IMG/VR virus record: IMGVR_UViG_3300025325_000074
Location: 1-39,180 of that record
Length of the DNA stretch: 39,180 nucleotides
Direction: 5' to 3' (one strand)
From: a virus
In this document: positions 1-39,180 of the stretch, one piece after another
Layout: every line of letters starts with the position of its first letter
Numbering within the stretch: position 1 is the first letter of the stretch
Notes under the pieces: model-generated
The model's database searches: none
What the model was told of the DNA's origin: nothing
The model's input: the letters and a program-made list of their open reading frames with translations, nothing else
Translations under genes and position numbers: made by a program

Positions 1-186
1 GGAAGGCTAAGCAGTCGTAGGCTCATGTGGCCGTCAGCACTGTCGCCGACATCTGCCGTGGGGCGCTACAGGCGCTAGGCGTCCTCGCGTCGGGCGAGGT
101 GATGTCTGCAGCCGACGGCGACCTGGCACTCGAGCTACTCAACGGCCTTCTGGATCAGTGGGCGGCTGACAACCGTGCCATCTACT
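1..186. repeat. Terminal overlap, left copy (same as 38995-39180)
   Basis: Bases 1-186 match 38995-39180 except at two positions: A128 versus G39122, and T176 versus C39170. Both are third codon positions in the gp4-like gene and are silent (Ala and Arg codons). The overlap shows the contig closes into a circle of about 38,994 bp. It is most simply the assembly overlap of a circularly permuted, headful-packaged genome. A genuine short direct terminal repeat is the alternative. Confidence 0.9.
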
Positions 187-761
187 TCAGCACCCGCACC
201 GTCAAAGCGATCACGCCGAGTGACGGGAGCTACACGGTGGGCGCAGGGGGCGATGTGGACATCGTGCGCCCTGTGTTCCTGGACGATGTCCGGCTCATCG
301 ACACGGCGCCGACTCCGGACCTCGAGACACCTCTCCTCCAACTGACTGACGCTGCATATCGGGAGTGGCCGAACAAGGCGCTGGAAAACACCATGCCTCA
401 AGCGTGGTGGTATAACCCGACGTTCAGCACCGCGCGCGGTACGCTCGAGTTGTTGCCGATTCCGACGGGGACGACGCTCCAGTTTGCCCTGTACTCGCCG
501 ACTGCGGTTGCCAGGCAAGCTGCGCTGACGAGCGCGTTCAGCTTGCCGCCCGGTTATGAGCGGATGCTGCGCACCAACCTGGCTGTCGAGCTCGCGGCTC
601 CGTTTGAGAGCCAGGTGTCCGCTGGCCTCGCCAAGGCTGCAGCCGAGAGCATGGGAGTGGTCAAGCGCGCCAACGCTCGGCCGGCAGAGTTGAAGCTCGA
701 CCCTGCGGCGCTGATCGGCGTCGGTCACAGCCGATGGTCGATCTACACGGACCAAGGCTGA
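27..761 (+). CDS. P22 gp4-like head-completion / tail accessory protein
   Basis: A 244-residue protein with a GTG start. The opening, with 'VADICRGALQALGVLASGE' followed by a helix ending in 'LNGLLDQWAADN', is the layout of the P22 gp4 family. This family forms the first ring below the portal after DNA packaging. The C-terminal part carries a helical stretch 'AFSLPPGYERMLRTNLAVEL', also typical of that family. It follows the coat cluster (across the circle junction) and overlaps the gp10-like gene by one base (TGATG), matching the P22 order of portal, scaffold, coat, gp4, gp10. The GTG start lies 6 bases after the stop of the upstream gene (seen intact at 39014). No lysozyme motif is visible, although some gp4 relatives are described as peptidoglycan hydrolases. 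Confidence 0.85.
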   Translation: MAVSTVADICRGALQALGVLASGEVMSAADGDLALELLNGLLDQWAADNRAIYFSTRTVKAITPSDGSYTVGAGGDVDIVRPVFLDDVRLIDTAPTPDLETPLLQLTDAAYREWPNKALENTMPQAWWYNPTFSTARGTLELLPIPTGTTLQFALYSPTAVARQAALTSAFSLPPGYERMLRTNLAVELAAPFESQVSAGLAKAAAESMGVVKRANARPAELKLDPAALIGVGHSRWSIYTDQG

Positions 762-2230
762 TGGAGTTCCCGAGTTTCCTGGGCCCGTCGAATGTGGCAC
801 AGGCTCCCAACCTCGACCAACAGCGGCTCATGAATTGGTACCTTGAGCGCGCTGAGAGCCCCGGGGCGACTGCGCGTTGGTCGTGCAATCCGACTCCCGG
901 TGTGGAGTTGATCGCGACTGACCAGGGCTCTCCTGGCCGAGCGCACATCTTCGATCCGCAGACCCAGCGGGAGTTCGCCGTGCAGGGTACGCGGTTTAAC
1001 GAGATCGCCGAAAACGGGGCGATCACCAACCGCGGGACGGTTGCGATCGACGGGAACCCCGCCACCATCTCACTCAACACCGTGGGTGAGTTGCTCATCA
1101 CGAGCGGCCGTAACGCGTACACGTTCATTCTCAGCACGAACACGTTTGCGGCTGTTGCGGCGCTAGCGGGGCTTGCGACGATGGGCGACACGCTCGACGG
1201 TTACGGGCTCGTCCTCGACGATGCGACGTCGACGGTGCGCATTTCCGACCTGCTCGACTTCGCGACTTGGGATCCGACGCAGTTCATTCGGCGTAGCAAG
1301 GCAGCCGATCCGCTTCGCGCGATCCGTGCGGCGAACGGGTATTTGTACTTGATGGGCGCGCAGACCGGAGAAGCCTGGTACAACGCCGGCGAGTCTCCGA
1401 TTCCGTTCGTGTTCCATCCGTCGGGATTGATGCCGTACGGGATAGCGGCTCCGTTCTCAGCCGAGATCGTGGGAGCCACACTCGTGTGGGTGGCCGCTAC
1501 AGCCAACGGTCAGGGCGTGGTTGTACGGACTCCGGGACTCGCAGTCGAGATCGTCAGTACTGTGGCGCTCGCGAATACGTTGAACGGGTACGCCAGTCTC
1601 GATGACGGCATCGGCGACAGCTACGAGGACAGGGGCCACACGTTTTACTTGCTCTCCCTGGGTACGGCGAACGCGACATGGGTACACGATGCGGCGCTGC
1701 CGGCGAGTGTAGCGTGGCACGAGCGAGGGACGTGGATCGCGGAAATGTCGAGGTTCGACGCGTGGCGATCTGCGTTTCATGCGTTTGCGTTCGGCGAACA
1801 CCGCATGCTTGACCGCACGTCGGGAGCCGTCTATCGCATGGGACCGTCGTTTGGGGTGGACGCGGGAGATCGGCCCATTCGGCGCGTGCGTAGATCTCCA
1901 GCACTCGTGAGCGAGAATCGGTTGCTGTACTATCCGGCGTTCGAGCTTGACCTCGAGTCCGGTCTCGGCGTGACGGGTACTGGCCAGGGATCCAACCCGC
2001 AGGTGATGCTGCGGATGAGCAACGACAACGGCAAGACGTGGGGATTCGAGGTCGTGCGCTCGGCCGGAAAACTCGGCGAGTACGAGACTCGAGTGCGGTG
2101 GCTCCGTTGTGGAGCTGCGCGGCGCCGGGTGTTTGAGGTTTCCGTCACCGACCCGATTCCTTGGCGCCTGACCAACGCCTACTTGCCCGGGTTCGAGCGC
2201 GCCAACCCTGGAATCGGGAGGGCGGCATAA
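761..2230 (+). CDS. P22 gp10-like packaged-DNA stabilisation protein
   Basis: A 489-residue protein. I place the start at ATG 761, which shares its A with the upstream TGA; an earlier in-frame ATG at 734 would overlap by 28 bases. The N-terminus reads 'MEFPSFLGPSNVAQAPNLDQ', followed by 'QRLMNWYLE', a hallmark of the P22 gp10 (phage_stabilise) family: 'sq..d.qr.iNlYpE'. The rest is beta-rich and propeller-like, with a C-terminal 'MLRMSNDNGKTWG' motif, which is common in this family. The role is to plug the portal/gp4 channel and provide the platform for tail spikes or fibres. Its position directly after the gp4-like gene supports the call. Confidence 0.85.
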   Translation: MEFPSFLGPSNVAQAPNLDQQRLMNWYLERAESPGATARWSCNPTPGVELIATDQGSPGRAHIFDPQTQREFAVQGTRFNEIAENGAITNRGTVAIDGNPATISLNTVGELLITSGRNAYTFILSTNTFAAVAALAGLATMGDTLDGYGLVLDDATSTVRISDLLDFATWDPTQFIRRSKAADPLRAIRAANGYLYLMGAQTGEAWYNAGESPIPFVFHPSGLMPYGIAAPFSAEIVGATLVWVAATANGQGVVVRTPGLAVEIVSTVALANTLNGYASLDDGIGDSYEDRGHTFYLLSLGTANATWVHDAALPASVAWHERGTWIAEMSRFDAWRSAFHAFAFGEHRMLDRTSGAVYRMGPSFGVDAGDRPIRRVRRSPALVSENRLLYYPAFELDLESGLGVTGTGQGSNPQVMLRMSNDNGKTWGFEVVRSAGKLGEYETRVRWLRCGAARRRVFEVSVTDPIPWRLTNAYLPGFERANPGIGRAA

Positions 2231-2707
2231 ATGCCACTTCTTCCCGTTCCGATGCCGGTGGCCGATGCGCTCGTGAGCAGGCTCGGGTTCATCACCGAGA
2301 CCTGGATCAAGTACTTCACCAACCAGACCCAGGAGATCGTGCAGGCTGCGCGGGTACTCACGAGCAAGAGCTTGCTGGATCAGAGCGCGTCCATCGGTAC
2401 GACTCCATTCGACGTGACGAGCGTGCCGGCAGGGATCTACCGGCTGGCGTACTACGCGCAGGTCGTCCAGGCGGCAACCGTGTCGAGCAGTCTGATCGTG
2501 ACGTTCCTGTGGACCAACCGGGGGGCGTCGCTGTCGCTCGCCGGGTCGGCGATGACCGGGAACAGCTTGACGACGGTGAGCGCCGGGAGCATGCTGATCC
2601 ACGTGGATCAGAGCTCGCCCATCTCGTTCTCGACGACGTACGCATCGGTGGGAGCTACGCCGATGAAGTACGATCTGCACATGACCCTGGAGCGGTTGGC
2701 GGCATGA
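2231..2707 (+). CDS. Putative virion protein, unknown function
   Basis: A 158-residue protein that starts at the base after the gp10-like stop (TAA 2228-2230, ATG 2231). A short Pro-rich N-terminus and a helix ('LGFITETWIKYFTNQTQEIV') are followed by an all-beta region with alternating Ser/Thr and hydrophobic residues from about residue 55 to the end. That architecture, a helical trimeriser followed by a beta-sandwich, recurs in small proteins found beside gp10 or adaptor genes in podoviruses. I cannot assign a function. A tail-associated or decoration role is inferred from position only. Confidence 0.6.
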   Translation: MPLLPVPMPVADALVSRLGFITETWIKYFTNQTQEIVQAARVLTSKSLLDQSASIGTTPFDVTSVPAGIYRLAYYAQVVQAATVSSSLIVTFLWTNRGASLSLAGSAMTGNSLTTVSAGSMLIHVDQSSPISFSTTYASVGATPMKYDLHMTLERLAA

Positions 2708-3120
2708 GTCAGCAAGAGCGCATTCTCCCGACGTACGAATGGGACCGACTGAAGATCGCGCAGCTGCCTCCCCTCTGGCGGTACGTGCGACCGGGCGAAA
2801 TGGACATGGTGGTGGTCGAGAACGATGCACGCATCGTTGCGTGTTGCGGCGTTCTTCGGGTACCGTGCTTCGAGGGCTTGTGGATGGCCGATGACCATCG
2901 TGGGAACGCTGGGACCGCAAGGCGACTGATGCGGATCATGGTCGCAGCCGCAAACCGGTGGGCGAATGGCTGGGCGTTTGGTGCCGCGGCTGACGACCAC
3001 ATGCGGGACATCTTGGCTCGGATTGGAGGGCAGAAGCTGCCGGCGGACTTCTACGTGCTGCCACTCCAGCCACAGAGGCTTCAGCCAGAAAGCGAAGGAT
3101 CAGAATGCCGGACGCAGTAG
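2704..3120 (+). CDS. GNAT-like N-acetyltransferase-fold protein
   Basis: A 138-residue protein whose ATG overlaps the previous stop (ATGA at 2704). The middle resembles a compact GNAT fold: a strand 'MDMVVVENDARIVACCGVLR', a short 'LWMADDHRGNAGTARRLM' stretch that resembles the acetyl-CoA-binding R/Q-x-x-G-x-G/A loop, then a helix and a strand. Small GNAT-like genes are common among podovirus tail genes. The consensus glycines are imperfect (R-G-N-A-G-T-A), so catalytic competence is uncertain. Possible roles include modification of a virion or host protein; none is demonstrated by the sequence. The gene runs 16 bases into the next one. Confidence 0.55.
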   Translation: MSQQERILPTYEWDRLKIAQLPPLWRYVRPGEMDMVVVENDARIVACCGVLRVPCFEGLWMADDHRGNAGTARRLMRIMVAAANRWANGWAFGAAADDHMRDILARIGGQKLPADFYVLPLQPQRLQPESEGSECRTQ

Positions 3121-3575
3121 CAGCCGCAGCCATCACGGCGGCGGGCGGGCTCCTCGGTGGCGGTCTGTCGTCGCGTGCGTCGAACCGAGCGAGTACGCAG
3201 CAAGCACGGGCGGCGGAGGAGGCCCTCAGGTTCGAACGCGAGCAAGCGGCGGAGGACAAACGGCGGTATGACGAGCAGCAAGCAGCGCTGAAAGCGCAGT
3301 GGGACGCGGAGCAGGAGCGGCGCAGGCCGTATCGCGAAGCGGCTGAGCGCATCATCTCCCGGTACGGTGGCAGGCCCAGCACGGCGCGCGTGACGCCTAC
3401 CGAGATGCCGGCAGGTTGGACGCCTGGTGCGACGGAGTCAGTCAAACGCCGGCTCACGTTGGGCGCCATCGCCGGTTCGGTTCCGACACTGCGCTCGGAG
3501 CCTGAGACGCCTGCGTTGGTCGGGCCGCGCTTCAGCATCCGGAACTGGCAGGACTGGAGCAACTACGGTGCCTGA
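3105..3575 (+). CDS. Ejection-type internal virion protein (small, coiled coil)
   Basis: A 156-residue protein. It begins with an Ala/Gly-rich hydrophobic segment (residues 4-21, 'AVAAAAITAAGGLLGGGL'). A long charged helix, rich in Glu, Gln, Arg and Ala (about residues 25-85), follows and should form a coiled coil. The C-terminus ends in 'FSIRNWQDWSNYGA'. A hydrophobic glycine-rich N-terminus plus a coiled coil is the typical look of small podovirus DNA-ejection proteins that leave the capsid before the DNA. It sits between head-completion genes and the larger ejection candidates. The family assignment is by architecture, not by a specific motif. Confidence 0.6.
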   Translation: MPDAVAAAAITAAGGLLGGGLSSRASNRASTQQARAAEEALRFEREQAAEDKRRYDEQQAALKAQWDAEQERRRPYREAAERIISRYGGRPSTARVTPTEMPAGWTPGATESVKRRLTLGAIAGSVPTLRSEPETPALVGPRFSIRNWQDWSNYGA

Positions 3576-3765
3576 CCAGCCCTGCGACGTGTGCTTCGCT
3601 GTCGACGGCGACCGCACGCCGAAAGCTACTGCTCGGTGGTGTGGGAGGTGCCGGAAGTGGATCTGCGACCGCTGCCGGTACAGCCCGCGGCGGATCCAAG
3701 CAGTGGCGCATACTGTACGGCGCACGCTGCGTGACTACGTTTCGAAACGTGAGGTTTCGACATGA
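3568..3765 (+). CDS. Small zinc-ribbon protein
   Basis: A 65-residue protein with a GTG start that overlaps the upstream gene by 8 bases. Three CxxC knuckles are visible: C6-x-x-C9, then 'CGRCRKWICDRC', followed by a basic tail. The spacing suggests a zinc ribbon or treble clef binding one or two zinc ions. Such orphan zinc microproteins recur in this genome. Function is unknown; nucleic-acid or protein binding is the usual role of such folds. It overlaps the next gene by 4 bases (ATGA). Confidence 0.6.
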   Translation: MPDQPCDVCFAVDGDRTPKATARWCGRCRKWICDRCRYSPRRIQAVAHTVRRTLRDYVSKREVST

Positions 3766-4397
3766 TCGCCTCAAGGGAACCGTGCGGCCCGGACGGGTAC
3801 ACACCAGACGGCTCGCCATGCCAACCTGAGCCAGGGCCGCCACCGCCGCCTCCGGAGTCTCCAGGGCCGCTAGAATTCCCGAAGCAGCCCACAGGCGAAG
3901 TTGAAGTCGGAGGTGAGGGCGGAGGTGAAGACCTCGGCTTCTCGCCGTTCTCGGGCCCGATGAGCTTCCGGTACAACGTGCCTGGCGTCCCGCGCTTCCG
4001 GGCTCCGGTGTTCCGGGCGCCCTCGGCAGCGGAGGCGCTGGAGGAGCCTGGTTACAAGTTCGGAGCCGAGGAAGGCCGCCGGGCGCTCGAGGCGTCTGCA
4101 TCCGGCAGGGGTACGCTGCGTACGGGGGGCACGCTCAAGGACATCGTGGCGTGGGGCGACCGCTTCGCGACTCAGCACTACGGAGACGTATTCAACCGCG
4201 CTCTCTCCGCGTTCGACCGTCTCTATCAGGGCAGCCGCGACGAGTACGCGCCGTTGCTCGCGGAATGGAACGCACGCAGTGCTGCGGGCCTGCGTGGCGC
4301 GGAGCTGGACTGGGCGCGCACCTACGATCAGTGGGCGCTCGAGCAGCAGCTCCGTGCGCAACGCGAGGCTGCGATTCTAGGAGCCGGAGCCGGATAA
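3762..4397 (+). CDS. DNA-transfer / ejection-type virion protein
   Basis: A 211-residue protein. A Pro/Gly-rich N-terminus (to about residue 65) leads to a helical C-terminal half. That half contains a recognisable block seen in many phage DNA-transfer proteins: 'EPGYKFGAEEGRRALEASA', then 'SGRGTLRTGGTLKDIV', then 'ATQHYGDVFNRALSAFDRLY'. The family consensus is roughly 'pGYqFrl.eGl.aLe.saaarG.l.sGgtlk.l..yg...as.eY...yNR'. It is likely an internal virion or tail-channel protein delivered with the genome. It is ATGA-coupled to the zinc-ribbon gene and followed 6 bases later by the next ejection candidate. Confidence 0.65.
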   Translation: MIASREPCGPDGYTPDGSPCQPEPGPPPPPPESPGPLEFPKQPTGEVEVGGEGGGEDLGFSPFSGPMSFRYNVPGVPRFRAPVFRAPSAAEALEEPGYKFGAEEGRRALEASASGRGTLRTGGTLKDIVAWGDRFATQHYGDVFNRALSAFDRLYQGSRDEYAPLLAEWNARSAAGLRGAELDWARTYDQWALEQQLRAQREAAILGAGAG

Positions 4398-4403
4398 CGC
4401 AGC

Positions 4404-5783
4404 ATGCCAGCCGCGATCCCGTACGCGCCAGCCGACTACTACCGGCCCCGGAACCGCATCGCCGATCTGATCCTGGCTGCGGGCCAAGCGCGTGCTGCGG
4501 GCGCCGCACGCAGCGGAGAGATCTGGGGAGACGCGATCGCTCGAGCGGCGTCCGGCATCGGTGGAGCTATCGCGGATGCTCCGCGGCTGCGTGCGGAGAG
4601 CACCGAGCGTGAGGCTGCCACCGCCTTCCGTGAGCGCCAGATGGCTGCCCTGGAACGAGGAGAGCAGAGGGAGGAGGCTGTCAGTGGCGCTCTCGGTGGG
4701 TATGGCCAAGAGGACTTCGACATCAATGCAGCGGTGAGCTCACTGCCTCCCGACGCGCAACTCGGAGCGCGGAAGATCTACCAGGAGCTCGAGTCCTCGC
4801 GGCTTCAGGCTGACGAGAGCACCGCGTACGTGCTGGCGAAGGGTGCGCGCATCGCAGAGAGCCTGCTGGAGACGCCGTTGCAAGACGTCGGCATGGAGCT
4901 GGTGTCCAAGTACTTCCGCCAGCACTTCCCGCAGCAGATGGAGCGCCTCGAGGCCACCGTGAAGGAGGACCCATCGAAGCTGAAGCCGCTACTGCAGCAC
5001 CTACAGGGACAGTCCGAGCGGTTCCGGAAGGAACTGGAGGCGAGGAAACCAAAGACGCGTGAGATCAAGACGCGCCAGCCTGGGGGCGGCGAGCGGATTG
5101 AGATCGTCGAGGACGTGCCGGGGCTCACGCGCGAAAGCGCGCCGGCGCCCGAACAGCCGCTCTCGCGGATCGAGGCCGAGGCAGCCGCACGAGCGCGCGG
5201 TACGGCGAGAGGGAAGCCACCCGGCGGTGACGAGGAGATGACGTTGAGCCCCGAGGGCGTTGTGCTCTCCAGCTATGGTCCGACGAAGAAGTCTGAAGTG
5301 CGCCGCCAGGCGATGGAGCGCGGGCTGCCTGTGTTCGAGACTGCTGCGGCGCAAGGCAAGGGCATCACGCTGGCTGGGATCGTAGCCGACGCGAAAGAGT
5401 TGAACGACTTGCTAGCGGACCCAGAGGTTCAGGCGGCGGTGGGCCCGGTTGCTGGGCGATGGGCGCAAGCCCGGGGCACTGTCATGTCGCTTCCGGGGTC
5501 GGTGCGTCGGGCGCTCCAACTCATGACCTCGCTGTCGGACACCGAGCTGCGCAAGCGGTCTGGTGCAGCGATCAGCCCGGGTGAGATGCAGCGGATTCTC
5601 AAGTTCGCCACCGACCCTAACAAGCCGCTTGACCACAACACCATGGCGGTTTCGGGCCTGCTTAAGTCTGCGGCGCGCGACTACAAGGCGCTCTCCGGAG
5701 TCGACCTGGGCGTGGCGAATGAGCCAGAGTCAGATCCGGTGTCCGAGATCCTCTCGATCTTTAACGCAGCCGGGCGCCGCTGA
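4404..5783 (+). CDS. Large helical ejection-type virion protein
   Basis: A 459-residue, mostly alpha-helical and highly charged protein. It has an N-terminal Ala-rich helix (residues 20-60), long Glu/Arg/Gln helices with coiled-coil character (60-210), a Pro-rich linker near 245-255, and a C-terminal helical region from about 285 ('TLSPEGVVLSSYG') to the end. It contains 'LADPEVQAAVGPVAGRWAQA', a segment resembling recurrent domains in large internal virion proteins. No enzymatic motif is evident. It lies between two other ejection candidates and shares one base with the next start (TGATG). The role is inferred from order and composition. Confidence 0.6.
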   Translation: MPAAIPYAPADYYRPRNRIADLILAAGQARAAGAARSGEIWGDAIARAASGIGGAIADAPRLRAESTEREAATAFRERQMAALERGEQREEAVSGALGGYGQEDFDINAAVSSLPPDAQLGARKIYQELESSRLQADESTAYVLAKGARIAESLLETPLQDVGMELVSKYFRQHFPQQMERLEATVKEDPSKLKPLLQHLQGQSERFRKELEARKPKTREIKTRQPGGGERIEIVEDVPGLTRESAPAPEQPLSRIEAEAAARARGTARGKPPGGDEEMTLSPEGVVLSSYGPTKKSEVRRQAMERGLPVFETAAAQGKGITLAGIVADAKELNDLLADPEVQAAVGPVAGRWAQARGTVMSLPGSVRRALQLMTSLSDTELRKRSGAAISPGEMQRILKFATDPNKPLDHNTMAVSGLLKSAARDYKALSGVDLGVANEPESDPVSEILSIFNAAGRR

Positions 5784-7600
5784 TGCCGCTCGAGACTCTT
5801 CAGAGTCATCCCGCGTGGGCGAAGCTGCGCGAAGACGAGCGCGAGAAGGTGCTCGCGGCGTTCGAGCAGTTGAGCGAGCAGGACCGTGCGCGCCTGTACC
5901 AGAGACTCGGTGCGGGTCGTAGTGCAGAGCCGGCGCCTTTCGATGAAAGCGACCTACTCAATCCGGAGCGCGGCGCGGAGATGGTGCGGCAGTCGCTGTT
6001 GGCCGCAGGCCCCGGTGGGCTGGCGGGCCTCGGTGTGCGTGCGGTGGCCGGGGGCGCAGCGCGTGCGGTCGCCGGAACGGGCCTACTCAGCCAACTCGCG
6101 CAGAAGTTCGGCGGCAAGGTTTGGCCGATGGCGAAGGGCGCCGCCATGGGCGCCGCTCTGGAAATGGTGCCGATCATCGGAGGCGGGAGTTTGCTGCAGG
6201 GCGCTAAGACGGGCGCGATGCTCGGGATGGGGCAAAAAGGATCAGGCCCGCTTTGGAAGTTCGGAAAGAAGCGCGCGCTGATCGAGAACGCGGCTGGCAT
6301 CGCTCGTGGTACGAAGGCCGCGCCTGCGGCAGCGCGAGCGGCGAAAGCCGCGCCCACCGTTGCGCGTGCGGCGCCGGAGGCGGCTGCAACGCCTGCAGCG
6401 ATCGAAAAGGGGTACGTTTACCACGCAACAAACGCCGAAAGGCTTGAGGATATCGCAAGCGCCGGCAAGCTGAAAACGTATCGACCAAGCTATGGAACAG
6501 ATCAGCGCGCGTGGCCTGATGGCGCCATTGAACGGCGTGCCTATTTCGGGAAAACAGCGGAGGGGGTTCGCCAATTCGCTCCTGAGCATGGCCAGGCGGT
6601 TGTCGTCAGGACCAAGGTCGGCCCACACATCCGGAGGGAGAGCACTGGTGATCTCTATACGCGCGAGCCCATCAAGTCCGACATGCTCGAGTATCAAGCT
6701 GCAGATGGATCGTGGATCCCCGTTTCGTCTCTGGCTGCGAAGGGAGTAACCGCAACCACAATGACGTTGGGCAAGCTGGTCGAGAAGGCATCGGCTACGA
6801 AGCCCGGTTCTATGCGCCAGGCGCTCGCCGAGCCGCCCGCGTTCGCGCGCGGGCCCGCACGTCCGATCCCAGCGATCGAACCGTCAGCCGCAATCTCACG
6901 AGTTCTCTCGCAGGGCGAATACGATCACTACGGCATTCGAGTGCTCGGGAAATCCAAAGTGAAAGTGGGAGAAACGCTCAAGGCCAGTCGTGAATTTCTC
7001 GATGATAAACCGACTGGCGCTATGGTTGAAGGCGGCACTTCAGTGGTTGAGGTAACCGGAAAAAACATTCAAGAAGCCCTCGAACGTGCCAATAGGTATG
7101 GACTCAGGGGCAACAAAGTGGTTTTGGTTGGATCGAATCGACGAACGATAGGCCGTCCTGATCTAGGCGAGGTGGCCCTAGAAAATCCCAAGGTATTGGC
7201 TGTTTTGGGTGAGCGTTCAGGGTCGTCTATCGCCACCATTGCTGGAGCGCGTGCTGCACCCGCCGCCCAAGCCGCTGCGCCCTCAGCGGCGCCGACCATG
7301 CGCCAGGTACTCGCGGAGCCGCCCGCTTTCGCGCGCAACCCGATCCGGCCTCCACTCCCGAAAGGAGCGCAAGCCGGTCCGAAAGGTAGGTCCATGCCCG
7401 CAGAAAACACCACCGTGGGCGCGCACCTGCCCGCGGTCCCGGCCACAGCCGGGCCCGGCGCGCGCAAGGAACTCCTCGAGATCGCGCTACGTGAGCTAAA
7501 AAGCGCCGGGCATCGGCAGGAATACATCGTGGACAAGCTGAGCAGGCGCTTCGGCATTAGCGCGGCCGAGGCGTATCGCATCGTTCGAGGGACGCGATGA
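5783..7600 (+). CDS. Ejection-type virion protein carrying ADP-ribosyltransferase-like cargo
   Basis: A 605-residue mosaic protein. Residues 1-60 are helical and charged. Residues 68-150 are Gly/Ala-rich and hydrophobic, as in membrane-penetrating ejection proteins. Residues 209-314 form a compact domain opening 'GYVYHATNAERLEDIASAGK', with 'RRAYFGKT' and 'MLEYQAADGSWIPV' further on. The Y-H-x-T start, the Y-F centre and the late E resemble the H-Y-E arrangement of ADP-ribosyltransferase/KptA-type folds. Residues 378-476 are a second unidentified domain. Each insert precedes a copy of 'MRQ(A/V)LAEPPAFAR' (344-356 and 506-518), and the inserts look less GC-rich than the flanks. The C-terminus (560-605) is a small helix-turn-helix-like bundle. 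Enzyme activity is an inference; the virion location follows from context. Confidence 0.6.
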   Translation: MPLETLQSHPAWAKLREDEREKVLAAFEQLSEQDRARLYQRLGAGRSAEPAPFDESDLLNPERGAEMVRQSLLAAGPGGLAGLGVRAVAGGAARAVAGTGLLSQLAQKFGGKVWPMAKGAAMGAALEMVPIIGGGSLLQGAKTGAMLGMGQKGSGPLWKFGKKRALIENAAGIARGTKAAPAAARAAKAAPTVARAAPEAAATPAAIEKGYVYHATNAERLEDIASAGKLKTYRPSYGTDQRAWPDGAIERRAYFGKTAEGVRQFAPEHGQAVVVRTKVGPHIRRESTGDLYTREPIKSDMLEYQAADGSWIPVSSLAAKGVTATTMTLGKLVEKASATKPGSMRQALAEPPAFARGPARPIPAIEPSAAISRVLSQGEYDHYGIRVLGKSKVKVGETLKASREFLDDKPTGAMVEGGTSVVEVTGKNIQEALERANRYGLRGNKVVLVGSNRRTIGRPDLGEVALENPKVLAVLGERSGSSIATIAGARAAPAAQAAAPSAAPTMRQVLAEPPAFARNPIRPPLPKGAQAGPKGRSMPAENTTVGAHLPAVPATAGPGARKELLEIALRELKSAGHRQEYIVDKLSRRFGISAAEAYRIVRGTR

Positions 7601-8913
7601 CCCGCACGCGCACGCTCAGCCTCGCCGGCGTCTTGCTGCTCGCATTCTCGATCCAGGCATGGAGCGCGACCGGAACGGTGATGCCCTCGCCGAAGTTCTA
7701 CTGCCTGGACAACAACGGAGCGATCGTGAGCGGCGGGAAGCTGTTCACGTACGCGTCTGGCACCACGACGAAGCTCGACACCTACACCGATGCGACGCTG
7801 GCCACGCCCAACGCGAACCCCGTCGTCTGCGATTCTTCCGGGCAGGCGACGGTGTTCCTGAGTGCCACTGCCTACAAGTTCACCTTCGCGCCGTCGACGG
7901 ACACCGACCCGCCGACCGCTGCCTATTGGACGGTGGACAACGTGGGCGCGGTTGCGTACATCAGCACTGACCTAGACGTGTTGGGTACTGCAGGAGAAGC
8001 CCTGTCGGCGAGTGATGCAGTGTACGTGAGCGATGGCAGTGGCGGACTCACGGCTGGACGCTGGTACAAGACGGACTCGGACAACACCTACTCGAGCACG
8101 CTGCCACAAGCTGTCGGTTTCGCGCCCTCCGCTATCGCATCGGCCGCGGCTGGCAGCATCCGCATGAGCGGGCGCTTGACGGGACTGGCTGGGTTGACGC
8201 CAGGCAGCACGTACTACGTGTCGGCGACACCCGGGGCGATCACGAGCACAGCACCAGCGAACCAACGGATCTTGGGCGTTGCGGACTCCGCGACGTCGCT
8301 GGTGATTGCGACGTCGGTCTTGACGCCTGCCTCCGCGACTGCCGCCGGCATCGTGTCGCTCGCGGCGCAGACGCTTGGCTCGGGGGTGAAGACCTTCACG
8401 AGCGCGCCAGTGTTCAACGCTCCTGCGACCTTCCGGCCCGGTGCAAGCGCCAGCGCCGACGCCACCATCTCCGGCAGGGTGTCGACCAACACGACTACGG
8501 TCGGCAACGTTGGGGCTGGCGAAGACGACCTGATGAGCTACTCGCTGCTCGCCAACGCACTCGATGCGAACGGCAAACTCATCCGCATCTTGACGTGGGG
8601 CGACACGGCAGGCAACGCGAACAACAAGCAGCTCAAGGCGTACTTCGGCGCGACGAACATCTCGCTGTTCAATGGTGGGTTCAATGCCGCCCTCTGGCAT
8701 GCCGAGGTGTACATCGTCCGTACGGGTGCCGCGACGCAGGTTCTGAAGGGTACGGTGTGGATGCGCTATGGAGGTGTGCCCGACGTGTACTCACCAGCCG
8801 TTGCGACTCCAGCCGAGACGCTGTCGGGAGCTGTGACGATCAAGTTCACGGGTGAGGCCACGACGAACGACGACATCCGGCAACAGGGCATGATCGTCGA
8901 GGTCATCGGGTAG
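7597..8913 (+). CDS. Tail fibre / tailspike-type protein with an N-terminal signal-like segment
   Basis: A 438-residue protein coupled by ATGA to the upstream gene. Residues 29-110 match the common phage fibre head-binding pattern 'p.p.f.d.nG..l.gGkl.tYaaGTtt..dtYtDa....pNaNPvv.d..G.a.vFl': see 'GGKLFTYASGTTTKLDTYTD' and 'TPNANPVVCDSSGQATVFL'. The remainder is beta-rich, with a C-terminal sandwich that probably forms the trimeric tip. Oddly, the protein begins with 'MTRTRTLSLAGVLLLAFSIQ' followed by AWSA, a textbook Sec signal sequence in shape. Virion fibres normally lack one. It is the last gene before the control region. Confidence 0.75.
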   Translation: MTRTRTLSLAGVLLLAFSIQAWSATGTVMPSPKFYCLDNNGAIVSGGKLFTYASGTTTKLDTYTDATLATPNANPVVCDSSGQATVFLSATAYKFTFAPSTDTDPPTAAYWTVDNVGAVAYISTDLDVLGTAGEALSASDAVYVSDGSGGLTAGRWYKTDSDNTYSSTLPQAVGFAPSAIASAAAGSIRMSGRLTGLAGLTPGSTYYVSATPGAITSTAPANQRILGVADSATSLVIATSVLTPASATAAGIVSLAAQTLGSGVKTFTSAPVFNAPATFRPGASASADATISGRVSTNTTTVGNVGAGEDDLMSYSLLANALDANGKLIRILTWGDTAGNANNKQLKAYFGATNISLFNGGFNAALWHAEVYIVRTGAATQVLKGTVWMRYGGVPDVYSPAVATPAETLSGAVTIKFTGEATTNDDIRQQGMIVEVIG

Positions 8914-8919
8914 CGCAAG

Positions 8920-9003
8920 GCCGTTTCCAGCCCCAGGACGCCGCCCAGGGCCACCTGGGGCGCTCCTGGGAGAAGCTAGGGGCGTCGGAGCCTCGAAAAC
9001 GGC
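8920..9003. terminator. Structured intergenic region, candidate terminator after the late operon
   Basis: Immediately after the fibre stop, nested inverted repeats fill the gap. CCCAGGA (8932-8938) pairs with TCCTGGG (8964-8970). Inside it, CCCAGG (8944-8949) pairs with CCTGGG (8954-8959) around a GCCA loop. An outer pair GCCGTTT (8920-8926) and AAACGGC (8997-9003) encloses the set. There is no clear U-tract, so this may be a GC-only terminator, a processing site or a cruciform. It lies exactly between the end of the late genes and the first early promoter. Confidence 0.45.
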
Positions 9004-9032
9004 TTGACAGCGGGCGCCACATGCGCTAGCTT
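9004..9032 (+). promoter_or_regulatory. Sigma70-type promoter for the small gene at 9039
   Basis: TTGACA at 9004-9009 is followed after 17 bases by TAGCTT at 9027-9032. The -35 is perfect and the -10 is weaker (3 of 6 consensus). Predicted transcription would start near 9039, at or next to the GTG of the next gene, implying a leaderless message. Confidence 0.55.
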
Positions 9033-9038
9033 GGGGTT

Positions 9039-9203
9039 GTGACGAAGCTTGCCGCTGCTGTAGCCCTTGGGCGTCGCTCGAGAGCTGTGCTTACCGCCGA
9101 GCGTCGGACCGAGATCGCCCGCCTAGGCGGTCTTGCCCGCGGACGTCAGATCCGCGCACGCCGTGCCGCGGTGGTCGAGGCTGCCAAGAGCAAAACGGCA
9201 TGA
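9039..9203 (+). CDS. Small basic protein, possible early regulator
   Basis: A 54-residue basic protein. The central 'LTAERRTEIARLGGLARG' resembles a short motif (T-x-E-R-R-x-E-I-A-R-x-G-G-x-A-R) found in small phage and plasmid DNA-binding proteins. The GTG start has no Shine-Dalgarno and lies where the promoter at 9004-9032 should start its RNA, so translation may be leaderless. An internal GTG at 9087 is an alternative start. As the first gene after the control region it could be an early regulator. That role is inferred from position and size only. Confidence 0.5.
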   Translation: MTKLAAAVALGRRSRAVLTAERRTEIARLGGLARGRQIRARRAAVVEAAKSKTA

Positions 9204-9403
9204 GCGCAAGAGTTCGCGCAAGAGTTTCATCCGGCGCCGCATCAAACAGTTCCGGTCGGGGCGCAACCGCGGCGGGAGCAAGCCCCCCTCACCCGTGCGA
9301 GTGTGAAACGGCCTAGCAGGCTTGGCTTTGAGCGCGGGGAAGCGCCTGTCGGTGTAGGTCCGAGCCGAGCCGGTATCGGACCAATCCTCTCCTCAAAAAG
9401 TAC
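9204..9403. other. Non-coding stretch with a hairpin upstream of the second promoter
   Basis: I see no convincing gene here. An ATGA-coupled 38-codon frame (9200-9316) exists but has low-complexity Ala/Ser/Gly composition and no recognisable motif. The inverted repeat GGTCCGA (9357-9363) and TCGGACC (9376-9382) with a 12-base loop sits just upstream of the promoter at 9404. It could be an operator or a terminator stem. Confidence 0.4.
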
Positions 9404-9432
9404 TTGACAAGCTAGCGCTTGTAGCCTATATT
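9404..9432 (+). promoter_or_regulatory. Strong sigma70-type promoter, early operon
   Basis: TTGACA (9404-9409), a 17-base spacer and TATATT (9427-9432) give a near-consensus promoter. RNA should start near 9439. A GGAGG at 9441-9445 then lies at the very 5' end of the message, 5 bases before ATG 9451. The same -35, spacer length and -10 recur at 26277-26305. Confidence 0.8.
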
Positions 9433-9450
9433 GGGGGCGTGGAGGTTGAC

Positions 9451-9744
9451 ATGCGCTTCCTATTCGCGACCTCGCTGGACTGTCACGGTTGCTCCCCCCG
9501 CCAGGCCCGCTATCCCCAGGATCACGTCGTCGAGGTGACGGCGGTGCTGGATCCGGACGGCGGAGACGCCTACGTCACGCGCGCGACGCTGCTCGCGCGC
9601 GAAGGCTGTCACGGCCGGCCCCGGGACATCACGGCGTTTGTGGCGGCCCGCCCGGCGCTTCAGCGCGACCTGCTCCTCGAGGCGCTCGACGAGTACATGC
9701 GCGAGGGCCAGGCGCGCCGCTACGCCTCCGACGAGCGGTACTGA
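9451..9744 (+). CDS. First gene of the early operon, unknown function
   Basis: A 97-residue protein. I chose ATG 9451 because GGAGG (9441-9445) is well spaced before it. An in-frame GTG at 9439 coincides with the predicted RNA start and would be a leaderless alternative. Cys residues occur as 'CHGC' near the N-terminus and a single C about 40 residues later, with a helical C-terminal third rich in Glu and Arg. No family is recognised. It heads the operon leading to the Sak4-like and nuclease genes, so an early takeover or recombination-associated role is plausible but unproven. Confidence 0.6.
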   Translation: MRFLFATSLDCHGCSPRQARYPQDHVVEVTAVLDPDGGDAYVTRATLLAREGCHGRPRDITAFVAARPALQRDLLLEALDEYMREGQARRYASDERY

Positions 9745-9757
9745 GGAGGAGGCGAGC

Positions 9758-9868
9758 ATGGCGCAGTATTACTGGTGCTGGCGTTGCCGTCGCTGGATCG
9801 GGCCGCCGTCTGGTCGGCTCGTCGCGACGAAGCTGTGCCGGGACTGCCGGCGGGAGGTGAAGAAGTGA
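9758..9868 (+). CDS. 36-residue zinc-ribbon microprotein
   Basis: A short protein 'MAQYYWCWRCRRWIGPPSGR' continuing to a second knuckle 'CRDCRREVKK'. C-x-x-C pairs at residues 7-10 and 28-31 are spaced as in a minimal zinc ribbon. A good ribosome site (GGAGGAGG near 9744) precedes the ATG. The stop overlaps the GTG of the Sak4-like gene. Function unknown. Confidence 0.6.
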   Translation: MAQYYWCWRCRRWIGPPSGRLVATKLCRDCRREVKK

Positions 9869-10872
9869 GCCTACAACTGATCGAAGGACACGACGCCATC
9901 AAGGTGGAGAACGTGGTGATCCACGTGTTCTCCGACCCCGGGATCGGCAAGTCGACGCTGGCGAACATGGGGCGTAAAGTGCTGCTGATCGACTTCGACG
10001 ACGGCGCTCACCGCAGCCTCGGGCGTCAGCGCGTGGTCCGTCTGGAGCGCTGGTCCGACCTCGAGGAGCTGCTGAAGCATCCGTGGCTCGACGAGGCTGA
10101 GACGCTCGCGCTCGACACGGTCGGCCGGGGACTCGACATGCTCAGCAACGAGATCATCGGAGGCGATGCGAAGCTCGGTACGCCGCTCAGCGGCCTGAAT
10201 CAGCGCGGGTGGGGTGCCATGAAGCAGCGGTTCATCACGTTCTTTTCGACGATCCGGCGCCGGCGCAAGGACGTGCTCCTGCTCTCGCACGCGAAGATCG
10301 AGAAGGACAAGGAAGGCAACAAGGCCGTGTACCCGGACATCGTTGGCGGCTCGGCCGGCGAGGTCTTCAAGGTCAGCGACGCGATGGCGTACTATTCGCT
10401 CGAGAACGGGCGCCGCGTGCTCGACTTCAACGCGACCGACGCGCACATCGGCAAGAACCCGCCCGCGTGGGGCAAGATCGTTGTGCCCGACTACGCAACA
10501 GCCACGACGTTCCTGGCGGACAAGATTCTGCAGCCGCTCAAGGATCACCTCAACGCGCTGAGCCAGGAGCAGCTCACGGTGCTGAAGCAGGTGGCCGACT
10601 GGCACGCCGCCATCGACGGCCTGGACGCGACGGCCGTGGCGCTCACGGGGCAGATCGCCAAGGTGAGCGACATCGCGCACGAGGCTGTGCGCGCCCAGGC
10701 TAAGACGCTGCTTTGGCGGCGGGCGAAAGCGCTCGGGCTCGAGTTCGACCAGCCCAAGCGGGCGTTCTTCAAGTCGAGCGCGAAAGCCGAAGAGACGCAG
10801 CCGGCATCGAAGCAGGAGCAGGAGAAACCGAAGGCGGCGCCCAAGGGGCGCCAGCCGCAGCAGTTCGAGTGA
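9865..10872 (+). CDS. Sak4-like RecA-fold ATPase (single-strand annealing/recombination)
   Basis: A 335-residue protein. GTG 9865 overlaps the previous stop, and GGGAGG (9853-9858) sits upstream. A P-loop 'SDPGIGKST' occupies residues 23-31, followed by 'VLLIDFDDG' (near 38-46) and a Walker B-like 'TLALDTVG'. This is the pattern of phage nucleotide-binding/Sak4 proteins, which are short RecA-core ATPases that assist single-strand annealing with a single-strand-binding protein. The C-terminal tail is Lys/Gln/Glu-rich and disordered. The RecB-type nuclease gene follows directly, a common pairing for phage recombination modules. Confidence 0.75.
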   Translation: MSLQLIEGHDAIKVENVVIHVFSDPGIGKSTLANMGRKVLLIDFDDGAHRSLGRQRVVRLERWSDLEELLKHPWLDEAETLALDTVGRGLDMLSNEIIGGDAKLGTPLSGLNQRGWGAMKQRFITFFSTIRRRRKDVLLLSHAKIEKDKEGNKAVYPDIVGGSAGEVFKVSDAMAYYSLENGRRVLDFNATDAHIGKNPPAWGKIVVPDYATATTFLADKILQPLKDHLNALSQEQLTVLKQVADWHAAIDGLDATAVALTGQIAKVSDIAHEAVRAQAKTLLWRRAKALGLEFDQPKRAFFKSSAKAEETQPASKQEQEKPKAAPKGRQPQQFE

Positions 10873-10876
10873 GGCG

Positions 10877-11578
10877 ATGAACCTCTATGCGTCCGTGTCG
10901 CGGGTCGATGAGTTCCGGCGCGTCGTCGAGACCGAGTGGGCATCCGAGGCGCAGCTCATCAAGTCGATCCGCGAGCGAGCGCCCCTCGGCTGGCAGGCAC
11001 AGTGGGGGACCGCCCTCCACGCATGCATCCAGGACCCCGACCGCTGGCGAATCGCGGATCGCTCGTATCTGTACGTGCCGCACGGGAGCGACGGCGTCGA
11101 GCGCGAGATCCCGTGGCCGGCGGCCATCGTGGATCCGTGCCTCGCGGAGTGGCCGAAGGGCTGCGTGTTCGAGCGCCGCTGCGAGAAGGACTACCGCATC
11201 GGAGGCGATACGATCACGGTCGCCGGGCGCGTCGACGCCGTGCACGGGTTGATCCTGATCGAGGGCAAAACCAAGTTCGGGTACGTGGATCCGGTGGAGG
11301 TCGGGGACTCGCTTCAGTGGCAATTCTATCTCGACATGTTGCCGTGGGCTGTGGCGGTCGAGTATCGGCTGCACGAGATCGGTGGCCTGTACTCGGGCGA
11401 CGATGGCGAGCTGCGCATCGCCAAGGGTGGTCCACGTCTCGAGGAGATACACGTGTTCCGCATGTGGCGCCAGGCCGAGATGGCCGAGAAACTCGAGCGG
11501 TGGATCGCGGAGTTCGTGGCGTGGGCCCGGGACCGTGGCTTGGTGGACAAGCTGAAGCGCTTCGAGGTCGCGGCATGA
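10877..11578 (+). CDS. PD-(D/E)XK (RecB/Cas4-type) nuclease
   Basis: A 233-residue protein. The core motif is visible in the middle: 'VAGRVDAVHGLILIEGKTKF', with the acidic D of G-R-V-D and the E-x-K of E-G-K. It is followed by a helix containing the QxxxY-like 'SLQWQFYLDML'. An upstream 'WGTALHACIQD' matches the N-terminal G-x-x-x-H helix of RecB-family nucleases. It likely resects DNA ends for the adjacent Sak4-like annealing protein. It starts 4 bases after the Sak4-like stop and is ATGA-coupled to the next gene. Confidence 0.75.
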   Translation: MNLYASVSRVDEFRRVVETEWASEAQLIKSIRERAPLGWQAQWGTALHACIQDPDRWRIADRSYLYVPHGSDGVEREIPWPAAIVDPCLAEWPKGCVFERRCEKDYRIGGDTITVAGRVDAVHGLILIEGKTKFGYVDPVEVGDSLQWQFYLDMLPWAVAVEYRLHEIGGLYSGDDGELRIAKGGPRLEEIHVFRMWRQAEMAEKLERWIAEFVAWARDRGLVDKLKRFEVAA

Positions 11579-11757
11579 CCGGGCCCAACGCCGAGTTCGT
11601 GTTCGTGGACGGTAGCCTCGTCGTCGCGTACGTGCCGCCGAGCCCGCCACGGCGTATGACGTGTCGCGCCAAGCTCTTCGAGCGCGACGATCGGCGCCCT
11701 CGACCCCGCGCGATCGACGTTCCGCAGTTCCGCTACCGGGAGATCGAACCCTCATGA
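11575..11757 (+). CDS. Small protein of unknown function
   Basis: A 60-residue protein, overlapping its neighbours on both sides by 4 bases (ATGA at 11575 and at 11754). It has an N-terminal beta-type half ('AEFVFVDGSLVVAYVPPSPP') and a basic C-terminal half. I recognise no family. The double overlap and the operon position indicate translation coupled to the nuclease and the NinB-like gene. Confidence 0.5.
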   Translation: MTGPNAEFVFVDGSLVVAYVPPSPPRRMTCRAKLFERDDRRPRPRAIDVPQFRYREIEPS

Positions 11758-12173
11758 GCGAGCAGTCCGAGGCGATCGTGTTCACCGGGTCGGTGGACGA
11801 CCGCGGTCACGTGCGTCCCGACCAGGTCAACGCCACACGCGGGCGGCTGGCGAAGTGGAAGAGCCGACGCGTAACGGTCGTGGTGCGGAGGTACGTGAAG
11901 CCCAAGACCAACCCGCAACTCGCGCTCTACTTTGCTGCGGTCATGCCCGCGTGGGCCGAGTGGTGCGGGTACGATCCCGACGAGATGCACCGCGAGCTCA
12001 AGCGTGCGTTCCTGGCGCCTCAGCTCGTGCTCGCACGGCTCACAGGCGAGGAGCGGACGGAGCTTCCAAGCCTGGCGGATCTGAACGCCGAGGAGATGAG
12101 CACGTACCTGGAGCGCGTGCTGCGCGAGGGGCGTCAGCGTGGGATCGAGTTTCCCGTGGATGCGGTCGCGTGA
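11754..12173 (+). CDS. NinB-like recombination-associated protein
   Basis: A 139-residue protein. After an N-terminal beta region it reads 'KPKTNPQLALYFAAVMPAWA', then 'GYDPDEMHRELKRAFL', and late 'LNAEEMSTYLERVLREGRQR' and 'GIEFP'. This follows the NinB/Orf-like pattern of K-T-x-x-Q-x-x-Y-F, G-Y-x-x-x-E-M-H-x-x-L-K-x-x-F, and a final helix plus G-I-x-x-P. Lambda NinB/Orf is a recombination mediator. The gene lies between two nuclease genes, which fits. Its stop falls in a 14-base tandem duplication (12161-12188). Confidence 0.6.
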   Translation: MSEQSEAIVFTGSVDDRGHVRPDQVNATRGRLAKWKSRRVTVVVRRYVKPKTNPQLALYFAAVMPAWAEWCGYDPDEMHRELKRAFLAPQLVLARLTGEERTELPSLADLNAEEMSTYLERVLREGRQRGIEFPVDAVA

Positions 12174-12188
12174 GTGCGGTCGCGTGAG
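12161..12188. repeat. Perfect 14-base tandem duplication across a stop codon
   Basis: TGCGGTCGCGTGAG occurs twice head to tail (12161-12174 and 12175-12188). The first copy contains the stop of the NinB-like gene. The second supplies the GTG (12184) that may start the next gene. It looks like a recent slippage duplication. Confidence 0.9.
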
Positions 12189-12819
12189 GGTCCAGCGCTC
12201 CGGCTTCTGCGTACGTTGTAACCGCGAGCGTCCCCTGATCAAGGCGTACCCGCTGCGTGACGGCCGCCCGGGTCGATACCGCGTCTGGAGTTGTATGTCC
12301 TGCATGGATCGCGTACAGATCGGACGCTGGCGTGCGAATCCCACGCGCGACGACACGGGCCGACTGCGTCAGTCCGAGAGCGAGGCGGCGATCGGGATCT
12401 GGCTCGCGCAGGAAGAGCGTGCGGGTCGGATCCGGGACCTGCGCCGCTGCAACGATCAGCCGCGCGAGACGTACCGGCTCGATCTGTACGGGACGCGCGA
12501 GGTTGAGGAGATCCTGGTAGCGATTGAGCGCAGCCACGAAGTAGGGGACGAGTGGTGGGCGCGGGCCCAACGCGTCCGTGAGTCGCGCCGTACGTTTGCC
12601 AGCTACACACCCGATTACTCGTGGACGGACGCCGACAGCGGGCGTCGGCATGTACTCGACGCCAAGGGCAGCAAACGTACCGACGCAAGAACCGAGAAGA
12701 TCCGTATGCTCATGCGCCTGGTGCATGGGATCGAGGTCGAGATCGGGGTCCCGACAGCCTCGCAAAGGCGTGCAGCAAAGGACTTGACAGCGGTATACTC
12801 TGCCCGGAGGTTCTCGTGA
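12184..12819 (+). CDS. Zinc-ribbon plus PD-(D/E)XK nuclease (DUF1064/resolvase-like)
   Basis: 211 residues from GTG 12184; an in-frame ATG at 12160 is the alternative. The N-terminus holds a four-Cys ribbon ('FCVRCNRER' and 'WSCMSCMDR'). A helix with 'SESEAAIGIWLAQEERAGRI' follows. The catalytic pattern lies near the C-terminus: 'ASYTPDYSWTD', then 'RRHVLDAKGSK', giving P-D and D-x-K, with a following K/R-x-x-x-M helix. DUF1064-type phage nucleases have this order: S-x-x-E helix, Y-x-x-D-F, V-x-D-x-K-G. A Holliday-junction or flap-processing role is likely. The end overlaps the next GTG by 4 bases. Confidence 0.65.
   Translation: MRVQRSGFCVRCNRERPLIKAYPLRDGRPGRYRVWSCMSCMDRVQIGRWRANPTRDDTGRLRQSESEAAIGIWLAQEERAGRIRDLRRCNDQPRETYRLDLYGTREVEEILVAIERSHEVGDEWWARAQRVRESRRTFASYTPDYSWTDADSGRRHVLDAKGSKRTDARTEKIRMLMRLVHGIEVEIGVPTASQRRAAKDLTAVYSARRFS
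12784..12799 (+). promoter_or_regulatory. TTGACA / TATACT pair with unusually short spacing
   Basis: TTGACA (12784-12789) and TATACT (12794-12799) are both near-consensus boxes but only 4 bases apart, so they cannot serve one sigma70 promoter together. TATACT alone would place an RNA start near 12806, right at CGGAGG (12805-12810) before GTG 12816. The -35 at the correct distance (about 12771) is poor. TTGACAGCGG is shared with 9004 and 24424. Confidence 0.35.
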
Positions 12820-13004
12820 GCCAGGCGTCGACGGTGCCTGATCAACCTCTGTGCCGGAATGGCGACGACCATCCGGTGCGGCTACCGTCGGGCGTCCTCT
12901 GCGAGCAGTGCCAAAGGGAGTTTCAGAAGAAACTCAACCGTCGCCTGGTCGACGCGCTGGAAGCGCTCCAGACGATACGCGCCTCGGAACGAGCTTGGAA
13001 GTAG
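12816..13004 (+). CDS. Small Cys-containing protein, unknown function
   Basis: A 62-residue protein starting at GTG 12816 with CGGAGG upstream. 'LCRNGDDHPVRLPSGVLCEQ' followed by C-Q-R gives one early Cys and a later C-x-x-C, plus a His, possibly a zinc site. A charged helix ('KKLNRRLVDALEALQTIRAS') completes it. Function unknown. It is the first gene of the stretch leading into the secreted-protein cluster. Confidence 0.5.
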   Translation: MSQASTVPDQPLCRNGDDHPVRLPSGVLCEQCQREFQKKLNRRLVDALEALQTIRASERAWK

Positions 13005-13012
13005 GAGGGAAC

Positions 13013-13399
13013 GTGCGAAAGACATGGCGGGCGATCGTAGCGCTGCTCGGATTCGTGCTGTTGCCAGGAGCCGTACAAGCGCAGGTGTGTCCTGGCGTGA
13101 CTGGACCAGTCGAGGCGTACGCGCGCGAAGCGATCACGATCTCCACCACAGCGCTCCCATTCACCGCGGGCACCTACGCCGACGGCATGGGCGACGTCAA
13201 GTTCGCGCAGGTCACGCTCGAGAGCAACAACATCCGGGTGAGCGTGGAAGGGCTGGTGCCATCCGCGACCGTGGGAGAGCTGTGGGAGACAAGCACGAAC
13301 GTGAAGTTCGTCGTCTGTGGTCAAACGAGCGTGAGGCGATTCCGAGCGATCCGCCAGGGCGCTGCGGATGCCACGTTGACCGTGACGTACTTCCGCTGA
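13013..13399 (+). CDS. Secreted beta-rich protein with Sec signal peptide
   Basis: A 128-residue protein with a strong ribosome site TAGGAGGGA (13002-13010) before GTG 13013. The N-terminus 'MRKTWRAIVALLGFVLLPGA' followed by VQAQ has basic, hydrophobic and A-x-A cleavage regions (likely after residue 23). The mature part is beta-rich, with two cysteines (C26 and one near 103) that could form a disulfide in the periplasm. It ends 'ATLTVTYFR'. No family recognised. It opens a run of signal-bearing genes and shares one base with the next start (TGATG). Confidence 0.65.
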   Translation: MRKTWRAIVALLGFVLLPGAVQAQVCPGVTGPVEAYAREAITISTTALPFTAGTYADGMGDVKFAQVTLESNNIRVSVEGLVPSATVGELWETSTNVKFVVCGQTSVRRFRAIRQGAADATLTVTYFR

Positions 13400-14463
13400 T
13401 GCGACGCCTGCTCTCGCTGTTGCTGTTGATCCTCTCGGCGCCTGCGTTCGGCGCCGATCTGGCAGACCGCTCGCGCATTCCGGATCGCTCCGTCCAGGAC
13501 GGACGTCCCGTGTACGTTGCGAGCCTGGCTCCACTGCGAACGACGTATCTGCCGCAGATCATCCCGCTGCCTGGTGGCGGCGGCGGTGGGGGTATGTCGA
13601 TCGGCGGGACCGTTACGGGTGGCACTGCGACCCGCGTCCTGTTCGTGGGGGCCGGCGGCGTGTTGGCCGACGATGCGGGGCTTACATACGATTCTGCGGC
13701 GAATCTGCTCACGATCGCGGGCCTCACAACACCTAGAGTGCCCTATGCTGGCACAGGTGGACAGTTGGTCGATGAGTCCAACCTCAGCTACAACGCTGTA
13801 TCAAACATCCTCACGTCGGACAACTTTTCAGTCATCTCGAACGGCTACTTCGGCGTGAGTTCCCTAGGCTACTTTTCCGCAACCGCAGCCAAGACTCCTG
13901 ATGCGGCCACGATCACAGTGACCACGACCGCCAACAGTCTGCACCTGCACGAAGATGGCGACTTCAATTTCGACTTCAACAACGGCCCCTGCGGCACTGC
14001 GGCCTGTACCGATCCGGCTTTCATCGCGCACTCCGCAGTCCAGAACACGACGAGCTACAACGCCATCGCCAATTGGGGGACCGCACGCAAGTACAACGTC
14101 ACGCTCACGGAATCAGTGGCCACGAAGGTGATGCAGATCCCCGTCGCCGCCGAGGTCGGTACGGGCGGCGTGTTCTGGTACACGATCTATGCGACGGATG
14201 GCGCCACGCCGCAGGTACGCCAGGGCCGCGTGATTTTCTCGCTAACAGCGGACGCAACTGTGGAGACATGCGTCCTGGGCACGCCAGAGGAGACAGACAA
14301 CACTCCGACCGGCACGCTCACGGTGACGGTAGCGTGCGACACCGCGACGCCCGCGAACGCTGCGGACTTCACGCTCAACGCCGTTTCGTCTCTTGTGCAG
14401 ACCACGCTCGAGGCGTACGTGAGCGTAGATCTGATTGGGCCAGGTCAGCCGGCGAGGCCGTGA
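13399..14463 (+). CDS. Secreted tail-fibre-like adhesin
   Basis: A 354-residue protein. The signal peptide is 'MRRLLSLLLLILSAPAFGA' (cleavage after about residue 19). A Gly-rich hinge ('PGGGGGGGMSIGG') follows. Then come short repeats with the phage-fibre signature: 'TRVLFVGAGGVLADDAGLTY' and 'GTGGQLVDESNLSYNAVSNI', each of the type 'G..g.l..d..ltyd...n.Lt'. The C-terminal half is a beta-sandwich with paired Cys. Fibre-type repeats behind a Sec signal imply export of a fibre-like protein from the infected cell, or an unusual route into the virion. Which of these is correct cannot be seen from the sequence. Confidence 0.65.
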   Translation: MRRLLSLLLLILSAPAFGADLADRSRIPDRSVQDGRPVYVASLAPLRTTYLPQIIPLPGGGGGGGMSIGGTVTGGTATRVLFVGAGGVLADDAGLTYDSAANLLTIAGLTTPRVPYAGTGGQLVDESNLSYNAVSNILTSDNFSVISNGYFGVSSLGYFSATAAKTPDAATITVTTTANSLHLHEDGDFNFDFNNGPCGTAACTDPAFIAHSAVQNTTSYNAIANWGTARKYNVTLTESVATKVMQIPVAAEVGTGGVFWYTIYATDGATPQVRQGRVIFSLTADATVETCVLGTPEETDNTPTGTLTVTVACDTATPANAADFTLNAVSSLVQTTLEAYVSVDLIGPGQPARP

Positions 14464-15314
14464 TGCTAACGCTGCTTGTCGCTTGTTTGCTGTCAGGTCA
14501 GTCCGTCTACAAGGGCAGCGTAGCCATCGACCAGGCCGGCACGGTGCTATCGCTGGGGACGCTCAACGATGGCGAGTGTCTAAAGCGCGTCGGCGGCGAG
14601 ATCGCGACGGTTGCGTGCGGAGGCGGTGCGCTTCCGTCAGGTGCCGTGATCTTGATCGTGAGCGGGTCCTGCCCTGCCGGTTTTACTGAGGTCGCGAGCC
14701 TCGCCGGAAAGTTCTTGCTCGGGACCACAAACGGTGCGGGAGACGTCGGCACGACCGGCGGCAGTAACAACATCACGCCGACCGGGATAGTGACTGCGCC
14801 GACGTTTACCGGCTCAGCGCTCGGGACGCACGCTCACGGAACCGGCACCTACGCGACGAGCGCGCACGCCGGAACTGCGGTCGGCGACCATGCGAGCCAC
14901 ACGCACACGTACACCGACGTGGTCTCGCACACGCACACGCAGGACGCGCACACTCACACGCAGAACGCTCACCAGCATGGGATGGCTGAGGGCACCACAG
15001 ATGGGTCGGGGACGTTCATGGATCGCTCGAACGCCGCGGCAGCCACGACGGCTGTCACCGACAACGCAACAGCCACGAACCAGAACGCGACCGCTACGAA
15101 CCAGAGCACGGGTATCGCCACGGGTACGACCGCTGGCCCAGGCGCTGTGCTTACCCACAGCGTCACGCAGCCATCAGCGCACACGCTCAGCGGATCGAGC
15201 GAAGCTCTGAGTGCGGGGACGCCTGCGGGGTCCAACTCCGCGCCGACGTTCACGGGGGATTCGTTTGACAATCGTCCAGCATGGCTTAAGGTGATCTTTT
15301 GTTCCGCCAACTAA
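14463..15314 (+). CDS. Collar/tip-type fibre protein with His-x-His metal motifs
   Basis: A 283-residue protein, one-base overlap (TGATG) with the upstream gene. After a short hydrophobic start ('MLTLLVACLLSGQS', a weak signal) it contains the tail-collar pattern 'SCPAGFTEVASLAGKFLLGT' with a following G-G-S-N-N. The centre has clustered H-x-H: H-A-H, then 'SHTHTYTDVVSHTHTQDAHT', then H-T-Q-N-A-H-Q-H. H-x-H runs bind iron in the T4 gp37 needle tip. It ends 'FDNRPAWLKVIFCSAN', the typical collar-domain C-terminus ('NRPp...l.yiik'). Likely the tip of a trimeric adhesin, perhaps partnered with the preceding gene. Confidence 0.7.
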   Translation: MLTLLVACLLSGQSVYKGSVAIDQAGTVLSLGTLNDGECLKRVGGEIATVACGGGALPSGAVILIVSGSCPAGFTEVASLAGKFLLGTTNGAGDVGTTGGSNNITPTGIVTAPTFTGSALGTHAHGTGTYATSAHAGTAVGDHASHTHTYTDVVSHTHTQDAHTHTQNAHQHGMAEGTTDGSGTFMDRSNAAAATTAVTDNATATNQNATATNQSTGIATGTTAGPGAVLTHSVTQPSAHTLSGSSEALSAGTPAGSNSAPTFTGDSFDNRPAWLKVIFCSAN

Positions 15315-15324
15315 AGGAGGGCTC

Positions 15325-15639
15325 GTGAAGAAGGTCGCATTCGCCGTACTGCTGTTCCTCGTAGCCGCACTCGTGGTCGCACAGACCAGCTACACCTACA
15401 ACGCCACCGCACGCGAACAGGTGACGGTTCAGCGCGTCCGCACGGATCGTGGGCTCGGGACCGAACAAGCGGCGTTCAACGCGCTTGTGGGCCCGTGTCT
15501 GGTGTCGATCGTGAGCGACCACGACGCCGACGACCGGCGCGCGGACTGTGTAGCGTGGCTCAGCTTGCCCGCCGCGGCCCGCAACGGTCACTGTGTGGCC
15601 GCCGGTCGGCCGGCGGGTTGCCGGCTTGGGTGCCCGTGA
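15325..15639 (+). CDS. Small secreted protein of unknown function
   Basis: A 104-residue protein with a very strong ribosome site (AAAGGAGG, 15313-15320) before GTG 15325. The signal peptide is 'MKKVAFAVLLFLVAALVVAQ'. The mature part has four or five cysteines, consistent with disulfides after export. No family recognised. Its C-terminus runs into a GGCCGGCGGGTTGC segment that is repeated at 15726-15739. An ATGA-coupled 35-codon frame (15639-15746) follows, but I do not accept it as a gene. Confidence 0.55.
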   Translation: MKKVAFAVLLFLVAALVVAQTSYTYNATAREQVTVQRVRTDRGLGTEQAAFNALVGPCLVSIVSDHDADDRRADCVAWLSLPAAARNGHCVAAGRPAGCRLGCP

Positions 15640-15739
15640 TGCGCTCAGCGAGCAGCCCGCTGGCGCATGGTCCAGTCGGGTCGAGTCCTCTCGCCTCTGG
15701 TGGTGCGGTTGGCGCGAGTCTACCAGGCCGGCGGGTTGC
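15608..15739. repeat. 14-base direct repeat flanking a short non-coding segment
   Basis: GGCCGGCGGGTTGC occurs at 15608-15621 and 15726-15739, 118 bases apart. The first copy is in the end of the small secreted gene. The second lies just upstream of the ribosome site of the subtilase gene. The segment between has no convincing coding potential and may be a small duplication or insertion. Confidence 0.6.
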
Positions 15740-15771
15740 TCGGTGAGCGCTTTTCAGGAAGGAGGTGTGGC

Positions 15772-17568
15772 TTGATTCGACACGCTATCGCGATCGTACT
15801 GTGCCTGCTGCTGGTGTCGTGCGGAGGTGGCTTCCCGATCCCCATCCCGAGCCCGCCCTTCCCGATCCCGACGCCGCAGCCGGAGACGCCCTATGTCTGC
15901 TCCGCGCCTCCCGCGCTGCGCGGCGTGATCTCCGTGGCCGAGCCGATCGAGGGCAGATACATCGTCGTGCTGCGTCCGCGCGTGGGGGCACAGTCGGTGC
16001 GGACCCAGGCTGAGGTGCAGGCGGTCGCCGCCCGGTACTCGGTGCTGAGCCAGGTGCAGACGCTCGGGAGCCTCGGTTTCAGCGCGGTGACGACAGCGGC
16101 GGGCGCCTCGCAGGTAGCGCTCGATCCGGAGGTGGCGTACGTCCAGCAAGACGGGCGCAAGAGTACGCGCTCAGGTGTGTTGGTTCTGGCGTCGCAAGTT
16201 GCTTCTGGTGTATCCGGCCCGATAGGTCTCGGGGTGGCGGCTTCGCCAACGCAGTCCTCGATCTCGCTCGCAGAGACGGCATTGCATGGAAGGTCCAGGG
16301 CGATTCGGAGGATAGACCTCTCGCAGGTTCGCGGCCGAGAGTTCGTGTCCATTGCGACACCGCAGACCACGCTTCGGCTTGCCTCGGAAATGATGCGAGG
16401 TGTGCTGTCCGATGGTCATCAGTCGCAGATGATCGGGGTTGACGCAAGCACGCGTTCCACAGATGTGATGGACTTGCATCCCCGTCGGGATCGGGCCAAC
16501 GAACAACTCGTAAGCCACACGATGGGCATTTCTGCTTTCGTCCGTGGTGAAACGGAAGCGTCCATATCCGTGCGCGAAGCCTCCAGTCCAGAGATGGCAG
16601 CCCGTGTTCACTGGCCGTATGTACTTCTGGAAGCGGACGCCGAGTTCGCTGCGTGGTCTCAGCAGTCCTTTGTTCCACGTCTTGTGCCCAGGCCGGAAGG
16701 ATCCGGAGTTTCGAGCGTGCATGGACAGACAGTATCACATTTGACCGTGTCTGTCACGCCCGGTCTCGATCGCTCGGATCAGCGCGACTTGCCTCTTGAC
16801 GGCATCTTCGTTCCCGTTGGGACTGGAGAGGGCATCCATGCGTACATCGGAGACACGGGCATCGACTCGCAGCATTCCGAATTCGCTGGACGTCTGGGGG
16901 AGTGCTTCACTGCGCACACCTTTGGTGGCTGCGAGGACCGTCACAACCATGGGACGCACGTGGCTTCTATCACGGGTGGTACACAGTACGGCATCGCGAA
17001 ACGTGTCACTCTGCACTCGGTGCGGATGTTGAACGAGCAAGGCAGCGGTTCCGATTCCGACGTAGTCCGTGGTATCCAATGGGCTGCGGCGAATCGGAAG
17101 GCTGGCGGTTGGAACGGCGTGCTCAACATGTCGCTCGGCGGCTCGCCTGCGCCTGCTCTCGACGCTGCGGTCTGCGCTGCCATCGCGGATGGCCTCACGG
17201 TCGTGGTCGCAGCTGGTAACGATGGCGCCGATGCCTGCGGATCCTCGCCGGCCCGTGTGGATCTGGCGTTAACTCTCGGCGCCATGGACCCACGAAACGA
17301 TCGCGGGGCCGATTTCAGCAACGGCGGTCCTTGCACTGACCTCTATGGTCCTGGCATGGACATCGAGGCAGCACGACGCGGGGGCGGCTCAATCACTTTC
17401 AGCGGGACGAGCATGGCCTCCCCTCACGCCGCAGGTGTCGCTGCGCTCTGCGCGCAGCGCACCACGGGTGACCCGGTCGAGGTCATGCGCTGCGTGCTGG
17501 CGAGCGCCACGCCCGACACGCTGACCGGGGTCGTGGGCCCGAACCTGCTGACGTACGCGAGGGAATAA
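15772..17568 (+). CDS. Subtilisin-family (S8) lipoprotein protease with I9-type propeptide
   Basis: 598 residues from TTG 15772, chosen because GGAGG (15761-15765) is correctly spaced. Residues 1-16 plus lipobox 'LLVSC' (Cys17) mark a lipoprotein, followed by a Pro-rich spacer. Residues about 55-128 form an inhibitor I9-type propeptide ('GRYIVVLRPRVGAQ' to 'VALDPEVAYVQQDG'). The enzyme begins near 'TPGLDRSDQRDLPLDG' (about 329). It has an intact triad: D361 in 'YIGDTGID', H393 in 'NHGTHVASI', S547 in 'SGTSMASPHAAG', and oxyanion N483 in 'AAGNDG'. Between propeptide and enzyme, about 195 residues are simply the complement of an antisense HNH gene, yet the frame stays open. The protease is expected at the cell envelope. 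Confidence 0.75.
   Translation: MIRHAIAIVLCLLLVSCGGGFPIPIPSPPFPIPTPQPETPYVCSAPPALRGVISVAEPIEGRYIVVLRPRVGAQSVRTQAEVQAVAARYSVLSQVQTLGSLGFSAVTTAAGASQVALDPEVAYVQQDGRKSTRSGVLVLASQVASGVSGPIGLGVAASPTQSSISLAETALHGRSRAIRRIDLSQVRGREFVSIATPQTTLRLASEMMRGVLSDGHQSQMIGVDASTRSTDVMDLHPRRDRANEQLVSHTMGISAFVRGETEASISVREASSPEMAARVHWPYVLLEADAEFAAWSQQSFVPRLVPRPEGSGVSSVHGQTVSHLTVSVTPGLDRSDQRDLPLDGIFVPVGTGEGIHAYIGDTGIDSQHSEFAGRLGECFTAHTFGGCEDRHNHGTHVASITGGTQYGIAKRVTLHSVRMLNEQGSGSDSDVVRGIQWAAANRKAGGWNGVLNMSLGGSPAPALDAAVCAAIADGLTVVVAAGNDGADACGSSPARVDLALTLGAMDPRNDRGADFSNGGPCTDLYGPGMDIEAARRGGGSITFSGTSMASPHAAGVAALCAQRTTGDPVEVMRCVLASATPDTLTGVVGPNLLTYARE
16171..16722 (-). CDS. HNH homing endonuclease, antisense inside the subtilase gene
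   Basis: The only convincing minus-strand gene: 183 residues. The N-terminus 'GSFRPGHKTWNKGL' is the F-x-x-G-x-x-x-x-N-K-G motif common in homing endonucleases. The core reads 'GCHLWTGGFAHGYGRF', 'AHRVAYELFVGPIP' and the HNH centre 'VHHICGTRACVNPDHL' (H85/H86, N95, H98), with Cys pairs for zinc and a later 'CRNGH...CRLC'. It is closely related in layout to the HNH at 18503. It lies between the propeptide and catalytic parts of the subtilase. Its own promoter candidate lies at the 16724-16755 junction. It is too short to be carried in a group I intron with a full ribozyme. Confidence 0.85.
   Translation of the reverse strand: MHARNSGSFRPGHKTWNKGLLRPRSELGVRFQKYIRPVNTGCHLWTGGFAHGYGRFRFTTDESRNAHRVAYELFVGPIPTGMQVHHICGTRACVNPDHLRLMTIGQHTSHHFRGKPKRGLRCRNGHELSAANLREVYPPNRPGPSMQCRLCERDRGLRWRSRHPETYRAGYTRSNLRRQNQHT
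16724..16755. promoter_or_regulatory. Inverted repeat and weak minus-strand promoter at the HNH insertion edge
   Basis: GACAGACA (16724-16731) and TGTCTGTC (16748-16755) form an 8-base inverted repeat around 16 bases. Read on the minus strand the same segment offers GTGACA followed by GATACT, spaced 15 bases, just before the HNH ATG. It may be the HNH gene's promoter with an operator, or the scar or border of the insertion. Confidence 0.35.
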
Positions 17569-17858
17569 TGGATCGGGTACGCCTGATCGAGCTGCTCCTG
17601 TTCTGCTCGGCGACTGCGCTGCTCGGGTGGATTGCTGGAGCCGGCGGCCTAGGCGCGGCGAAGCCGGTGAAGCCGGCGACCCAGCCGATCCCGACGACGA
17701 TTCAGCAGGCACCAACCGGGAACATCCTCTATCGGGACAAGCGGATGGTGCTGTACTTCCTGTGCGACCAGGCTGGGGGGCGCTTCGTGCTGCTCGACTT
17801 CGGGCAGCAGTACCTGCACGGATATCAGGCGGGCGGGTGCGCGCCCGAGGTGTGGTGA
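17568..17858 (+). CDS. Small membrane-anchored protein, lysis-region candidate
   Basis: A 96-residue protein whose ATG shares a base with the subtilase stop (TAATG). The N-terminal hydrophobic helix ('LIELLLFCSATALLGWIAGA', residues 6-25) is followed by a Pro/Thr-rich linker and a small globular end with two Cys ('MVLYFLCDQAGGRFVLLD' and a late C). One TM plus a periplasm-sized domain. Possibly part of the lysis or envelope set with the next gene. No family recognised. Confidence 0.5.
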   Translation: MDRVRLIELLLFCSATALLGWIAGAGGLGAAKPVKPATQPIPTTIQQAPTGNILYRDKRMVLYFLCDQAGGRFVLLDFGQQYLHGYQAGGCAPEVW

Positions 17859-18202
17859 TGGACTGGTCCCGGATCACCGAAGGTCAGCTCCTCGCCGCGA
17901 CGCTGCTGGTGTCCGTCACGGCTCTGGGTGGCATCCCGCTCGTGCGACTCATCCGTGCGGCCCGAGCGAAAAACGGGGAAGCGAGCGGCCACGATCATGA
18001 GCGGCGCGAGCGGTCGTGCGGTGTCCTGGAAGAGCGGGCGGGCGGGATCGAGGTCCGCGTGTCGGTGGTCGAGGCGGGGCTCGTGGCTGTGCGCGAGGAC
18101 GTCGCCGCGATCCGCAGTGAGGCGGGCGACCGTCACGGCGAGGTCATGCGTGCGATCGGCTCGATCACGGGCGAAATCCGGGCGCTGAGGCCGCGCGAGT
18201 GA
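17858..18202 (+). CDS. Membrane-anchored coiled-coil protein (spanin- or holin-like)
   Basis: A 114-residue protein, TGATG-coupled. A single TM helix ('LLAATLLVSVTALGGIPLVR', residues 11-30) is followed by a charged helix rich in Glu, Arg, Val and Ala with heptad-like spacing to the end ('VREDVAAIRSEAGDRHGEVM'). One N-terminal TM followed by a coiled coil is the shape of inner-membrane spanins and of some phage DUF-type membrane proteins. It lies upstream of the glycosidase-type lysin. Function by architecture only. Confidence 0.5.
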   Translation: MDWSRITEGQLLAATLLVSVTALGGIPLVRLIRAARAKNGEASGHDHERRERSCGVLEERAGGIEVRVSVVEAGLVAVREDVAAIRSEAGDRHGEVMRAIGSITGEIRALRPRE

Positions 18203-18315
18203 CCCAGGAGATCCTCGCGTTCATCGCTGGCACTGGCGTCGGGTGGTGGCTACGTCGCTGGTGGGAGCGGCGCCAGATGCATCGCTGGGGCTATATCCGA
18301 CCGAGGCACTGGTGA
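18199..18315 (+). CDS. 38-residue Trp/Arg-rich microprotein
   Basis: GTG 18199 overlaps the previous stop (GTGA), and the TGA at 18313-18315 overlaps the next GTG. The translation starts 'VTQEILAFIAGTGVGWWLRR' and continues with 'WWERRQMHRWGYIRPRHW'. A short hydrophobic segment followed by a highly basic, tryptophan-rich tail would insert in or lie on membranes. The overlaps on both sides support translation. It could be a second spanin-like or lysis-accessory peptide, but no family is recognised. Confidence 0.45.
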   Translation: MTQEILAFIAGTGVGWWLRRWWERRQMHRWGYIRPRHW

Positions 18316-18503
18316 CGGCGCACGTAGTCGCTGGCGAAGCCGGAGGCGGTGCGGTCGTGTTTCTGGTGCCAGTTGCAGGCGGCGGCCTGCGCTGGGCGTG
18401 CGGGAAGTGCTCGTTCGTTCGGGTGTACGCGACCAAGCAGGGAGCCATCAACGCTGTGGTGGAGCACATGGCGCGGCACGGCGTGCGTGCGGAGTTTCGG
18501 TGA
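18312..18503 (+). CDS. Small zinc-finger-like protein
   Basis: A 63-residue protein from GTG 18312 (GTGA overlap). The second half reads 'WACGKCSFVRVYATKQGAIN', followed by 'AVVEHMARHG'. The spacing C-x2-C-x(about 17)-H-x3-H is close to a C2H2 finger. It overlaps the ATG of the HNH-fusion gene by one base (TGATG). That ATG was probably once the start of the DUF5675 gene. Function unknown. Confidence 0.5.
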   Translation: MTAHVVAGEAGGGAVVFLVPVAGGGLRWACGKCSFVRVYATKQGAINAVVEHMARHGVRAEFR

Positions 18504-19108
18504 TGGAGGACTTCGGTCTGCTGCGCGTCGCGATCCGTCCCGAGGGCGCGTTCGGCGTACTGCCTTGCAGACTTGGCGACGATCGTCTCCCGAACAGGTT
18601 TTGGTCCAAGGTGATCCCGATGGAAGTCGGCGGTTTTCGCCATGGCGACTGTTGGGGTTGGCTCGGGGGATCGACGTCCAATGGGTATGGAGGTTTCACG
18701 CTTGTAGATCGAAAGACCTCCGCCCACAGGTACGCTTACGAACATTTGGTTGGTCCTGTTCCCACGGAACTCACCCTCGATCACCTATGCCGCGTGCGCC
18801 GGTGTGTGAACCCGAACCACCTTGAAGTAACGACGAGGGGACAAAACGTACTGCGCGGTGTTGGCGTGACGGCGGTAAACGCGCGAAAAACGGAATGCCT
18901 CCGCGGGCACCAATTCGACGTTGCCAGGTCAGGGAGGCGTCACTGTCGGCGATGCTCTGCAAAGAAGACAGCAGACTATCGGCGGCGACAAGATTCTGTC
19001 TGGTTCCGCACCAGAGAAAATGCGCGACGCAGACAACGGTATCGGGAGGACTCGCAGTACCGTGAAATCTGCAAGACGAGAGCGCGTGCGTTCCGTGCCC
19101 GTGGCTGA
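18503..19108 (+). CDS. HNH homing endonuclease fused to a DUF5675-type N-terminus
   Basis: 201 residues. Residues 1-20 ('MEDFGLLRVAIRPEGAFGVL') match the first 20 of the next gene product ('VADFTLVRVVVLPQGAFGVL') at 12 of 20 positions and do not belong to an HNH protein. From about residue 28 it is an HNH endonuclease: 'GDCWGWLGGSTSNGYGGF', 'SAHRYAYEHLVGPVP', then 'LDHLCRVRRCVNPNHL' (D93/H94, N103, H106), a second Cys cluster 'CLRGHQF...CRRC', and a very basic tail. It seems to have inserted after codon 20 of the DUF5675 gene and taken over its coupled start (TGATG). The 3' end overlaps the next start. Confidence 0.8.
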   Translation: MEDFGLLRVAIRPEGAFGVLPCRLGDDRLPNRFWSKVIPMEVGGFRHGDCWGWLGGSTSNGYGGFTLVDRKTSAHRYAYEHLVGPVPTELTLDHLCRVRRCVNPNHLEVTTRGQNVLRGVGVTAVNARKTECLRGHQFDVARSGRRHCRRCSAKKTADYRRRQDSVWFRTRENARRRQRYREDSQYREICKTRARAFRARG

Positions 19109-19499
19109 CTTTACCCTCGTGCGAGTTGTCGTATTGCCGCAAGGAGCGTTCGGTGTCTTGCTTCATCACGACGTTCCGTTTTGTACGACCCTGGAGAGGA
19201 CCTACGCGCTGCCATCGGGTCCGGGCCAGCTCGTGAAGATCCCAGCTGGCCTCTGGCGCTGCGTGCGGACGCGCTACCTCCGAGGCGAGTACGACACGTA
19301 CGAGATCGAAGTGCCTGGGCACGCGCGGCTGCTGTTCCACAAGGGCAACGTGGAGCTACACTCCGAGGGCTGCGTGCTCGTAGGCGAGTCGTACGCGACG
19401 TTTGCTGGTCAGCCCGGGATCGCAGCGAGCGAGGCGGGTTTCGTCGAGTTCATGAACCGAGCGGGAAACCGCCCTGAGTTCCAGTTGAGGGTGACATGA
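19101..19499 (+). CDS. DUF5675-family protein
   Basis: A 132-residue protein from GTG 19101 (GTG 19095 is an alternative). It shows the DUF5675 order: an N-terminal strand with 'GAFGVL', 'PFCTTLERTYALPSG' (C-x-T-L-E), 'KIPAGLWRCVRTRY', then 'LLFHKGNVELHSEGCVLVGE'. The family has H-x-G-N followed by S/T-x-G-C. That H-G...S-x-G-C signature resembles the YkuD L,D-transpeptidase active site, but relatedness is unproven. It sits immediately before the glycosidase-type lysin and overlaps it (ATGA). The 5' end overlaps the HNH gene, so translation may depend on reinitiation. Confidence 0.7.
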   Translation: MADFTLVRVVVLPQGAFGVLLHHDVPFCTTLERTYALPSGPGQLVKIPAGLWRCVRTRYLRGEYDTYEIEVPGHARLLFHKGNVELHSEGCVLVGESYATFAGQPGIAASEAGFVEFMNRAGNRPEFQLRVT

Positions 19500-20887
19500 G
19501 CGACTTCCGTCACGTCGTGGCGCTAGCCTATCGTGAGATCCTGCTTCGTGAGCCAGATGCCGAAGGGTTGCTTCACCACAACGCGCGGATGCAGGCAGGT
19601 CTGCACGAGGCGCAGCTCCGCGAGGACATGCTGCGCAGTCCCGAGTTCGCGGAGCGCTTTCCGGACGCTGGGCCTCCGCCGCCACCGCCTCCGCCCGAGC
19701 CGACGATGCCGGAGCTGCGGTACGAGTTCCCGGAGTTCTTCCCGCCGCTAATCGGGGCGACGGTCTGTTGCGACGACCCCGACACGCCCGACGTGGACGA
19801 GGGCATCGCCTGGGGCTGGCCGCTGGTGATCCCCGCGATGCTCGATCGCTACGCTGCGGCCGGCATCAACATCACCGAGCTGCGCCCCGGACCATTCCGC
19901 AGCCCCTCGCCAGAGGCGCTGCTACCGGAGCTGGCGCGCACGGTGCGCGAGTGCGAGGCCCGCGGGATCTACGCGCTGATCGGCCTGATCGACCATTGGG
20001 CGCTGGATCACGACAAGACGCCGTGGGGAGATGGGCTGGAGGTCACGGCGCGCGCGCCGGAGCAGAGGCACAAGGACTGGATCCGCCAAGTGGTCGAGGC
20101 GACATGCCAGTCGCCCGCCGCGGTGTACTTCGACGGCAACGAGAGCTTCAAGGGCGAGCGCTCGGAGGCGTGGATCCGCGGGATCTATCGAGCGGTCCAA
20201 GGTGCGTTAGAAGAATCGGGGCTCTCGCCGTTCGAGAAACTGATCGGGAGCAACAGCGGCCGGTACGCGCTCGACTTCGTCGTCGGCCACGGCTGGCGCC
20301 CGGCTGTCAGGGGCGAGCTGCTGATCGAGTCCGACAACGAACCCCACACGCCCGAGGATTGGCTGGAGATGCAGCGTCTCAGCCGGGCGAACGGAGGGCA
20401 CCTGATCGCGTGGAAAGGAACTCTCTCGGATTCGGAGTGGTTCCGCCTCTTGCCCATGTTCGGTGGTGGCGCCGCACCCGTGCCCGCCCCGACTCCGTGC
20501 GGGGTTGCGCCGATGCCCGAGTGCAGCGCGCCAGGCAGCGAGGAGAAGGGCATTTACGGCTGCTGCCGGATGGTCGAGAAGTGGCGTGAGTGGTGTGGCC
20601 CGTCGCGCTTCCAGGGCGTCGTGGACGAGGTGCTCGACGAGATCATCGCGGAGCGCGGGACGAACCAAGTGGCGGATGAAGCCGAGTTCACCGCCGAGGT
20701 CGCGCGCCGCCTACGCCTGCGCGGGCTCTGCGCCACGACCAAGATGGAGACGCCCGGAGGCGGGTCCGATGACGAAGTCGGCGTCAAGGACAGCAACGAC
20801 CGCAGCGAGCAGTTCGACATCGTTTTCGCGAACGGCCGCGTGCGCAAGGGCGGATACGTGGCCGTCTGCCGGCCTGCGAGGTTCTGA
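19496..20887 (+). CDS. DUF4214 domain fused to a TIM-barrel glycosidase-like domain (candidate endolysin)
   Basis: 463 residues. Residues 4-56 match DUF4214: 'ALAYREILLREPDAEGLLHH' and 'LREDMLRSPEFAERF'. An eight-proline linker (60-67) leads to a barrel-like domain (about 84-320) with 'NITELRPGPF', 'YFDGNESFKG' and 'LLIESDNEPHTPEDWLEM'. E216 in G-N-E and E278 or E282 are plausible acid/base and nucleophile residues, as in retaining barrel glycosidases. A C-terminal Cys-rich region (C337, C344, C355, C356, C367) follows. It lies in the lysis region next to holin-like genes, so it is a cell-wall or surface-polysaccharide hydrolase candidate. The exact GH family is not resolved. Confidence 0.6.
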   Translation: MSDFRHVVALAYREILLREPDAEGLLHHNARMQAGLHEAQLREDMLRSPEFAERFPDAGPPPPPPPPEPTMPELRYEFPEFFPPLIGATVCCDDPDTPDVDEGIAWGWPLVIPAMLDRYAAAGINITELRPGPFRSPSPEALLPELARTVRECEARGIYALIGLIDHWALDHDKTPWGDGLEVTARAPEQRHKDWIRQVVEATCQSPAAVYFDGNESFKGERSEAWIRGIYRAVQGALEESGLSPFEKLIGSNSGRYALDFVVGHGWRPAVRGELLIESDNEPHTPEDWLEMQRLSRANGGHLIAWKGTLSDSEWFRLLPMFGGGAAPVPAPTPCGVAPMPECSAPGSEEKGIYGCCRMVEKWREWCGPSRFQGVVDEVLDEIIAERGTNQVADEAEFTAEVARRLRLRGLCATTKMETPGGGSDDEVGVKDSNDRSEQFDIVFANGRVRKGGYVAVCRPARF

Positions 20888-20890
20888 TGA

Positions 20891-20965
20891 CGCGGGGTAG
20901 CGAAACGGTAACGCGCTCGGCTCATAACCGAGAGGATGCGGGTTCAACTCCCGCCTCCGCTACCA
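20891..20965 (+). tRNA. tRNA-Met (anticodon CAT), CCA encoded
   Basis: 75 bases fold as a complete cloverleaf. The acceptor is 20891-20897 with 20955-20961, the D stem GCG/CGC, the anticodon stem CTCGG/CCGAG with loop CTCATAA (CAT at 20923-20925), a 5-base variable loop, a T stem GCGGG/CCCGC with loop TTCAACT, discriminator A and encoded CCA. Position 1-72 is C against U, an unpaired end like the C1-A72 mismatch of initiator tRNAs. However, the D stem has C11-G24, as in elongators. The anticodon could also be read as tRNA-Ile if lysidine-modified. It begins 3 bases after the lysin stop. Confidence 0.9.
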
Positions 20966-20984
20966 CTTTCCGAGGAGGAGGGTG

Positions 20985-21251
20985 ATGGCGCGTCGTGGCT
21001 GGAAGCCGATCATCACCCTCGTCCTCACGATTGGCACGCTGCCGCTCGCGGCGGGCTGGGTCGCGCTGATCGAGTTCCTCACGCTGCGCGACGACATGCC
21101 CGCGAACCACATCACCGCCGCCTTCCGCTGGGCACTCGCGACGAGTCCGGATCTGACGGTCGTCGTGCTACTGTTCCTGACAGGCGTTTTCAGCGTGGCC
21201 CTCGGCGTAGTGGTCGGTCACGTCTACGGAGACTGGAGGAAGCGCAAGTGA
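20985..21251 (+). CDS. Holin-like two-TM membrane protein
   Basis: 88 residues from ATG 20985 (GTG 20982 is an alternative) with a strong CGAGGAGGAG ribosome site, directly after the tRNA. Two hydrophobic helices are clear: 'ITLVLTIGTLPLAAGWVALI' (about 10-29) and 'LTVVVLLFLTGVFSVALGVV' (about 56-75). A charged connector separates them and a basic tail (DWRKRK) ends the protein. Size, topology and position after the lysin candidate fit a holin, though 23963-24427 is a second candidate. It is coupled to the next gene by GTGA. Confidence 0.6.
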   Translation: MARRGWKPIITLVLTIGTLPLAAGWVALIEFLTLRDDMPANHITAAFRWALATSPDLTVVVLLFLTGVFSVALGVVVGHVYGDWRKRK

Positions 21252-21436
21252 AGAATCCAGAGCCGGCCTGGAGGACCGAGAGCGCGTGCGAGTGGTGCCA
21301 GGGGCTCGAGGACGGCAAGATCGAGCGTGGGATCATCTGTCGCGGTTGTGGTCGTCGTGTACTGCCGCCGCGGAGCCGGTTCCAGACGCGATTCCAGGTA
21401 CGGACGCTTGCTTTCGGAGATCCAGGCAAGGCATGA
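21248..21436 (+). CDS. Small zinc-ribbon protein
   Basis: A 62-residue protein from GTG 21248, overlapping its neighbours by 4 bases on each side. 'ESACEWCQGLEDGKIERGII' is followed by 'CRGCGRRVLPP': C-x-x-C and C-x-x-C about 17 residues apart, a classical zinc ribbon, then a basic tail. Function unknown. Confidence 0.6.
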   Translation: MKNPEPAWRTESACEWCQGLEDGKIERGIICRGCGRRVLPPRSRFQTRFQVRTLAFGDPGKA

Positions 21437-21645
21437 CGCGCTGGGGCCGACTCAAGATGCGCGTAACCGATCCGCCTCGGCGTTGGCTTACGCGCGCGGC
21501 TACTTGGTGGCTCAGTCCGCAGAAGCCGCCCCGTACAATCGTCTGCCCACGCTGCGGCAACAGTGTGACGACTTGGCGCACCTACTCGGGCGGTCGGCAG
21601 GAGTGCGTCCCGTGCGCGTCGTTGCCGTCAGGGAGGCGGAAGTAG
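21433..21645 (+). CDS. Small basic zinc-ribbon protein
   Basis: A 70-residue protein starting at ATG 21433 (ATGA overlap). The first half is strongly basic and Trp-rich ('RRWLTRAATWWLSPQKPP'). The second half carries 'IVCPRCGNSV' and 'ECVPCASLP', two C-x-x-C knuckles. This is the second consecutive zinc-ribbon gene, and the pair may work together. A nucleic-acid-binding role is likely but unproven. Confidence 0.6.
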   Translation: MTRWGRLKMRVTDPPRRWLTRAATWWLSPQKPPRTIVCPRCGNSVTTWRTYSGGRQECVPCASLPSGRRK

Positions 21646-21648
21646 GTC

Positions 21649-22035
21649 ATGAGTACGGTCCGTGCGCTAGTCGAGGGCAGCCCGCAGATCGCTGCGACGG
21701 CGCCAGCGCAGACGAGCATCGCCGATACCGCGGCCTTGATCGTCGCTGCGAACCCGAAGCGGAAGGGCTTGATCGTCCAGAACACGGGCACCACTGTTAT
21801 CAAGCTTGCGCTCGGCTCAACTGTGCCGGATCAACTGGCGTATCACATCGCGCTCAAGGCGTGCTCCACTGCGGATGATGGCCTGGGCGGCGTCTACTTC
21901 GATGATGGCTGGGCCGGCCCGGTCTACGGCATATCGAGTGCTGCGGGCGGAACGTTCGTGCTGACAGAGATCACGACCGGAAACCCGGATTGGAACCTGG
22001 CGAGCGATCCGGGACGAGGCTACCCTCTCGGATGA
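21649..22035 (+). CDS. Beta-sandwich virion protein, fibre-associated
   Basis: 128 residues. The pattern 'LIVAANPKRKGLIVQNTGTT', then 'IALKACSTADDGLGGVYFDD' and 'GWAGPVYGISSAAGGTFVLT' matches a small phage beta-sandwich family found beside fibre genes ('aNp.Rkgl.iqN.g...i.la.G...'). It lies immediately upstream of the repeat-bearing fibre, with an ATGA overlap. A chaperone, connector or decoration role is possible. There is no enzymatic motif. Confidence 0.55.
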   Translation: MSTVRALVEGSPQIAATAPAQTSIADTAALIVAANPKRKGLIVQNTGTTVIKLALGSTVPDQLAYHIALKACSTADDGLGGVYFDDGWAGPVYGISSAAGGTFVLTEITTGNPDWNLASDPGRGYPLG

Positions 22036-23426
22036 GCGGACGTGCGCTCCAACGCGGCCTGAGCATTCCCTCTGCAGCAGTGGGTGGAGGCGGCGCACCG
22101 ACTGATGCACAGTATCTGGTGGGCAGCGCTCACGCATCGTTGACCGCCGAGCGTGTCGTCACGGATACGGCTACTGTCGCCTGGGATCTGGCGACAGCCG
22201 GGCAGGCCAAGGCCGACGTGCCGGACAACGCCATCACCTACGCCAAGATGCAGAACGTGTCCGCCACGGACAAGGTACTCGGACGGTCCACTGTGGGCGC
22301 GGGAGACCCGGAAGAGATCGCCTGCACGGCGGCTGGTCGCGCCATCCTCGACGACGTCGACGCCGCAGCGCAACGGACCACGCTAGGGCTCGGGGCGCTA
22401 GCGACTCTCGCAACGGTAGGGACGGCGCAAATCGACAACGACGCGGTCACCTACGCGAAGGTCCAGAACGTCAGCGCTACCGACAAGGTGCTCGGCCGGT
22501 CGACTGCGGGAGCCGGGGATGTAGAGGAAATTGCTTGCACCGCAGCGGGTCGAGCGCTGCTGGACGATGCCGATGCCGCTGCCCAGCGGACCACACTAGG
22601 GCTTGGTGCGCTCGCTACACTAGCGACCGTTGGCACAGCGCAAATCGACAATGATGCTGTGACGTACGCAAAGATCCAGAACATCAGCGCTACGGACAAG
22701 GTGTTGGGTCGCTCTACGGCCGGCGCTGGCGACACTGAGGAGATTGCGTGTACCGCAGCGGGTCGGGCGATTCTCGACGACGCGGACGCGGCTGCTCAAC
22801 GTACAACGCTTGGCCTGGGCGCCCTTGCTACGCTCACAACGGTCGGTACTGCACAGATCGACAATGATGCGGTCACGTATGCGAAGGTTCAGAACGTCAG
22901 CGCCACAGACAAACTACTCGGCCGTTCTACGGCGGGCGCGGGCGACGTCGAAGAGATCGCTTGTACGGCTGCGGGGCGTGCGCTGCTGGACGATGCGGAC
23001 GCTGCTACTCAACGTGCAACGCTGGGCGCGGGAAGACACCTCCAGTTTGCCTGCGCTTCCACAAGCCCGGCCGACGCAGCGACTCTCTACATCGGGGGGC
23101 TACCTGCTGCTGGTGCTACAGCCACCGCCGCCATTCTACGTGTTCAAATCCAAAAAGCGGGCACCGTCAAGCGCGTCGATATCAACATCCTGGTGGCAGG
23201 CGTACTCGGGACGACCGAGAACACGTCGGTTTACTTCCGCTTGAACAACACGACGGATACGACGATCACGACTACGGCGCAGCACAATACCGCCTATCAA
23301 ACTTACGGTGCCGACGTGTCGGTTGCTGTCGTGGCGGGCGACTACTTCGAGATCAAGCTGGTTTATCCGACGTTCGTCACGAATCCAACGACCGTTCTTT
23401 ACTGGGGCGTCGTGTACATCGAGTAG
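22032..23426 (+). CDS. Tail fibre with four 71-residue tandem repeats
   Basis: 464 residues from ATG 22032. Residues 1-69 form a head region with a Gly-rich hinge. From Tyr70 a 71-residue unit repeats: 'YAKVQNVSATDKVLGRSTAG', then 'AGDVEEIACTAAGRALLDDA', then 'DAAAQRTTLGLGALATLATV' and 'GTAQIDNDAVT'. Repeats start at residues 70, 141, 212 and 283; the last is shortened. The 'LG..aL.....' and 'D.a.t..K' elements are common phage-fibre triple-helix/coiled motifs. The C-terminal 130 residues form a beta-rich tip. Repeats are almost identical in protein but clearly different at synonymous sites. Confidence 0.75.
   Translation: MSGRALQRGLSIPSAAVGGGGAPTDAQYLVGSAHASLTAERVVTDTATVAWDLATAGQAKADVPDNAITYAKMQNVSATDKVLGRSTVGAGDPEEIACTAAGRAILDDVDAAAQRTTLGLGALATLATVGTAQIDNDAVTYAKVQNVSATDKVLGRSTAGAGDVEEIACTAAGRALLDDADAAAQRTTLGLGALATLATVGTAQIDNDAVTYAKIQNISATDKVLGRSTAGAGDTEEIACTAAGRAILDDADAAAQRTTLGLGALATLTTVGTAQIDNDAVTYAKVQNVSATDKLLGRSTAGAGDVEEIACTAAGRALLDDADAATQRATLGAGRHLQFACASTSPADAATLYIGGLPAAGATATAAILRVQIQKAGTVKRVDINILVAGVLGTTENTSVYFRLNNTTDTTITTTAQHNTAYQTYGADVSVAVVAGDYFEIKLVYPTFVTNPTTVLYWGVVYIE
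22239..23033 (+). repeat. Four direct repeats of 213 bases in the fibre gene
   Basis: Units begin at 22239, 22452, 22665 and 22878, each opening with a TAY Tyr codon; the fourth is truncated at about 156 bases. Protein identity between units is very high, with variation at only a few residues (for example M/V/I after YAK, P/V/T before EEI, A/T in LATL). The DNA differs at many third codon positions. Confidence 0.9.
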
Positions 23427-23428
23427 TC

Positions 23429-23761
23429 ATGCGCCTCGTCACGATCACCGTCGCTGGAGTCACCGAGGCGCAGGCTGCGGCAGCCATCTCGGGGTACGAT
23501 GGCTGGGTGGTCTCCGTCACTGTCCTACGCGCCGCAGGACCAGCAGTTGCCGGCGTACAAGTCTCGATCTTGCTGAGCCGCGGTGAGTGGCCCACGCTGC
23601 GGAGCCGTCTGGTGACGTTCATGGGTGCGCGCGGCGTGCTCGATGACGCACTGGTGACGTGGCAGGTACACGCGGACACGGTCGAGCTGTTCGATGCATC
23701 CGACCGGGGGCGTCGAGTCGGAAACGTACACCGGCTGAAGCCGGACGGATCGGAGGACTGA
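23429..23761 (+). CDS. Unknown protein downstream of the repeat fibre
   Basis: A 110-residue protein starting 2 bases after the fibre stop. The first half is beta/alpha with 'LVTITVAGVTEAQAAAAISG', and the second half contains 'VLDDALVTWQVHADTVELFD' and a basic end. No family recognised. Being placed directly after the fibre suggests a fibre-assembly or unrelated accessory function. Neither is supported by a motif. Confidence 0.5.
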   Translation: MRLVTITVAGVTEAQAAAAISGYDGWVVSVTVLRAAGPAVAGVQVSILLSRGEWPTLRSRLVTFMGARGVLDDALVTWQVHADTVELFDASDRGRRVGNVHRLKPDGSED

Positions 23762-23764
23762 GCG

Positions 23765-23953
23765 ATGCCAGTTAGTCAGACGGTGGCGCAACTGCGCCAA
23801 GCGCGCGCGGTCCTCGCGCAAAAACTCCGCAACGTCGACGCGGCATTGGAGCGACTTGACGCGGACCCGAGCCTCGAGCAGTTCTTGGTGATACTGGAAA
23901 AGGCCGAAGCCGCACTGCGCGACACGTCGGGACGCGGAAACCCGAACCAGTAG
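23765..23953 (+). CDS. Small coiled-coil protein
   Basis: A 62-residue, almost entirely helical protein with heptad-like spacing: 'VAQLRQARAVLAQKLRNVDA' and 'ALERLDADPSLEQFLVILEK'. It ends in a short polar tail. Likely a dimeric or trimeric coiled coil. It sits between the fibre accessory gene and a two-TM protein. No specific function is visible. Confidence 0.5.
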   Translation: MPVSQTVAQLRQARAVLAQKLRNVDAALERLDADPSLEQFLVILEKAEAALRDTSGRGNPNQ

Positions 23954-23962
23954 GAGGAGAAC

Positions 23963-24427
23963 ATGAAACTGGTACTGAATCTGTTGAAGGGCCTGGGCCT
24001 CAAGGGCGCCGGGAAGCTGGTGCCTTTCGGGGGCGTCGTCTACGGTCTCGCGATCGCGGCGCTGAAGCTCTCAGGCCAGGATGGCGCCGCGACTGCACTC
24101 GAGCAGGTCGGGCCCATCGTGGGCCTCGAGACGCCGTTCCCGCTCGGTGTGCTGACCGTGTTCTTGACGACCGGGTACGGGATCATGAAGTTCCTGGGGT
24201 CTGCGATCAAGCGCGCCCAGGTCGAGCGGCCGATCGACCAGGTCGTCCCACGCCTGCCGGACGGAGGGCGGGACTACTTCTTCGAGTTGCTCCACGTGCT
24301 TCAGGCGGACCAGGGCCTGCCGCTGGACAAGGCGTTCCGGCGCTCGCGCGAGCTCCTGGCTGACGCCGAGCGGGCGGGCATCTCGCCGGCTGCGATCGTG
24401 GCGCACCTGCGAGAGAACAAGGCTTGA
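23963..24427 (+). CDS. Two-TM protein, second holin candidate or membrane accessory
   Basis: A 154-residue protein with a strong TAGGAGGAG ribosome site before ATG 23963. Hydrophobic segments 'LVPFGGVVYGLAIAALKLSG' (about 20-40) and 'PLGVLTVFLTTGYGIMKFLG' (about 58-78) are followed by a soluble helical C-terminal half containing 'VVPRLPDGGRDYFFELLHVL'. It is longer than most small holins. The stop TGA (24425-24427) sits inside a TTGACA motif. Function uncertain. Confidence 0.45.
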   Translation: MKLVLNLLKGLGLKGAGKLVPFGGVVYGLAIAALKLSGQDGAATALEQVGPIVGLETPFPLGVLTVFLTTGYGIMKFLGSAIKRAQVERPIDQVVPRLPDGGRDYFFELLHVLQADQGLPLDKAFRRSRELLADAERAGISPAAIVAHLRENKA

Positions 24428-24525
24428 CAGCGGGCATACGATAGAGGGCGACGCTGCCACAAAAGAGCAACGCCCGGGGAGGTGAGTGACCCCGGGCGAA
24501 CTGCGGCGTCACGGAGGTAGATTCC
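24428..24525 (+). promoter_or_regulatory. Intergenic leader with a strong GC hairpin
   Basis: TTGACA at 24424-24429 overlaps the preceding stop, but I see no -10 at the usual distance. A perfect 8-base stem GCCCGGGG (24472-24479) and CCCCGGGC (24490-24497) with a 10-base loop lies 28 bases before GTG 24526. There is no U-tract, so this may be an attenuator-like or RNA-protecting element, or a GC terminator separating the structural and replication genes. Confidence 0.45.
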
Positions 24526-24765
24526 GTGGGCAACGAGAGTATACCACAGACATCCAAATGTCGCGGCCCGGGTGGTCCAAAGGGCGACGGGCGCTTGTCG
24601 CGTGCCTTGAAGTTTGCCTGCGCGCTCGAGGCCAAACGGCTTGGCCTCGGCGACGACCGCTGCGCTCATGAGTGGAGCCGGCTGGATCCGCGTGACCAGG
24701 CCCGGATTCTGCACTGGCTCGCATGGCTAAAAGCAAAACAAGAACGCCGAACGGCGGCGCTCTGA
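24526..24765 (+). CDS. Small basic protein preceding the replication gene
   Basis: A 79-residue protein from GTG 24526 with CGGAGGT (24512-24518) upstream. A disordered start ('SKCRGPGGPKGDGRLSRALK') is followed by helices 'LGDDRCAHEWSRLDPRDQAR' and 'ILHWLAWLKAKQERR'. No family recognised. Its stop overlaps the ATG at 24765 of the replication-initiator-like gene, indicating coupled translation and a likely replication context. Confidence 0.5.
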   Translation: MGNESIPQTSKCRGPGGPKGDGRLSRALKFACALEAKRLGLGDDRCAHEWSRLDPRDQARILHWLAWLKAKQERRTAAL

Positions 24766-25598
24766 TGCGTGCTGCGTGGTGGTGGATCGACCGCTGGCGG
24801 AAGAGCACCGCCTACACCGACATGACCGCAGAGGAGCAGGGCGTGTACCGCAATCTGCTCGACGAGCTCTGGCTCCGGGAGGGGCTGTTGCCGCTCGAGG
24901 ATCGTATCCTGGCGAAGATCAGCGGCGATCCAGAAGCATGGCGAAAAGTCCGGGACGTAGTTTTGGCTCGGTTCCGCCGAACGCCGGATGGTTGGCGGAA
25001 TGACACGCACGACGAGGTCTCAAGCTGGCCTATAGCGCAAGCTGAAAAGGGACGCAAACGAGCGCTCCAAGCCGTACGCGCTGGCGGTCGTTTCACCAGC
25101 CCACCACCAGCCGGACCACCAGCCGGACCACCAGCCGGCGACCAGCCGGAGGCACCAGCCCAGCACCAGCCTCCGTCTCCGTCTCCGTCTCCGTCTCCGT
25201 CTCCGTCTCCGACCCCCCCTACCCCCCCTGAGAGGGGGGGGTGCGCTGCTGACGCAGCGCCGCCGCTAGCGCCCGCAGCGGTCGTCACGGTGATCCCATG
25301 GACGCGGGAGGCTTGCGACGATTGGATCGCACGGTTCCGCGGTAGCGCGCCTGGCGCCCGGATCGGGGCTGCGCTGAAGCCGCTAGTGGCCCGGCATGGC
25401 TGGGCCGAGGTGCGCGCGGCGTGGCGAAGCTACCTGGCTCAGGTGGATGCCGAATACGCGAGCCCTCAGCGGTTCAGTGCGACATACGGACGCTGGGATG
25501 GCAGCGTAGAGAACCCCAAGCCTGTCGGAAAGCCCACGGTCGGCGACCAGAACATGGCGGTCATGGCGCGTTTCGTCAAACGCCACGGAGGGAAGTGA
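24765..25598 (+). CDS. DUF1376-type replication initiation protein
   Basis: 277 residues from ATG 24765, sharing one base with the previous stop; ATG 24723 is an alternative. The N-terminal about 80 residues match DUF1376: 'WWWIDRWRKSTAYTDMTAEE', 'QGVYRNLLDELWLREGLLPL', then 'WRKVRDVVLARFRRTPDGWR'. A long Pro-rich linker follows, built on DNA repeats: (P-P-A-G)n then (S-P)n. The C-terminal domain (about 180-277) is helical, with 'RHGWAEVRAAWRSYLAQVDA' resembling the C-terminal part of phage initiator proteins. It probably binds the phage origin and works with the loader-like protein encoded next. Confidence 0.65.
   Translation: MRAAWWWIDRWRKSTAYTDMTAEEQGVYRNLLDELWLREGLLPLEDRILAKISGDPEAWRKVRDVVLARFRRTPDGWRNDTHDEVSSWPIAQAEKGRKRALQAVRAGGRFTSPPPAGPPAGPPAGDQPEAPAQHQPPSPSPSPSPSPSPTPPTPPERGGCAADAAPPLAPAAVVTVIPWTREACDDWIARFRGSAPGARIGAALKPLVARHGWAEVRAAWRSYLAQVDAEYASPQRFSATYGRWDGSVENPKPVGKPTVGDQNMAVMARFVKRHGGK
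25104..25241 (+). repeat. Low-complexity repeats in the initiator linker
   Basis: Three copies of CCACCAGCCGG(A/C) (25104-25139) are followed by six CTCCGT hexamers plus one variant (25171-25212). A C7/G7 hairpin with loop TGAGA then occupies 25222-25241. All are within codons for a Pro/Ser/Thr linker. They are prime sites for slippage. Origins are sometimes embedded in initiator genes, but I see no proof of one here. Confidence 0.7.
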
Positions 25599-26170
25599 TG
25601 AGCGAGTGGACGCCGGGTCAATTCGCGCGCGGCCTGGTGCGCATCGCGGAAGCCACGGGCCGAGCACTCGGGGACACGACGGTCGAGGTGTACGCTGAAG
25701 CTCTGGTGCCGCAGGTGCCATCCGATGAGTGGGAGGCGTTCACGCGAGATAGCGTGGCGGGTGGCCGTTGGCGGTACTTCCCGACGGTCGCCGAGCTGAT
25801 CGAGGAGTTGCGTCGGTTTCGCGGAGAGACCACGCTCGAGGCTGAGGCCGTGACCGCCTACGAGCGGATCCTGAGCACAGGCGTGTACACGCCCGAGGGT
25901 GGGACGACGTGGACGTATCGGTGGGTGCTGGATACGTGCGGCAAGGCTGCGGCCGAAGCGTTTCAGGCGGCAGGTGGGGCCTCAGCGTTCCAGACCACGT
26001 ATGGCGAGGACAAGCGGCGCCAGCGGTTTGTCCAGATGTACGTCGCAGGCGTCCGCTGCGATCCGAGGGTGAGGTTGCTGGGTCGACCGCTGGCGGCGAT
26101 GCTGCCATCGAGTGACGACCCGGGATTCTCTCGTGACGAAGCCGCGGCCATGTTCGAGGAACTGAAGTAG
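25598..26170 (+). CDS. Helicase-loader-like replication protein
   Basis: A 190-residue protein, TGATG-coupled to the initiator gene. The N-terminal helical region 'YAEALVPQVPSDEWEAFTRD', then 'RWRYFPTVAELIEELRRFR', follows the pattern of phage loaders and G39P-like proteins (small helical domain, then 'ryfPt..eli'). The C-terminal half is helical with an acidic end. Initiator plus loader is the usual two-gene replication set in phages that use the host helicase and polymerase. Assignment rests on position and this short pattern. Confidence 0.5.
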   Translation: MSEWTPGQFARGLVRIAEATGRALGDTTVEVYAEALVPQVPSDEWEAFTRDSVAGGRWRYFPTVAELIEELRRFRGETTLEAEAVTAYERILSTGVYTPEGGTTWTYRWVLDTCGKAAAEAFQAAGGASAFQTTYGEDKRRQRFVQMYVAGVRCDPRVRLLGRPLAAMLPSSDDPGFSRDEAAAMFEELK

Positions 26171-26280
26171 TGGGCGGGCCCCGACGAGAGCAGCAGCGCG
26201 ACGTGGAGCAGATGTTGCGAGAGCGGTACGCGGGCGTCGACCTCCAGGGCTACCCGACGATCCTGACGTTCGTCGCTTGA
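26170..26280 (+). CDS. 36-residue protein at the end of the replication operon
   Basis: GTG 26170 overlaps the upstream TAG by one base. The translation starts 'VGGPRREQQRDVEQMLRERY' and ends 'AGVDLQGYPTILTFVA'. The charged helix then strand composition is protein-like and the overlap supports translation. The TGA (26278-26280) lies within the -35 box of the next promoter. Function unknown. Confidence 0.45.
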   Translation: MGGPRREQQRDVEQMLRERYAGVDLQGYPTILTFVA

Positions 26281-26305
26281 CAAACGTGCAAGCGCAAGCT
26301 ATATT
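26277..26305 (+). promoter_or_regulatory. Strong sigma70-type promoter before the hexanucleotide tract
   Basis: TTGACA (26277-26282), a 17-base spacer and TATATT (26300-26305): the same boxes and spacing as 9404-9432. RNA should start near 26312, the first base of GGGGAGG (26312-26318), which is 6 bases before ATG 26325. Confidence 0.8.
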
Positions 26306-26324
26306 GAGGTCGGGGAGGATAGAC

Positions 26325-26576
26325 ATGACACAGGCGCAACGGGTCCGGTCCTGGTCCTGGTCCTGGTCCTGGTCCTGGTCCTGGTCCCGGTCCCGGTCCC
26401 GGACCTGGTCCTGGCCCTGGTCCTGGTCCCGGTCCCGGTCCCGGTCCCGGTCCCGGTCCCGGTCCCGGTCCTGGTCCGGGTCCCGGCCCTGGTCCTGGTC
26501 CGCGTCCCGGTCCCGGTCCTGGTTCTGGTCCTGGTCCCGGTCCAGGTCCCGGTTGCGGTCGAGGCAGAGCTCATGA
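26325..26576 (+). CDS. Dipeptide-repeat protein (Ser-Trp/Arg as read; Gly-Pro in the +1 frame)
   Basis: ATG 26325 has a good promoter and ribosome site. The frame it opens gives 83 residues: MTQAQRVR, then alternating Ser-Trp and Ser-Arg, ending R-Q-S-S with a stop that overlaps ATG 26573. However, the substitutions between repeat units fall at positions that are silent only in the +1 frame (codons starting at 26341). That frame reads 32 exact Gly-Pro pairs out of 35 and runs to TGA 26596-26598. It has no start codon: its nearest upstream triplet of note is the TGA overlapping ATG 26325. Either a +1 shift, an indel, or loss of the original frame is implied. Function unknown. Confidence 0.5.
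   Translation: MTQAQRVRSWSWSWSWSWSWSRSRSRTWSWPWSWSRSRSRSRSRSRSRSWSGSRPWSWSASRSRSWFWSWSRSRSRLRSRQSS
26341..26554 (+). repeat. Imperfect GGTCC(T/C) hexanucleotide tandem tract
   Basis: About 35 six-base units, mainly GGTCCT and GGTCCC, with a few GGTCCG, GGTCCA, GGACCT and GGCCCT variants. Almost every unit carries a GGTCC (GGNCC-type) site. Because the unit length is six, slippage keeps the reading frame. Assembly length here should be treated with caution. Confidence 0.9.
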
Positions 26577-26611
26577 CGACGCAGACGCAAAAAAATGAAA
26601 AGGAGACGGTG

Positions 26612-26893
26612 ATGAAGAAGGCAAAAGGCATGGTATCTCCGTTGTGTGTCGGACAGGCGGTCATGGTGCGCACGGTGACTCACTACTACACGGGCCGCGT
26701 GGCGATCTTGACGGAGGAGGAGGTCGTGCTCACGGACGCGGCCTGGATCGCGGACACGGGGCGATGGCACAACGCGTTGCGCGAGGGGGAGCTCATCGAG
26801 GTCGAGCCGTTCGTGACGCCCGTGTCCATCAATAGGGACGCGATCGTGGACGTGACCGAGTGGGCGCACGCGTTGCCACGTGAGCAGAAGTAG
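26612..26893 (+). CDS. Small conserved phage protein of unknown function
   Basis: 93 residues from ATG 26612, which has AAAGGAGA (26598-26605) upstream. An in-frame ATG at 26573 overlapping the repeat gene's stop is an alternative that adds 13 residues. The core reads 'VRTVTHYYTGRVAILTEEEV', 'VLTDAAWIADTGRWHNALRE' and 'VDVTEWAHALPREQK'. This looks like a family of small proteins ('Y.tG.v......i.l..aaWIaDtGR.......g...e.ep') known to me from phages and GC-rich bacteria but without a defined role. A compact beta-barrel-like fold is plausible. Confidence 0.65.
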   Translation: MKKAKGMVSPLCVGQAVMVRTVTHYYTGRVAILTEEEVVLTDAAWIADTGRWHNALREGELIEVEPFVTPVSINRDAIVDVTEWAHALPREQK

Positions 26894-26900
26894 AGTCGCG

Positions 26901-27497
26901 ATGAAGCGCAACGAGGTCCTGATCGTGGGCATGGGCGTCGTAGTGGGCGCCGTACTCGCGGTGCTGCTGATACCGACCGGCGCGCGCGCCACGGCGCCTG
27001 TGCCGGTTCTGAGCATTGAGCCGGCTCCGGAACCGATCCCCGTCGACCTGCGCGTGAGCCTGCCGGACTGGTCAGGCTGCACCGATCACGCAGGCGCTCC
27101 GGTCGCGTGCAAAGCCCCTGCGATTCTATTCGTCGCGGGCGGCACCAAGCGCGTGATGATCGCGGTCCTCGGCAGCGACGACGACCAAGCAAGCGATGCG
27201 ATGATCCAGATGTGGCCCAGCGGGCGCGTGGAGTTCGCTGCGGACTATCGACTCCAGGCACCTGCCGAGGCGTTCTGGTCGTCGGTCGCGCACGCACGCA
27301 TGGGCGACTGTGGGCCGCTTGCGTACCGAGCTCTGGTCGCGCACAGCCGAGCTGAGCAGGACGTTGCGCGCTCGCTGCGGGATCTGACGGCTGCGCAGAC
27401 CGCCTGGCAGCCTCCGCGCGGCGACCTGGTCGGCCAGGCGAACGACCTCGGGTCACGTGCGCTCGCGTGCTTACGCAGCGTAGGGATCACGGAGTAG
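26901..27497 (+). CDS. Membrane-anchored or exported protein
   Basis: 198 residues from ATG 26901; GTG 26880 is an alternative. The N-terminus 'MKRNEVLIVGMGVVVGAVLA' followed by VLLIPTGARATA is a signal anchor or cleavable signal (A-R-A-T-A). The rest is a soluble domain with Cys pairs (C in W-S-G-C-T and V-A-C-K, and two late ones) and a C-terminal helical part. Four or more cysteines after a signal suggest a disulfide-bonded periplasmic protein. No family recognised. Confidence 0.5.
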   Translation: MKRNEVLIVGMGVVVGAVLAVLLIPTGARATAPVPVLSIEPAPEPIPVDLRVSLPDWSGCTDHAGAPVACKAPAILFVAGGTKRVMIAVLGSDDDQASDAMIQMWPSGRVEFAADYRLQAPAEAFWSSVAHARMGDCGPLAYRALVAHSRAEQDVARSLRDLTAAQTAWQPPRGDLVGQANDLGSRALACLRSVGITE

Positions 27498-27505
27498 ACT
27501 GAGTC

Positions 27506-27664
27506 ATGCCATCCATGACCCGAAGGCAGCAGCGCTTCATGTACAGCGAGTTGGCGCGGAAGCAAGCCGGTCAGCCCACGAAGACCGGGATGACGCTGGG
27601 GGAGCTGGTCGAGTTCGCCGGGTCCGTGGTGAAGAAGCGCAAGAAGACAGGACGGCACAAGTGA
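27506..27664 (+). CDS. Small helical phage protein
   Basis: A 52-residue protein from ATG 27506. The pattern 'MTRRQQRFMYSELARKQAGQ' then 'PTKTGMTLGELVEFAGS' matches a short conserved family ('kQqrfm...L.rkraGk.tkTgMs..qL.eFa') common in phages and mobile elements. It has a basic C-terminal tail. The molecular role is not known to me. Its stop overlaps the next GTG (GTGA). Confidence 0.6.
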   Translation: MPSMTRRQQRFMYSELARKQAGQPTKTGMTLGELVEFAGSVVKKRKKTGRHK

Positions 27665-27750
27665 GCCCGCACGCGCTTGTCGCTCTCGGCCTGGCCCTGA
27701 TGGGCGTTGCGGTCCTCGGCCTCGTCTGGCTGTACGAGCACGAGAGATGA
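27661..27750 (+). CDS. 29-residue single-TM microprotein
   Basis: GTG 27661 overlaps the previous stop. The translation is essentially one TM helix, 'ALVALGLALMGVAVLGLVWL', with a short polar end (Y-E-H-E-R). It is ATGA-coupled to the following zinc-ribbon gene. The overlaps and clean TM support a real membrane microprotein. Function unknown. Confidence 0.5.
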   Translation: MSPHALVALGLALMGVAVLGLVWLYEHER

Positions 27751-27947
27751 CTCGCATGGAGTGGTACCACTCGCGCAAGGCCCGCGGCGTGTGCGTGACG
27801 TGCGGCGAGGCCGAGCCGATCAGGGGATCCGTGCGGTGCTTGTTCTGCCTGCACGCCCGACGTCGCTACCAGCGCCAGCTCACCGGCGCGCAGCCGTGGA
27901 GCGGGCACGGGCGCAAGCCGTTGGCCCCGGACCCCGTTGGATCATGA
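27747..27947 (+). CDS. Small zinc-ribbon protein with LTGAxPWxGHGRxPL motif
   Basis: A 66-residue protein (ATGA start). 'GVCVTCGEAEPIRGSVRCLF' then C-L-H gives two C-x-x-C pairs 14 residues apart. A basic helix and the C-terminal 'LTGAQPWSGHGRKPLAPD' follow. The C-terminal motif reappears in the 32-residue product at 28141. Proteins of this type ('C..Cg......g...C..C') are frequent just upstream of phage packaging genes. Nucleic-acid binding is likely. Confidence 0.6.
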   Translation: MTRMEWYHSRKARGVCVTCGEAEPIRGSVRCLFCLHARRRYQRQLTGAQPWSGHGRKPLAPDPVGS

Positions 27948-28144
27948 GCCCGCCTTCGCTCGCGGCGACACGAGACGAGGCGCGCCAGCGTCTTGCCGTC
28001 CTGGCTCACGGCATCCACGACCTGGGCGAGGACGCTGCGACCGCCAGGCTGCTGGAGCGTGTTGCGACGAGCGGCGACCCGATGCTCCGCGACGCGCTGC
28101 TCGAGGTCGGAGCGCGAGAGGTGATGCGCGAGGTTCGTCCATGA
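27944..28144 (+). CDS. Small helical protein, unknown function
   Basis: A 66-residue, predominantly helical protein (ATGA overlap on both sides). It contains 'RDEARQRLAVLAHGIHDLGE' and 'DPMLRDALLEVGAREVMREV'. No metal motif or TM. It separates the zinc-ribbon gene from the 32-residue protein that shares the zinc-ribbon's C-terminal motif. Function unknown. Confidence 0.5.
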   Translation: MSPPSLAATRDEARQRLAVLAHGIHDLGEDAATARLLERVATSGDPMLRDALLEVGAREVMREVRP

Positions 28145-28239
28145 GGCGCGGGATCGAGCGCAAGCGCAAGCTTACTGGCGCGTCGCCCTGGCGTGGCCAC
28201 GGGCGTAATCCGCTTGTACCCGACCTATACATAGCTTGA
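28141..28239 (+). CDS. 32-residue protein sharing the LTGAxPWxGHGRxPL motif
   Basis: ATG 28141 overlaps the preceding TGA. The product is 'MRRGIERKRKLTGASPWRGH' continuing 'GRNPLVPDLYIA'. It matches the C-terminus of the 27747 product (R-Q-L-T-G-A-Q-P-W-S-G-H-G-R-K-P-L-A-P-D) but lacks its zinc ribbon. It looks like a partial duplicate or a stand-alone version of a peptide motif, placed directly upstream of the terminase genes. Confidence 0.5.
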   Translation: MRRGIERKRKLTGASPWRGHGRNPLVPDLYIA

Positions 28240-28242
28240 CCC

Positions 28243-28731
28243 ATGCCTCGCTGTCACGCTCGGTCAAAGCACGGGCCGTGCAAAGCCTCTGCGATCAAGG
28301 GCGGCGTAGTCTGCGGTATGCACGGCGGGCGTGCCCCTCAGGTCAAGCGCAAGGCTGCTCAGCGCTTGGCTGACCTGATCGACCCCGACCGGGCGCTGCG
28401 CGAGGCCGCCCGGCTGGCGTACTCGGACCTCAGCGAGCTGTACGACGATCAGAGTCGGCTCAAGCCGGTGAAAGACTGGCCGAAGGATCTCAAGGCGGCG
28501 GTGGGCAGGATCAAGACGCTCAAGCACAACGAGACTGCGGGCGACGGCAAGCAGGAGACCGTGGTCGAGGTGCAGCTCTGGGACAAGCCGCGGGCGCTCG
28601 AGATGCTCTTCAAGCACCTAGGCCTGCTTCGGGAGCGCCTTGAGGTGGACGTGAGCGAGGGCCTGGTGGAGCGCTTGCTAGCCGGCCGCCGCCGCGTGGC
28701 CGAAGATCGGTCAAAGTACCCCCCCAAATAA
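28243..28731 (+). CDS. Small terminase subunit (TerS-like), zinc-finger type
   Basis: A 162-residue protein. The N-terminus shows 'CHARSKHGPCKASAIKGGVV' followed by 'CGMHGGRAPQVKRKAAQRL'. This C-x(n)-G-x-P-C-x-x-x-A-x-x-G-x-x-x-C-x-x-H-G-G motif is widespread in phage small-terminase candidates. The C-terminal half is helical ('WDKPRALEMLFKHLGLLRER'), which is also typical. The gene sits immediately upstream of TerL, 5 bases apart. The role is to recognise the pac site and regulate TerL. Confidence 0.7.
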   Translation: MPRCHARSKHGPCKASAIKGGVVCGMHGGRAPQVKRKAAQRLADLIDPDRALREAARLAYSDLSELYDDQSRLKPVKDWPKDLKAAVGRIKTLKHNETAGDGKQETVVEVQLWDKPRALEMLFKHLGLLRERLEVDVSEGLVERLLAGRRRVAEDRSKYPPK

Positions 28732-28736
28732 ATCTC

Positions 28737-31304
28737 GTGCCCGTGGCCGCCCGTCCAACCTCTGACGATCAGCTTGCAGACGAGGTCGCGCGCTACTTCG
28801 CGGACCCGCTGGGGTTCGTGCTGTTCGCGTATCCGTGGGGCGAGCCCGGGGCCCTTGAGGGGCACGACGGGCCCGACATCTGGCAGCGTGAGTTTCTGCG
28901 GGGCGTCGGCGCTGAGGTCGCGGCCGCAGCGTTTGACGGCTTGACGCCGGTCGCGCCCATCCGGCGTGCGGTGGCGTCAGGTCATGGGGTGGGCAAAAGC
29001 ACGATGGCCGCGTGGCTTGTGGACTGGATCATGAGTACACGTCCGTTAGCGCGCGGCACCGTCACGGCGAACACGTTCACGCAGCTCCAGACCAAGACCT
29101 GGTCCGCCATCAAGGAGTGGACGTCGCGCTGCATCACTGCGCACTGGTGGGTGCTCGGCGACCAGCGCATGTACCACAAGGACCACAAGGACTCCTGGTT
29201 CTGCGCGCCGCAGTCGTGCAAGGAGGAGAACACGGAAGCGTTCGCCGGCCAGCACGCAGCGACCTCGACGAGCTTCTACATCTTCGACGAGGACTCGGCC
29301 ATCTCGGACAAGATTCACGAGGTCGCGGAGGGCGGCTTGACGGACGGTCAGCCGATGATCTTCCGGTTCGGCAACCCGACGCGCAGCATGGGCGGATTTC
29401 ACGCCGCGGTGTTCGGTCACGACCGTGCGCGTTGGCACCCGACGATCATCGACTCGCGTCAGTCTCGGCTGACGAACAAGGCGCAGATCGCGGAGTGGGA
29501 GCAGGAGTTCGGAGAGGACTCCGACTTTTTCCGCGTCCGGGTCCGCGGCATTCCGCCGCGGGCCTCTGACGCACAGTTCATCGACCACGAGCGTGTACTC
29601 CAGGCTCAGAAGCGCCAGGTGGCGGTGATGCCGGACGAGCCGCTGGTGGTCGGGTGTGACCTTGCGTGGGGCGGCTGTTTCGACTGCGAGACCGAGATTC
29701 TCACGAGCGATGGCTGGAAACTCTTTTCAGACCTGCGTGGATCGGAAGCAGTGCTGAGTTTGGATGGCGACGTAGCCACTTGGGCGCGCATGACGGCGAT
29801 CCATCGTTACTGGCATGATGGGGCGATGAACTTGCGCGAGTCGAGCAAGGTAAACTTTTGCGTAACTGACAACCACAACTTCATCGTGCGCTCGCACTAC
29901 ATGAGCAAGCGCTACCAGATTCGGCGGTACGATCGTCTCCCGAAGGCATATCAACTGCGGGCGTGGCATCGCTGGGAAGGGACAAGTCCAGCCACGATCG
30001 CCTTCGAATCTCAGAAACGCCAGCCTCACGGGGGCGCTGTTGTCTGGCGCCACACCTTTGCCGCCGAAGACTGGGCGGCGTTTTTGGGCTGGTTCGTTGC
30101 TGAGGGGAACGTCTATACGGCGAAGCTGCGGCCAGGTCAGCAGCAACGCCCACTCGTCGTAGAGCTTTCACAACGCCATGCGGAGAAGCGCAAAGAAATC
30201 GAACGCCTACTTTCTCGAATGGGCCTCCGTCATAGTCGGTGGAGTTCGCATGGCACGATCCGTTTCCAACATCGGGGGATTGGGGCTTGGTTACTGGAGC
30301 ACTGCGGGCATGGAGCTGCGAATAAGCGCATGCCCGAATGGATCAAGGAAGGTTCCGCTATCGTGATGCGGGCCTTTCTCGACGCATTTCGGCGTGGAGA
30401 TGGGAGCCAGCATCCGGATGGAACCGGACGTTGCTACTACACCTCCAGTCGAGCATTGGCGGATGATCTGCAGGAAGTGCTTGCGAAGTTGGGGTGTGCC
30501 GGTAAGCTGTCGCCCGCGGCACCAGCCGGATCGGTTGTGCTGATCGAAGGGCGCCGTGTGGTGCGACAGCACGATACTTGGCGCGTGGGTGAGCGTCCAT
30601 CACATGGTCGGCAAGGGAATCGTTGGCATGCAGATCGGACCGTACTCAAGCGGACAACACAACGTGTCCCGTATCGCGGCTTTGTGTGGTGTGTCTCGAC
30701 TCCGCACCGAACGATCTATGTTCGTCGTCATGGTGTTCCGATGTGGAGTGGGAACAGTGACGACAACGTGATCCGGTTCCGGCGCGGGAACGATGCGCGG
30801 TCGATCTCTCCGATCCGGATCAAGGGCGAGTTCACGCGCGACCCGGCAGTGCTCGTCAACCGGTTGGCGGACGTGCTGTCACGCACATGGGATGAGCATC
30901 CGGTAGCGGCGCTGTTTCTGGACAGCGCGGGGATCGCGGGCCCGATAGGCGCGCGGCTCCGGGCGCTTGGGTTTCAGCAGGTGCGCGAGATCAACTTCGG
31001 CAGCGACAGCCCCGACAGCAAGTGCCGGTACTATCGCGACTACATGTGGCAGCAGATGAAGGAGTGGCTGCTCGTGGGCGCGATCGACACGAGCGCGGAG
31101 CTCGAGAGCGACTTGATCGGACCCGGCGTGCGACCCGACCCGCGTCAGCGCGTGTGGCTCGAGAGCAAGGAGCAAATGAAGGGACGGGGTGTAGACTCTC
31201 CAGACGAAGGGGATGCCTTGAGCCTCACGTTCGCTGCGCCGGTGGGAGTCGTCCAGCGGCCGACGTCTCGCGTGAAACGGCCTGGGTCCTGGATGGGGGT
31301 GTAG
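28737..31304 (+). CDS. terL: Large terminase subunit with in-frame intein
   Basis: 855 residues in total; 495 after removing the intein at 314-673. ATPase: Walker A 'SGHGVGKST' (81-89) and Walker B 'FYIFDEDS' (180-187, D184/E185). Nuclease (RNase H fold): D308 in 'VGCDLAWGG', D729 in 'LFLDSAGIAGPIGARL' and D826 in 'SPDEGDALSLTF'. Removing the insert restores 'GCDLAWGG' joined to 'SDDNVIRF', the normal nuclease motif I. The GTG start lies 5 bases after the small terminase stop. TerL cuts and pumps DNA into the P22-like procapsid. Without splicing the nuclease site would be broken. Confidence 0.92.
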   Translation: MPVAARPTSDDQLADEVARYFADPLGFVLFAYPWGEPGALEGHDGPDIWQREFLRGVGAEVAAAAFDGLTPVAPIRRAVASGHGVGKSTMAAWLVDWIMSTRPLARGTVTANTFTQLQTKTWSAIKEWTSRCITAHWWVLGDQRMYHKDHKDSWFCAPQSCKEENTEAFAGQHAATSTSFYIFDEDSAISDKIHEVAEGGLTDGQPMIFRFGNPTRSMGGFHAAVFGHDRARWHPTIIDSRQSRLTNKAQIAEWEQEFGEDSDFFRVRVRGIPPRASDAQFIDHERVLQAQKRQVAVMPDEPLVVGCDLAWGGCFDCETEILTSDGWKLFSDLRGSEAVLSLDGDVATWARMTAIHRYWHDGAMNLRESSKVNFCVTDNHNFIVRSHYMSKRYQIRRYDRLPKAYQLRAWHRWEGTSPATIAFESQKRQPHGGAVVWRHTFAAEDWAAFLGWFVAEGNVYTAKLRPGQQQRPLVVELSQRHAEKRKEIERLLSRMGLRHSRWSSHGTIRFQHRGIGAWLLEHCGHGAANKRMPEWIKEGSAIVMRAFLDAFRRGDGSQHPDGTGRCYYTSSRALADDLQEVLAKLGCAGKLSPAAPAGSVVLIEGRRVVRQHDTWRVGERPSHGRQGNRWHADRTVLKRTTQRVPYRGFVWCVSTPHRTIYVRRHGVPMWSGNSDDNVIRFRRGNDARSISPIRIKGEFTRDPAVLVNRLADVLSRTWDEHPVAALFLDSAGIAGPIGARLRALGFQQVREINFGSDSPDSKCRYYRDYMWQQMKEWLLVGAIDTSAELESDLIGPGVRPDPRQRVWLESKEQMKGRGVDSPDEGDALSLTFAAPVGVVQRPTSRVKRPGSWMGV
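29676..30755 (+). other. Intein with LAGLIDADG homing endonuclease in terL
   Basis: 360 residues, C314 to N673 of the precursor. Block A starts 'CFDCETEILTSDGWKLF'. Block B is 'VTDNHNFIV'. The two endonuclease motifs are 'FLGWFVAEG' (449-457) and 'FLDAFRRGDG' (547-556), with acidic residues E456 and D555. Block F is 'YRGFVWCVSTPHRTIYVRR' and block G is 'VPMWSGN' followed by extein Ser674. The penultimate residue is Gly, not His. The insertion point is between the two halves of nuclease motif I. The DNA is visibly less GC-rich than the flanking terminase coding sequence. Confidence 0.9.
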
Positions 31305-31305
31305 C

Positions 31306-33534
31306 GTGGCCAAGCCGCGGCGCGTAGAGAGCGAGGGCCCGTCGGTGGCGGACAAGGCGATCCTCGATGAGGCCAAGAAGCGCTTCAAGCAGGCGATGGC
31401 TGCTGAAGCCAAGCAACGCGACCGCGAGAAGGAAGTTCTGCGCTTCCAGGTCGGCGAGTACCAGTGGGATGCTGCTGCGCGCGATGCCCGCGAGGGTGCA
31501 GGTGGTACGCAACCCAAGCGCCCGATGCTGAGCATTCCCAAGACCCGACAGCCGCTCAACCTTGTACGCAACCAGTTCCGCGCGAGTCAGCTGGGCATCA
31601 ACATCCATCCGAAGAACGAAACCTCGAGCAAGGAGGGTGCCGAGATCCGCCAGGATCTGATCCGCACGATCGAAGCGGATGGCGAAGGCGCCGAGAACGT
31701 GCTGTTCTGGGCGATGGATCGCGCGCTGCAATGCGGGTCGGGAGCGTTCCGGATCCGGAACGTGTGGGACGAGGAGACGCAGGATCCGCTGGACCAGAAG
31801 CTCATCTTCGAGCGGATCTTCGACCAATCCCTGGTGCTGTTCGATCCCGTGGCGCAGCGTGCCGATCGTAGCGATGGCCGGTTCGCGTTCGTTTTGACGT
31901 GGGTACCGCTGGACGACTTCAAGGAACAGTTTCCGAACGCGAAGACCGATTATGGCGACGACCAGGTGTTCGAGGACTTGCGTCTGGCCGAGCCGGAATG
32001 GGTGACGGGAGACCTAGACACCAAGGCCGTGCTCGTCGCCGAGTACTTCCGCAAGGAGAGCAAGACGCGCCGCTACGTCACGCTCGACGATGGGTCTTCT
32101 GGCTACGACGACGAGCTTCCGGCCGGTCGATTGGTGCAGCCTGACGGTCCCTCACGCGACATGCAGGCGACCAAGATCCTGATCCACAAGCTGACAGCGG
32201 CGGAGGTGCTCGAGACCGACGTCTGGCCCGGGAAGCGCTACATCCCGCTGGTGCCGACGATCGGCGAGGAGCTACAGCCGTTCGACGGCGAACGTCGGCG
32301 TCAGGGTCTCGTGGGGCCCGCGATGGATGCATGCCGGGGCTACAACTACGCGGTAACGACCGCGATCGAGATCACGGCGCTCGAGCCGAAGGCGCCGGTG
32401 GTGGGCTGGGAGGGTCAGTTCGCTGGGCACGAGCACAAGTGGGATACGGTCAACACGCACAACTGGAGTTACCTCGAGGTTCGGCCGACGCTGCTGGATG
32501 GTCAACCGGCGCCATCGTTGCCACAGCGACTCCAGGCGGACACGTCGAAGCTGGGGATGGCGCTCCAGCTTGCGCAGCAGATGGACAACGACATCCAGTC
32601 CTCCACGAACATCACCGACGCTGCGCTGGGTCGGTTCGAAGCGCGACGTCAGTCGGGGAAGGCGATCGAGCTGCTTCAGAATCAGGCGGACTCGAGCACC
32701 AGCGGCTACATCCAGAACATGAAGCTGGTCAGCATGCCGCTCGCTGCACGGATCCTGCTCGATGCGATGCCTGTGGTCTACGACCGGCCGGGACGGATTG
32801 CCCAGGTGATCGACGCTGAGCTACGCCCGCGCCCGATCATGCTCGGGAAGCCGTTCACGATCGACCGTACGACGGGGATGCCAATCGAGTCCCGGGAAGG
32901 CGTGGAAGGGGCGAAGCACTACGACCTGAAGCAGGGTGCGTACGGCGTGACGGTGAACATCGGCAAGGCGTACCAGAGCCGCCAGCAACAGGGTCAGGAA
33001 CAGCTTGCGCAGATGATCCAGGCGGCACCCGAGATGCTGACTGTGTTCGGGGACATTTGGGCGCGGTTCCTCGACGTGCCCGGTAGCCAGGAGCTTGCTG
33101 CGCGGCTGTTGAAGGTGATCGAGACGCAGCGGCCAGGGTTGACGGCGAAGGCGGGCGAGGCGCCGAGCCCCGAACAGCTCACTGCGCAACTGCAAGCCAA
33201 GGACGCCGAGCTGCGTCAGCTCCAGGGCATGCTTGCGAAGGCCACGCAGGCGATCGAGACGAAGATGGCAGAGCAACAGGCGACGATGAAGAAAGCGGAG
33301 ATGGACAACGCGAGCCGCCAAGCGGTCGCCGAGCAGAACAACGCCATGAAGCTGATCCTCGAACGGCTCGAGGCGCAAACGGCGCTCATGCTGAAGCAGA
33401 TGGATCTCACGGACAGCGAGCGGCAACGGCGGCATGAGGTCGGACTGGCGCGCGTAGAGACTGTACTCTCGGCGAGTCAGACGCAGTCCGAATCAAACGC
33501 CAACTCGCGCGGAGAGGGGGAAGATACCGCATGA
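31306..33534 (+). CDS. P22-type portal protein
   Basis: 742 residues from GTG 31306, close to the 725 of P22 gp1. Recognisable stretches include 'PMLSIPKTRQPLNLVRNQFR', 'RFAFVLTWVPLDDFKEQFPN' (the P22-portal 'w...d...k..fP'), 'NITDAALGRFEARRQSGKAI', and a long C-terminal helix from about 630 to 720 rich in Gln, Glu and Lys, matching the barrel helix of P22 portals. It forms the dodecameric DNA gate, binds TerL during packaging and gp4 afterwards. It begins 1 base after the terL stop. Confidence 0.9.
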   Translation: MAKPRRVESEGPSVADKAILDEAKKRFKQAMAAEAKQRDREKEVLRFQVGEYQWDAAARDAREGAGGTQPKRPMLSIPKTRQPLNLVRNQFRASQLGINIHPKNETSSKEGAEIRQDLIRTIEADGEGAENVLFWAMDRALQCGSGAFRIRNVWDEETQDPLDQKLIFERIFDQSLVLFDPVAQRADRSDGRFAFVLTWVPLDDFKEQFPNAKTDYGDDQVFEDLRLAEPEWVTGDLDTKAVLVAEYFRKESKTRRYVTLDDGSSGYDDELPAGRLVQPDGPSRDMQATKILIHKLTAAEVLETDVWPGKRYIPLVPTIGEELQPFDGERRRQGLVGPAMDACRGYNYAVTTAIEITALEPKAPVVGWEGQFAGHEHKWDTVNTHNWSYLEVRPTLLDGQPAPSLPQRLQADTSKLGMALQLAQQMDNDIQSSTNITDAALGRFEARRQSGKAIELLQNQADSSTSGYIQNMKLVSMPLAARILLDAMPVVYDRPGRIAQVIDAELRPRPIMLGKPFTIDRTTGMPIESREGVEGAKHYDLKQGAYGVTVNIGKAYQSRQQQGQEQLAQMIQAAPEMLTVFGDIWARFLDVPGSQELAARLLKVIETQRPGLTAKAGEAPSPEQLTAQLQAKDAELRQLQGMLAKATQAIETKMAEQQATMKKAEMDNASRQAVAEQNNAMKLILERLEAQTALMLKQMDLTDSERQRRHEVGLARVETVLSASQTQSESNANSRGEGEDTA

Positions 33535-33674
33535 ACTGGAGAACGATGCTGGTTGCGATCGGGCTCGCCTACGGCGTAGTTCACGGCCTGTGGGCGACGC
33601 TGCTGGCGTTTGTCATCCTTGCTTGGTGGCAGGAACGGAACCAGGTTTCGGGCGAGAGTGACGAAGGGGCTTGA
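33531..33674 (+). CDS. 47-residue single-TM protein
   Basis: ATG 33531 overlaps the portal stop (ATGA). The translation begins 'MNWRTMLVAIGLAYGVVHGL' and continues 'WATLLAFVILAWW', giving one or two short TM helices, then a polar acidic tail. It is coupled to the next frame by TTGA. Its place between portal and scaffold is where some phages keep small membrane or head-maturation genes. No family recognised. Confidence 0.5.
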   Translation: MNWRTMLVAIGLAYGVVHGLWATLLAFVILAWWQERNQVSGESDEGA

Positions 33675-33925
33675 CCGGTATATCGAGAGCGCGGGTATTG
33701 GAGTTCGCGGAATCGGACCGCGAGCAGCGTCAGGCTATCCTCGACCACACCGAAGCTCTCGAGGGTCACGCTCGCGCGATCGAGGACCTGACCAAGGCGC
33801 TCGAGTGCCAGGCGCTGGAAGGGCAAGCGTGGCGGCAGCGGGTACAGAGGCTGGAGCTGTGGGCTGCGGCATTCGAGCGGGTTGGGCTCGCACGGCGGCT
33901 GAAGTGGTTGCTCTTGGGCAGGTGA
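33671..33925 (+). CDS. Coiled-coil protein, unknown function
   Basis: 84 residues from TTG 33671, which overlaps the previous TGA. It is nearly all helix with heptad-like pattern: 'VLEFAESDREQRQAILDHTE', 'ALEGHARAIEDLTKALECQA', then 'WRQRVQRLELWAAAFERV'. The end is basic and hydrophobic (RRLKWLLLGR), possibly membrane-associating. It may partner with the preceding TM protein. Confidence 0.5.
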   Translation: MTGISRARVLEFAESDREQRQAILDHTEALEGHARAIEDLTKALECQALEGQAWRQRVQRLELWAAAFERVGLARRLKWLLLGR

Positions 33926-33948
33926 GGCGGGTGACACCCATTGGGGGC

Positions 33949-33978
33949 TTGACAAGCGCCTGGCGGGGGGTCGATACT
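33949..33978 (+). promoter_or_regulatory. Promoter for the scaffold/coat genes
   Basis: TTGACA (33949-33954), an 18-base spacer and GATACT (33973-33978). RNA would begin about 33985, within two bases of ATG 33987, so the scaffold message from this promoter would be leaderless. It would add extra transcription to the most heavily needed head genes. Confidence 0.6.
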
Positions 33979-33986
33979 TTCCGCTG

Positions 33987-35108
33987 ATGACCTCCACCGA
34001 GGGCGTCGGCAACGCGCCTACCGGGAACACCAGCTACGTGACTGTCGAGCACGACGGCTGGACTGCCGACAGCAACCGGCTCACCGAAGATCAGGTGCGT
34101 ACCGCTCTCGAGGCGCCATCCGCGAAGGACGAAGCTGCTGCGGCTGCCGCGAAGCTGGGTCAGTTGGGCGGGAAGGCAGCAGCCGAGGCGCGCAAGACGA
34201 AGCCCGTCAAGGCCGACGAGGGTGAGGACCAGGATGCGGCCGATGCGGTTGAAGGTAAGGCTGCGGCGCCCGGCGGGGCGACTGCGAAGCCGGAGTCCGA
34301 AGACGAGAAGGCGGTCGCGATCGAGAAGCGCAAGCGCGATGCCCGCGAGCGAGTGCTGCAAGCCACGCGCGAGGCAGCCGAGCTCAAGCGCCAGCTCCGC
34401 GAGCGTGATGCTGAGATCGAGCGACTGAGGACTGCCACTCGAGAGCCGCTCAAGGACACGCCGCCGCCGGCGGCGGACGATGCCGACGATGAGCCCACGG
34501 TCGAAGCGTACGACGCTGCGGGCAAGGACTTTCAGACGTTCCTGAAGGACCACACCGATTGGGCGGTGCGGAAGGCACTCGACAAAGCCGAGGCCGAACG
34601 CTCTGTCCGAGATCGTCAGCGAAGCTTCCAGAGCGAGATGCAGAAGCATTTCGAAAGCTTCGACAAGCAGATGTCGGAAGCCGGAGGCGCCGCTTTTCTG
34701 GAGGAGCTGGTGCCCGAGTTGCAGGACCTCGAGCCGTCCGTCTTCGCGTTGGCGGATGGCCGCACCCCGAACGCGGCGAATGCACTTGCAGACGAGTGTC
34801 TACGCTCAGCCGATGCGCCTCGGCTGATGCGCTTTCTGTCGGCGCATCCGGACGTAATCCAGCGCCTCTCCACGCTGCGCCCTCGTGAGTTTGAGAGGGA
34901 GATGGGGAAGATCGAGAGCAAGTTGGAGGACGCCGCCACTGCTGGCAATCCGGCGCCCAAGCTCTCGAGTCAAGCACCGCGTCCCGCGCGGCCAGTCGCG
35001 GGAACGACGGCGGTAGTCGATGCGGAGCCCGATCCCCGCGCGTCTTCGTATGAGGAACATGCCTCGTACTACAACGCGCTGGAACGCAGGAGACGGCGCT
35101 CGGCATAG
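33987..35108 (+). CDS. Scaffolding protein
   Basis: 373 residues, highly charged and mostly helical. It is Ala/Glu/Lys/Arg-rich with a coiled coil at about 105-150 ('RERVLQATREAAELKRQLRE') and a Pro/Asp-rich hinge. The basic C-terminal helix 'EEHASYYNALERRRRRSA' corresponds to the coat-binding basic end of P22 scaffold. It lies between portal and coat as in P22. It should direct procapsid assembly and exit or be recycled. The ATG has no ribosome site and coincides with the predicted RNA start of the promoter just upstream. Confidence 0.8.
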   Translation: MTSTEGVGNAPTGNTSYVTVEHDGWTADSNRLTEDQVRTALEAPSAKDEAAAAAAKLGQLGGKAAAEARKTKPVKADEGEDQDAADAVEGKAAAPGGATAKPESEDEKAVAIEKRKRDARERVLQATREAAELKRQLRERDAEIERLRTATREPLKDTPPPAADDADDEPTVEAYDAAGKDFQTFLKDHTDWAVRKALDKAEAERSVRDRQRSFQSEMQKHFESFDKQMSEAGGAAFLEELVPELQDLEPSVFALADGRTPNAANALADECLRSADAPRLMRFLSAHPDVIQRLSTLRPREFEREMGKIESKLEDAATAGNPAPKLSSQAPRPARPVAGTTAVVDAEPDPRASSYEEHASYYNALERRRRRSA

Positions 35109-35142
35109 ATTCCGGGCCTGACGACGGGCCCCGTGGTGGGAC

Positions 35143-36360
35143 ATGGCGAACACCTTTCAGGATCCGCTCTGGTACCTCAAGGAGGTCGGGCGGGGGTACG
35201 AGAACTCGCTGACGTTCATCGCGCACGTGAAGCGCATCGCGTCGAGCGAGTACAAGGTCGAGGGCGCGAAGGTTGGCAACACCGTCAACTATCGGCTGCC
35301 CCCGCTGTTCATGGTGTCGGACGGTCAGGCGCTGGACGTGCAGAACATCCAGAACCGATCGGTGCCGATCACCCTGACCAACCAGAAGCACGTGGACATG
35401 GGTTGGTCCACGTGGCAGGAGACGACTGAGCTGAACACGGCGATGGAGGAGACGAAGGCCGCGGGCAACGCCCTGGCGTCCGTCATCGACGCGCTGGCGT
35501 TCTCGACGGTCTACAAGGACGTGTACAACGCCGTCGGCACGCTGGGCACGACACCCACGACCCGGCTGACGTACCTCACGGCTGGGCGCCTGCTGACGGA
35601 CCTCGCCGTGACCAAGCAGGGTCGCAATGCGGTGCTGGATCCGGAAGCCGCGATCCAGATCGCGGACACCGTGGCGGCCATGTTCAACCCGCGTGAGGAG
35701 TCGTCCGAAGCCTTCCGTGAAGGGTTCATGGGTAAGGGGCTCGGACTCACGTTTTACGAAGACCAGAACGTGGCCACGTTCACGAGCGGAGCCGCTACCG
35801 GCGCAAGTACGCCCTTGGTGAACGGCGCGAACCAGACCGGCTCGAGCCTGATCACCGATGGCTGGTCCAGCTTCTCCGGAGTCAAGGGAGACACCTTCAC
35901 TCTGGGAGGGGTGTTCTCGGTCAACCCGCTGAGCAAGAAGTCCACCGGACGGCTACAGCGCTTCGCGCTCACCGCGAACGTATCGGACACCGCGGGCGAT
36001 GCCACTCTCAGCATCACGCCGTCGATCGTCACGTCGGGCGCGTACCAGAACGTGAGCAACAGCCCGGCCAACAACGCGGTGCTCACCTACTGGAACATGG
36101 CTGCGGGCGGAACGTTCGCCGCGACCGTGTCTCCGACGTCGATGGTATTCCATCCCGCGGCGTTCGCGTTCGTGACCGCGGACCTGGTCAAGCCGAACGG
36201 TGGCGCCAACGTCGAGCGGATCAGTTCTCCCGCTCGAGGAGTGGCGCTTCGTATGGCTGAGCAGTGGGACGTCCGCACCGACCAGAACATCACGCGCATC
36301 GACACGATCGTGGGCGCTGCGACGCTCGACGCTCGTTTCGCTGTTCGCGCGCAAGGGTAG
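35143..36360 (+). CDS. P22-type major coat protein (HK97 fold)
   Basis: 405 residues, near the 430 of P22 gp5. Hallmarks of the P22 coat family include 'ANTFQDPLWYLKEVGRGYEN', 'GNTVNYRLPPLFMVSDGQAL' and 'NRSVPITLTNQKHVDMGWST', then 'GFMGKGLGLTFYEDQNVATF' and a C-terminal region 'WDVRTDQNITRIDTIVGAAT' with 'ARFAVRAQG'. It forms the T=7 icosahedral shell. A short GGGCC/GGCCC hairpin lies in the 34-base gap before the ATG. The upstream scaffold and downstream accessory genes complete the head cluster. Confidence 0.92.
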   Translation: MANTFQDPLWYLKEVGRGYENSLTFIAHVKRIASSEYKVEGAKVGNTVNYRLPPLFMVSDGQALDVQNIQNRSVPITLTNQKHVDMGWSTWQETTELNTAMEETKAAGNALASVIDALAFSTVYKDVYNAVGTLGTTPTTRLTYLTAGRLLTDLAVTKQGRNAVLDPEAAIQIADTVAAMFNPREESSEAFREGFMGKGLGLTFYEDQNVATFTSGAATGASTPLVNGANQTGSSLITDGWSSFSGVKGDTFTLGGVFSVNPLSKKSTGRLQRFALTANVSDTAGDATLSITPSIVTSGAYQNVSNSPANNAVLTYWNMAAGGTFAATVSPTSMVFHPAAFAFVTADLVKPNGGANVERISSPARGVALRMAEQWDVRTDQNITRIDTIVGAATLDARFAVRAQG

Positions 36361-36369
36361 GAGGGAGCC

Positions 36370-37014
36370 ATGGCGCTGACGAGAACGACTCTCTCGAGTG
36401 CGGTGGGCGTGGATGACACGTCCATCGTCGTAGCTTCCGCGACCGGTTTCGCCACGGGACGTCTGCTCCGCATCGACCAGGAATTCCTGCAGGTGGCGCA
36501 GTCGTACAACGGCACGGCGACCACGATCCCGGTGCTGCGTGGCCGGGAAGGCTCGCTGACCTCGGCGCACGTGGTCACTGCGGGTGTCGTCGTGGGCACT
36601 CAGGCGGACGATTGGGACGAGCCCGGTACGGGCGTCCCGGTCGGCAACATCACTGCGGGCCGGCCTCGGATCATCGAGTCGATCACCGCCGACAACTCGA
36701 CGGTGGTCCACACCCCGGCTGGGTCCGACCATGTCGTGATCCTGAACGGGACGGGCGTCATCAACCTGACGGTCCCGATCCCCACGACCGACATGGACGG
36801 TGACGAGCTGGTGATCGTGGGCAACGGCACGGCGGCGCACGTCGTGACGTTCACCGGTGGTGTCGGGGGCGAGGGCGCGAGCTACGACGTGCTCACGTTC
36901 AACAGCGGGGGCCCGGTGGCTGTGCGCTTCATCGCGTGCAACGCCGTGTGGCTCGCGTACACACAGCCCGCATGGACGGGCACCGTGACCAACTTGGTCG
37001 CGGGCATCGCGTGA
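36370..37014 (+). CDS. Head-associated protein, paralogue of the 38025 product
   Basis: 214 residues with a TAGGAGGGA ribosome site. The N-terminal 80 residues ('LTRTTLSSAVGVDDTSIVVA', 'SATGFATGRLLRIDQEFLQV', then 'IPVLRGREGSLTSAHV') resemble the 38025 product: both have 'tLsst.l....g..d..i.v.sa.G...G..l.id.E...v......v.l.RG..Gt....H'. The C-terminal half is a beta-type domain. It lies directly after coat, so a decoration or head-surface role is likely. No enzymatic motif. Confidence 0.6.
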   Translation: MALTRTTLSSAVGVDDTSIVVASATGFATGRLLRIDQEFLQVAQSYNGTATTIPVLRGREGSLTSAHVVTAGVVVGTQADDWDEPGTGVPVGNITAGRPRIIESITADNSTVVHTPAGSDHVVILNGTGVINLTVPIPTTDMDGDELVIVGNGTAAHVVTFTGGVGGEGASYDVLTFNSGGPVAVRFIACNAVWLAYTQPAWTGTVTNLVAGIA

Positions 37015-37022
37015 GGGTGGCC

Positions 37023-37832
37023 ATGAGCAACTTCATCACCCGACTCCGGCGCTCGCTCGTCTTCGCGCTGACGCTGGCTGCGCTGTCGAGCGGCATCCTT
37101 CTCGCGGCTGTGGCGCGGACCCTGCCGACGTTCACGGCGGACGGCTCCGCAGCAGCCACTCCCACGCGTACCGGCTCCTATGGGGAGGCCTACACCCTCC
37201 CCCTGGGCGCGGGCAAGATGTACGCCTACGCCGACGAGGGATCGTACTACTGCACCTACAACGTGACGGACGGGACGGGGATCGCGGGCCATGCGGCTCC
37301 GGTGCAAGCGGATCTCTCGACCAAGCCGCTGCTGCACGTCTTCAACGCGAGCACGACCAAACGGCTCTATCCCGACTTCGTTCGGATCCGCATGACGGCG
37401 ATCGGCGCCGGATCAAGCACAACCGACTTCACCTTGTGGGCTGACAACAACGGGTCTACCGTCAAGACGTCGGGTGGGACCGTGGCAACCGTCGTCAATA
37501 CGCTTGTCGGTGGCGCGGCTGACGGCGACTCCATCGTGAGCTTCGGTGCGGTTGTGGCAACCGCCGCAGCGACCGAGAAGAGGCTCGATCATCAGCGTCT
37601 GCGGTCCACGGTGTCTGTGGTCGAGGACCAGTACTTCTTCGGCTTCGGCAACACCGGGTACGGTCCACCCACGGGCGGGGTCACGATGGCGGGTACCGCT
37701 GTCGTCGGGCTGAACGTCCACTTTCCTCCTGTCGTTGTCCCGCCAGGCGGGAACTTCAAGCTGGTGAAGTGGGCGACGTCGCAGTCCGGAGCGGATTCGT
37801 ACGAGTACACACTCTGCTATGCCCGGCGGTAA
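37023..37832 (+). CDS. Head-region protein with signal-like N-terminus
   Basis: 269 residues from ATG 37023 (GAGGGTGG just upstream). The N-terminus 'FITRLRRSLVFALTLAALSS' followed by GILLAAVA has the basic-plus-hydrophobic shape of a Sec signal or anchor. Next comes 'FTADGSAAATPTRTGSYGEA' and 'YTLPLGAGKMYAYADEGSYY', then a beta-rich region to the end. The body looks like a phage structural protein of the head-decoration kind. The export-like start is unexpected among head genes. Confidence 0.6.
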   Translation: MSNFITRLRRSLVFALTLAALSSGILLAAVARTLPTFTADGSAAATPTRTGSYGEAYTLPLGAGKMYAYADEGSYYCTYNVTDGTGIAGHAAPVQADLSTKPLLHVFNASTTKRLYPDFVRIRMTAIGAGSSTTDFTLWADNNGSTVKTSGGTVATVVNTLVGGAADGDSIVSFGAVVATAAATEKRLDHQRLRSTVSVVEDQYFFGFGNTGYGPPTGGVTMAGTAVVGLNVHFPPVVVPPGGNFKLVKWATSQSGADSYEYTLCYARR

Positions 37833-37835
37833 CTG

Positions 37836-38024
37836 ATGGGCAAGGCTCAGGCGTCCGACGTCGAGTATCCCAAGGTGTTGGACACTCGGCTCGGAACGGT
37901 CGTCGTGTTGAACGCCAAGCAAGAGGCGGCCATCATCGGCCGGCATGCGAAACTGCGGCTGGTCAAAGCCGCAACGGGTGATACGGTCGTATACGAAGGC
38001 GAGAAGGCGGAGGGCGAGAAGTAG
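37836..38024 (+). CDS. Small beta-rich protein in the head cluster
   Basis: A 62-residue protein starting 3 bases after the upstream stop and directly abutting the next ATG. The sequence has 'VLDTRLGTVVVLNAKQEAAI' and ends in a Lys/Glu-rich tail ('YEGEKAEGEK'). No family recognised. Small genes in this place often encode head-joining or decoration factors, but nothing specific supports that here. Confidence 0.55.
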   Translation: MGKAQASDVEYPKVLDTRLGTVVVLNAKQEAAIIGRHAKLRLVKAATGDTVVYEGEKAEGEK

Positions 38025-38486
38025 ATGGGCAACCTCGTCACGCTGTCGAGCACGACGCTGATTTCCCCGCTCGGGCGGGAGGATGGCGAAGCCTATGTCG
38101 CCAGCGTCGCCGGCCTGTCGGACGGCACGCGGCTGTACATCGACCGTGAGTCGGTAGCGGTGATCGGCAACCCACTGGCGAACCCTGTCCGGCTCCGCCG
38201 TGGCCAGGACGGAACTGGAGCCGAGCTGCACCCGAACGGCGCAACGGCTTGGATCGCGCAGCCGGACCAGCTCTACTCGCGCGATCCGGCAGGACTGCCG
38301 CCGACCGAGCTGTTGGTGTCTCCGTGGATCAACGTGCTCACGGGCGCTGTGTGGTTTGCGCAGGGCGATGCTGTGGGGCCCGGGGCATCCACGACCCTGC
38401 GGAGGTGGACGAAGCAAGAGACGACGTACACGGTGGGCGCCCTGGGTGTCGAGACGATCACGCAGGCGCCCACAGCATCCACGTAG
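38025..38486 (+). CDS. Head-associated protein, paralogue of the 36370 product
   Basis: A 153-residue protein abutting the previous stop. The N-terminal part 'LVTLSSTTLISPLGREDGEA' with 'VRLRRGQDGTGAELHPNG' parallels the N-terminus of the 36370 product. The C-terminal part is different ('WINVLTGAVWFAQGDAVGPG'). The shared module suggests a common docking domain for two head or neck proteins. Role inferred from position. Confidence 0.55.
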   Translation: MGNLVTLSSTTLISPLGREDGEAYVASVAGLSDGTRLYIDRESVAVIGNPLANPVRLRRGQDGTGAELHPNGATAWIAQPDQLYSRDPAGLPPTELLVSPWINVLTGAVWFAQGDAVGPGASTTLRRWTKQETTYTVGALGVETITQAPTAST

Positions 38487-38495
38487 GGAGGACTC

Positions 38496-39014
38496 ATGGA
38501 CAGGGTGTTCGACCTCAACCCAGCCAACGATCCGGCGCCGGATCAGATCCCGTCGTTCCGCTATCCGGATCTGAGTCCGTACGCTCAGGAGATGCGGGGT
38601 TGGGAGACGCGGAACCGAATCCCCGGGTACGACCCGAAGAACCACCCGTACCCGCGCATGCTGTACCGGGCGTCGCGACACCTGAACGCCGAGGGCGTTC
38701 CGGTCGGGAAGCTACTGGTGATCGACCCTGAGGACGAAGCGTTCTCGCGACGCAACTACTTCACCGTGGCGAGCGAGCAGGAGCACCGTCGGGCACTCGC
38801 CGAAGGCTGGTCTGACAGCGTGGAGGACGCACTGAAGCGCGCCACTCGCGACGAAGACAGCCTCTCGGTGGCCGCCGCGCACAGGCTGTACGAGGACAAG
38901 CGCCTGAGCGAGACGGCGCGCGCCGAGGCGCGAGCAGCGGACGAGGAAGCGTTCGAGCATCTGCCCGAGATCCCGGAGCAGCCGAAGACAAAGCGGAAGG
39001 CTAAGCAGTCGTAG
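38496..39014 (+). CDS. Head/neck-region protein, unknown function
   Basis: 172 residues with a TAGGGAGGAC ribosome site. A Pro-rich start ('MDRVFDLNPANDPAPDQIPS') leads to 'KNHPYPRMLYRASRHLNAEG', then a helical C-terminal half with acidic and basic clusters and a Lys-rich end (KTKRKAKQS). The motif 'P.MlYk......' is common in small proteins between coat and head-tail adaptor genes. It is followed 6 bases later by the second copy of the gp4-like start. Confidence 0.55.
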   Translation: MDRVFDLNPANDPAPDQIPSFRYPDLSPYAQEMRGWETRNRIPGYDPKNHPYPRMLYRASRHLNAEGVPVGKLLVIDPEDEAFSRRNYFTVASEQEHRRALAEGWSDSVEDALKRATRDEDSLSVAAAHRLYEDKRLSETARAEARAADEEAFEHLPEIPEQPKTKRKAKQS

Positions 39015-39180
39015 GCTCATGTGGCCGTCAGCACTGTCGCCGACATCTGCCGTGGGGCGCTACAGGCGCTAGGCGTCCTCGCGTCGGGCGAGGTGATGTC
39101 TGCAGCCGACGGCGACCTGGCGCTCGAGCTACTCAACGGCCTTCTGGATCAGTGGGCGGCTGACAACCGCGCCATCTACT
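38995..39180. repeat. Terminal overlap, right copy (same as 1-186)
   Basis: Repeats bases 1-186 with G39122 for A128 and C39170 for T176. It contains the end of the 38496 gene, the GTG at 39021 and the first 53 codons of the gp4-like gene, cut by the window end. The partial gene is not a second gene but the same locus read twice. Confidence 0.9.

What the first reader, a model, noticed from the sequence alone, without database searches (positions are those of the whole stretch)
6407..7346. Ejection-type protein carries two cargo domains beside duplicated linkers
Residues 209-314 resemble an ADP-ribosyltransferase-type fold (Y-H-x-T, Y-F, late E), and residues 378-476 form a second compact unknown domain. 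Copies of 'MRQ(A/V)LAEPPAFAR' end each insert (344-356, 506-518). The inserts look less GC-rich than the surrounding Ala-rich scaffold. This suggests modular loading of effectors into a protein that enters the host with the genome.
Basis: partly seen in the sequence, partly recalled or inferred. Interest (0 to 1): 0.72.

Follow-up and report, generated by a model that had tools for sequence, protein, structure and literature searches.

The report
Swappable enzyme cargo in phage ejection protein
A short-tailed phage appears to carry, inside a protein it probably pushes into the bacterium ahead of its DNA, an ADP-ribosyltransferase-type enzyme and a second unknown domain; a near-identical phage from the same habitat lacks both at exactly that spot, so the protein looks like a natural plug-in carrier for weapons used at the start of infection.

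Summary
ORF 5783-7600 (605 aa) has the size and position of the third ejection gene (gp16 slot) of a P22-like podovirus. Domain 1 (about residues 206-316) folds as an ADP-ribosyltransferase: a 21-sequence AlphaFold model (pLDDT 90.7) ranks Tpt1/KptA, CT/LT, PT, DarT and Arr structures. It belongs to an unmodelled, nearly virus-only ART family found in large modular phage proteins next to portal, terminase or capsid genes, which is the known 'polyvalent protein' theme. Domain 2 (378-476) has no detectable relative, no reliable fold, and the lowest GC3 in the genome. The linker MRQ(A/V)LAEPPAFAR is really duplicated (score 82 against 58 at most in 300 shuffles). Decisively, a sister phage in the same sample encodes the same scaffold without either domain and with a single linker; identity breaks at 6389/6390 and resumes at 7295. 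Some unrelated carriers of domain 1 have their own repeated linkers at domain edges. So cargo presence/absence in an ejection protein is shown at sequence level. Exchange for a different effector at this site, injection and catalysis are inferred. New variant of a known kind.

The parts
5783..7600 (+). 605-aa protein in the gp16 slot of a P22-like ejection block, carrying the cargo
   Evidence: follows the gp7-like gene (phrog_598) and a 459-aa gene; lengths 211/459/605 aa against P22 gp7/gp20/gp16 229/471/609 aa (PMC8954989)
5783..6389 (+). N-terminal scaffold: helical start, Gly/Ala-rich hydrophobic stretches around residues 71-140, Ala/Pro linker; shared with cargo-less sister phages
6398..6730 (+). 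Cargo domain 1: ADP-ribosyltransferase fold, H-Y-D type (residues 206-316)
6422..6424 (+). H214 of the invariant YHxT motif (strand 1)
   Evidence: invariant in 21/21; strand 1 in model
6542..6544 (+). Y254 of the RxY(F/W) motif (strand 2)
   Evidence: invariant in 21/21
6650..6652 (+). D290 of the T-(G/N)-D motif, immediately before a late strand
   Evidence: invariant in 21/21
6812..6850 (+). Linker copy 1, MRQALAEPPAFAR (residues 344-356)
6914..7210 (+). Cargo domain 2, unknown (residues 378-476), lowest GC3 of the genome
7298..7336 (+). Linker copy 2, MRQVLAEPPAFAR (residues 506-518); the copy that is also present in the cargo-less allele
6390..7294 (+). Replaceable block: absent from L017/L018, which have an unrelated 77-residue domain-free segment instead
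7337..7600 (+). C-terminal scaffold, about 90% identical in the cargo-less allele; ends in a helix-turn-helix-like segment (inference from sequence)
3762..4397 (+). gp7-like ejection gene (211 aa)
   Evidence: phrog_598, E 5e-8
4404..5783 (+). gene in the gp20 slot (459 aa); its 3' part is also mosaic (identity to L016/L017 stops at 5238)
   Evidence: position and length
7597..8913 (+). tail-fibre/spike-like gene downstream; a homologue also follows domain 1 in L055
   Evidence: phrog_26190; E 1e-9

Best explanation
This is a phage ejection protein (gp16 slot of a P22-like podovirus) turned into an effector carrier, that is, a polyvalent-type protein. The scaffold travels from the virion into the cell envelope at infection. 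Between its Ala-rich stretch and its conserved C-terminus it carries an H-Y-D ADP-ribosyltransferase and a second, recently acquired domain of unknown activity. Once inside, the ART most likely uses NAD+ to modify a host macromolecule early in infection, as T4 Alt does. The MRQ(A/V)LAEPPAFAR linker marks domain junctions: it occurs once in the cargo-less allele and twice where cargo is loaded, so cargo is probably gained or lost by recombination between linker or Ala-rich segments. Shown: the fold, the conserved triad, the duplicated linker, the two alleles and their breakpoints, the gene neighbourhood. Inferred: packaging, injection, catalysis, host target, and the linker's role in recombination.
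For: The ART fold comes from a pLDDT 90.7 model. The solved structures ranked highest are nearly all ART superfamily: Tpt1/KptA Z 8.8 over 85 residues, LT/CT 8.2-7.8, DarT, Arr. Viral models agree: mycobacteriophage ParB-like protein TM 0.88, DarT, PARP, RNA 2'-phosphotransferase. H, Y and D are invariant in 21 aligned sequences at 33-54% identity to the window, matching the H-Y-D pattern given for polyvalent ARTs (PMC5512222). The domain recurs in modular proteins beside portal (L024, L040, L051, L053, L026), terminase (L045, L026) or major capsid genes (L042, L046, L049). Ejection neighbours. Cargo-less alleles L017/L018 and breakpoints. Swapped neighbours around the same domain in two mycobacteriophages (94% identical over 125 aa, middle part GNAT in one and unrelated in the other). 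Repeated linkers in other carriers.
Against: No virion proteomics or biochemistry. The scaffold has no detectable sequence homology to P22 gp16, so its role rests on position, length and neighbours. The ART model is closest to Tpt1/KptA, which acts on RNA 2'-phosphate, so a protein target is not implied. Only one cargo-less lineage is known (two contigs, 99.97% identical), and mosaicism also affects nearby blocks without cargo (5238-5733, 5910-6044).
Confidence: 0.66

Rival explanations
1. Ordinary ejection-protein mosaicism: the region between scaffold and C-terminus drifts and recombines freely, the ART-like and second domains are passengers, and the linker repeat is a by-product of one unequal recombination rather than a loading site.
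For: Identity is also lost in neighbouring blocks without cargo (5238-5733, 5910-6044). Domain swapping between ejection proteins is known (PMC8954989). Upstream of the linkers there is no significant similarity to L017.
Against: The triad of domain 1 is invariant over very divergent phages. Three unrelated carriers show their own repeated linkers at domain edges, although the placement test is weak and post hoc (combined p 0.015).
Confidence: 0.4
2. The ART-fold domain does not modify host proteins but acts on nucleic acid, like KptA/Tpt1 (RNA 2'-phosphate) or DarT (DNA), for example in repair or in protecting incoming DNA.
For: Tpt1/KptA are the top structural matches; KptA homologues occur in caudoviruses (PMC9503650).
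Against: Only the ART half of Tpt1 is matched (model 4-105 on Tpt1 91-183). The conserved set is H, Y, D rather than the Arg/His set known for Tpt1 (own knowledge).
Confidence: 0.3
3. The two alleles and the recombinant contig L016 are metagenome assembly chimeras.
For: All contigs come from related metagenome samples; L016 joins an L017-like 5' part to a window-like cargo part.
Against: The cargo-less allele is found in two separate samples (L017, L018; 99.97% identical over 3,906 bp), in frame and with about 10-16% divergence in the flanks. The cargo allele is found in five other contigs.
Confidence: 0.07
4. The gene product is not packaged; it is a late-expressed intracellular toxin or exclusion factor that happens to lie in the ejection block.
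For: There is no direct packaging evidence.
Against: Same operon position as gp16 with overlapping genes (start 5783 on the preceding gene's end 5783, next start 7597 before the end 7600), hydrophobic Gly-rich stretches, and capsid/portal neighbourhood in relatives.
Confidence: 0.15

Closest known systems
Polyvalent proteins of phages and conjugative elements (Iyer et al. 2017, PMC5512222), in particular those with Tox-ART-HYD2-like ART domains
   Same: Modular carrier near virion genes; ART with H-Y-D residues; the same domain in many architectures; predicted delivery with DNA.
   Different: No match to the Pfam polyvalent models (ART-PolyVal, LPDs) or MPTase. Here the carrier occupies an ejection-protein slot and a cargo-less sister allele is seen. 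In that paper the words 'linker', 'P22' and 'ejection' do not occur.
P22 gp16 / T7 gp16 ejection proteins (review PMC8954989)
   Same: Gene order and lengths; hydrophobic segments; modular swapping of an enzymatic domain (transglycosylase) is known.
   Different: The enzymatic cargo found in the passages read is a peptidoglycan hydrolase, not an ART. No sequence similarity was detected.
T4 Alt
   Same: Virion-packaged ART injected with DNA (PMC5512222, PMC9503650); the proposed working model.
   Different: Alt is an R-S-E type ART and not part of a modular ejection scaffold.
Mycobacteriophage cluster C 'ParB-like' protein (Pleione gp85, ScoobyDoobyDoo gp74; phrog_3147)
   Same: Same ART domain at the C-terminus, 38-39% identical; neighbours swapped between phages (GNAT or another segment).
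   Different: Different scaffold and a different, larger phage type (about 155 kb); function unannotated.

Membership tests
ADP-ribosyltransferase superfamily | ART fold | tested here: met
   pLDDT 90.7 model; best matches Tpt1, LT/CT, PT, DarT, Arr. Z is at most 8.8, but the listed families share the fold.
ADP-ribosyltransferase superfamily | Catalytic triad in strands 1, 2 and 5 (H-Y-D/E or R-S-E) | tested here: met
   H214, Y254 and D290 invariant in 21 sequences and placed in strand 1, strand 2 and just before a late strand
ADP-ribosyltransferase superfamily | NAD+-dependent transferase activity | not testable with these tools
   needs biochemistry
Pfam ART-PolyVal / Tox-ART-HYD models | Match above the curated cut-off | tested here: not met
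   No match for the window domain; 3 of 21 aligned sequences weakly match Tox-ART-HYD1, E 0.03 at best
Polyvalent protein | Two or more domains with disparate activities in one polypeptide | tested here: inconclusive
   One ART plus a second compact region of unknown function in the window; clear in relatives such as the GNAT + ART protein
Polyvalent protein | Encoded among late/virion genes | tested here: met
Polyvalent protein | Delivered into the host with DNA | not testable with these tools
   inferred from the ejection slot
P22 gp16-type ejection protein | Gene order gp7-gp20-gp16 and matching lengths | tested here: met
   211/459/605 aa against 229/471/609 aa
P22 gp16-type ejection protein | Sequence homology to gp16 families | tested here: not met
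   no PHROG or Pfam ejection match in the scaffold; filed as 'gp16 slot' only

The most novel reading that the evidence does not exclude
Phage ejection/polyvalent proteins use lineage-specific repeated linker peptides as standard docking or recombination junctions, so effector domains can be loaded, stacked or dropped without disturbing the delivery scaffold. Unrelated phages have invented different linkers for the same purpose: MRQxLAEPPAFAR here, CGRDxGGRFGxxNTCQ in L049, KSDTSEASQAE in L024, DxDKY...MADGG in L051.
Probability: 0.28. Interest if true: 0.76.

Novelty: new variant of a known kind. Interest (0 to 1): 0.55.

Why it matters
If right, it gives a natural pair of closely related phages that differ by an effector block inside a DNA-delivery protein. 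That makes it directly testable what virion-borne ARTs buy a podovirus, and whether ejection proteins are general, re-loadable protein-delivery vehicles. A 2022 survey put ARTs in only 3% of podoviruses (PMC9503650), and this ART family is not modelled in Pfam.

Tried and rejected
Domain 2: no match in phages (E up to 10), plasmids, PADLOC, Pfam or PDB sequences, and only chance-level hits elsewhere. Two weak hits in 398 genomes of one phylum (L056, L057) did not hold up. Its single-sequence model had pLDDT 45, so no fold search was run. Profile comparison with domain 1 was negative, so the idea that it is a second copy of domain 1 was dropped. Homology of the stretch upstream of linker 1 with the L017 linker region was not significant. 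The repeated linker of L038 did not beat shuffles (3 of 40) and is not counted. The placement test of repeats next to domain 1 is weak and post hoc. Searches with the gp10-like and tail genes for further sister phages found only the same group.

Full report
OBSERVATION. ORF 5783-7600 (+) encodes 605 aa. They match in 12 of 13 residues and 35 of 39 nt and are found nowhere else in the window in any frame. The best self-match of the protein scores 82, against at most 58 in 300 locally shuffled versions. GC falls from 0.69 (scaffold) to 0.58 (domain 1) and 0.51 (domain 2). GC3 of domain 2 is 0.465, the lowest in the genome (mean 0.77), whereas domain 1 (0.61) is only mildly low.

SETTING. The window is one virus record with the layout of a P22-like podovirus: terminase (28737-31304), P22-type portal (31306-33534, PF16510), scaffold (33987-35108), major head protein (35143-36360), Hc3/gp10-like (734-2230), two pieces matching 'DNA ejection' PHROGs (3105-3575 and 3762-4397), then genes of 459 and 605 aa, then a tail-fibre-like gene. 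P22 gp7, gp20 and gp16 are 229, 471 and 609 aa (PMC8954989); the genes here are 211, 459 and 605 aa in the same order. The 605-aa protein therefore sits in the gp16 slot, although no sequence homology to gp16 was detected.

DOMAIN 1. It matches the C-terminus of phrog_3147 and the C-terminus of mycobacteriophage cluster C proteins annotated 'ParB-like'. Iterating through viral contigs gave 21 aligned sequences, the window included, the others at 33-54% identity to the window. Invariant are the YHxT histidine, a tyrosine in RxY(F/W), core residues of TDQxxWPDG, and the aspartate of T-(G/N)-D. In the window these are H214, Y254 and D290. The model from this alignment has pLDDT 90.7. The PDB chains ranked highest for it are nearly all ARTs: Tpt1/KptA (Z 8.8, 85 residues, rmsd 2.6), LT and CT, PT, DarT, Arr, Rhs toxin TreTu. 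The viral library gives the mycobacteriophage proteins at TM 0.88 and then DarT, PARP and RNA 2'-phosphotransferase. H in strand 1, Y in strand 2 and D by a late strand is the pattern described for ARTs of polyvalent proteins (PMC5512222). Pfam has no model that catches the domain; three of 21 members weakly hit Tox-ART-HYD1. Only one relative was found in 84,980 bacterial and archaeal species genomes (L055). That scan was limited to two short peptide patterns, so the domain looks virus-centred rather than proven so.

ARCHITECTURES. Outside the window's own group, no carrier of domain 1 shares the scaffold. Carriers range from 173 to 2,510 aa, next to portal (L024, L026, L040, L051, L053), terminase (L026, L045) or major capsid genes (L042, L046, L049). 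In L055 a 60% identical domain lies directly upstream of a homologue of the window's tail gene. In mycobacteriophages Pleione and ScoobyDoobyDoo the last 125 aa are 94% identical, whereas the middle is a GNAT in one and unrelated in the other. This is the polyvalent-protein theme (Iyer et al. 2017, PMC5512222).

CARGO LOADING. Viral contigs L012-L015 carry the same protein (100% identical; L015 is cut at its start), and L016 carries the same cargo on a different N-terminal half. L017 and L018, from two samples, encode a 390-aa version with about 90% identical C-terminal scaffold, one linker copy and neither domain. At the DNA level the match to the window stops at 6389 and resumes at 7295; in between lies an unrelated 77-residue Ala/Arg-rich segment. 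L014 and L017 come from the same sample, so both states coexist. L016 switches from L017-like to window-like just before the cargo, which suggests recombination at this edge, though an assembly chimera cannot be excluded for that one contig. Mosaicism is not confined to the cargo: blocks 5238-5733 and 5910-6044 also differ.

LINKERS ELSEWHERE. Self-comparison of the carriers of domain 1 shows that three unrelated ones have repeated linkers of their own beyond any of 100 shuffles: L024 (KSDTSEASQAE, three copies, the first abutting domain 1), L049 (CGRDxGGRFGxxNTCQ, two clear copies plus a diverged one), L051 (DxDKY...MADGG, one copy just before domain 1). L038 is not significant. A random-placement test gives combined p 0.015 but was set up after seeing the data. 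In the 2017 paper the word 'linker' does not occur. This is the most novel thread and deserves a systematic test.

DOMAIN 2. No relative was found in any collection tried, the model is poor (pLDDT 45) and it is not a copy of domain 1. Its base composition and its absence from L017 suggest a recent arrival. That it is an effector is inference.

MECHANISM. Most likely the protein is packaged, leaves the head with or before the DNA, and places its cargo in the periplasm or cytoplasm; gp16 of T7 projects a hub into the cytoplasm (PMC8954989). There the ART uses NAD+ on a host target, as T4 Alt does (PMC5512222, PMC9503650). Packaging, delivery, activity and target are not shown here.

VERDICT. Real, well anchored at sequence and fold level, and a clear case of cargo presence/absence in an ejection protein. 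In kind it belongs with polyvalent proteins; the ejection-slot carrier, the cargo-less sister allele and the repeated linker junctions are the new parts.

Noticed in passing
28737-31304: The terminase large subunit (855 aa) carries a LAGLIDADG intein (starts near GGCFDCETEIL, ends near WSGN|SDDN; PI-PkoII match E 2e-7). L026, another carrier of domain 1, also seems to have an intein in its terminase.
   Followed up: partly
4404-5783: The gp20-slot gene is mosaic too: identity to L016/L017 stops at 5238, and their C-terminal part is different.
   Followed up: no
15667-17568: A 633-aa gene matches a phage 'protease' family (phrog_3677, E 2e-48) over residues 385-598; whether it could cut the repeated linkers is untested.
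   Followed up: no
L049 4251-7112: The 954-aa carrier seems to hold GNAT-like and further ART-like (FHGT) regions between repeated CGRDxGGRFGxxNTCQ linkers, next to a major capsid gene (the extra domains are read by eye).
   Followed up: partly
window 4900-8390 against L012: L012 differs from the window by about 2% overall but by no base from about 4900 to 8390, which suggests a recent exchange of the whole ejection/cargo stretch between strains.
   Followed up: no

Follow-up and report, generated by a model that had tools for sequence, protein, structure and literature searches.

Homing endonuclease genes that lie within useful coding sequences are usually considered to need an intron or an intein, and exceptions to this view were provided by the work on the ShiLan domain (PMC11855218). 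In that system, which was published in 2025, a phage methylase hides an HNH sequence of 195 aa in a different frame, and the host frame stays open. The ShiLan domain has no intron or intein features and is predicted to loop out, and its HNH gene lacks a ribosome-binding site (PMC11855218). A likewise hidden HNH insertion occurs in Pacc40 gp60, a mycobacteriophage methylase (PMC11855218). Since an HNH gene within an open host frame without an intron or intein has already been published, the locus in the present study is a variant of a ShiLan-like element and not wholly new.

The window, which is the whole stretch of DNA analyzed, is a virus contig of 39,180 bases. This contig most likely represents a whole genome that was assembled as a circle because its first 186 bases recur at the contig end with 99% identity. 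The portal protein matches the P22-like portals of podoviruses, and the genome is podovirus-like. It also carries a tRNA gene at 20891-20962, a tandem repeat at 22234-23014 (213-base unit, 3.7 copies, in frame) in a probable tail or fibre protein, and 35 copies of the hexamer GGTCCT at 26342-26553, which encode a potential dipeptide repeat whichever strand is read. By inspection, an HNH gene at 16171-16722 is the single exception among the convincing genes seen, all others being on the plus strand. The features of its surroundings are as follows.

15772..17568, plus strand: subtilase (proteinase-K-like, S8) gene, 598 codons including the insert; open reading frame, Shine-Dalgarno GGAGG and Pfam S8 match
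15955..16152, plus strand: I9 propeptide domain, residues 62-127; Pfam Inhibitor_I9 E=0.00059, pLDDT mostly >90
16171..16722, minus strand: gene of an HNH_3 endonuclease (183 aa), complementary to residues 134-317 of the protease frame, which form the insert core
16717..16719, plus strand: possible internal in-frame GTG start at residue 316, with GGAG eight bases upstream, as read from the letters only
16723..16761, no strand assigned: AT-richer stretch from the HNH start to the GLDR codons; insert (HNH leader) or native linker
16762..17565, plus strand: S8 catalytic domain, residues 331-598

The explanation that we favor, at somewhat better than even confidence, is that a free-standing HNH gene, carried by neither an intron nor an intein, was inserted antisense into the linker between the propeptide and enzyme, and that the precursor is read through and the additional segment tolerated or trimmed.

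Regarding the protease, a single open frame runs from 15772 to 17568, and the two separate frames of HEG-split genes of the Aeh1 nrdA type were not found. A TTG start at 15772, directly 3' of GGAGG, was preferred over an upstream ATG at 15667. A lipoprotein-type signal peptide was recognized by eye (lipobox LVSC, residues 14-17), which suggests that this phage-encoded subtilase is probably a lipoprotein. The I9 match fell narrowly short of the Pfam cut-off, and the Peptidase_S8 match (6.4e-33) covered a complete domain, in which the catalytic residues D361, H393, and S547 and the oxyanion residue N483 were invariant across 47 aligned sequences. The best PDB matches belonged to the ProteinT/aqualysin family, with 46-48% identity to solved structures, and the I9 propeptide, D-H-S triad, and S8 fold together assign the protein to the proteinase-K-like subtilases (S8). 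Small membrane-type genes at 15325-15639 and 17568-18202 flank the protease in an arrangement that appears by eye to be lysis-cassette-like, and a lipoprotein protease in this setting may have a role in the disruption of the host envelope. Independent contigs of the same phage terminate at 15652, 15750, and 17658, bracketing the protease gene, and these ends may reflect strain variation around the protease within the population.

The HNH reading frame comprises 184 codons from an ATG start to a TGA stop, and its product matched Pfam HNH_3 (PF13392, 1.6e-16) and PHROG 826 (2.7e-40). H86, N95, H98, C88, and C93 were invariant in an alignment of 42 sequences, indicating an intact HNH motif with zinc-binding Cys/His residues, and the top PDB matches of the predicted fold were the homing endonucleases I-HmuI and I-PpoI, with weak E values of 0.008-0.06. 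The codons of the HNH gene and protease are in exact register on opposite strands; the codon-aligned frame is stop-free over 184 codons, and the other two plus-strand phases contain 6 and 2 stops. No ribosome-binding site and no sigma-70 promoter passing the scan were detected for the HNH gene, which counts against the favored explanation. In genomes of the phylum of L056, HNH relatives were present in only 7 of 396, all with identities of 47% or less. A second HNH_3 gene, located on the sense strand and 39% identical to the antisense HNH, adjoins a DUF5675 gene (18494-19108 and 18921-19499). Its N-terminal 20 residues are identical at 12 of 20 positions to the N terminus of this neighbor (E=1e-6) without similarity at the DNA level, and it looks as if it was inserted into, or fused with, the 5' end of another DUF5675 copy.

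The preliminary description of this DNA had placed a minus-strand HNH gene at the propeptide/enzyme boundary of a subtilase, and the open reading frames, Pfam, PHROG, and a comparison with homologues all agree with this placement. The I9-like propeptide upstream and the complete S8 domain with an intact triad downstream were also borne out by the matches given above. The open protease frame through the HNH complement, with both halves in one frame, held as well; its length, given as approximately 195 codons, needs to be corrected to the 184 codons of the open reading frame.

The position of the insert was examined with 110 subtilase loci, consisting of 30 from IMG/VR, three of which belong to the same phage, and 80 from bacterial genomes. 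The segment at residues ~134-317 was absent from the 107 other loci and present solely in the three same-phage contigs, so that it is not an ordinary conserved subtilase region, which the preliminary description had named as a reading that would contradict its own. The closest relatives showed 56% identity (Acidobacteria and Myxococcales) and 55% in a viral contig, and their linkers between DGRK and GLDR are 6-17 aa long; the linker in the present protease is 16 aa after excision of exactly the HNH open reading frame. Since the segment is missing from homologues and the predicted structure agrees, residues ~134-317 constitute an insert within the linker that joins the I9 propeptide to the S8 enzyme. 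The locus, hence, contains an antisense insertion at this place with the frame kept and both coding sequences intact.

The left end of the insert was resolved to nucleotides ~16156-16173 and the right end to nucleotides ~16717-16761. No convincing direct repeats or target-site duplication were found at these ends, and an 8-bp inverted repeat, GACAGACA/TGTCTGTC, is present at 16724-16731 and 16748-16755. The mature N terminus of solved relatives corresponds to residue ~323, at a distance of six residues from the edge of the insert; this position is approximate because it was mapped through a variable linker. The insert is, therefore, a few residues away from the site at which maturation normally occurs. 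At the right edge, Pro replaces the near-universal Trp preceding GLDR, which counts against the favored explanation. The peptide read from the insert in the protease frame lacks Cys and Lys, is balanced in charge (17 basic and 18 acidic residues), and is free of membrane-like stretches, which is consistent with the favored explanation. Four insert-bearing contigs, including the window, are all identical. Relatives in metagenomes were sought, as the preliminary description had proposed, and the viral and genome scans yielded either these identical copies or relatives with at most 57% identity, and no near relative lacking the insert was found. Contigs that are 84-99% identical elsewhere in the phage stop short of the protease region.

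The 598-residue product was modeled, again as previously proposed, with AlphaFold and a 47-sequence alignment. Confidence was high for the I9 and S8 domains, with a pLDDT of ~90 or higher at residues ~41-134 and ~330-598, and fell below 50 at residues 136-322, the limits of which coincide with the HNH open reading frame. A low pLDDT in the insert is expected from the missing aligned sequence and is no proof of disorder. The best Foldseek matches of the protease model were ProteinT, Meiothermus keratinase, and aqualysin I. Since both domains align with the prodomain-catalytic structures of PCSK9 (572 columns, target TM 0.81), the model retains the canonical zymogen arrangement, from which the insert loops out.

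Removal of the segment from the mRNA was considered because antisense HEGs are known in group I introns (PMC9548176), and an undetected self-splicing intron carrying the HNH gene in antisense, as is the case for certain group I introns of nuclear rDNA, would reproduce the arrangement. However, the Rfam scan returned no match up to E=5 and no group I or II ribozyme core was found, and a group I intron or other RNA in the insert was rejected on this basis, in line with the preliminary description, for which an RNA intron would have been contrary evidence. In addition, the HNH open reading frame leaves at most ~60 nt of the insert uncovered, which is too little for a separate ribozyme core, and an open host frame would be needless for an intron; we regard this explanation as highly improbable. 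The insert in the protease frame matched no Pfam family, and a HINT domain, Cys/Ser start, and His-Asn end of an intein were not found. An intein is present elsewhere in the genome, at 29676-30758 in the large terminase gene (28737-31304); it bears a LAGLIDADG domain, starts with Cys, and ends with Gly-Asn, with Ser at +1. The corresponding site is empty in the relatives L015, L016, and L019, which have Glu at +1. The DNA identity of the terminase is 84% upstream of the intein and 93-98% downstream, an asymmetry resembling that of co-conversion.

The propeptide plus insert and the enzyme may instead be expressed as two polypeptides, with the enzyme starting at the internal GTG at 16717 and the propeptide acting in trans. 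The GGAG eight bases upstream of this codon is consistent with such a start, and HEG-split phage genes offer precedents in mobE/nrdA and mobA/gene 60 (PMC2988022). Nevertheless, no stop codon separates the halves and the enzyme half would be without a signal peptide, and we judge split expression to be improbable.

The open frame also needs to be considered against chance. Synonymous recoding of the HNH protein left the codon-aligned antisense frame open in 21% of cases with the phage codon usage and in 0.8% with GC3 only; the value was 5% when Leu and Ser codon usage was taken from 38 comparable viral HNH genes, and the frame is actually open in 7 of these 38. Among 184-codon stretches of the phage's own genes, 757 of 4066 were open in the codon-aligned antisense frame. 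With a chance baseline of 5-21%, the open frame by itself is ordinary and, therefore, weak evidence. A random antisense insertion that keeps length, phase, and openness together would be expected at ~1-2%, a value obtained by multiplying the open-frame chance by one third each for length and phase; this represents modest evidence for selection, and the case was itself picked out by its open frame. In none of 75 further viral HNH loci did a host-like open reading frame on the opposite strand extend well past both ends. Only L190 showed a long open frame reaching out on either side, in this instance on the same strand, and it was rejected as a nested case because the frame belongs to a capsid-type gene that is extended upstream by chance.

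These values bear on a further explanation, in which the HNH gene recently disrupted a dispensable accessory protease that is now non-functional or impaired, and the frame is open through composition and youth because GC-rich codon-aligned antisense frames seldom hold stops and there has been no time for decay. Besides the 5-21% chance of an open frame, the loss of the Trp preceding GLDR, the lack of divergent copies, and the absence of a subtilase from portal-related contigs, which are fragments, are consistent with this explanation. On the other hand, joint retention of length, phase, and openness would be expected at random in only the ~1-2% of insertions calculated above, the triad, signal peptide, I9, and S8 are all intact, and the insert occupies the segment that is most tolerant of changes in length. 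Disruption is, thus, unlikely in our estimation, although it is the most serious of the alternatives to an antisense insertion with read-through.

Codon composition provides a hint only of how the insert arrived. GC3 falls from 0.90 in the propeptide to 0.65 in the HNH gene and reaches 0.71 in the enzyme (first 120 codons, 0.67; later codons, 0.75; Fisher p=5e-5), and the drop from the propeptide to the enzyme was at most 0.08 in 13 related genes. A difference of the same size was reached by 2.6% of comparable stretches of the own genome. Homing in T-even phages converts flanks asymmetrically (PMC2988022), and the GC3 step resembles a one-sided co-conversion tract arriving with the endonuclease. 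A recombination mosaic in the protease was rejected because block-wise identities and protein distances differed too little.

According to the favored explanation, a free-standing homing-type HNH gene would have entered, in the antisense orientation, the flexible propeptide-enzyme linker of a secreted phage subtilase, and its product would cut alleles that lack the insert, close to the conserved WGLDRIDQR coding motif, and spread by repair. The protease would be translated through the insert into a 598-residue precursor, in which I9 and S8 would pack as a normal zymogen and the 184-residue segment would loop out. The protease may then tolerate this segment as a tail or trim it off because maturation cuts the same linker anyway. 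Proteinase-K-like enzymes have broad specificity and could trim a loose segment. Removal of the insert by autoprocessing is plausible and would take two cuts, one near the end of the I9 tail (~residues 131-137) and one near residue 323. It is a more doubtful proposition, and one that we hold only tentatively, that the antisense homing gene persists through the use of the protease's own autoprocessing junction as an exit, with selection holding the frames of both strands open; if true, this exit would represent post-translational removal without splicing.

In comparisons with known systems, this locus shares with ShiLan and Pacc40 gp60 an HNH open reading frame that fills an insertion absent from uninterrupted homologues, an open host frame without an intron or intein signature, a predicted loop, and an HNH gene without a ribosome-binding site. 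In ShiLan, however, the HNH gene follows the sense strand but uses a different frame, the insert lies among conserved methylase residues, and the distribution is disjunct, whereas the present HNH gene is on the opposite strand and codon-aligned, its insert occupies the propeptide/enzyme linker, and it is represented by four identical insert-bearing contigs without a near relative lacking the insert. The HEG-split genes, namely, mobE in Aeh1 nrdA, mobA in T4 gene 60, and seg43 in phage 25 gene 43 (PMC2988022), similarly have a free-standing endonuclease gene inside a coding sequence, the host enzyme of which is thought or shown to survive, but comprise two reading frames in place of the continuous frame found here. 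Antisense HEGs in nuclear group I introns (PMC9548176) also lie opposite the interrupted gene; they are carried by a self-splicing rDNA intron, and none was found here. Inteins are inserted in frame, translated, and then removed from the protein, and the present insert would share the in-frame translation; in contrast to inteins, it has no intein domain or family match, and any removal would occur via the activity of the host protease, with the ends not religated. Aqualysin I and ProteinT have the same I9 propeptide and S8 domain, and the present protease differs from them in the 184-residue junction insert, the missing Trp before GLDR, its phage origin, and its probable lipoprotein nature.

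An antisense or reverse-strand case is absent from the ShiLan paper (PMC11855218). The proposal in the preliminary description of a third way besides introns and inteins stands for the antisense insertion, the kept frame, and the lack of an intron or intein, and not for novelty in kind, for which ShiLan is the precedent (PMC11855218); what is new, within the open-licence papers that the literature search covered, is the antisense orientation together with the location at a junction that is cut by the host protein itself. The present case adds an antisense version to the known exceptions and offers a natural explanation of tolerance in that the linker is built to be cut, and how such elements spare the host gene becomes directly testable with one cloned gene.

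Follow-up and report, generated by a model that had tools for sequence, protein, structure and literature searches.

The analyzed DNA (hereafter the window) is a virus record of 39,180 bases. An ORF encoding 86 aa (18243..18503, + strand), with no Pfam match, is directly followed by an ORF for a 201-aa HNH endonuclease (18503-19108, +), whose ATG at 18503 overlaps the TGA stop codon (18501-18503) of the upstream ORF. A Shine-Dalgarno-like GGAG is visible by eye 8 nt ahead of this ATG. The HNH ORF is in turn followed by an ORF encoding a 132-aa DUF5675 protein (19101-19499, +), whose GTG start at 19101 creates an 8-nt overlap (19101..19108, +) with the end of the HNH ORF, including its stop codon (19106-19108). 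The operon-style TGATG and the GTG overlapping the HNH stop, both part of the original prediction, were thus confirmed. No Shine-Dalgarno sequence is evident by eye before the GTG, and DUF5675 translation would presumably restart by translational coupling at the overlap. The DUF5675 gene is complete, with a full-length match to PF18925 in its product (51.5 bits; model positions 2-111 of 114). Its stop codon is overlapped by 4 nt by the ATG of the next gene (463 aa; 19496..20887, +; DUF4214 match weak and under the cut-off), in an operon context, and a single tRNA-Met (CAT) gene lies behind the latter (20891-20965, +). The region is 100% identical in two further IMG/VR records and is therefore not the artefact of one assembly; these records could nevertheless come from a single virus population.

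Elsewhere in the window, the ORF at 21990-23426 (+) contains several near-identical repeats (TTLGLGALATLATVGTAQIDNDAVTYAK...) and perhaps encodes a repetitive virion protein. The large terminase ORF (28737-31304, +) contains, by eye, an apparent intein-like insert (approximately from GGCFDCETEIL to HGVPMWSGN), and its PHROGs terminase match spans residues 44-313 only.

The 201-aa protein belongs to the HNH_3 family (PF13392 at residues 74-116, nucleotides 18722-18850; 42 bits against a cut-off of 24.8, E = 7e-11) and matches phrog_826 (E = 4e-39). It has kept the metal-finger residues H75, D93, H94, C96, C101 and H106; H75, D93, H94, H106 and the cysteines are invariant across 40 aligned HNH proteins. 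No Rfam intron was found at the gathering threshold in window positions 15000-21000, and an intron or intein is also opposed by the separate stop codon of the HNH ORF and the new start codon of the host gene.

Residues 1-20 of the HNH protein (MEDFGLLRVAIRPEGAFGVL) and of the DUF5675 protein ((M)ADFTLVRVVVLPQGAFGVL) are identical at 12/20 positions, or 13 with the start residue, and the first 20 codons share 35/60 nucleotides. The BLOSUM62 score of this pair is 68; the maximum obtained by shuffling was 47, and 0/200,000 shuffles reached the observed value. When 2253 start-anchored 20-mers from either strand of the window were scored against the HNH start, that of DUF5675 ranked first (score 63; runner-up 13). 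The match at 12/20 positions, and the description of the DUF5675 5′ segment as a diverged copy, are therefore both borne out.

The codon usage of the two ORFs changes near the ends of the shared segments. The GC3 value over 25 host genes is 0.80. Within the HNH ORF it is 0.85 for codons 1-20 and 0.60 for the body, and within the DUF5675 gene 0.57 for codons 1-30 and 0.82 for codons 31-132. Switch points were located by a codon-usage likelihood ratio (host vs HNH body): the host-like HNH prefix ends at codon 18-20, and the best switch in DUF5675 is at codon 29. Codon usage as foreign-like as that of DUF5675 codons 1-30 was observed in 82/6515 host windows of 30 codons and at 0/25 gene starts. 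This pattern fits what is expected if HNH codons 1-20 are native and DUF5675 codons 1-29 are element-borne. The locus may consequently be divided into (i) a putatively captured 5′ segment comprising native DUF5675 codons 1-20 (18503..18562, +), which carries the host start signal and is delimited by the shared residues and GC3, (ii) the presumed element-derived HNH body (18563..19108, +), (iii) a candidate carried replacement 5′ end of DUF5675 (approximately codons 1-29; 19101..19187, +), placed by GC3 and the codon-usage switch, whose right boundary may be off by about ten codons, and (iv) the rest of the host gene (19188..19499, +); PF18925 spans the entire protein.

The recurrence of this layout was examined by comparing each HNH N-terminus with the beginning of the gene behind it. 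Start-anchored scoring was adopted because unanchored local alignments between HNH N-termini and their neighbours suffered from noise caused by Arg/Pro-rich frames. The first set comprised 117 non-redundant HNH ORFs at 132 loci (83 usable), and eight cases scored at least 30: L134, the window (= L004), L021, L062, L080, L008, L034 and L131. In all eight (8/8), the distance from the HNH stop to the start of the next gene is between -8 and +3 nt. Among 6798 mismatched pairs from this set, the eleven top scores are homologies and the next highest is 36. Seven of the eleven pair the L021 HNH start with the starts of genes located downstream of other HNHs (six of these are known SSB genes), and an adjacent HNH in L066 is involved in the remaining four. 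The latter locus, dropped as a case, has a repeat beside tandem HNH genes: an identical 17-residue stretch, MVDTGGAQRHPADTERL, occurs there twice (4627 and 5227). A last scan of new loci (53 usable) yielded one clear (L315) and one borderline case (L308). No fused captures were found among 49 other HNHs of the same viruses (0/49) or among 18 HNHs from bacterial genomes (0/18).

With all sets pooled (277 HNH ORFs, 137 with a coupled downstream start; threshold of 25 or more), an N-terminus common to the HNH and the downstream gene was detected in 10/137 coupled HNHs, a count that includes the weak cases L308 (score 26) and L131 (7 residues), compared to 27/2792 non-HNH coupled pairs (Fisher p = 4e-6); mismatched pairs scored 25 or more in 21/18,624 instances. 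Other HNH genes with fused host-gene N-termini followed by a reconstituted gene, as envisaged in the original prediction, were thus sought and found. Since the HNHs of the window, L021 and L034 and an alignment of the first eight cases served as queries for the viral set, these loci are in the sample by design. A clear codon shift is confined to the window and L134, where it sits in the downstream and not in the fused copy; it is partial in L080 and absent in L021, L034, L131, L062 and L008.

Comparison of flank against flank for 271 HNHs, on either strand, added two loci in which the native 5′ fragment is not fused to the HNH but stopped or out of frame (L313 and L234), one in which the HNH is antisense to the host gene (L041), and one in which the 3′ end has been exchanged, with a nuclease C-terminus before the HNH and the remnant behind it (L243). 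The carried-end layout was found at 14 loci in all. Flank matches such as those of L108, L178, L311 and L148 were dropped, as they look like an effect of composition. A possible 3′ mirror case, L141 (2836-3297), in which the HNH ends with RGFTRGCPGK and the preceding gene with ERFERGCPGPS (about 7 shared residues), was left out of the count. According to PHROGs, the targets include an SSB (L021), a head-tail adaptor (L062), an ssDNA annealing protein (L034) and an exonuclease (L008); those of L134, L131 and L080 have no PHROGs match, and those of L041, L234, L313 and L243 look, by eye, like nucleases. In a tree built from 252 HNH cores, 14 changes are needed to account for the 14 cases (mean of 13.8 for shuffled labels), which are thus no less scattered than shuffled labels.

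Relatives of the window without the insertion were searched for using DUF5675, the next gene and the portal gene, and identical copies or fragments lacking the region were the only ones recovered. Of 11 related records, two contain PF18925 and these are identical to the window, and megablast of window positions 15000-24500 against phages gave no match. Phage searches with the sequences of L034, L008, L134 and L234 returned no or weak matches, and L313 short matches only; a strict empty site was not found. Tandem paralogy would mean that the DUF5675 gene was duplicated first and an HNH then replaced the body of the first copy. Paralogous coupled neighbours do occur among the control pairs (L331 and L012), but DUF5675 is present in one copy per record in 29/29 matching phage records, and a tandem full-length duplication, which the original prediction had named as contrary evidence, was therefore not seen. 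Such a history would, moreover, require separate duplications of many different genes, with each copy shrinking to a few codons and the second start coming to lie beside the HNH stop, and it misfits the antisense (L041) and 3′ (L243) cases. We consider it improbable.

The age and origin of the two copies were assessed from synonymous sites and from intact homologs. Of the 133 codon pairs at the 14 loci that encode the same residue in both copies, 86 differ, and independent sampling according to local codon usage would give 80.5. Synonymous sites have thus reached saturation, and a recent duplication is excluded. An excess of synonymous re-coding was tested for and not found (simulated p = 0.18), so selection for dissimilarity is not claimed. 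In L021, the SSB behind the HNH starts with MANATTLTVVGNLVEDPTLR. The captured end of this locus is closer in DNA than the replacement to 8/8 distinct intact SSB genes (L159 being the same genome as L155), among them those of Gordonia phage TZGordon (49/60 vs 37/60) and contig L149 (45/60 vs 37/60). The SSB genes of TZGordon and L149 have no HNH of their own in front, and the TZGordon match to the captured end reaches 13 nt upstream of the start codon. The other six (6/8) stand behind their own HNH without a clear captured end: these are from five Streptomyces phages (L108, L109, L110, L111 and L115), some of whose HNHs, placed directly before the SSB gene, share just MA with it, and from Rothia. 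At the protein level, 6/8 SSBs are nearer the captured end and 2/8 (those of PapayaSalad and Austintatious, 14 vs 12) nearer the replacement. No wider synteny exists between L021 and the intact-SSB phages, and these therefore do not represent a full empty site. Judging from the intact SSB relatives, the HNH-fused copy is the probable native 5′ end in L021, and SSB looks like a recurrent HNH target. In L080, an intact homolog from a Synechococcus phage (cyanophage) matches the captured end at 9/10 and the replacement at 7/10 residues; the Mariokart homolog of the L062 gene was uninformative. The simplest reading is that the replacement end may be of foreign or long-separated origin, which is favoured by codon usage at the window and L134 and in part at L080.

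Two further explanations may be judged against these data. If the 5′ end had been copied upon HNH insertion, in the manner of a long target-site duplication, and had diverged later, the same order of parts would be expected. However, the same-residue codons differ at close to the random expectation (86/133), the host-gene copy in L021, though constrained, is further in DNA from intact SSB genes than the fused one, and the shifted codon usage of the window and L134 is in the downstream copy; this origin is also unlikely. Alternatively, an HNH already located upstream could have gained the DUF5675 start of a related phage through a single illegitimate recombination, in which no mobile element carrying an end is involved. 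Phages are mosaic, and the five Streptomyces phages do have an HNH directly upstream of SSB without capture. Against such an accident, the layout recurs around many genes and the fused part in the window has host-like codon usage, which makes it very improbable.

The N-terminal segment was also compared with those of HNH relatives. A tblastn search of viral contigs identified 143 HNH relatives, of which 80 were kept, and nearly all matches in the kept loci begin at approximately residue 20-51 (two window-identical records aside). Each of the ten earlier-starting viral relatives (window copies aside) was inspected, and none has a DUF5675-like start. In phages, 1183 records match the HNH; among the 60 listed, no match starts before residue 7, and in six of these, all Streptomyces phage records, it starts at residue 7. 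HNH homologs with the same N-terminus in other contexts, which would have spoken against the original prediction, were accordingly not seen among the inspected relatives. In an AlphaFold2 model of the HNH protein, confidence is mostly high from residue 28 onward, and residues 1-20 have a mean pLDDT of 45-47, which is weak evidence because the alignment scarcely supports the N-terminus. The captured segment has been retained, although it is apparently dispensable. That the HNH N-terminus resembles DUF5675 by chance or for a reason of its own is scarcely credible: the retention of a seemingly dispensable segment might suggest some function, but the inspected HNH relatives lack the similarity, which no shuffle reached and which was the best of all 2253 starts.

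We therefore return to the insertion of an HNH element after codon 20 of the DUF5675 gene, expressed from the host start and bringing a diverged replacement 5′ end, which was the core of the original prediction and which we consider probable. It is supported by codon-usage switches at the predicted junctions, by recurrence around different genes and by the SSB relatives of L021. The two copies, their junctions, the integrity of the gene and the recurrence of the layout are all apparent at the level of nucleotide sequence. According to this model, a free-standing HNH element would have inserted after codon 20, so that HNH synthesis now begins at the host translation start and runs through the first 20 host codons, and would have brought a diverged replacement (approximately codons 1-29), with a GTG start, behind the HNH stop. 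This end continues in frame into the remaining part of the gene, and a full-length DUF5675 protein is therefore still possible. As expected from homing-endonuclease biology, the enzyme would cut uninserted DUF5675 genes near the insertion point, and repair from the inserted genome would copy the HNH and the replacement end as one tract. The altered copy would escape cutting and recombine poorly with the native fragment. Native translation signals would drive the HNH gene, and the host gene would restart, presumably by coupling, at the HNH stop. As a refinement, the native 5′ end need not be fused to the HNH, given that L234, L313, L041 and L243 differ in this respect; the principle common to the cases is the carried replacement end and not capture of the start signal.

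The closest likeness is to fungal mitochondrial mORFs with a foreign carboxy-terminus, described for atp6, atp9, cox2 and nad3 of Glomus sp. and atp6 of Allomyces macrogynus. In these (PMC3630166), the host gene receives, together with a mobile endonuclease gene, a diverged version of one of its ends; the resulting hybrid is in frame, a remnant of the native end persists, and the DNA diverges far beyond the protein. Likewise, the endonuclease ORF of the window lies between two diverged copies of a gene end, one of them in frame. The fungal elements differ in carrying a C-terminus, in encoding LAGLIDADG or GIY-YIG enzymes and in their mitochondrial location (PMC3630166), whereas the phage cases mostly concern the N-terminus (as in the window; L243 is a 3′ case), involve HNH enzymes, and often have a native 5′ end that drives the nuclease.

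Among phage elements, the mob and seg genes of T4-like phages are also free-standing nuclease genes, including HNH genes, with overlapping start and stop codons, but they lie between genes or split a gene (mobE/nrdA, mobA/gene 60), and a carried replacement end is not mentioned in the consulted part of the review (PMC2988022). In contrast to intergenic insertion, the HNH of the window is placed in coding sequence. The ShiLan element is likewise an HNH inside a phage coding sequence (a methylase gene, out-of-frame), but the host frame reads through it, and the excerpt considered mentions no duplicated gene end (PMC11855218). The window contains a second HNH ORF (P0003; 16171-16722, -), antisense within a subtilase ORF (15667-17568, +; residues 169-352), between a weak I9 propeptide match and an intact S8 domain (363-631), with the host frame open throughout. 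No duplicated end was detected in the P0003 flanks (score 48, not above control); of the two HNHs, this one is more reminiscent of ShiLan. Engineered home-and-rescue drives (HomeR) similarly combine a nuclease in a target gene with a re-coded restoring piece, but they are man-made, CRISPR-based and rescue the 3′ end (PMC7968924), and the comparison is an analogy only. Carried gene ends are unmentioned in the consulted sections of PMC10448857, PMC12724721 and PMC11855218.

No report of carried gene ends in phages was recognized in a search confined to the open-access literature. Homing endonucleases are thought to spare their hosts by sitting in introns, inteins or intergenic sites. The chances are about even that phages hold a widespread natural home-and-rescue class, in which HNHs home into the coding sequences of important genes with a diverged patch that is usually 5′ and sometimes 3′, in either orientation, and often take over the target's start signal. 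If members of such a class originate time and again in different HNH lineages and with different targets, gene-end capture would be a general intronless route into essential genes. The carried spare end would represent a further way of sparing the host, one that permits entry into an important gene. It would explain how free-standing HNHs enter coding sequences without gene loss, why HNH N-termini look unrelated, and how gene ends may be exchanged between phages. It would also parallel, as a natural system with several candidate pairs, the re-coded rescue used in engineered drives, and for annotation it would mean that HNH N-termini can be pieces of the following gene.

Follow-up and report, generated by a model that had tools for sequence, protein, structure and literature searches.

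A class 1 intein with a predicted LAGLIDADG homing endonuclease at nuclease motif I of a phage large terminase

Inteins in the large terminase subunit (TerL) are among the commonest inteins of phages, and cases in the nuclease domain have already been published. TerL nucleases belong to the RNase H-like enzymes and work by a two-metal mechanism (PMC7617512). In mycobacteriophages, inteins occur in the TerL of tailed phages, where their splicing was tested, and each of the seven sites falls within the ATPase domain (PMC5050341). Delta-group crAss-like phages also typically carry a TerL intein (PMC7886860). Here we analyzed a TerL gene in a virus sequence of 39,180 nucleotides (IMG/VR record IMGVR_UViG_3300025325_000074), referred to as the window. 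The record is a single virus contig without a second copy, and the intein protein was found 100% identical in three further metagenome contigs.

The TerL gene starts with GTG and extends from 28737 to 31304 on the plus strand as 855 codons, with no stops or frameshifts. Codon 314 is a Cys at 29676, which is residue 1 of the intein, and TerL residue 673 is an Asn (30753-30755), which is intein residue 360 and is followed by the +1 Ser at 30756. The segment from 29676 to 30755 (+) is intact and in frame between GCDLAWGG and SDDNV of TerL. The initial annotation had placed a 360-residue intein here, and its coordinates and in-frame boundaries were exact. The N-extein (313 aa, 28737..29675, +) consists of the ATPase domain and nuclease strand 1, as judged from a match to the terminase large subunit family PHROG_2 (3e-21), homologue alignments and an AlphaFold2 (AF2) model of L010, a natural intein-free homologue. 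It contains the Walker A motif GHGVGKST, the Walker B motif FYIFDED and the motif I Asp in GCDLAWGG. The C-extein (182 aa and the stop codon, 30756..31304, +) starts with the +1 Ser and contains nuclease strands 2 onward, with the motif II Asp in LFLDSAG and motif III in SPDEGDA. The joined exteins, of 313 and 182 residues, give a TerL of 495 residues, an ATPase with an RNase H-like nuclease of three acidic motifs, in which D308 of the N-extein and D369, D464 and D467 of the C-extein are invariant in homologues.

The gene is flanked by the terminase small subunit (28243..28731, +; PHROG_51) and the portal protein (31306..33534, +; PHROG_156, 1.6e-77), followed by the scaffold (33987..35108, +; PHROG_8865) and the major head protein (35143..36360, +; PHROG_283). 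The Lederbergvirus BIS08P22, a Salmonella phage, has the same order of small terminase, TerL, portal, scaffold and major head protein, and its TerL shares 43% identity with that of the window. The description of the phage as P22-like is thus justified with respect to TerL and the order of the head genes. The closest TerLs of isolates, with 46-48% identity, belong to Vibrio and Pseudomonas phages with genomes of 42-43 kb. The head genes at 28.2-37 kb run off the right end, and a head-closure protein Hc3 (PHROG_578) is located at 734-2230; hence the window probably represents a nearly complete genome that is circularly permuted and has its ends within the head module. At 20891-20965 there is a single tRNA-Met(CAT) gene.

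In order to find empty sites, viral contigs were searched with the N-extein and, separately, with the C-extein. About 100 TerL loci with 43-90% identity aligned unbroken across the junction, and the only split alignments came from the window's own near-identical contigs. Intein-free relatives, some about 90% identical, are therefore plentiful, and the segment is not the conserved terminase domain that would have spoken against an intein. The closest intein-free alleles (L010, L012 and L089) are 89.5% identical and read GCDLAWGG/EDDNVIRF, with the slash marking the junction here and below. D308 (of GCD), G312 and G313 are invariant among 37 homologues. However, the +1 position varies, and in a hand count over 107 intein-free loci it was Ser in about 59, while the others mostly had Ala, Gly, Glu or Asp. 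The view that the intein occupies a conserved active site thus holds up to the junction but fails at the +1 residue. Since the closest intein-free relative has Glu at this position, its +1 residue could not act as a splicing nucleophile.

The location of the junction within the nuclease was determined from the L010 model (pLDDT 88). The best PDB matches of this model were Sf6 gp2, D6E TerL, T4 gp17 and isolated TerL nuclease domains including E217. A strand at 303-308 ends in Asp308 and is followed by a loop and a second strand at 317-323, and the junction 313/314 is in this loop. The model thus puts the insertion site between nuclease strands 1 and 2 and five residues past the motif I Asp, which is invariant, in agreement with the initial proposal of an insertion in motif I directly after GCDLAWGG. 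The motif I Asp is thereby separated from motifs II and III, with the former in the N-extein and the latter two in the C-extein. A homologue profile search matched the E217 TerL nuclease domain (PDB 8dkr, E 0.001) at the motif III end, and a weak second stretch of the same match aligned GFDVADDGEDANA with GvDvarGGsddnv. No match was obtained in the PDB when the extein was used as a single sequence, or in Pfam for the joined extein, so profile and fold searches were needed.

The insert has all of the splicing blocks proposed for it (A, B, F and G), and these are kept in relatives. The N-terminal splicing part (29676..29895, +), assigned by alignments and a HINT match, contains block A, CFDCETEILTSDGWK, in which Cys1 and CFDCETEILTSDGW are conserved, and block B, VTDNH, in which T64-D-N-H67 is kept in the intein of the contig L005 (IMG/VR 3300009537_000595) and in the TerL intein of Gordonia phage GMA6. 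The C-terminal splicing part (30654..30755, +), assigned by alignments, contains block F, RVPYRGFVWCVSTPH, with Cys339, and block G, MWSGN, which reads SGN/S at the junction and ends in Asn360 before the +1 Ser. The penultimate residue is Gly359 and not the His that is usual, though not obligatory, in block G; the same Gly is found in the inteins of L005, GMA6, Lak phage and others. The penultimate His is dispensable in some inteins, so Gly359 does not exclude the element from class 1, and a Gly at this position can slow Asn cyclization in some inteins. Class 3 inteins have no Cys or Ser at position 1 and a W-C-T triad, whereas Cys1 is present here. The match of the insert to TIGR01445 (intein N-terminal region) scored below the cut-off of that model.

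Between the two splicing parts is a LAGLIDADG endonuclease domain (30063..30575, +). PF14528 (LAGLIDADG_3) matched the insert at an E value of 9e-10 in two stretches, as anticipated from the two endonuclease motifs noticed earlier. The motifs are FLGWFVAEGNV with Glu143 and FLDAFRRGDGS with Asp242. Both acidic residues align in the L005 intein, and the block D Lys217 is also in this domain. An AF2 model of the intein was built from 13 sequences (pLDDT 72.8; residues 283-327 weak). Foldseek with this model found complete intein-endonucleases, namely 7qsu (2.9e-16), PI-SceI and PI-PfuI. With VIA-align, the two ends of the model (range 1..360) matched the HINT domains of NpuDnaE (Z 11.2, 116 residues, 3.2 Å) and AceL NrdHF (Z 12.8, 121 residues, 3.0 Å), and residues 127-329 matched I-DmoI (Z about 15, 3.1 Å). 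The insert is therefore predicted to be a HINT fold with an I-DmoI-like endonuclease, and the structure prediction that could have spoken against a HINT fold pointed to one. Taken together, the sequence motifs, the predicted fold and the empty sites confirmed the insert as a class 1 intein.

Related inteins were found by tblastn with the insert, which gave matches in 151 phage records; in 139 of these, at least 80% of the insert was covered. The matches included an intein of a Lak phage (3e-27) and that of GMA6, the best full-length match among TerL-borne inteins of isolates (27.5% identity, 4e-22). Full-length homologous inteins together with a clean absence from about 100 homologues put the intein call far from chance. 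A relative at the same insertion point, which the initial annotation had suggested looking for elsewhere, is in L005, where a 43-45% identical intein ends at the junction MWSGN/SDLSVV. The TerL of L005 is distant (43% identical to that of the window) and less GC-rich, and its N-extein is not seen because the contig starts within the N-terminal residues of the intein. We found no description of this intein. At least two changes (gains or losses) are needed to explain the same-site label across a tree built from 111 C-exteins. Such a sporadic pattern is that of a homing element, which is either old with many losses or has moved between clades. The GC3 of the insert is 0.61, compared with 0.856 and 0.835 for the exteins, and this low GC3 and the patchy distribution indicate that the intein is a mobile newcomer. 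One scan of genome contigs with short patterns found no prophage carrying the window intein.

Other inteins were found in the wider TerL family. An intein in L148 (2534-3607) interrupts Walker B (LLMDEG/SNIP); it shares its style with that of the window and is 29% identical to it. L148 belongs to the same small clade as L005, and L147 is without an insert at the Walker B site. A further intein interrupts the P-loop of the L161 TerL (HRRC...HN/SGKDK) and is not detectably related to that of the window. Including the window, the wider family has thus been invaded at three active-site positions. Outside TerL, a related intein family with 26-30% identity, ending in THN/S, is found in a phage metallophosphoesterase-like gene (L128-L139), and related inteins were also observed in ThyX-like genes (L141 and L142).

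A separate observation was made in a contig of a Candidatus Altiarchaeota MAG (DAOVSE010000051.1; L143:4001-5104), where a HINT/intein-like element, CYDEETEILTSDGWK...IWSGN/S, with no recognizable endonuclease is located in a secreted-looking repeat protein of 1,084+ residues. Two proteins are encoded antisense within this element, one matching DUF433 (4607-4897, 4.5e-21) and the other a PIN-like protein of the DUF5615/Mut7-C type (4270-4860, 1.7e-11); the two together are characteristic of toxin-antitoxin pairs. A pair located in this way inside an intein-like element would be unusual; this is a single locus and may be a recent insertion.

Mosaics of two haplotypes were observed among the close relatives, in L088 and L008 with the intein and in L010 without it. 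Identity between the window and L010 is 83% on the upstream side of the junction and 97.9% on the downstream side. A co-conversion or homing footprint was considered for this difference and rejected, since positions 30759-31279 are as diverged as in the intein-free L089. The haplotype switches (L010 and L088 against window 31121-32982) fell in the longest identical runs, of 86, 88 and 62 bp, as expected of an assembler joining mixed strains or of ordinary recombination, and they are no evidence of homing. Either an assembler join or a real recombinant requires both alleles together, and the mosaics suggest that intein-bearing and intein-free alleles occur in the same samples.

We propose, with a probability of about 95%, that the insert in the large terminase gene is a mobile class 1 intein that encodes a LAGLIDADG homing endonuclease, is spliced out of the protein and homes, and that the precursor is nuclease-dead. 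The proposal is based on the sequence motifs, the intactness of the reading frame, the empty sites, the predicted folds, the same-site relative and the foreign base composition, from which we infer splicing, cutting, homing and the inactivity of the precursor. The terminase gene would be translated as an 855-residue precursor, in which the HINT domain would act through Cys1 and Ser+1 by an N-S acyl shift, transesterification and cyclization of Asn360. The 360 residues would be excised and GCDLAWGG joined to SDDNV to give the 495-residue TerL. The endonuclease would cleave the junction in terL alleles without the intein, and the element would spread when the break is repaired from an intein-bearing copy. 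Since the insert is in the loop between strands 1 and 2, five residues past the Asp, the unexcised 360 residues would be expected to disable the nuclease, and a dependence of packaging on splicing is a reasonable reading of the same geometry. For the same reason, a deletion that removes the intein imprecisely would be expected to be lethal.

The intact reading frame makes an unspliced 855-aa protein conceivable, in which the segment would be a lineage-specific terminase domain that is not excised. We consider this extremely improbable, because the nuclease would then be split between strands 1 and 2, all of the splice-junction residues are present, and the insert matches inteins of unrelated genes and is absent from 89.5% identical homologues. 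The HINT element could instead cleave without ligation and give a two-part TerL with trans-complementing halves, a reading for which the penultimate Gly in place of His speaks. However, the +1 Ser and Asn360 are kept in both the window and L005, and the two halves would have to reassemble an RNase H-like core around motif I, so this outcome is very unlikely as well.

Another reading would add to the preferred one, a mobile splicing intein: slow or conditional splicing may serve as a timing switch that delays the nuclease until late infection. A redox route through Cys1 and Cys339 is conceivable, the insertion is in the active-site region of the nuclease, and a regulatory role of TerL inteins has already been suggested (PMC5050341, PMC7156551). 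By far most relatives are nevertheless without the intein, and its foreign base composition and patchy distribution are those of a selfish element; a timing role is thus unlikely. We also consider unlikely the broader view that the motif I site is a distinct, unrecorded homing site across distant phage clades, with splicing gating DNA cleavage and the intein kept as a packaging switch.

With its close intein-bearing and intein-free alleles and a distant same-site relative, the locus offers a natural pair for tests of splicing, masking and homing. Compared with described systems, the window intein is in the nuclease core, unlike the TerL inteins of mycobacteriophages, which are in the ATPase domain (PMC5050341). 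The GMA6 intein (AKL88284, KR063280) is likewise a class 1 element with Cys1...SGN/S and LAGLIDADG, but it is inserted in the ATPase domain (KYKFQ/SAEYQF). Microcystis phage Mic1 has an intein in the TerL nuclease domain as in the window (PMC7156551); by our own reading of its sequence, that intein is small and located at motif III (QQDHL/CDALRY), whereas the site in the window is motif I. The crAss-like TerL inteins (cr118_1, L122) are LAGLIDADG inteins at nuclease motif I as well, but they belong to other phage and intein families, and that of cr118_1 is just before the motif I Asp (YIAG/CDPYDHD, with an HN/C end), whereas that of the window is after it. The site after DxAxGG is distinct from the known TerL sites compared and, among the sequences searched, is common only to L005; it is possibly uncatalogued in the literature. 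Hence, a nuclease-core insertion point is added to the list of TerL inteins and the general picture of inteins is unchanged, the element being of an ordinary, well-known kind at an interesting position.
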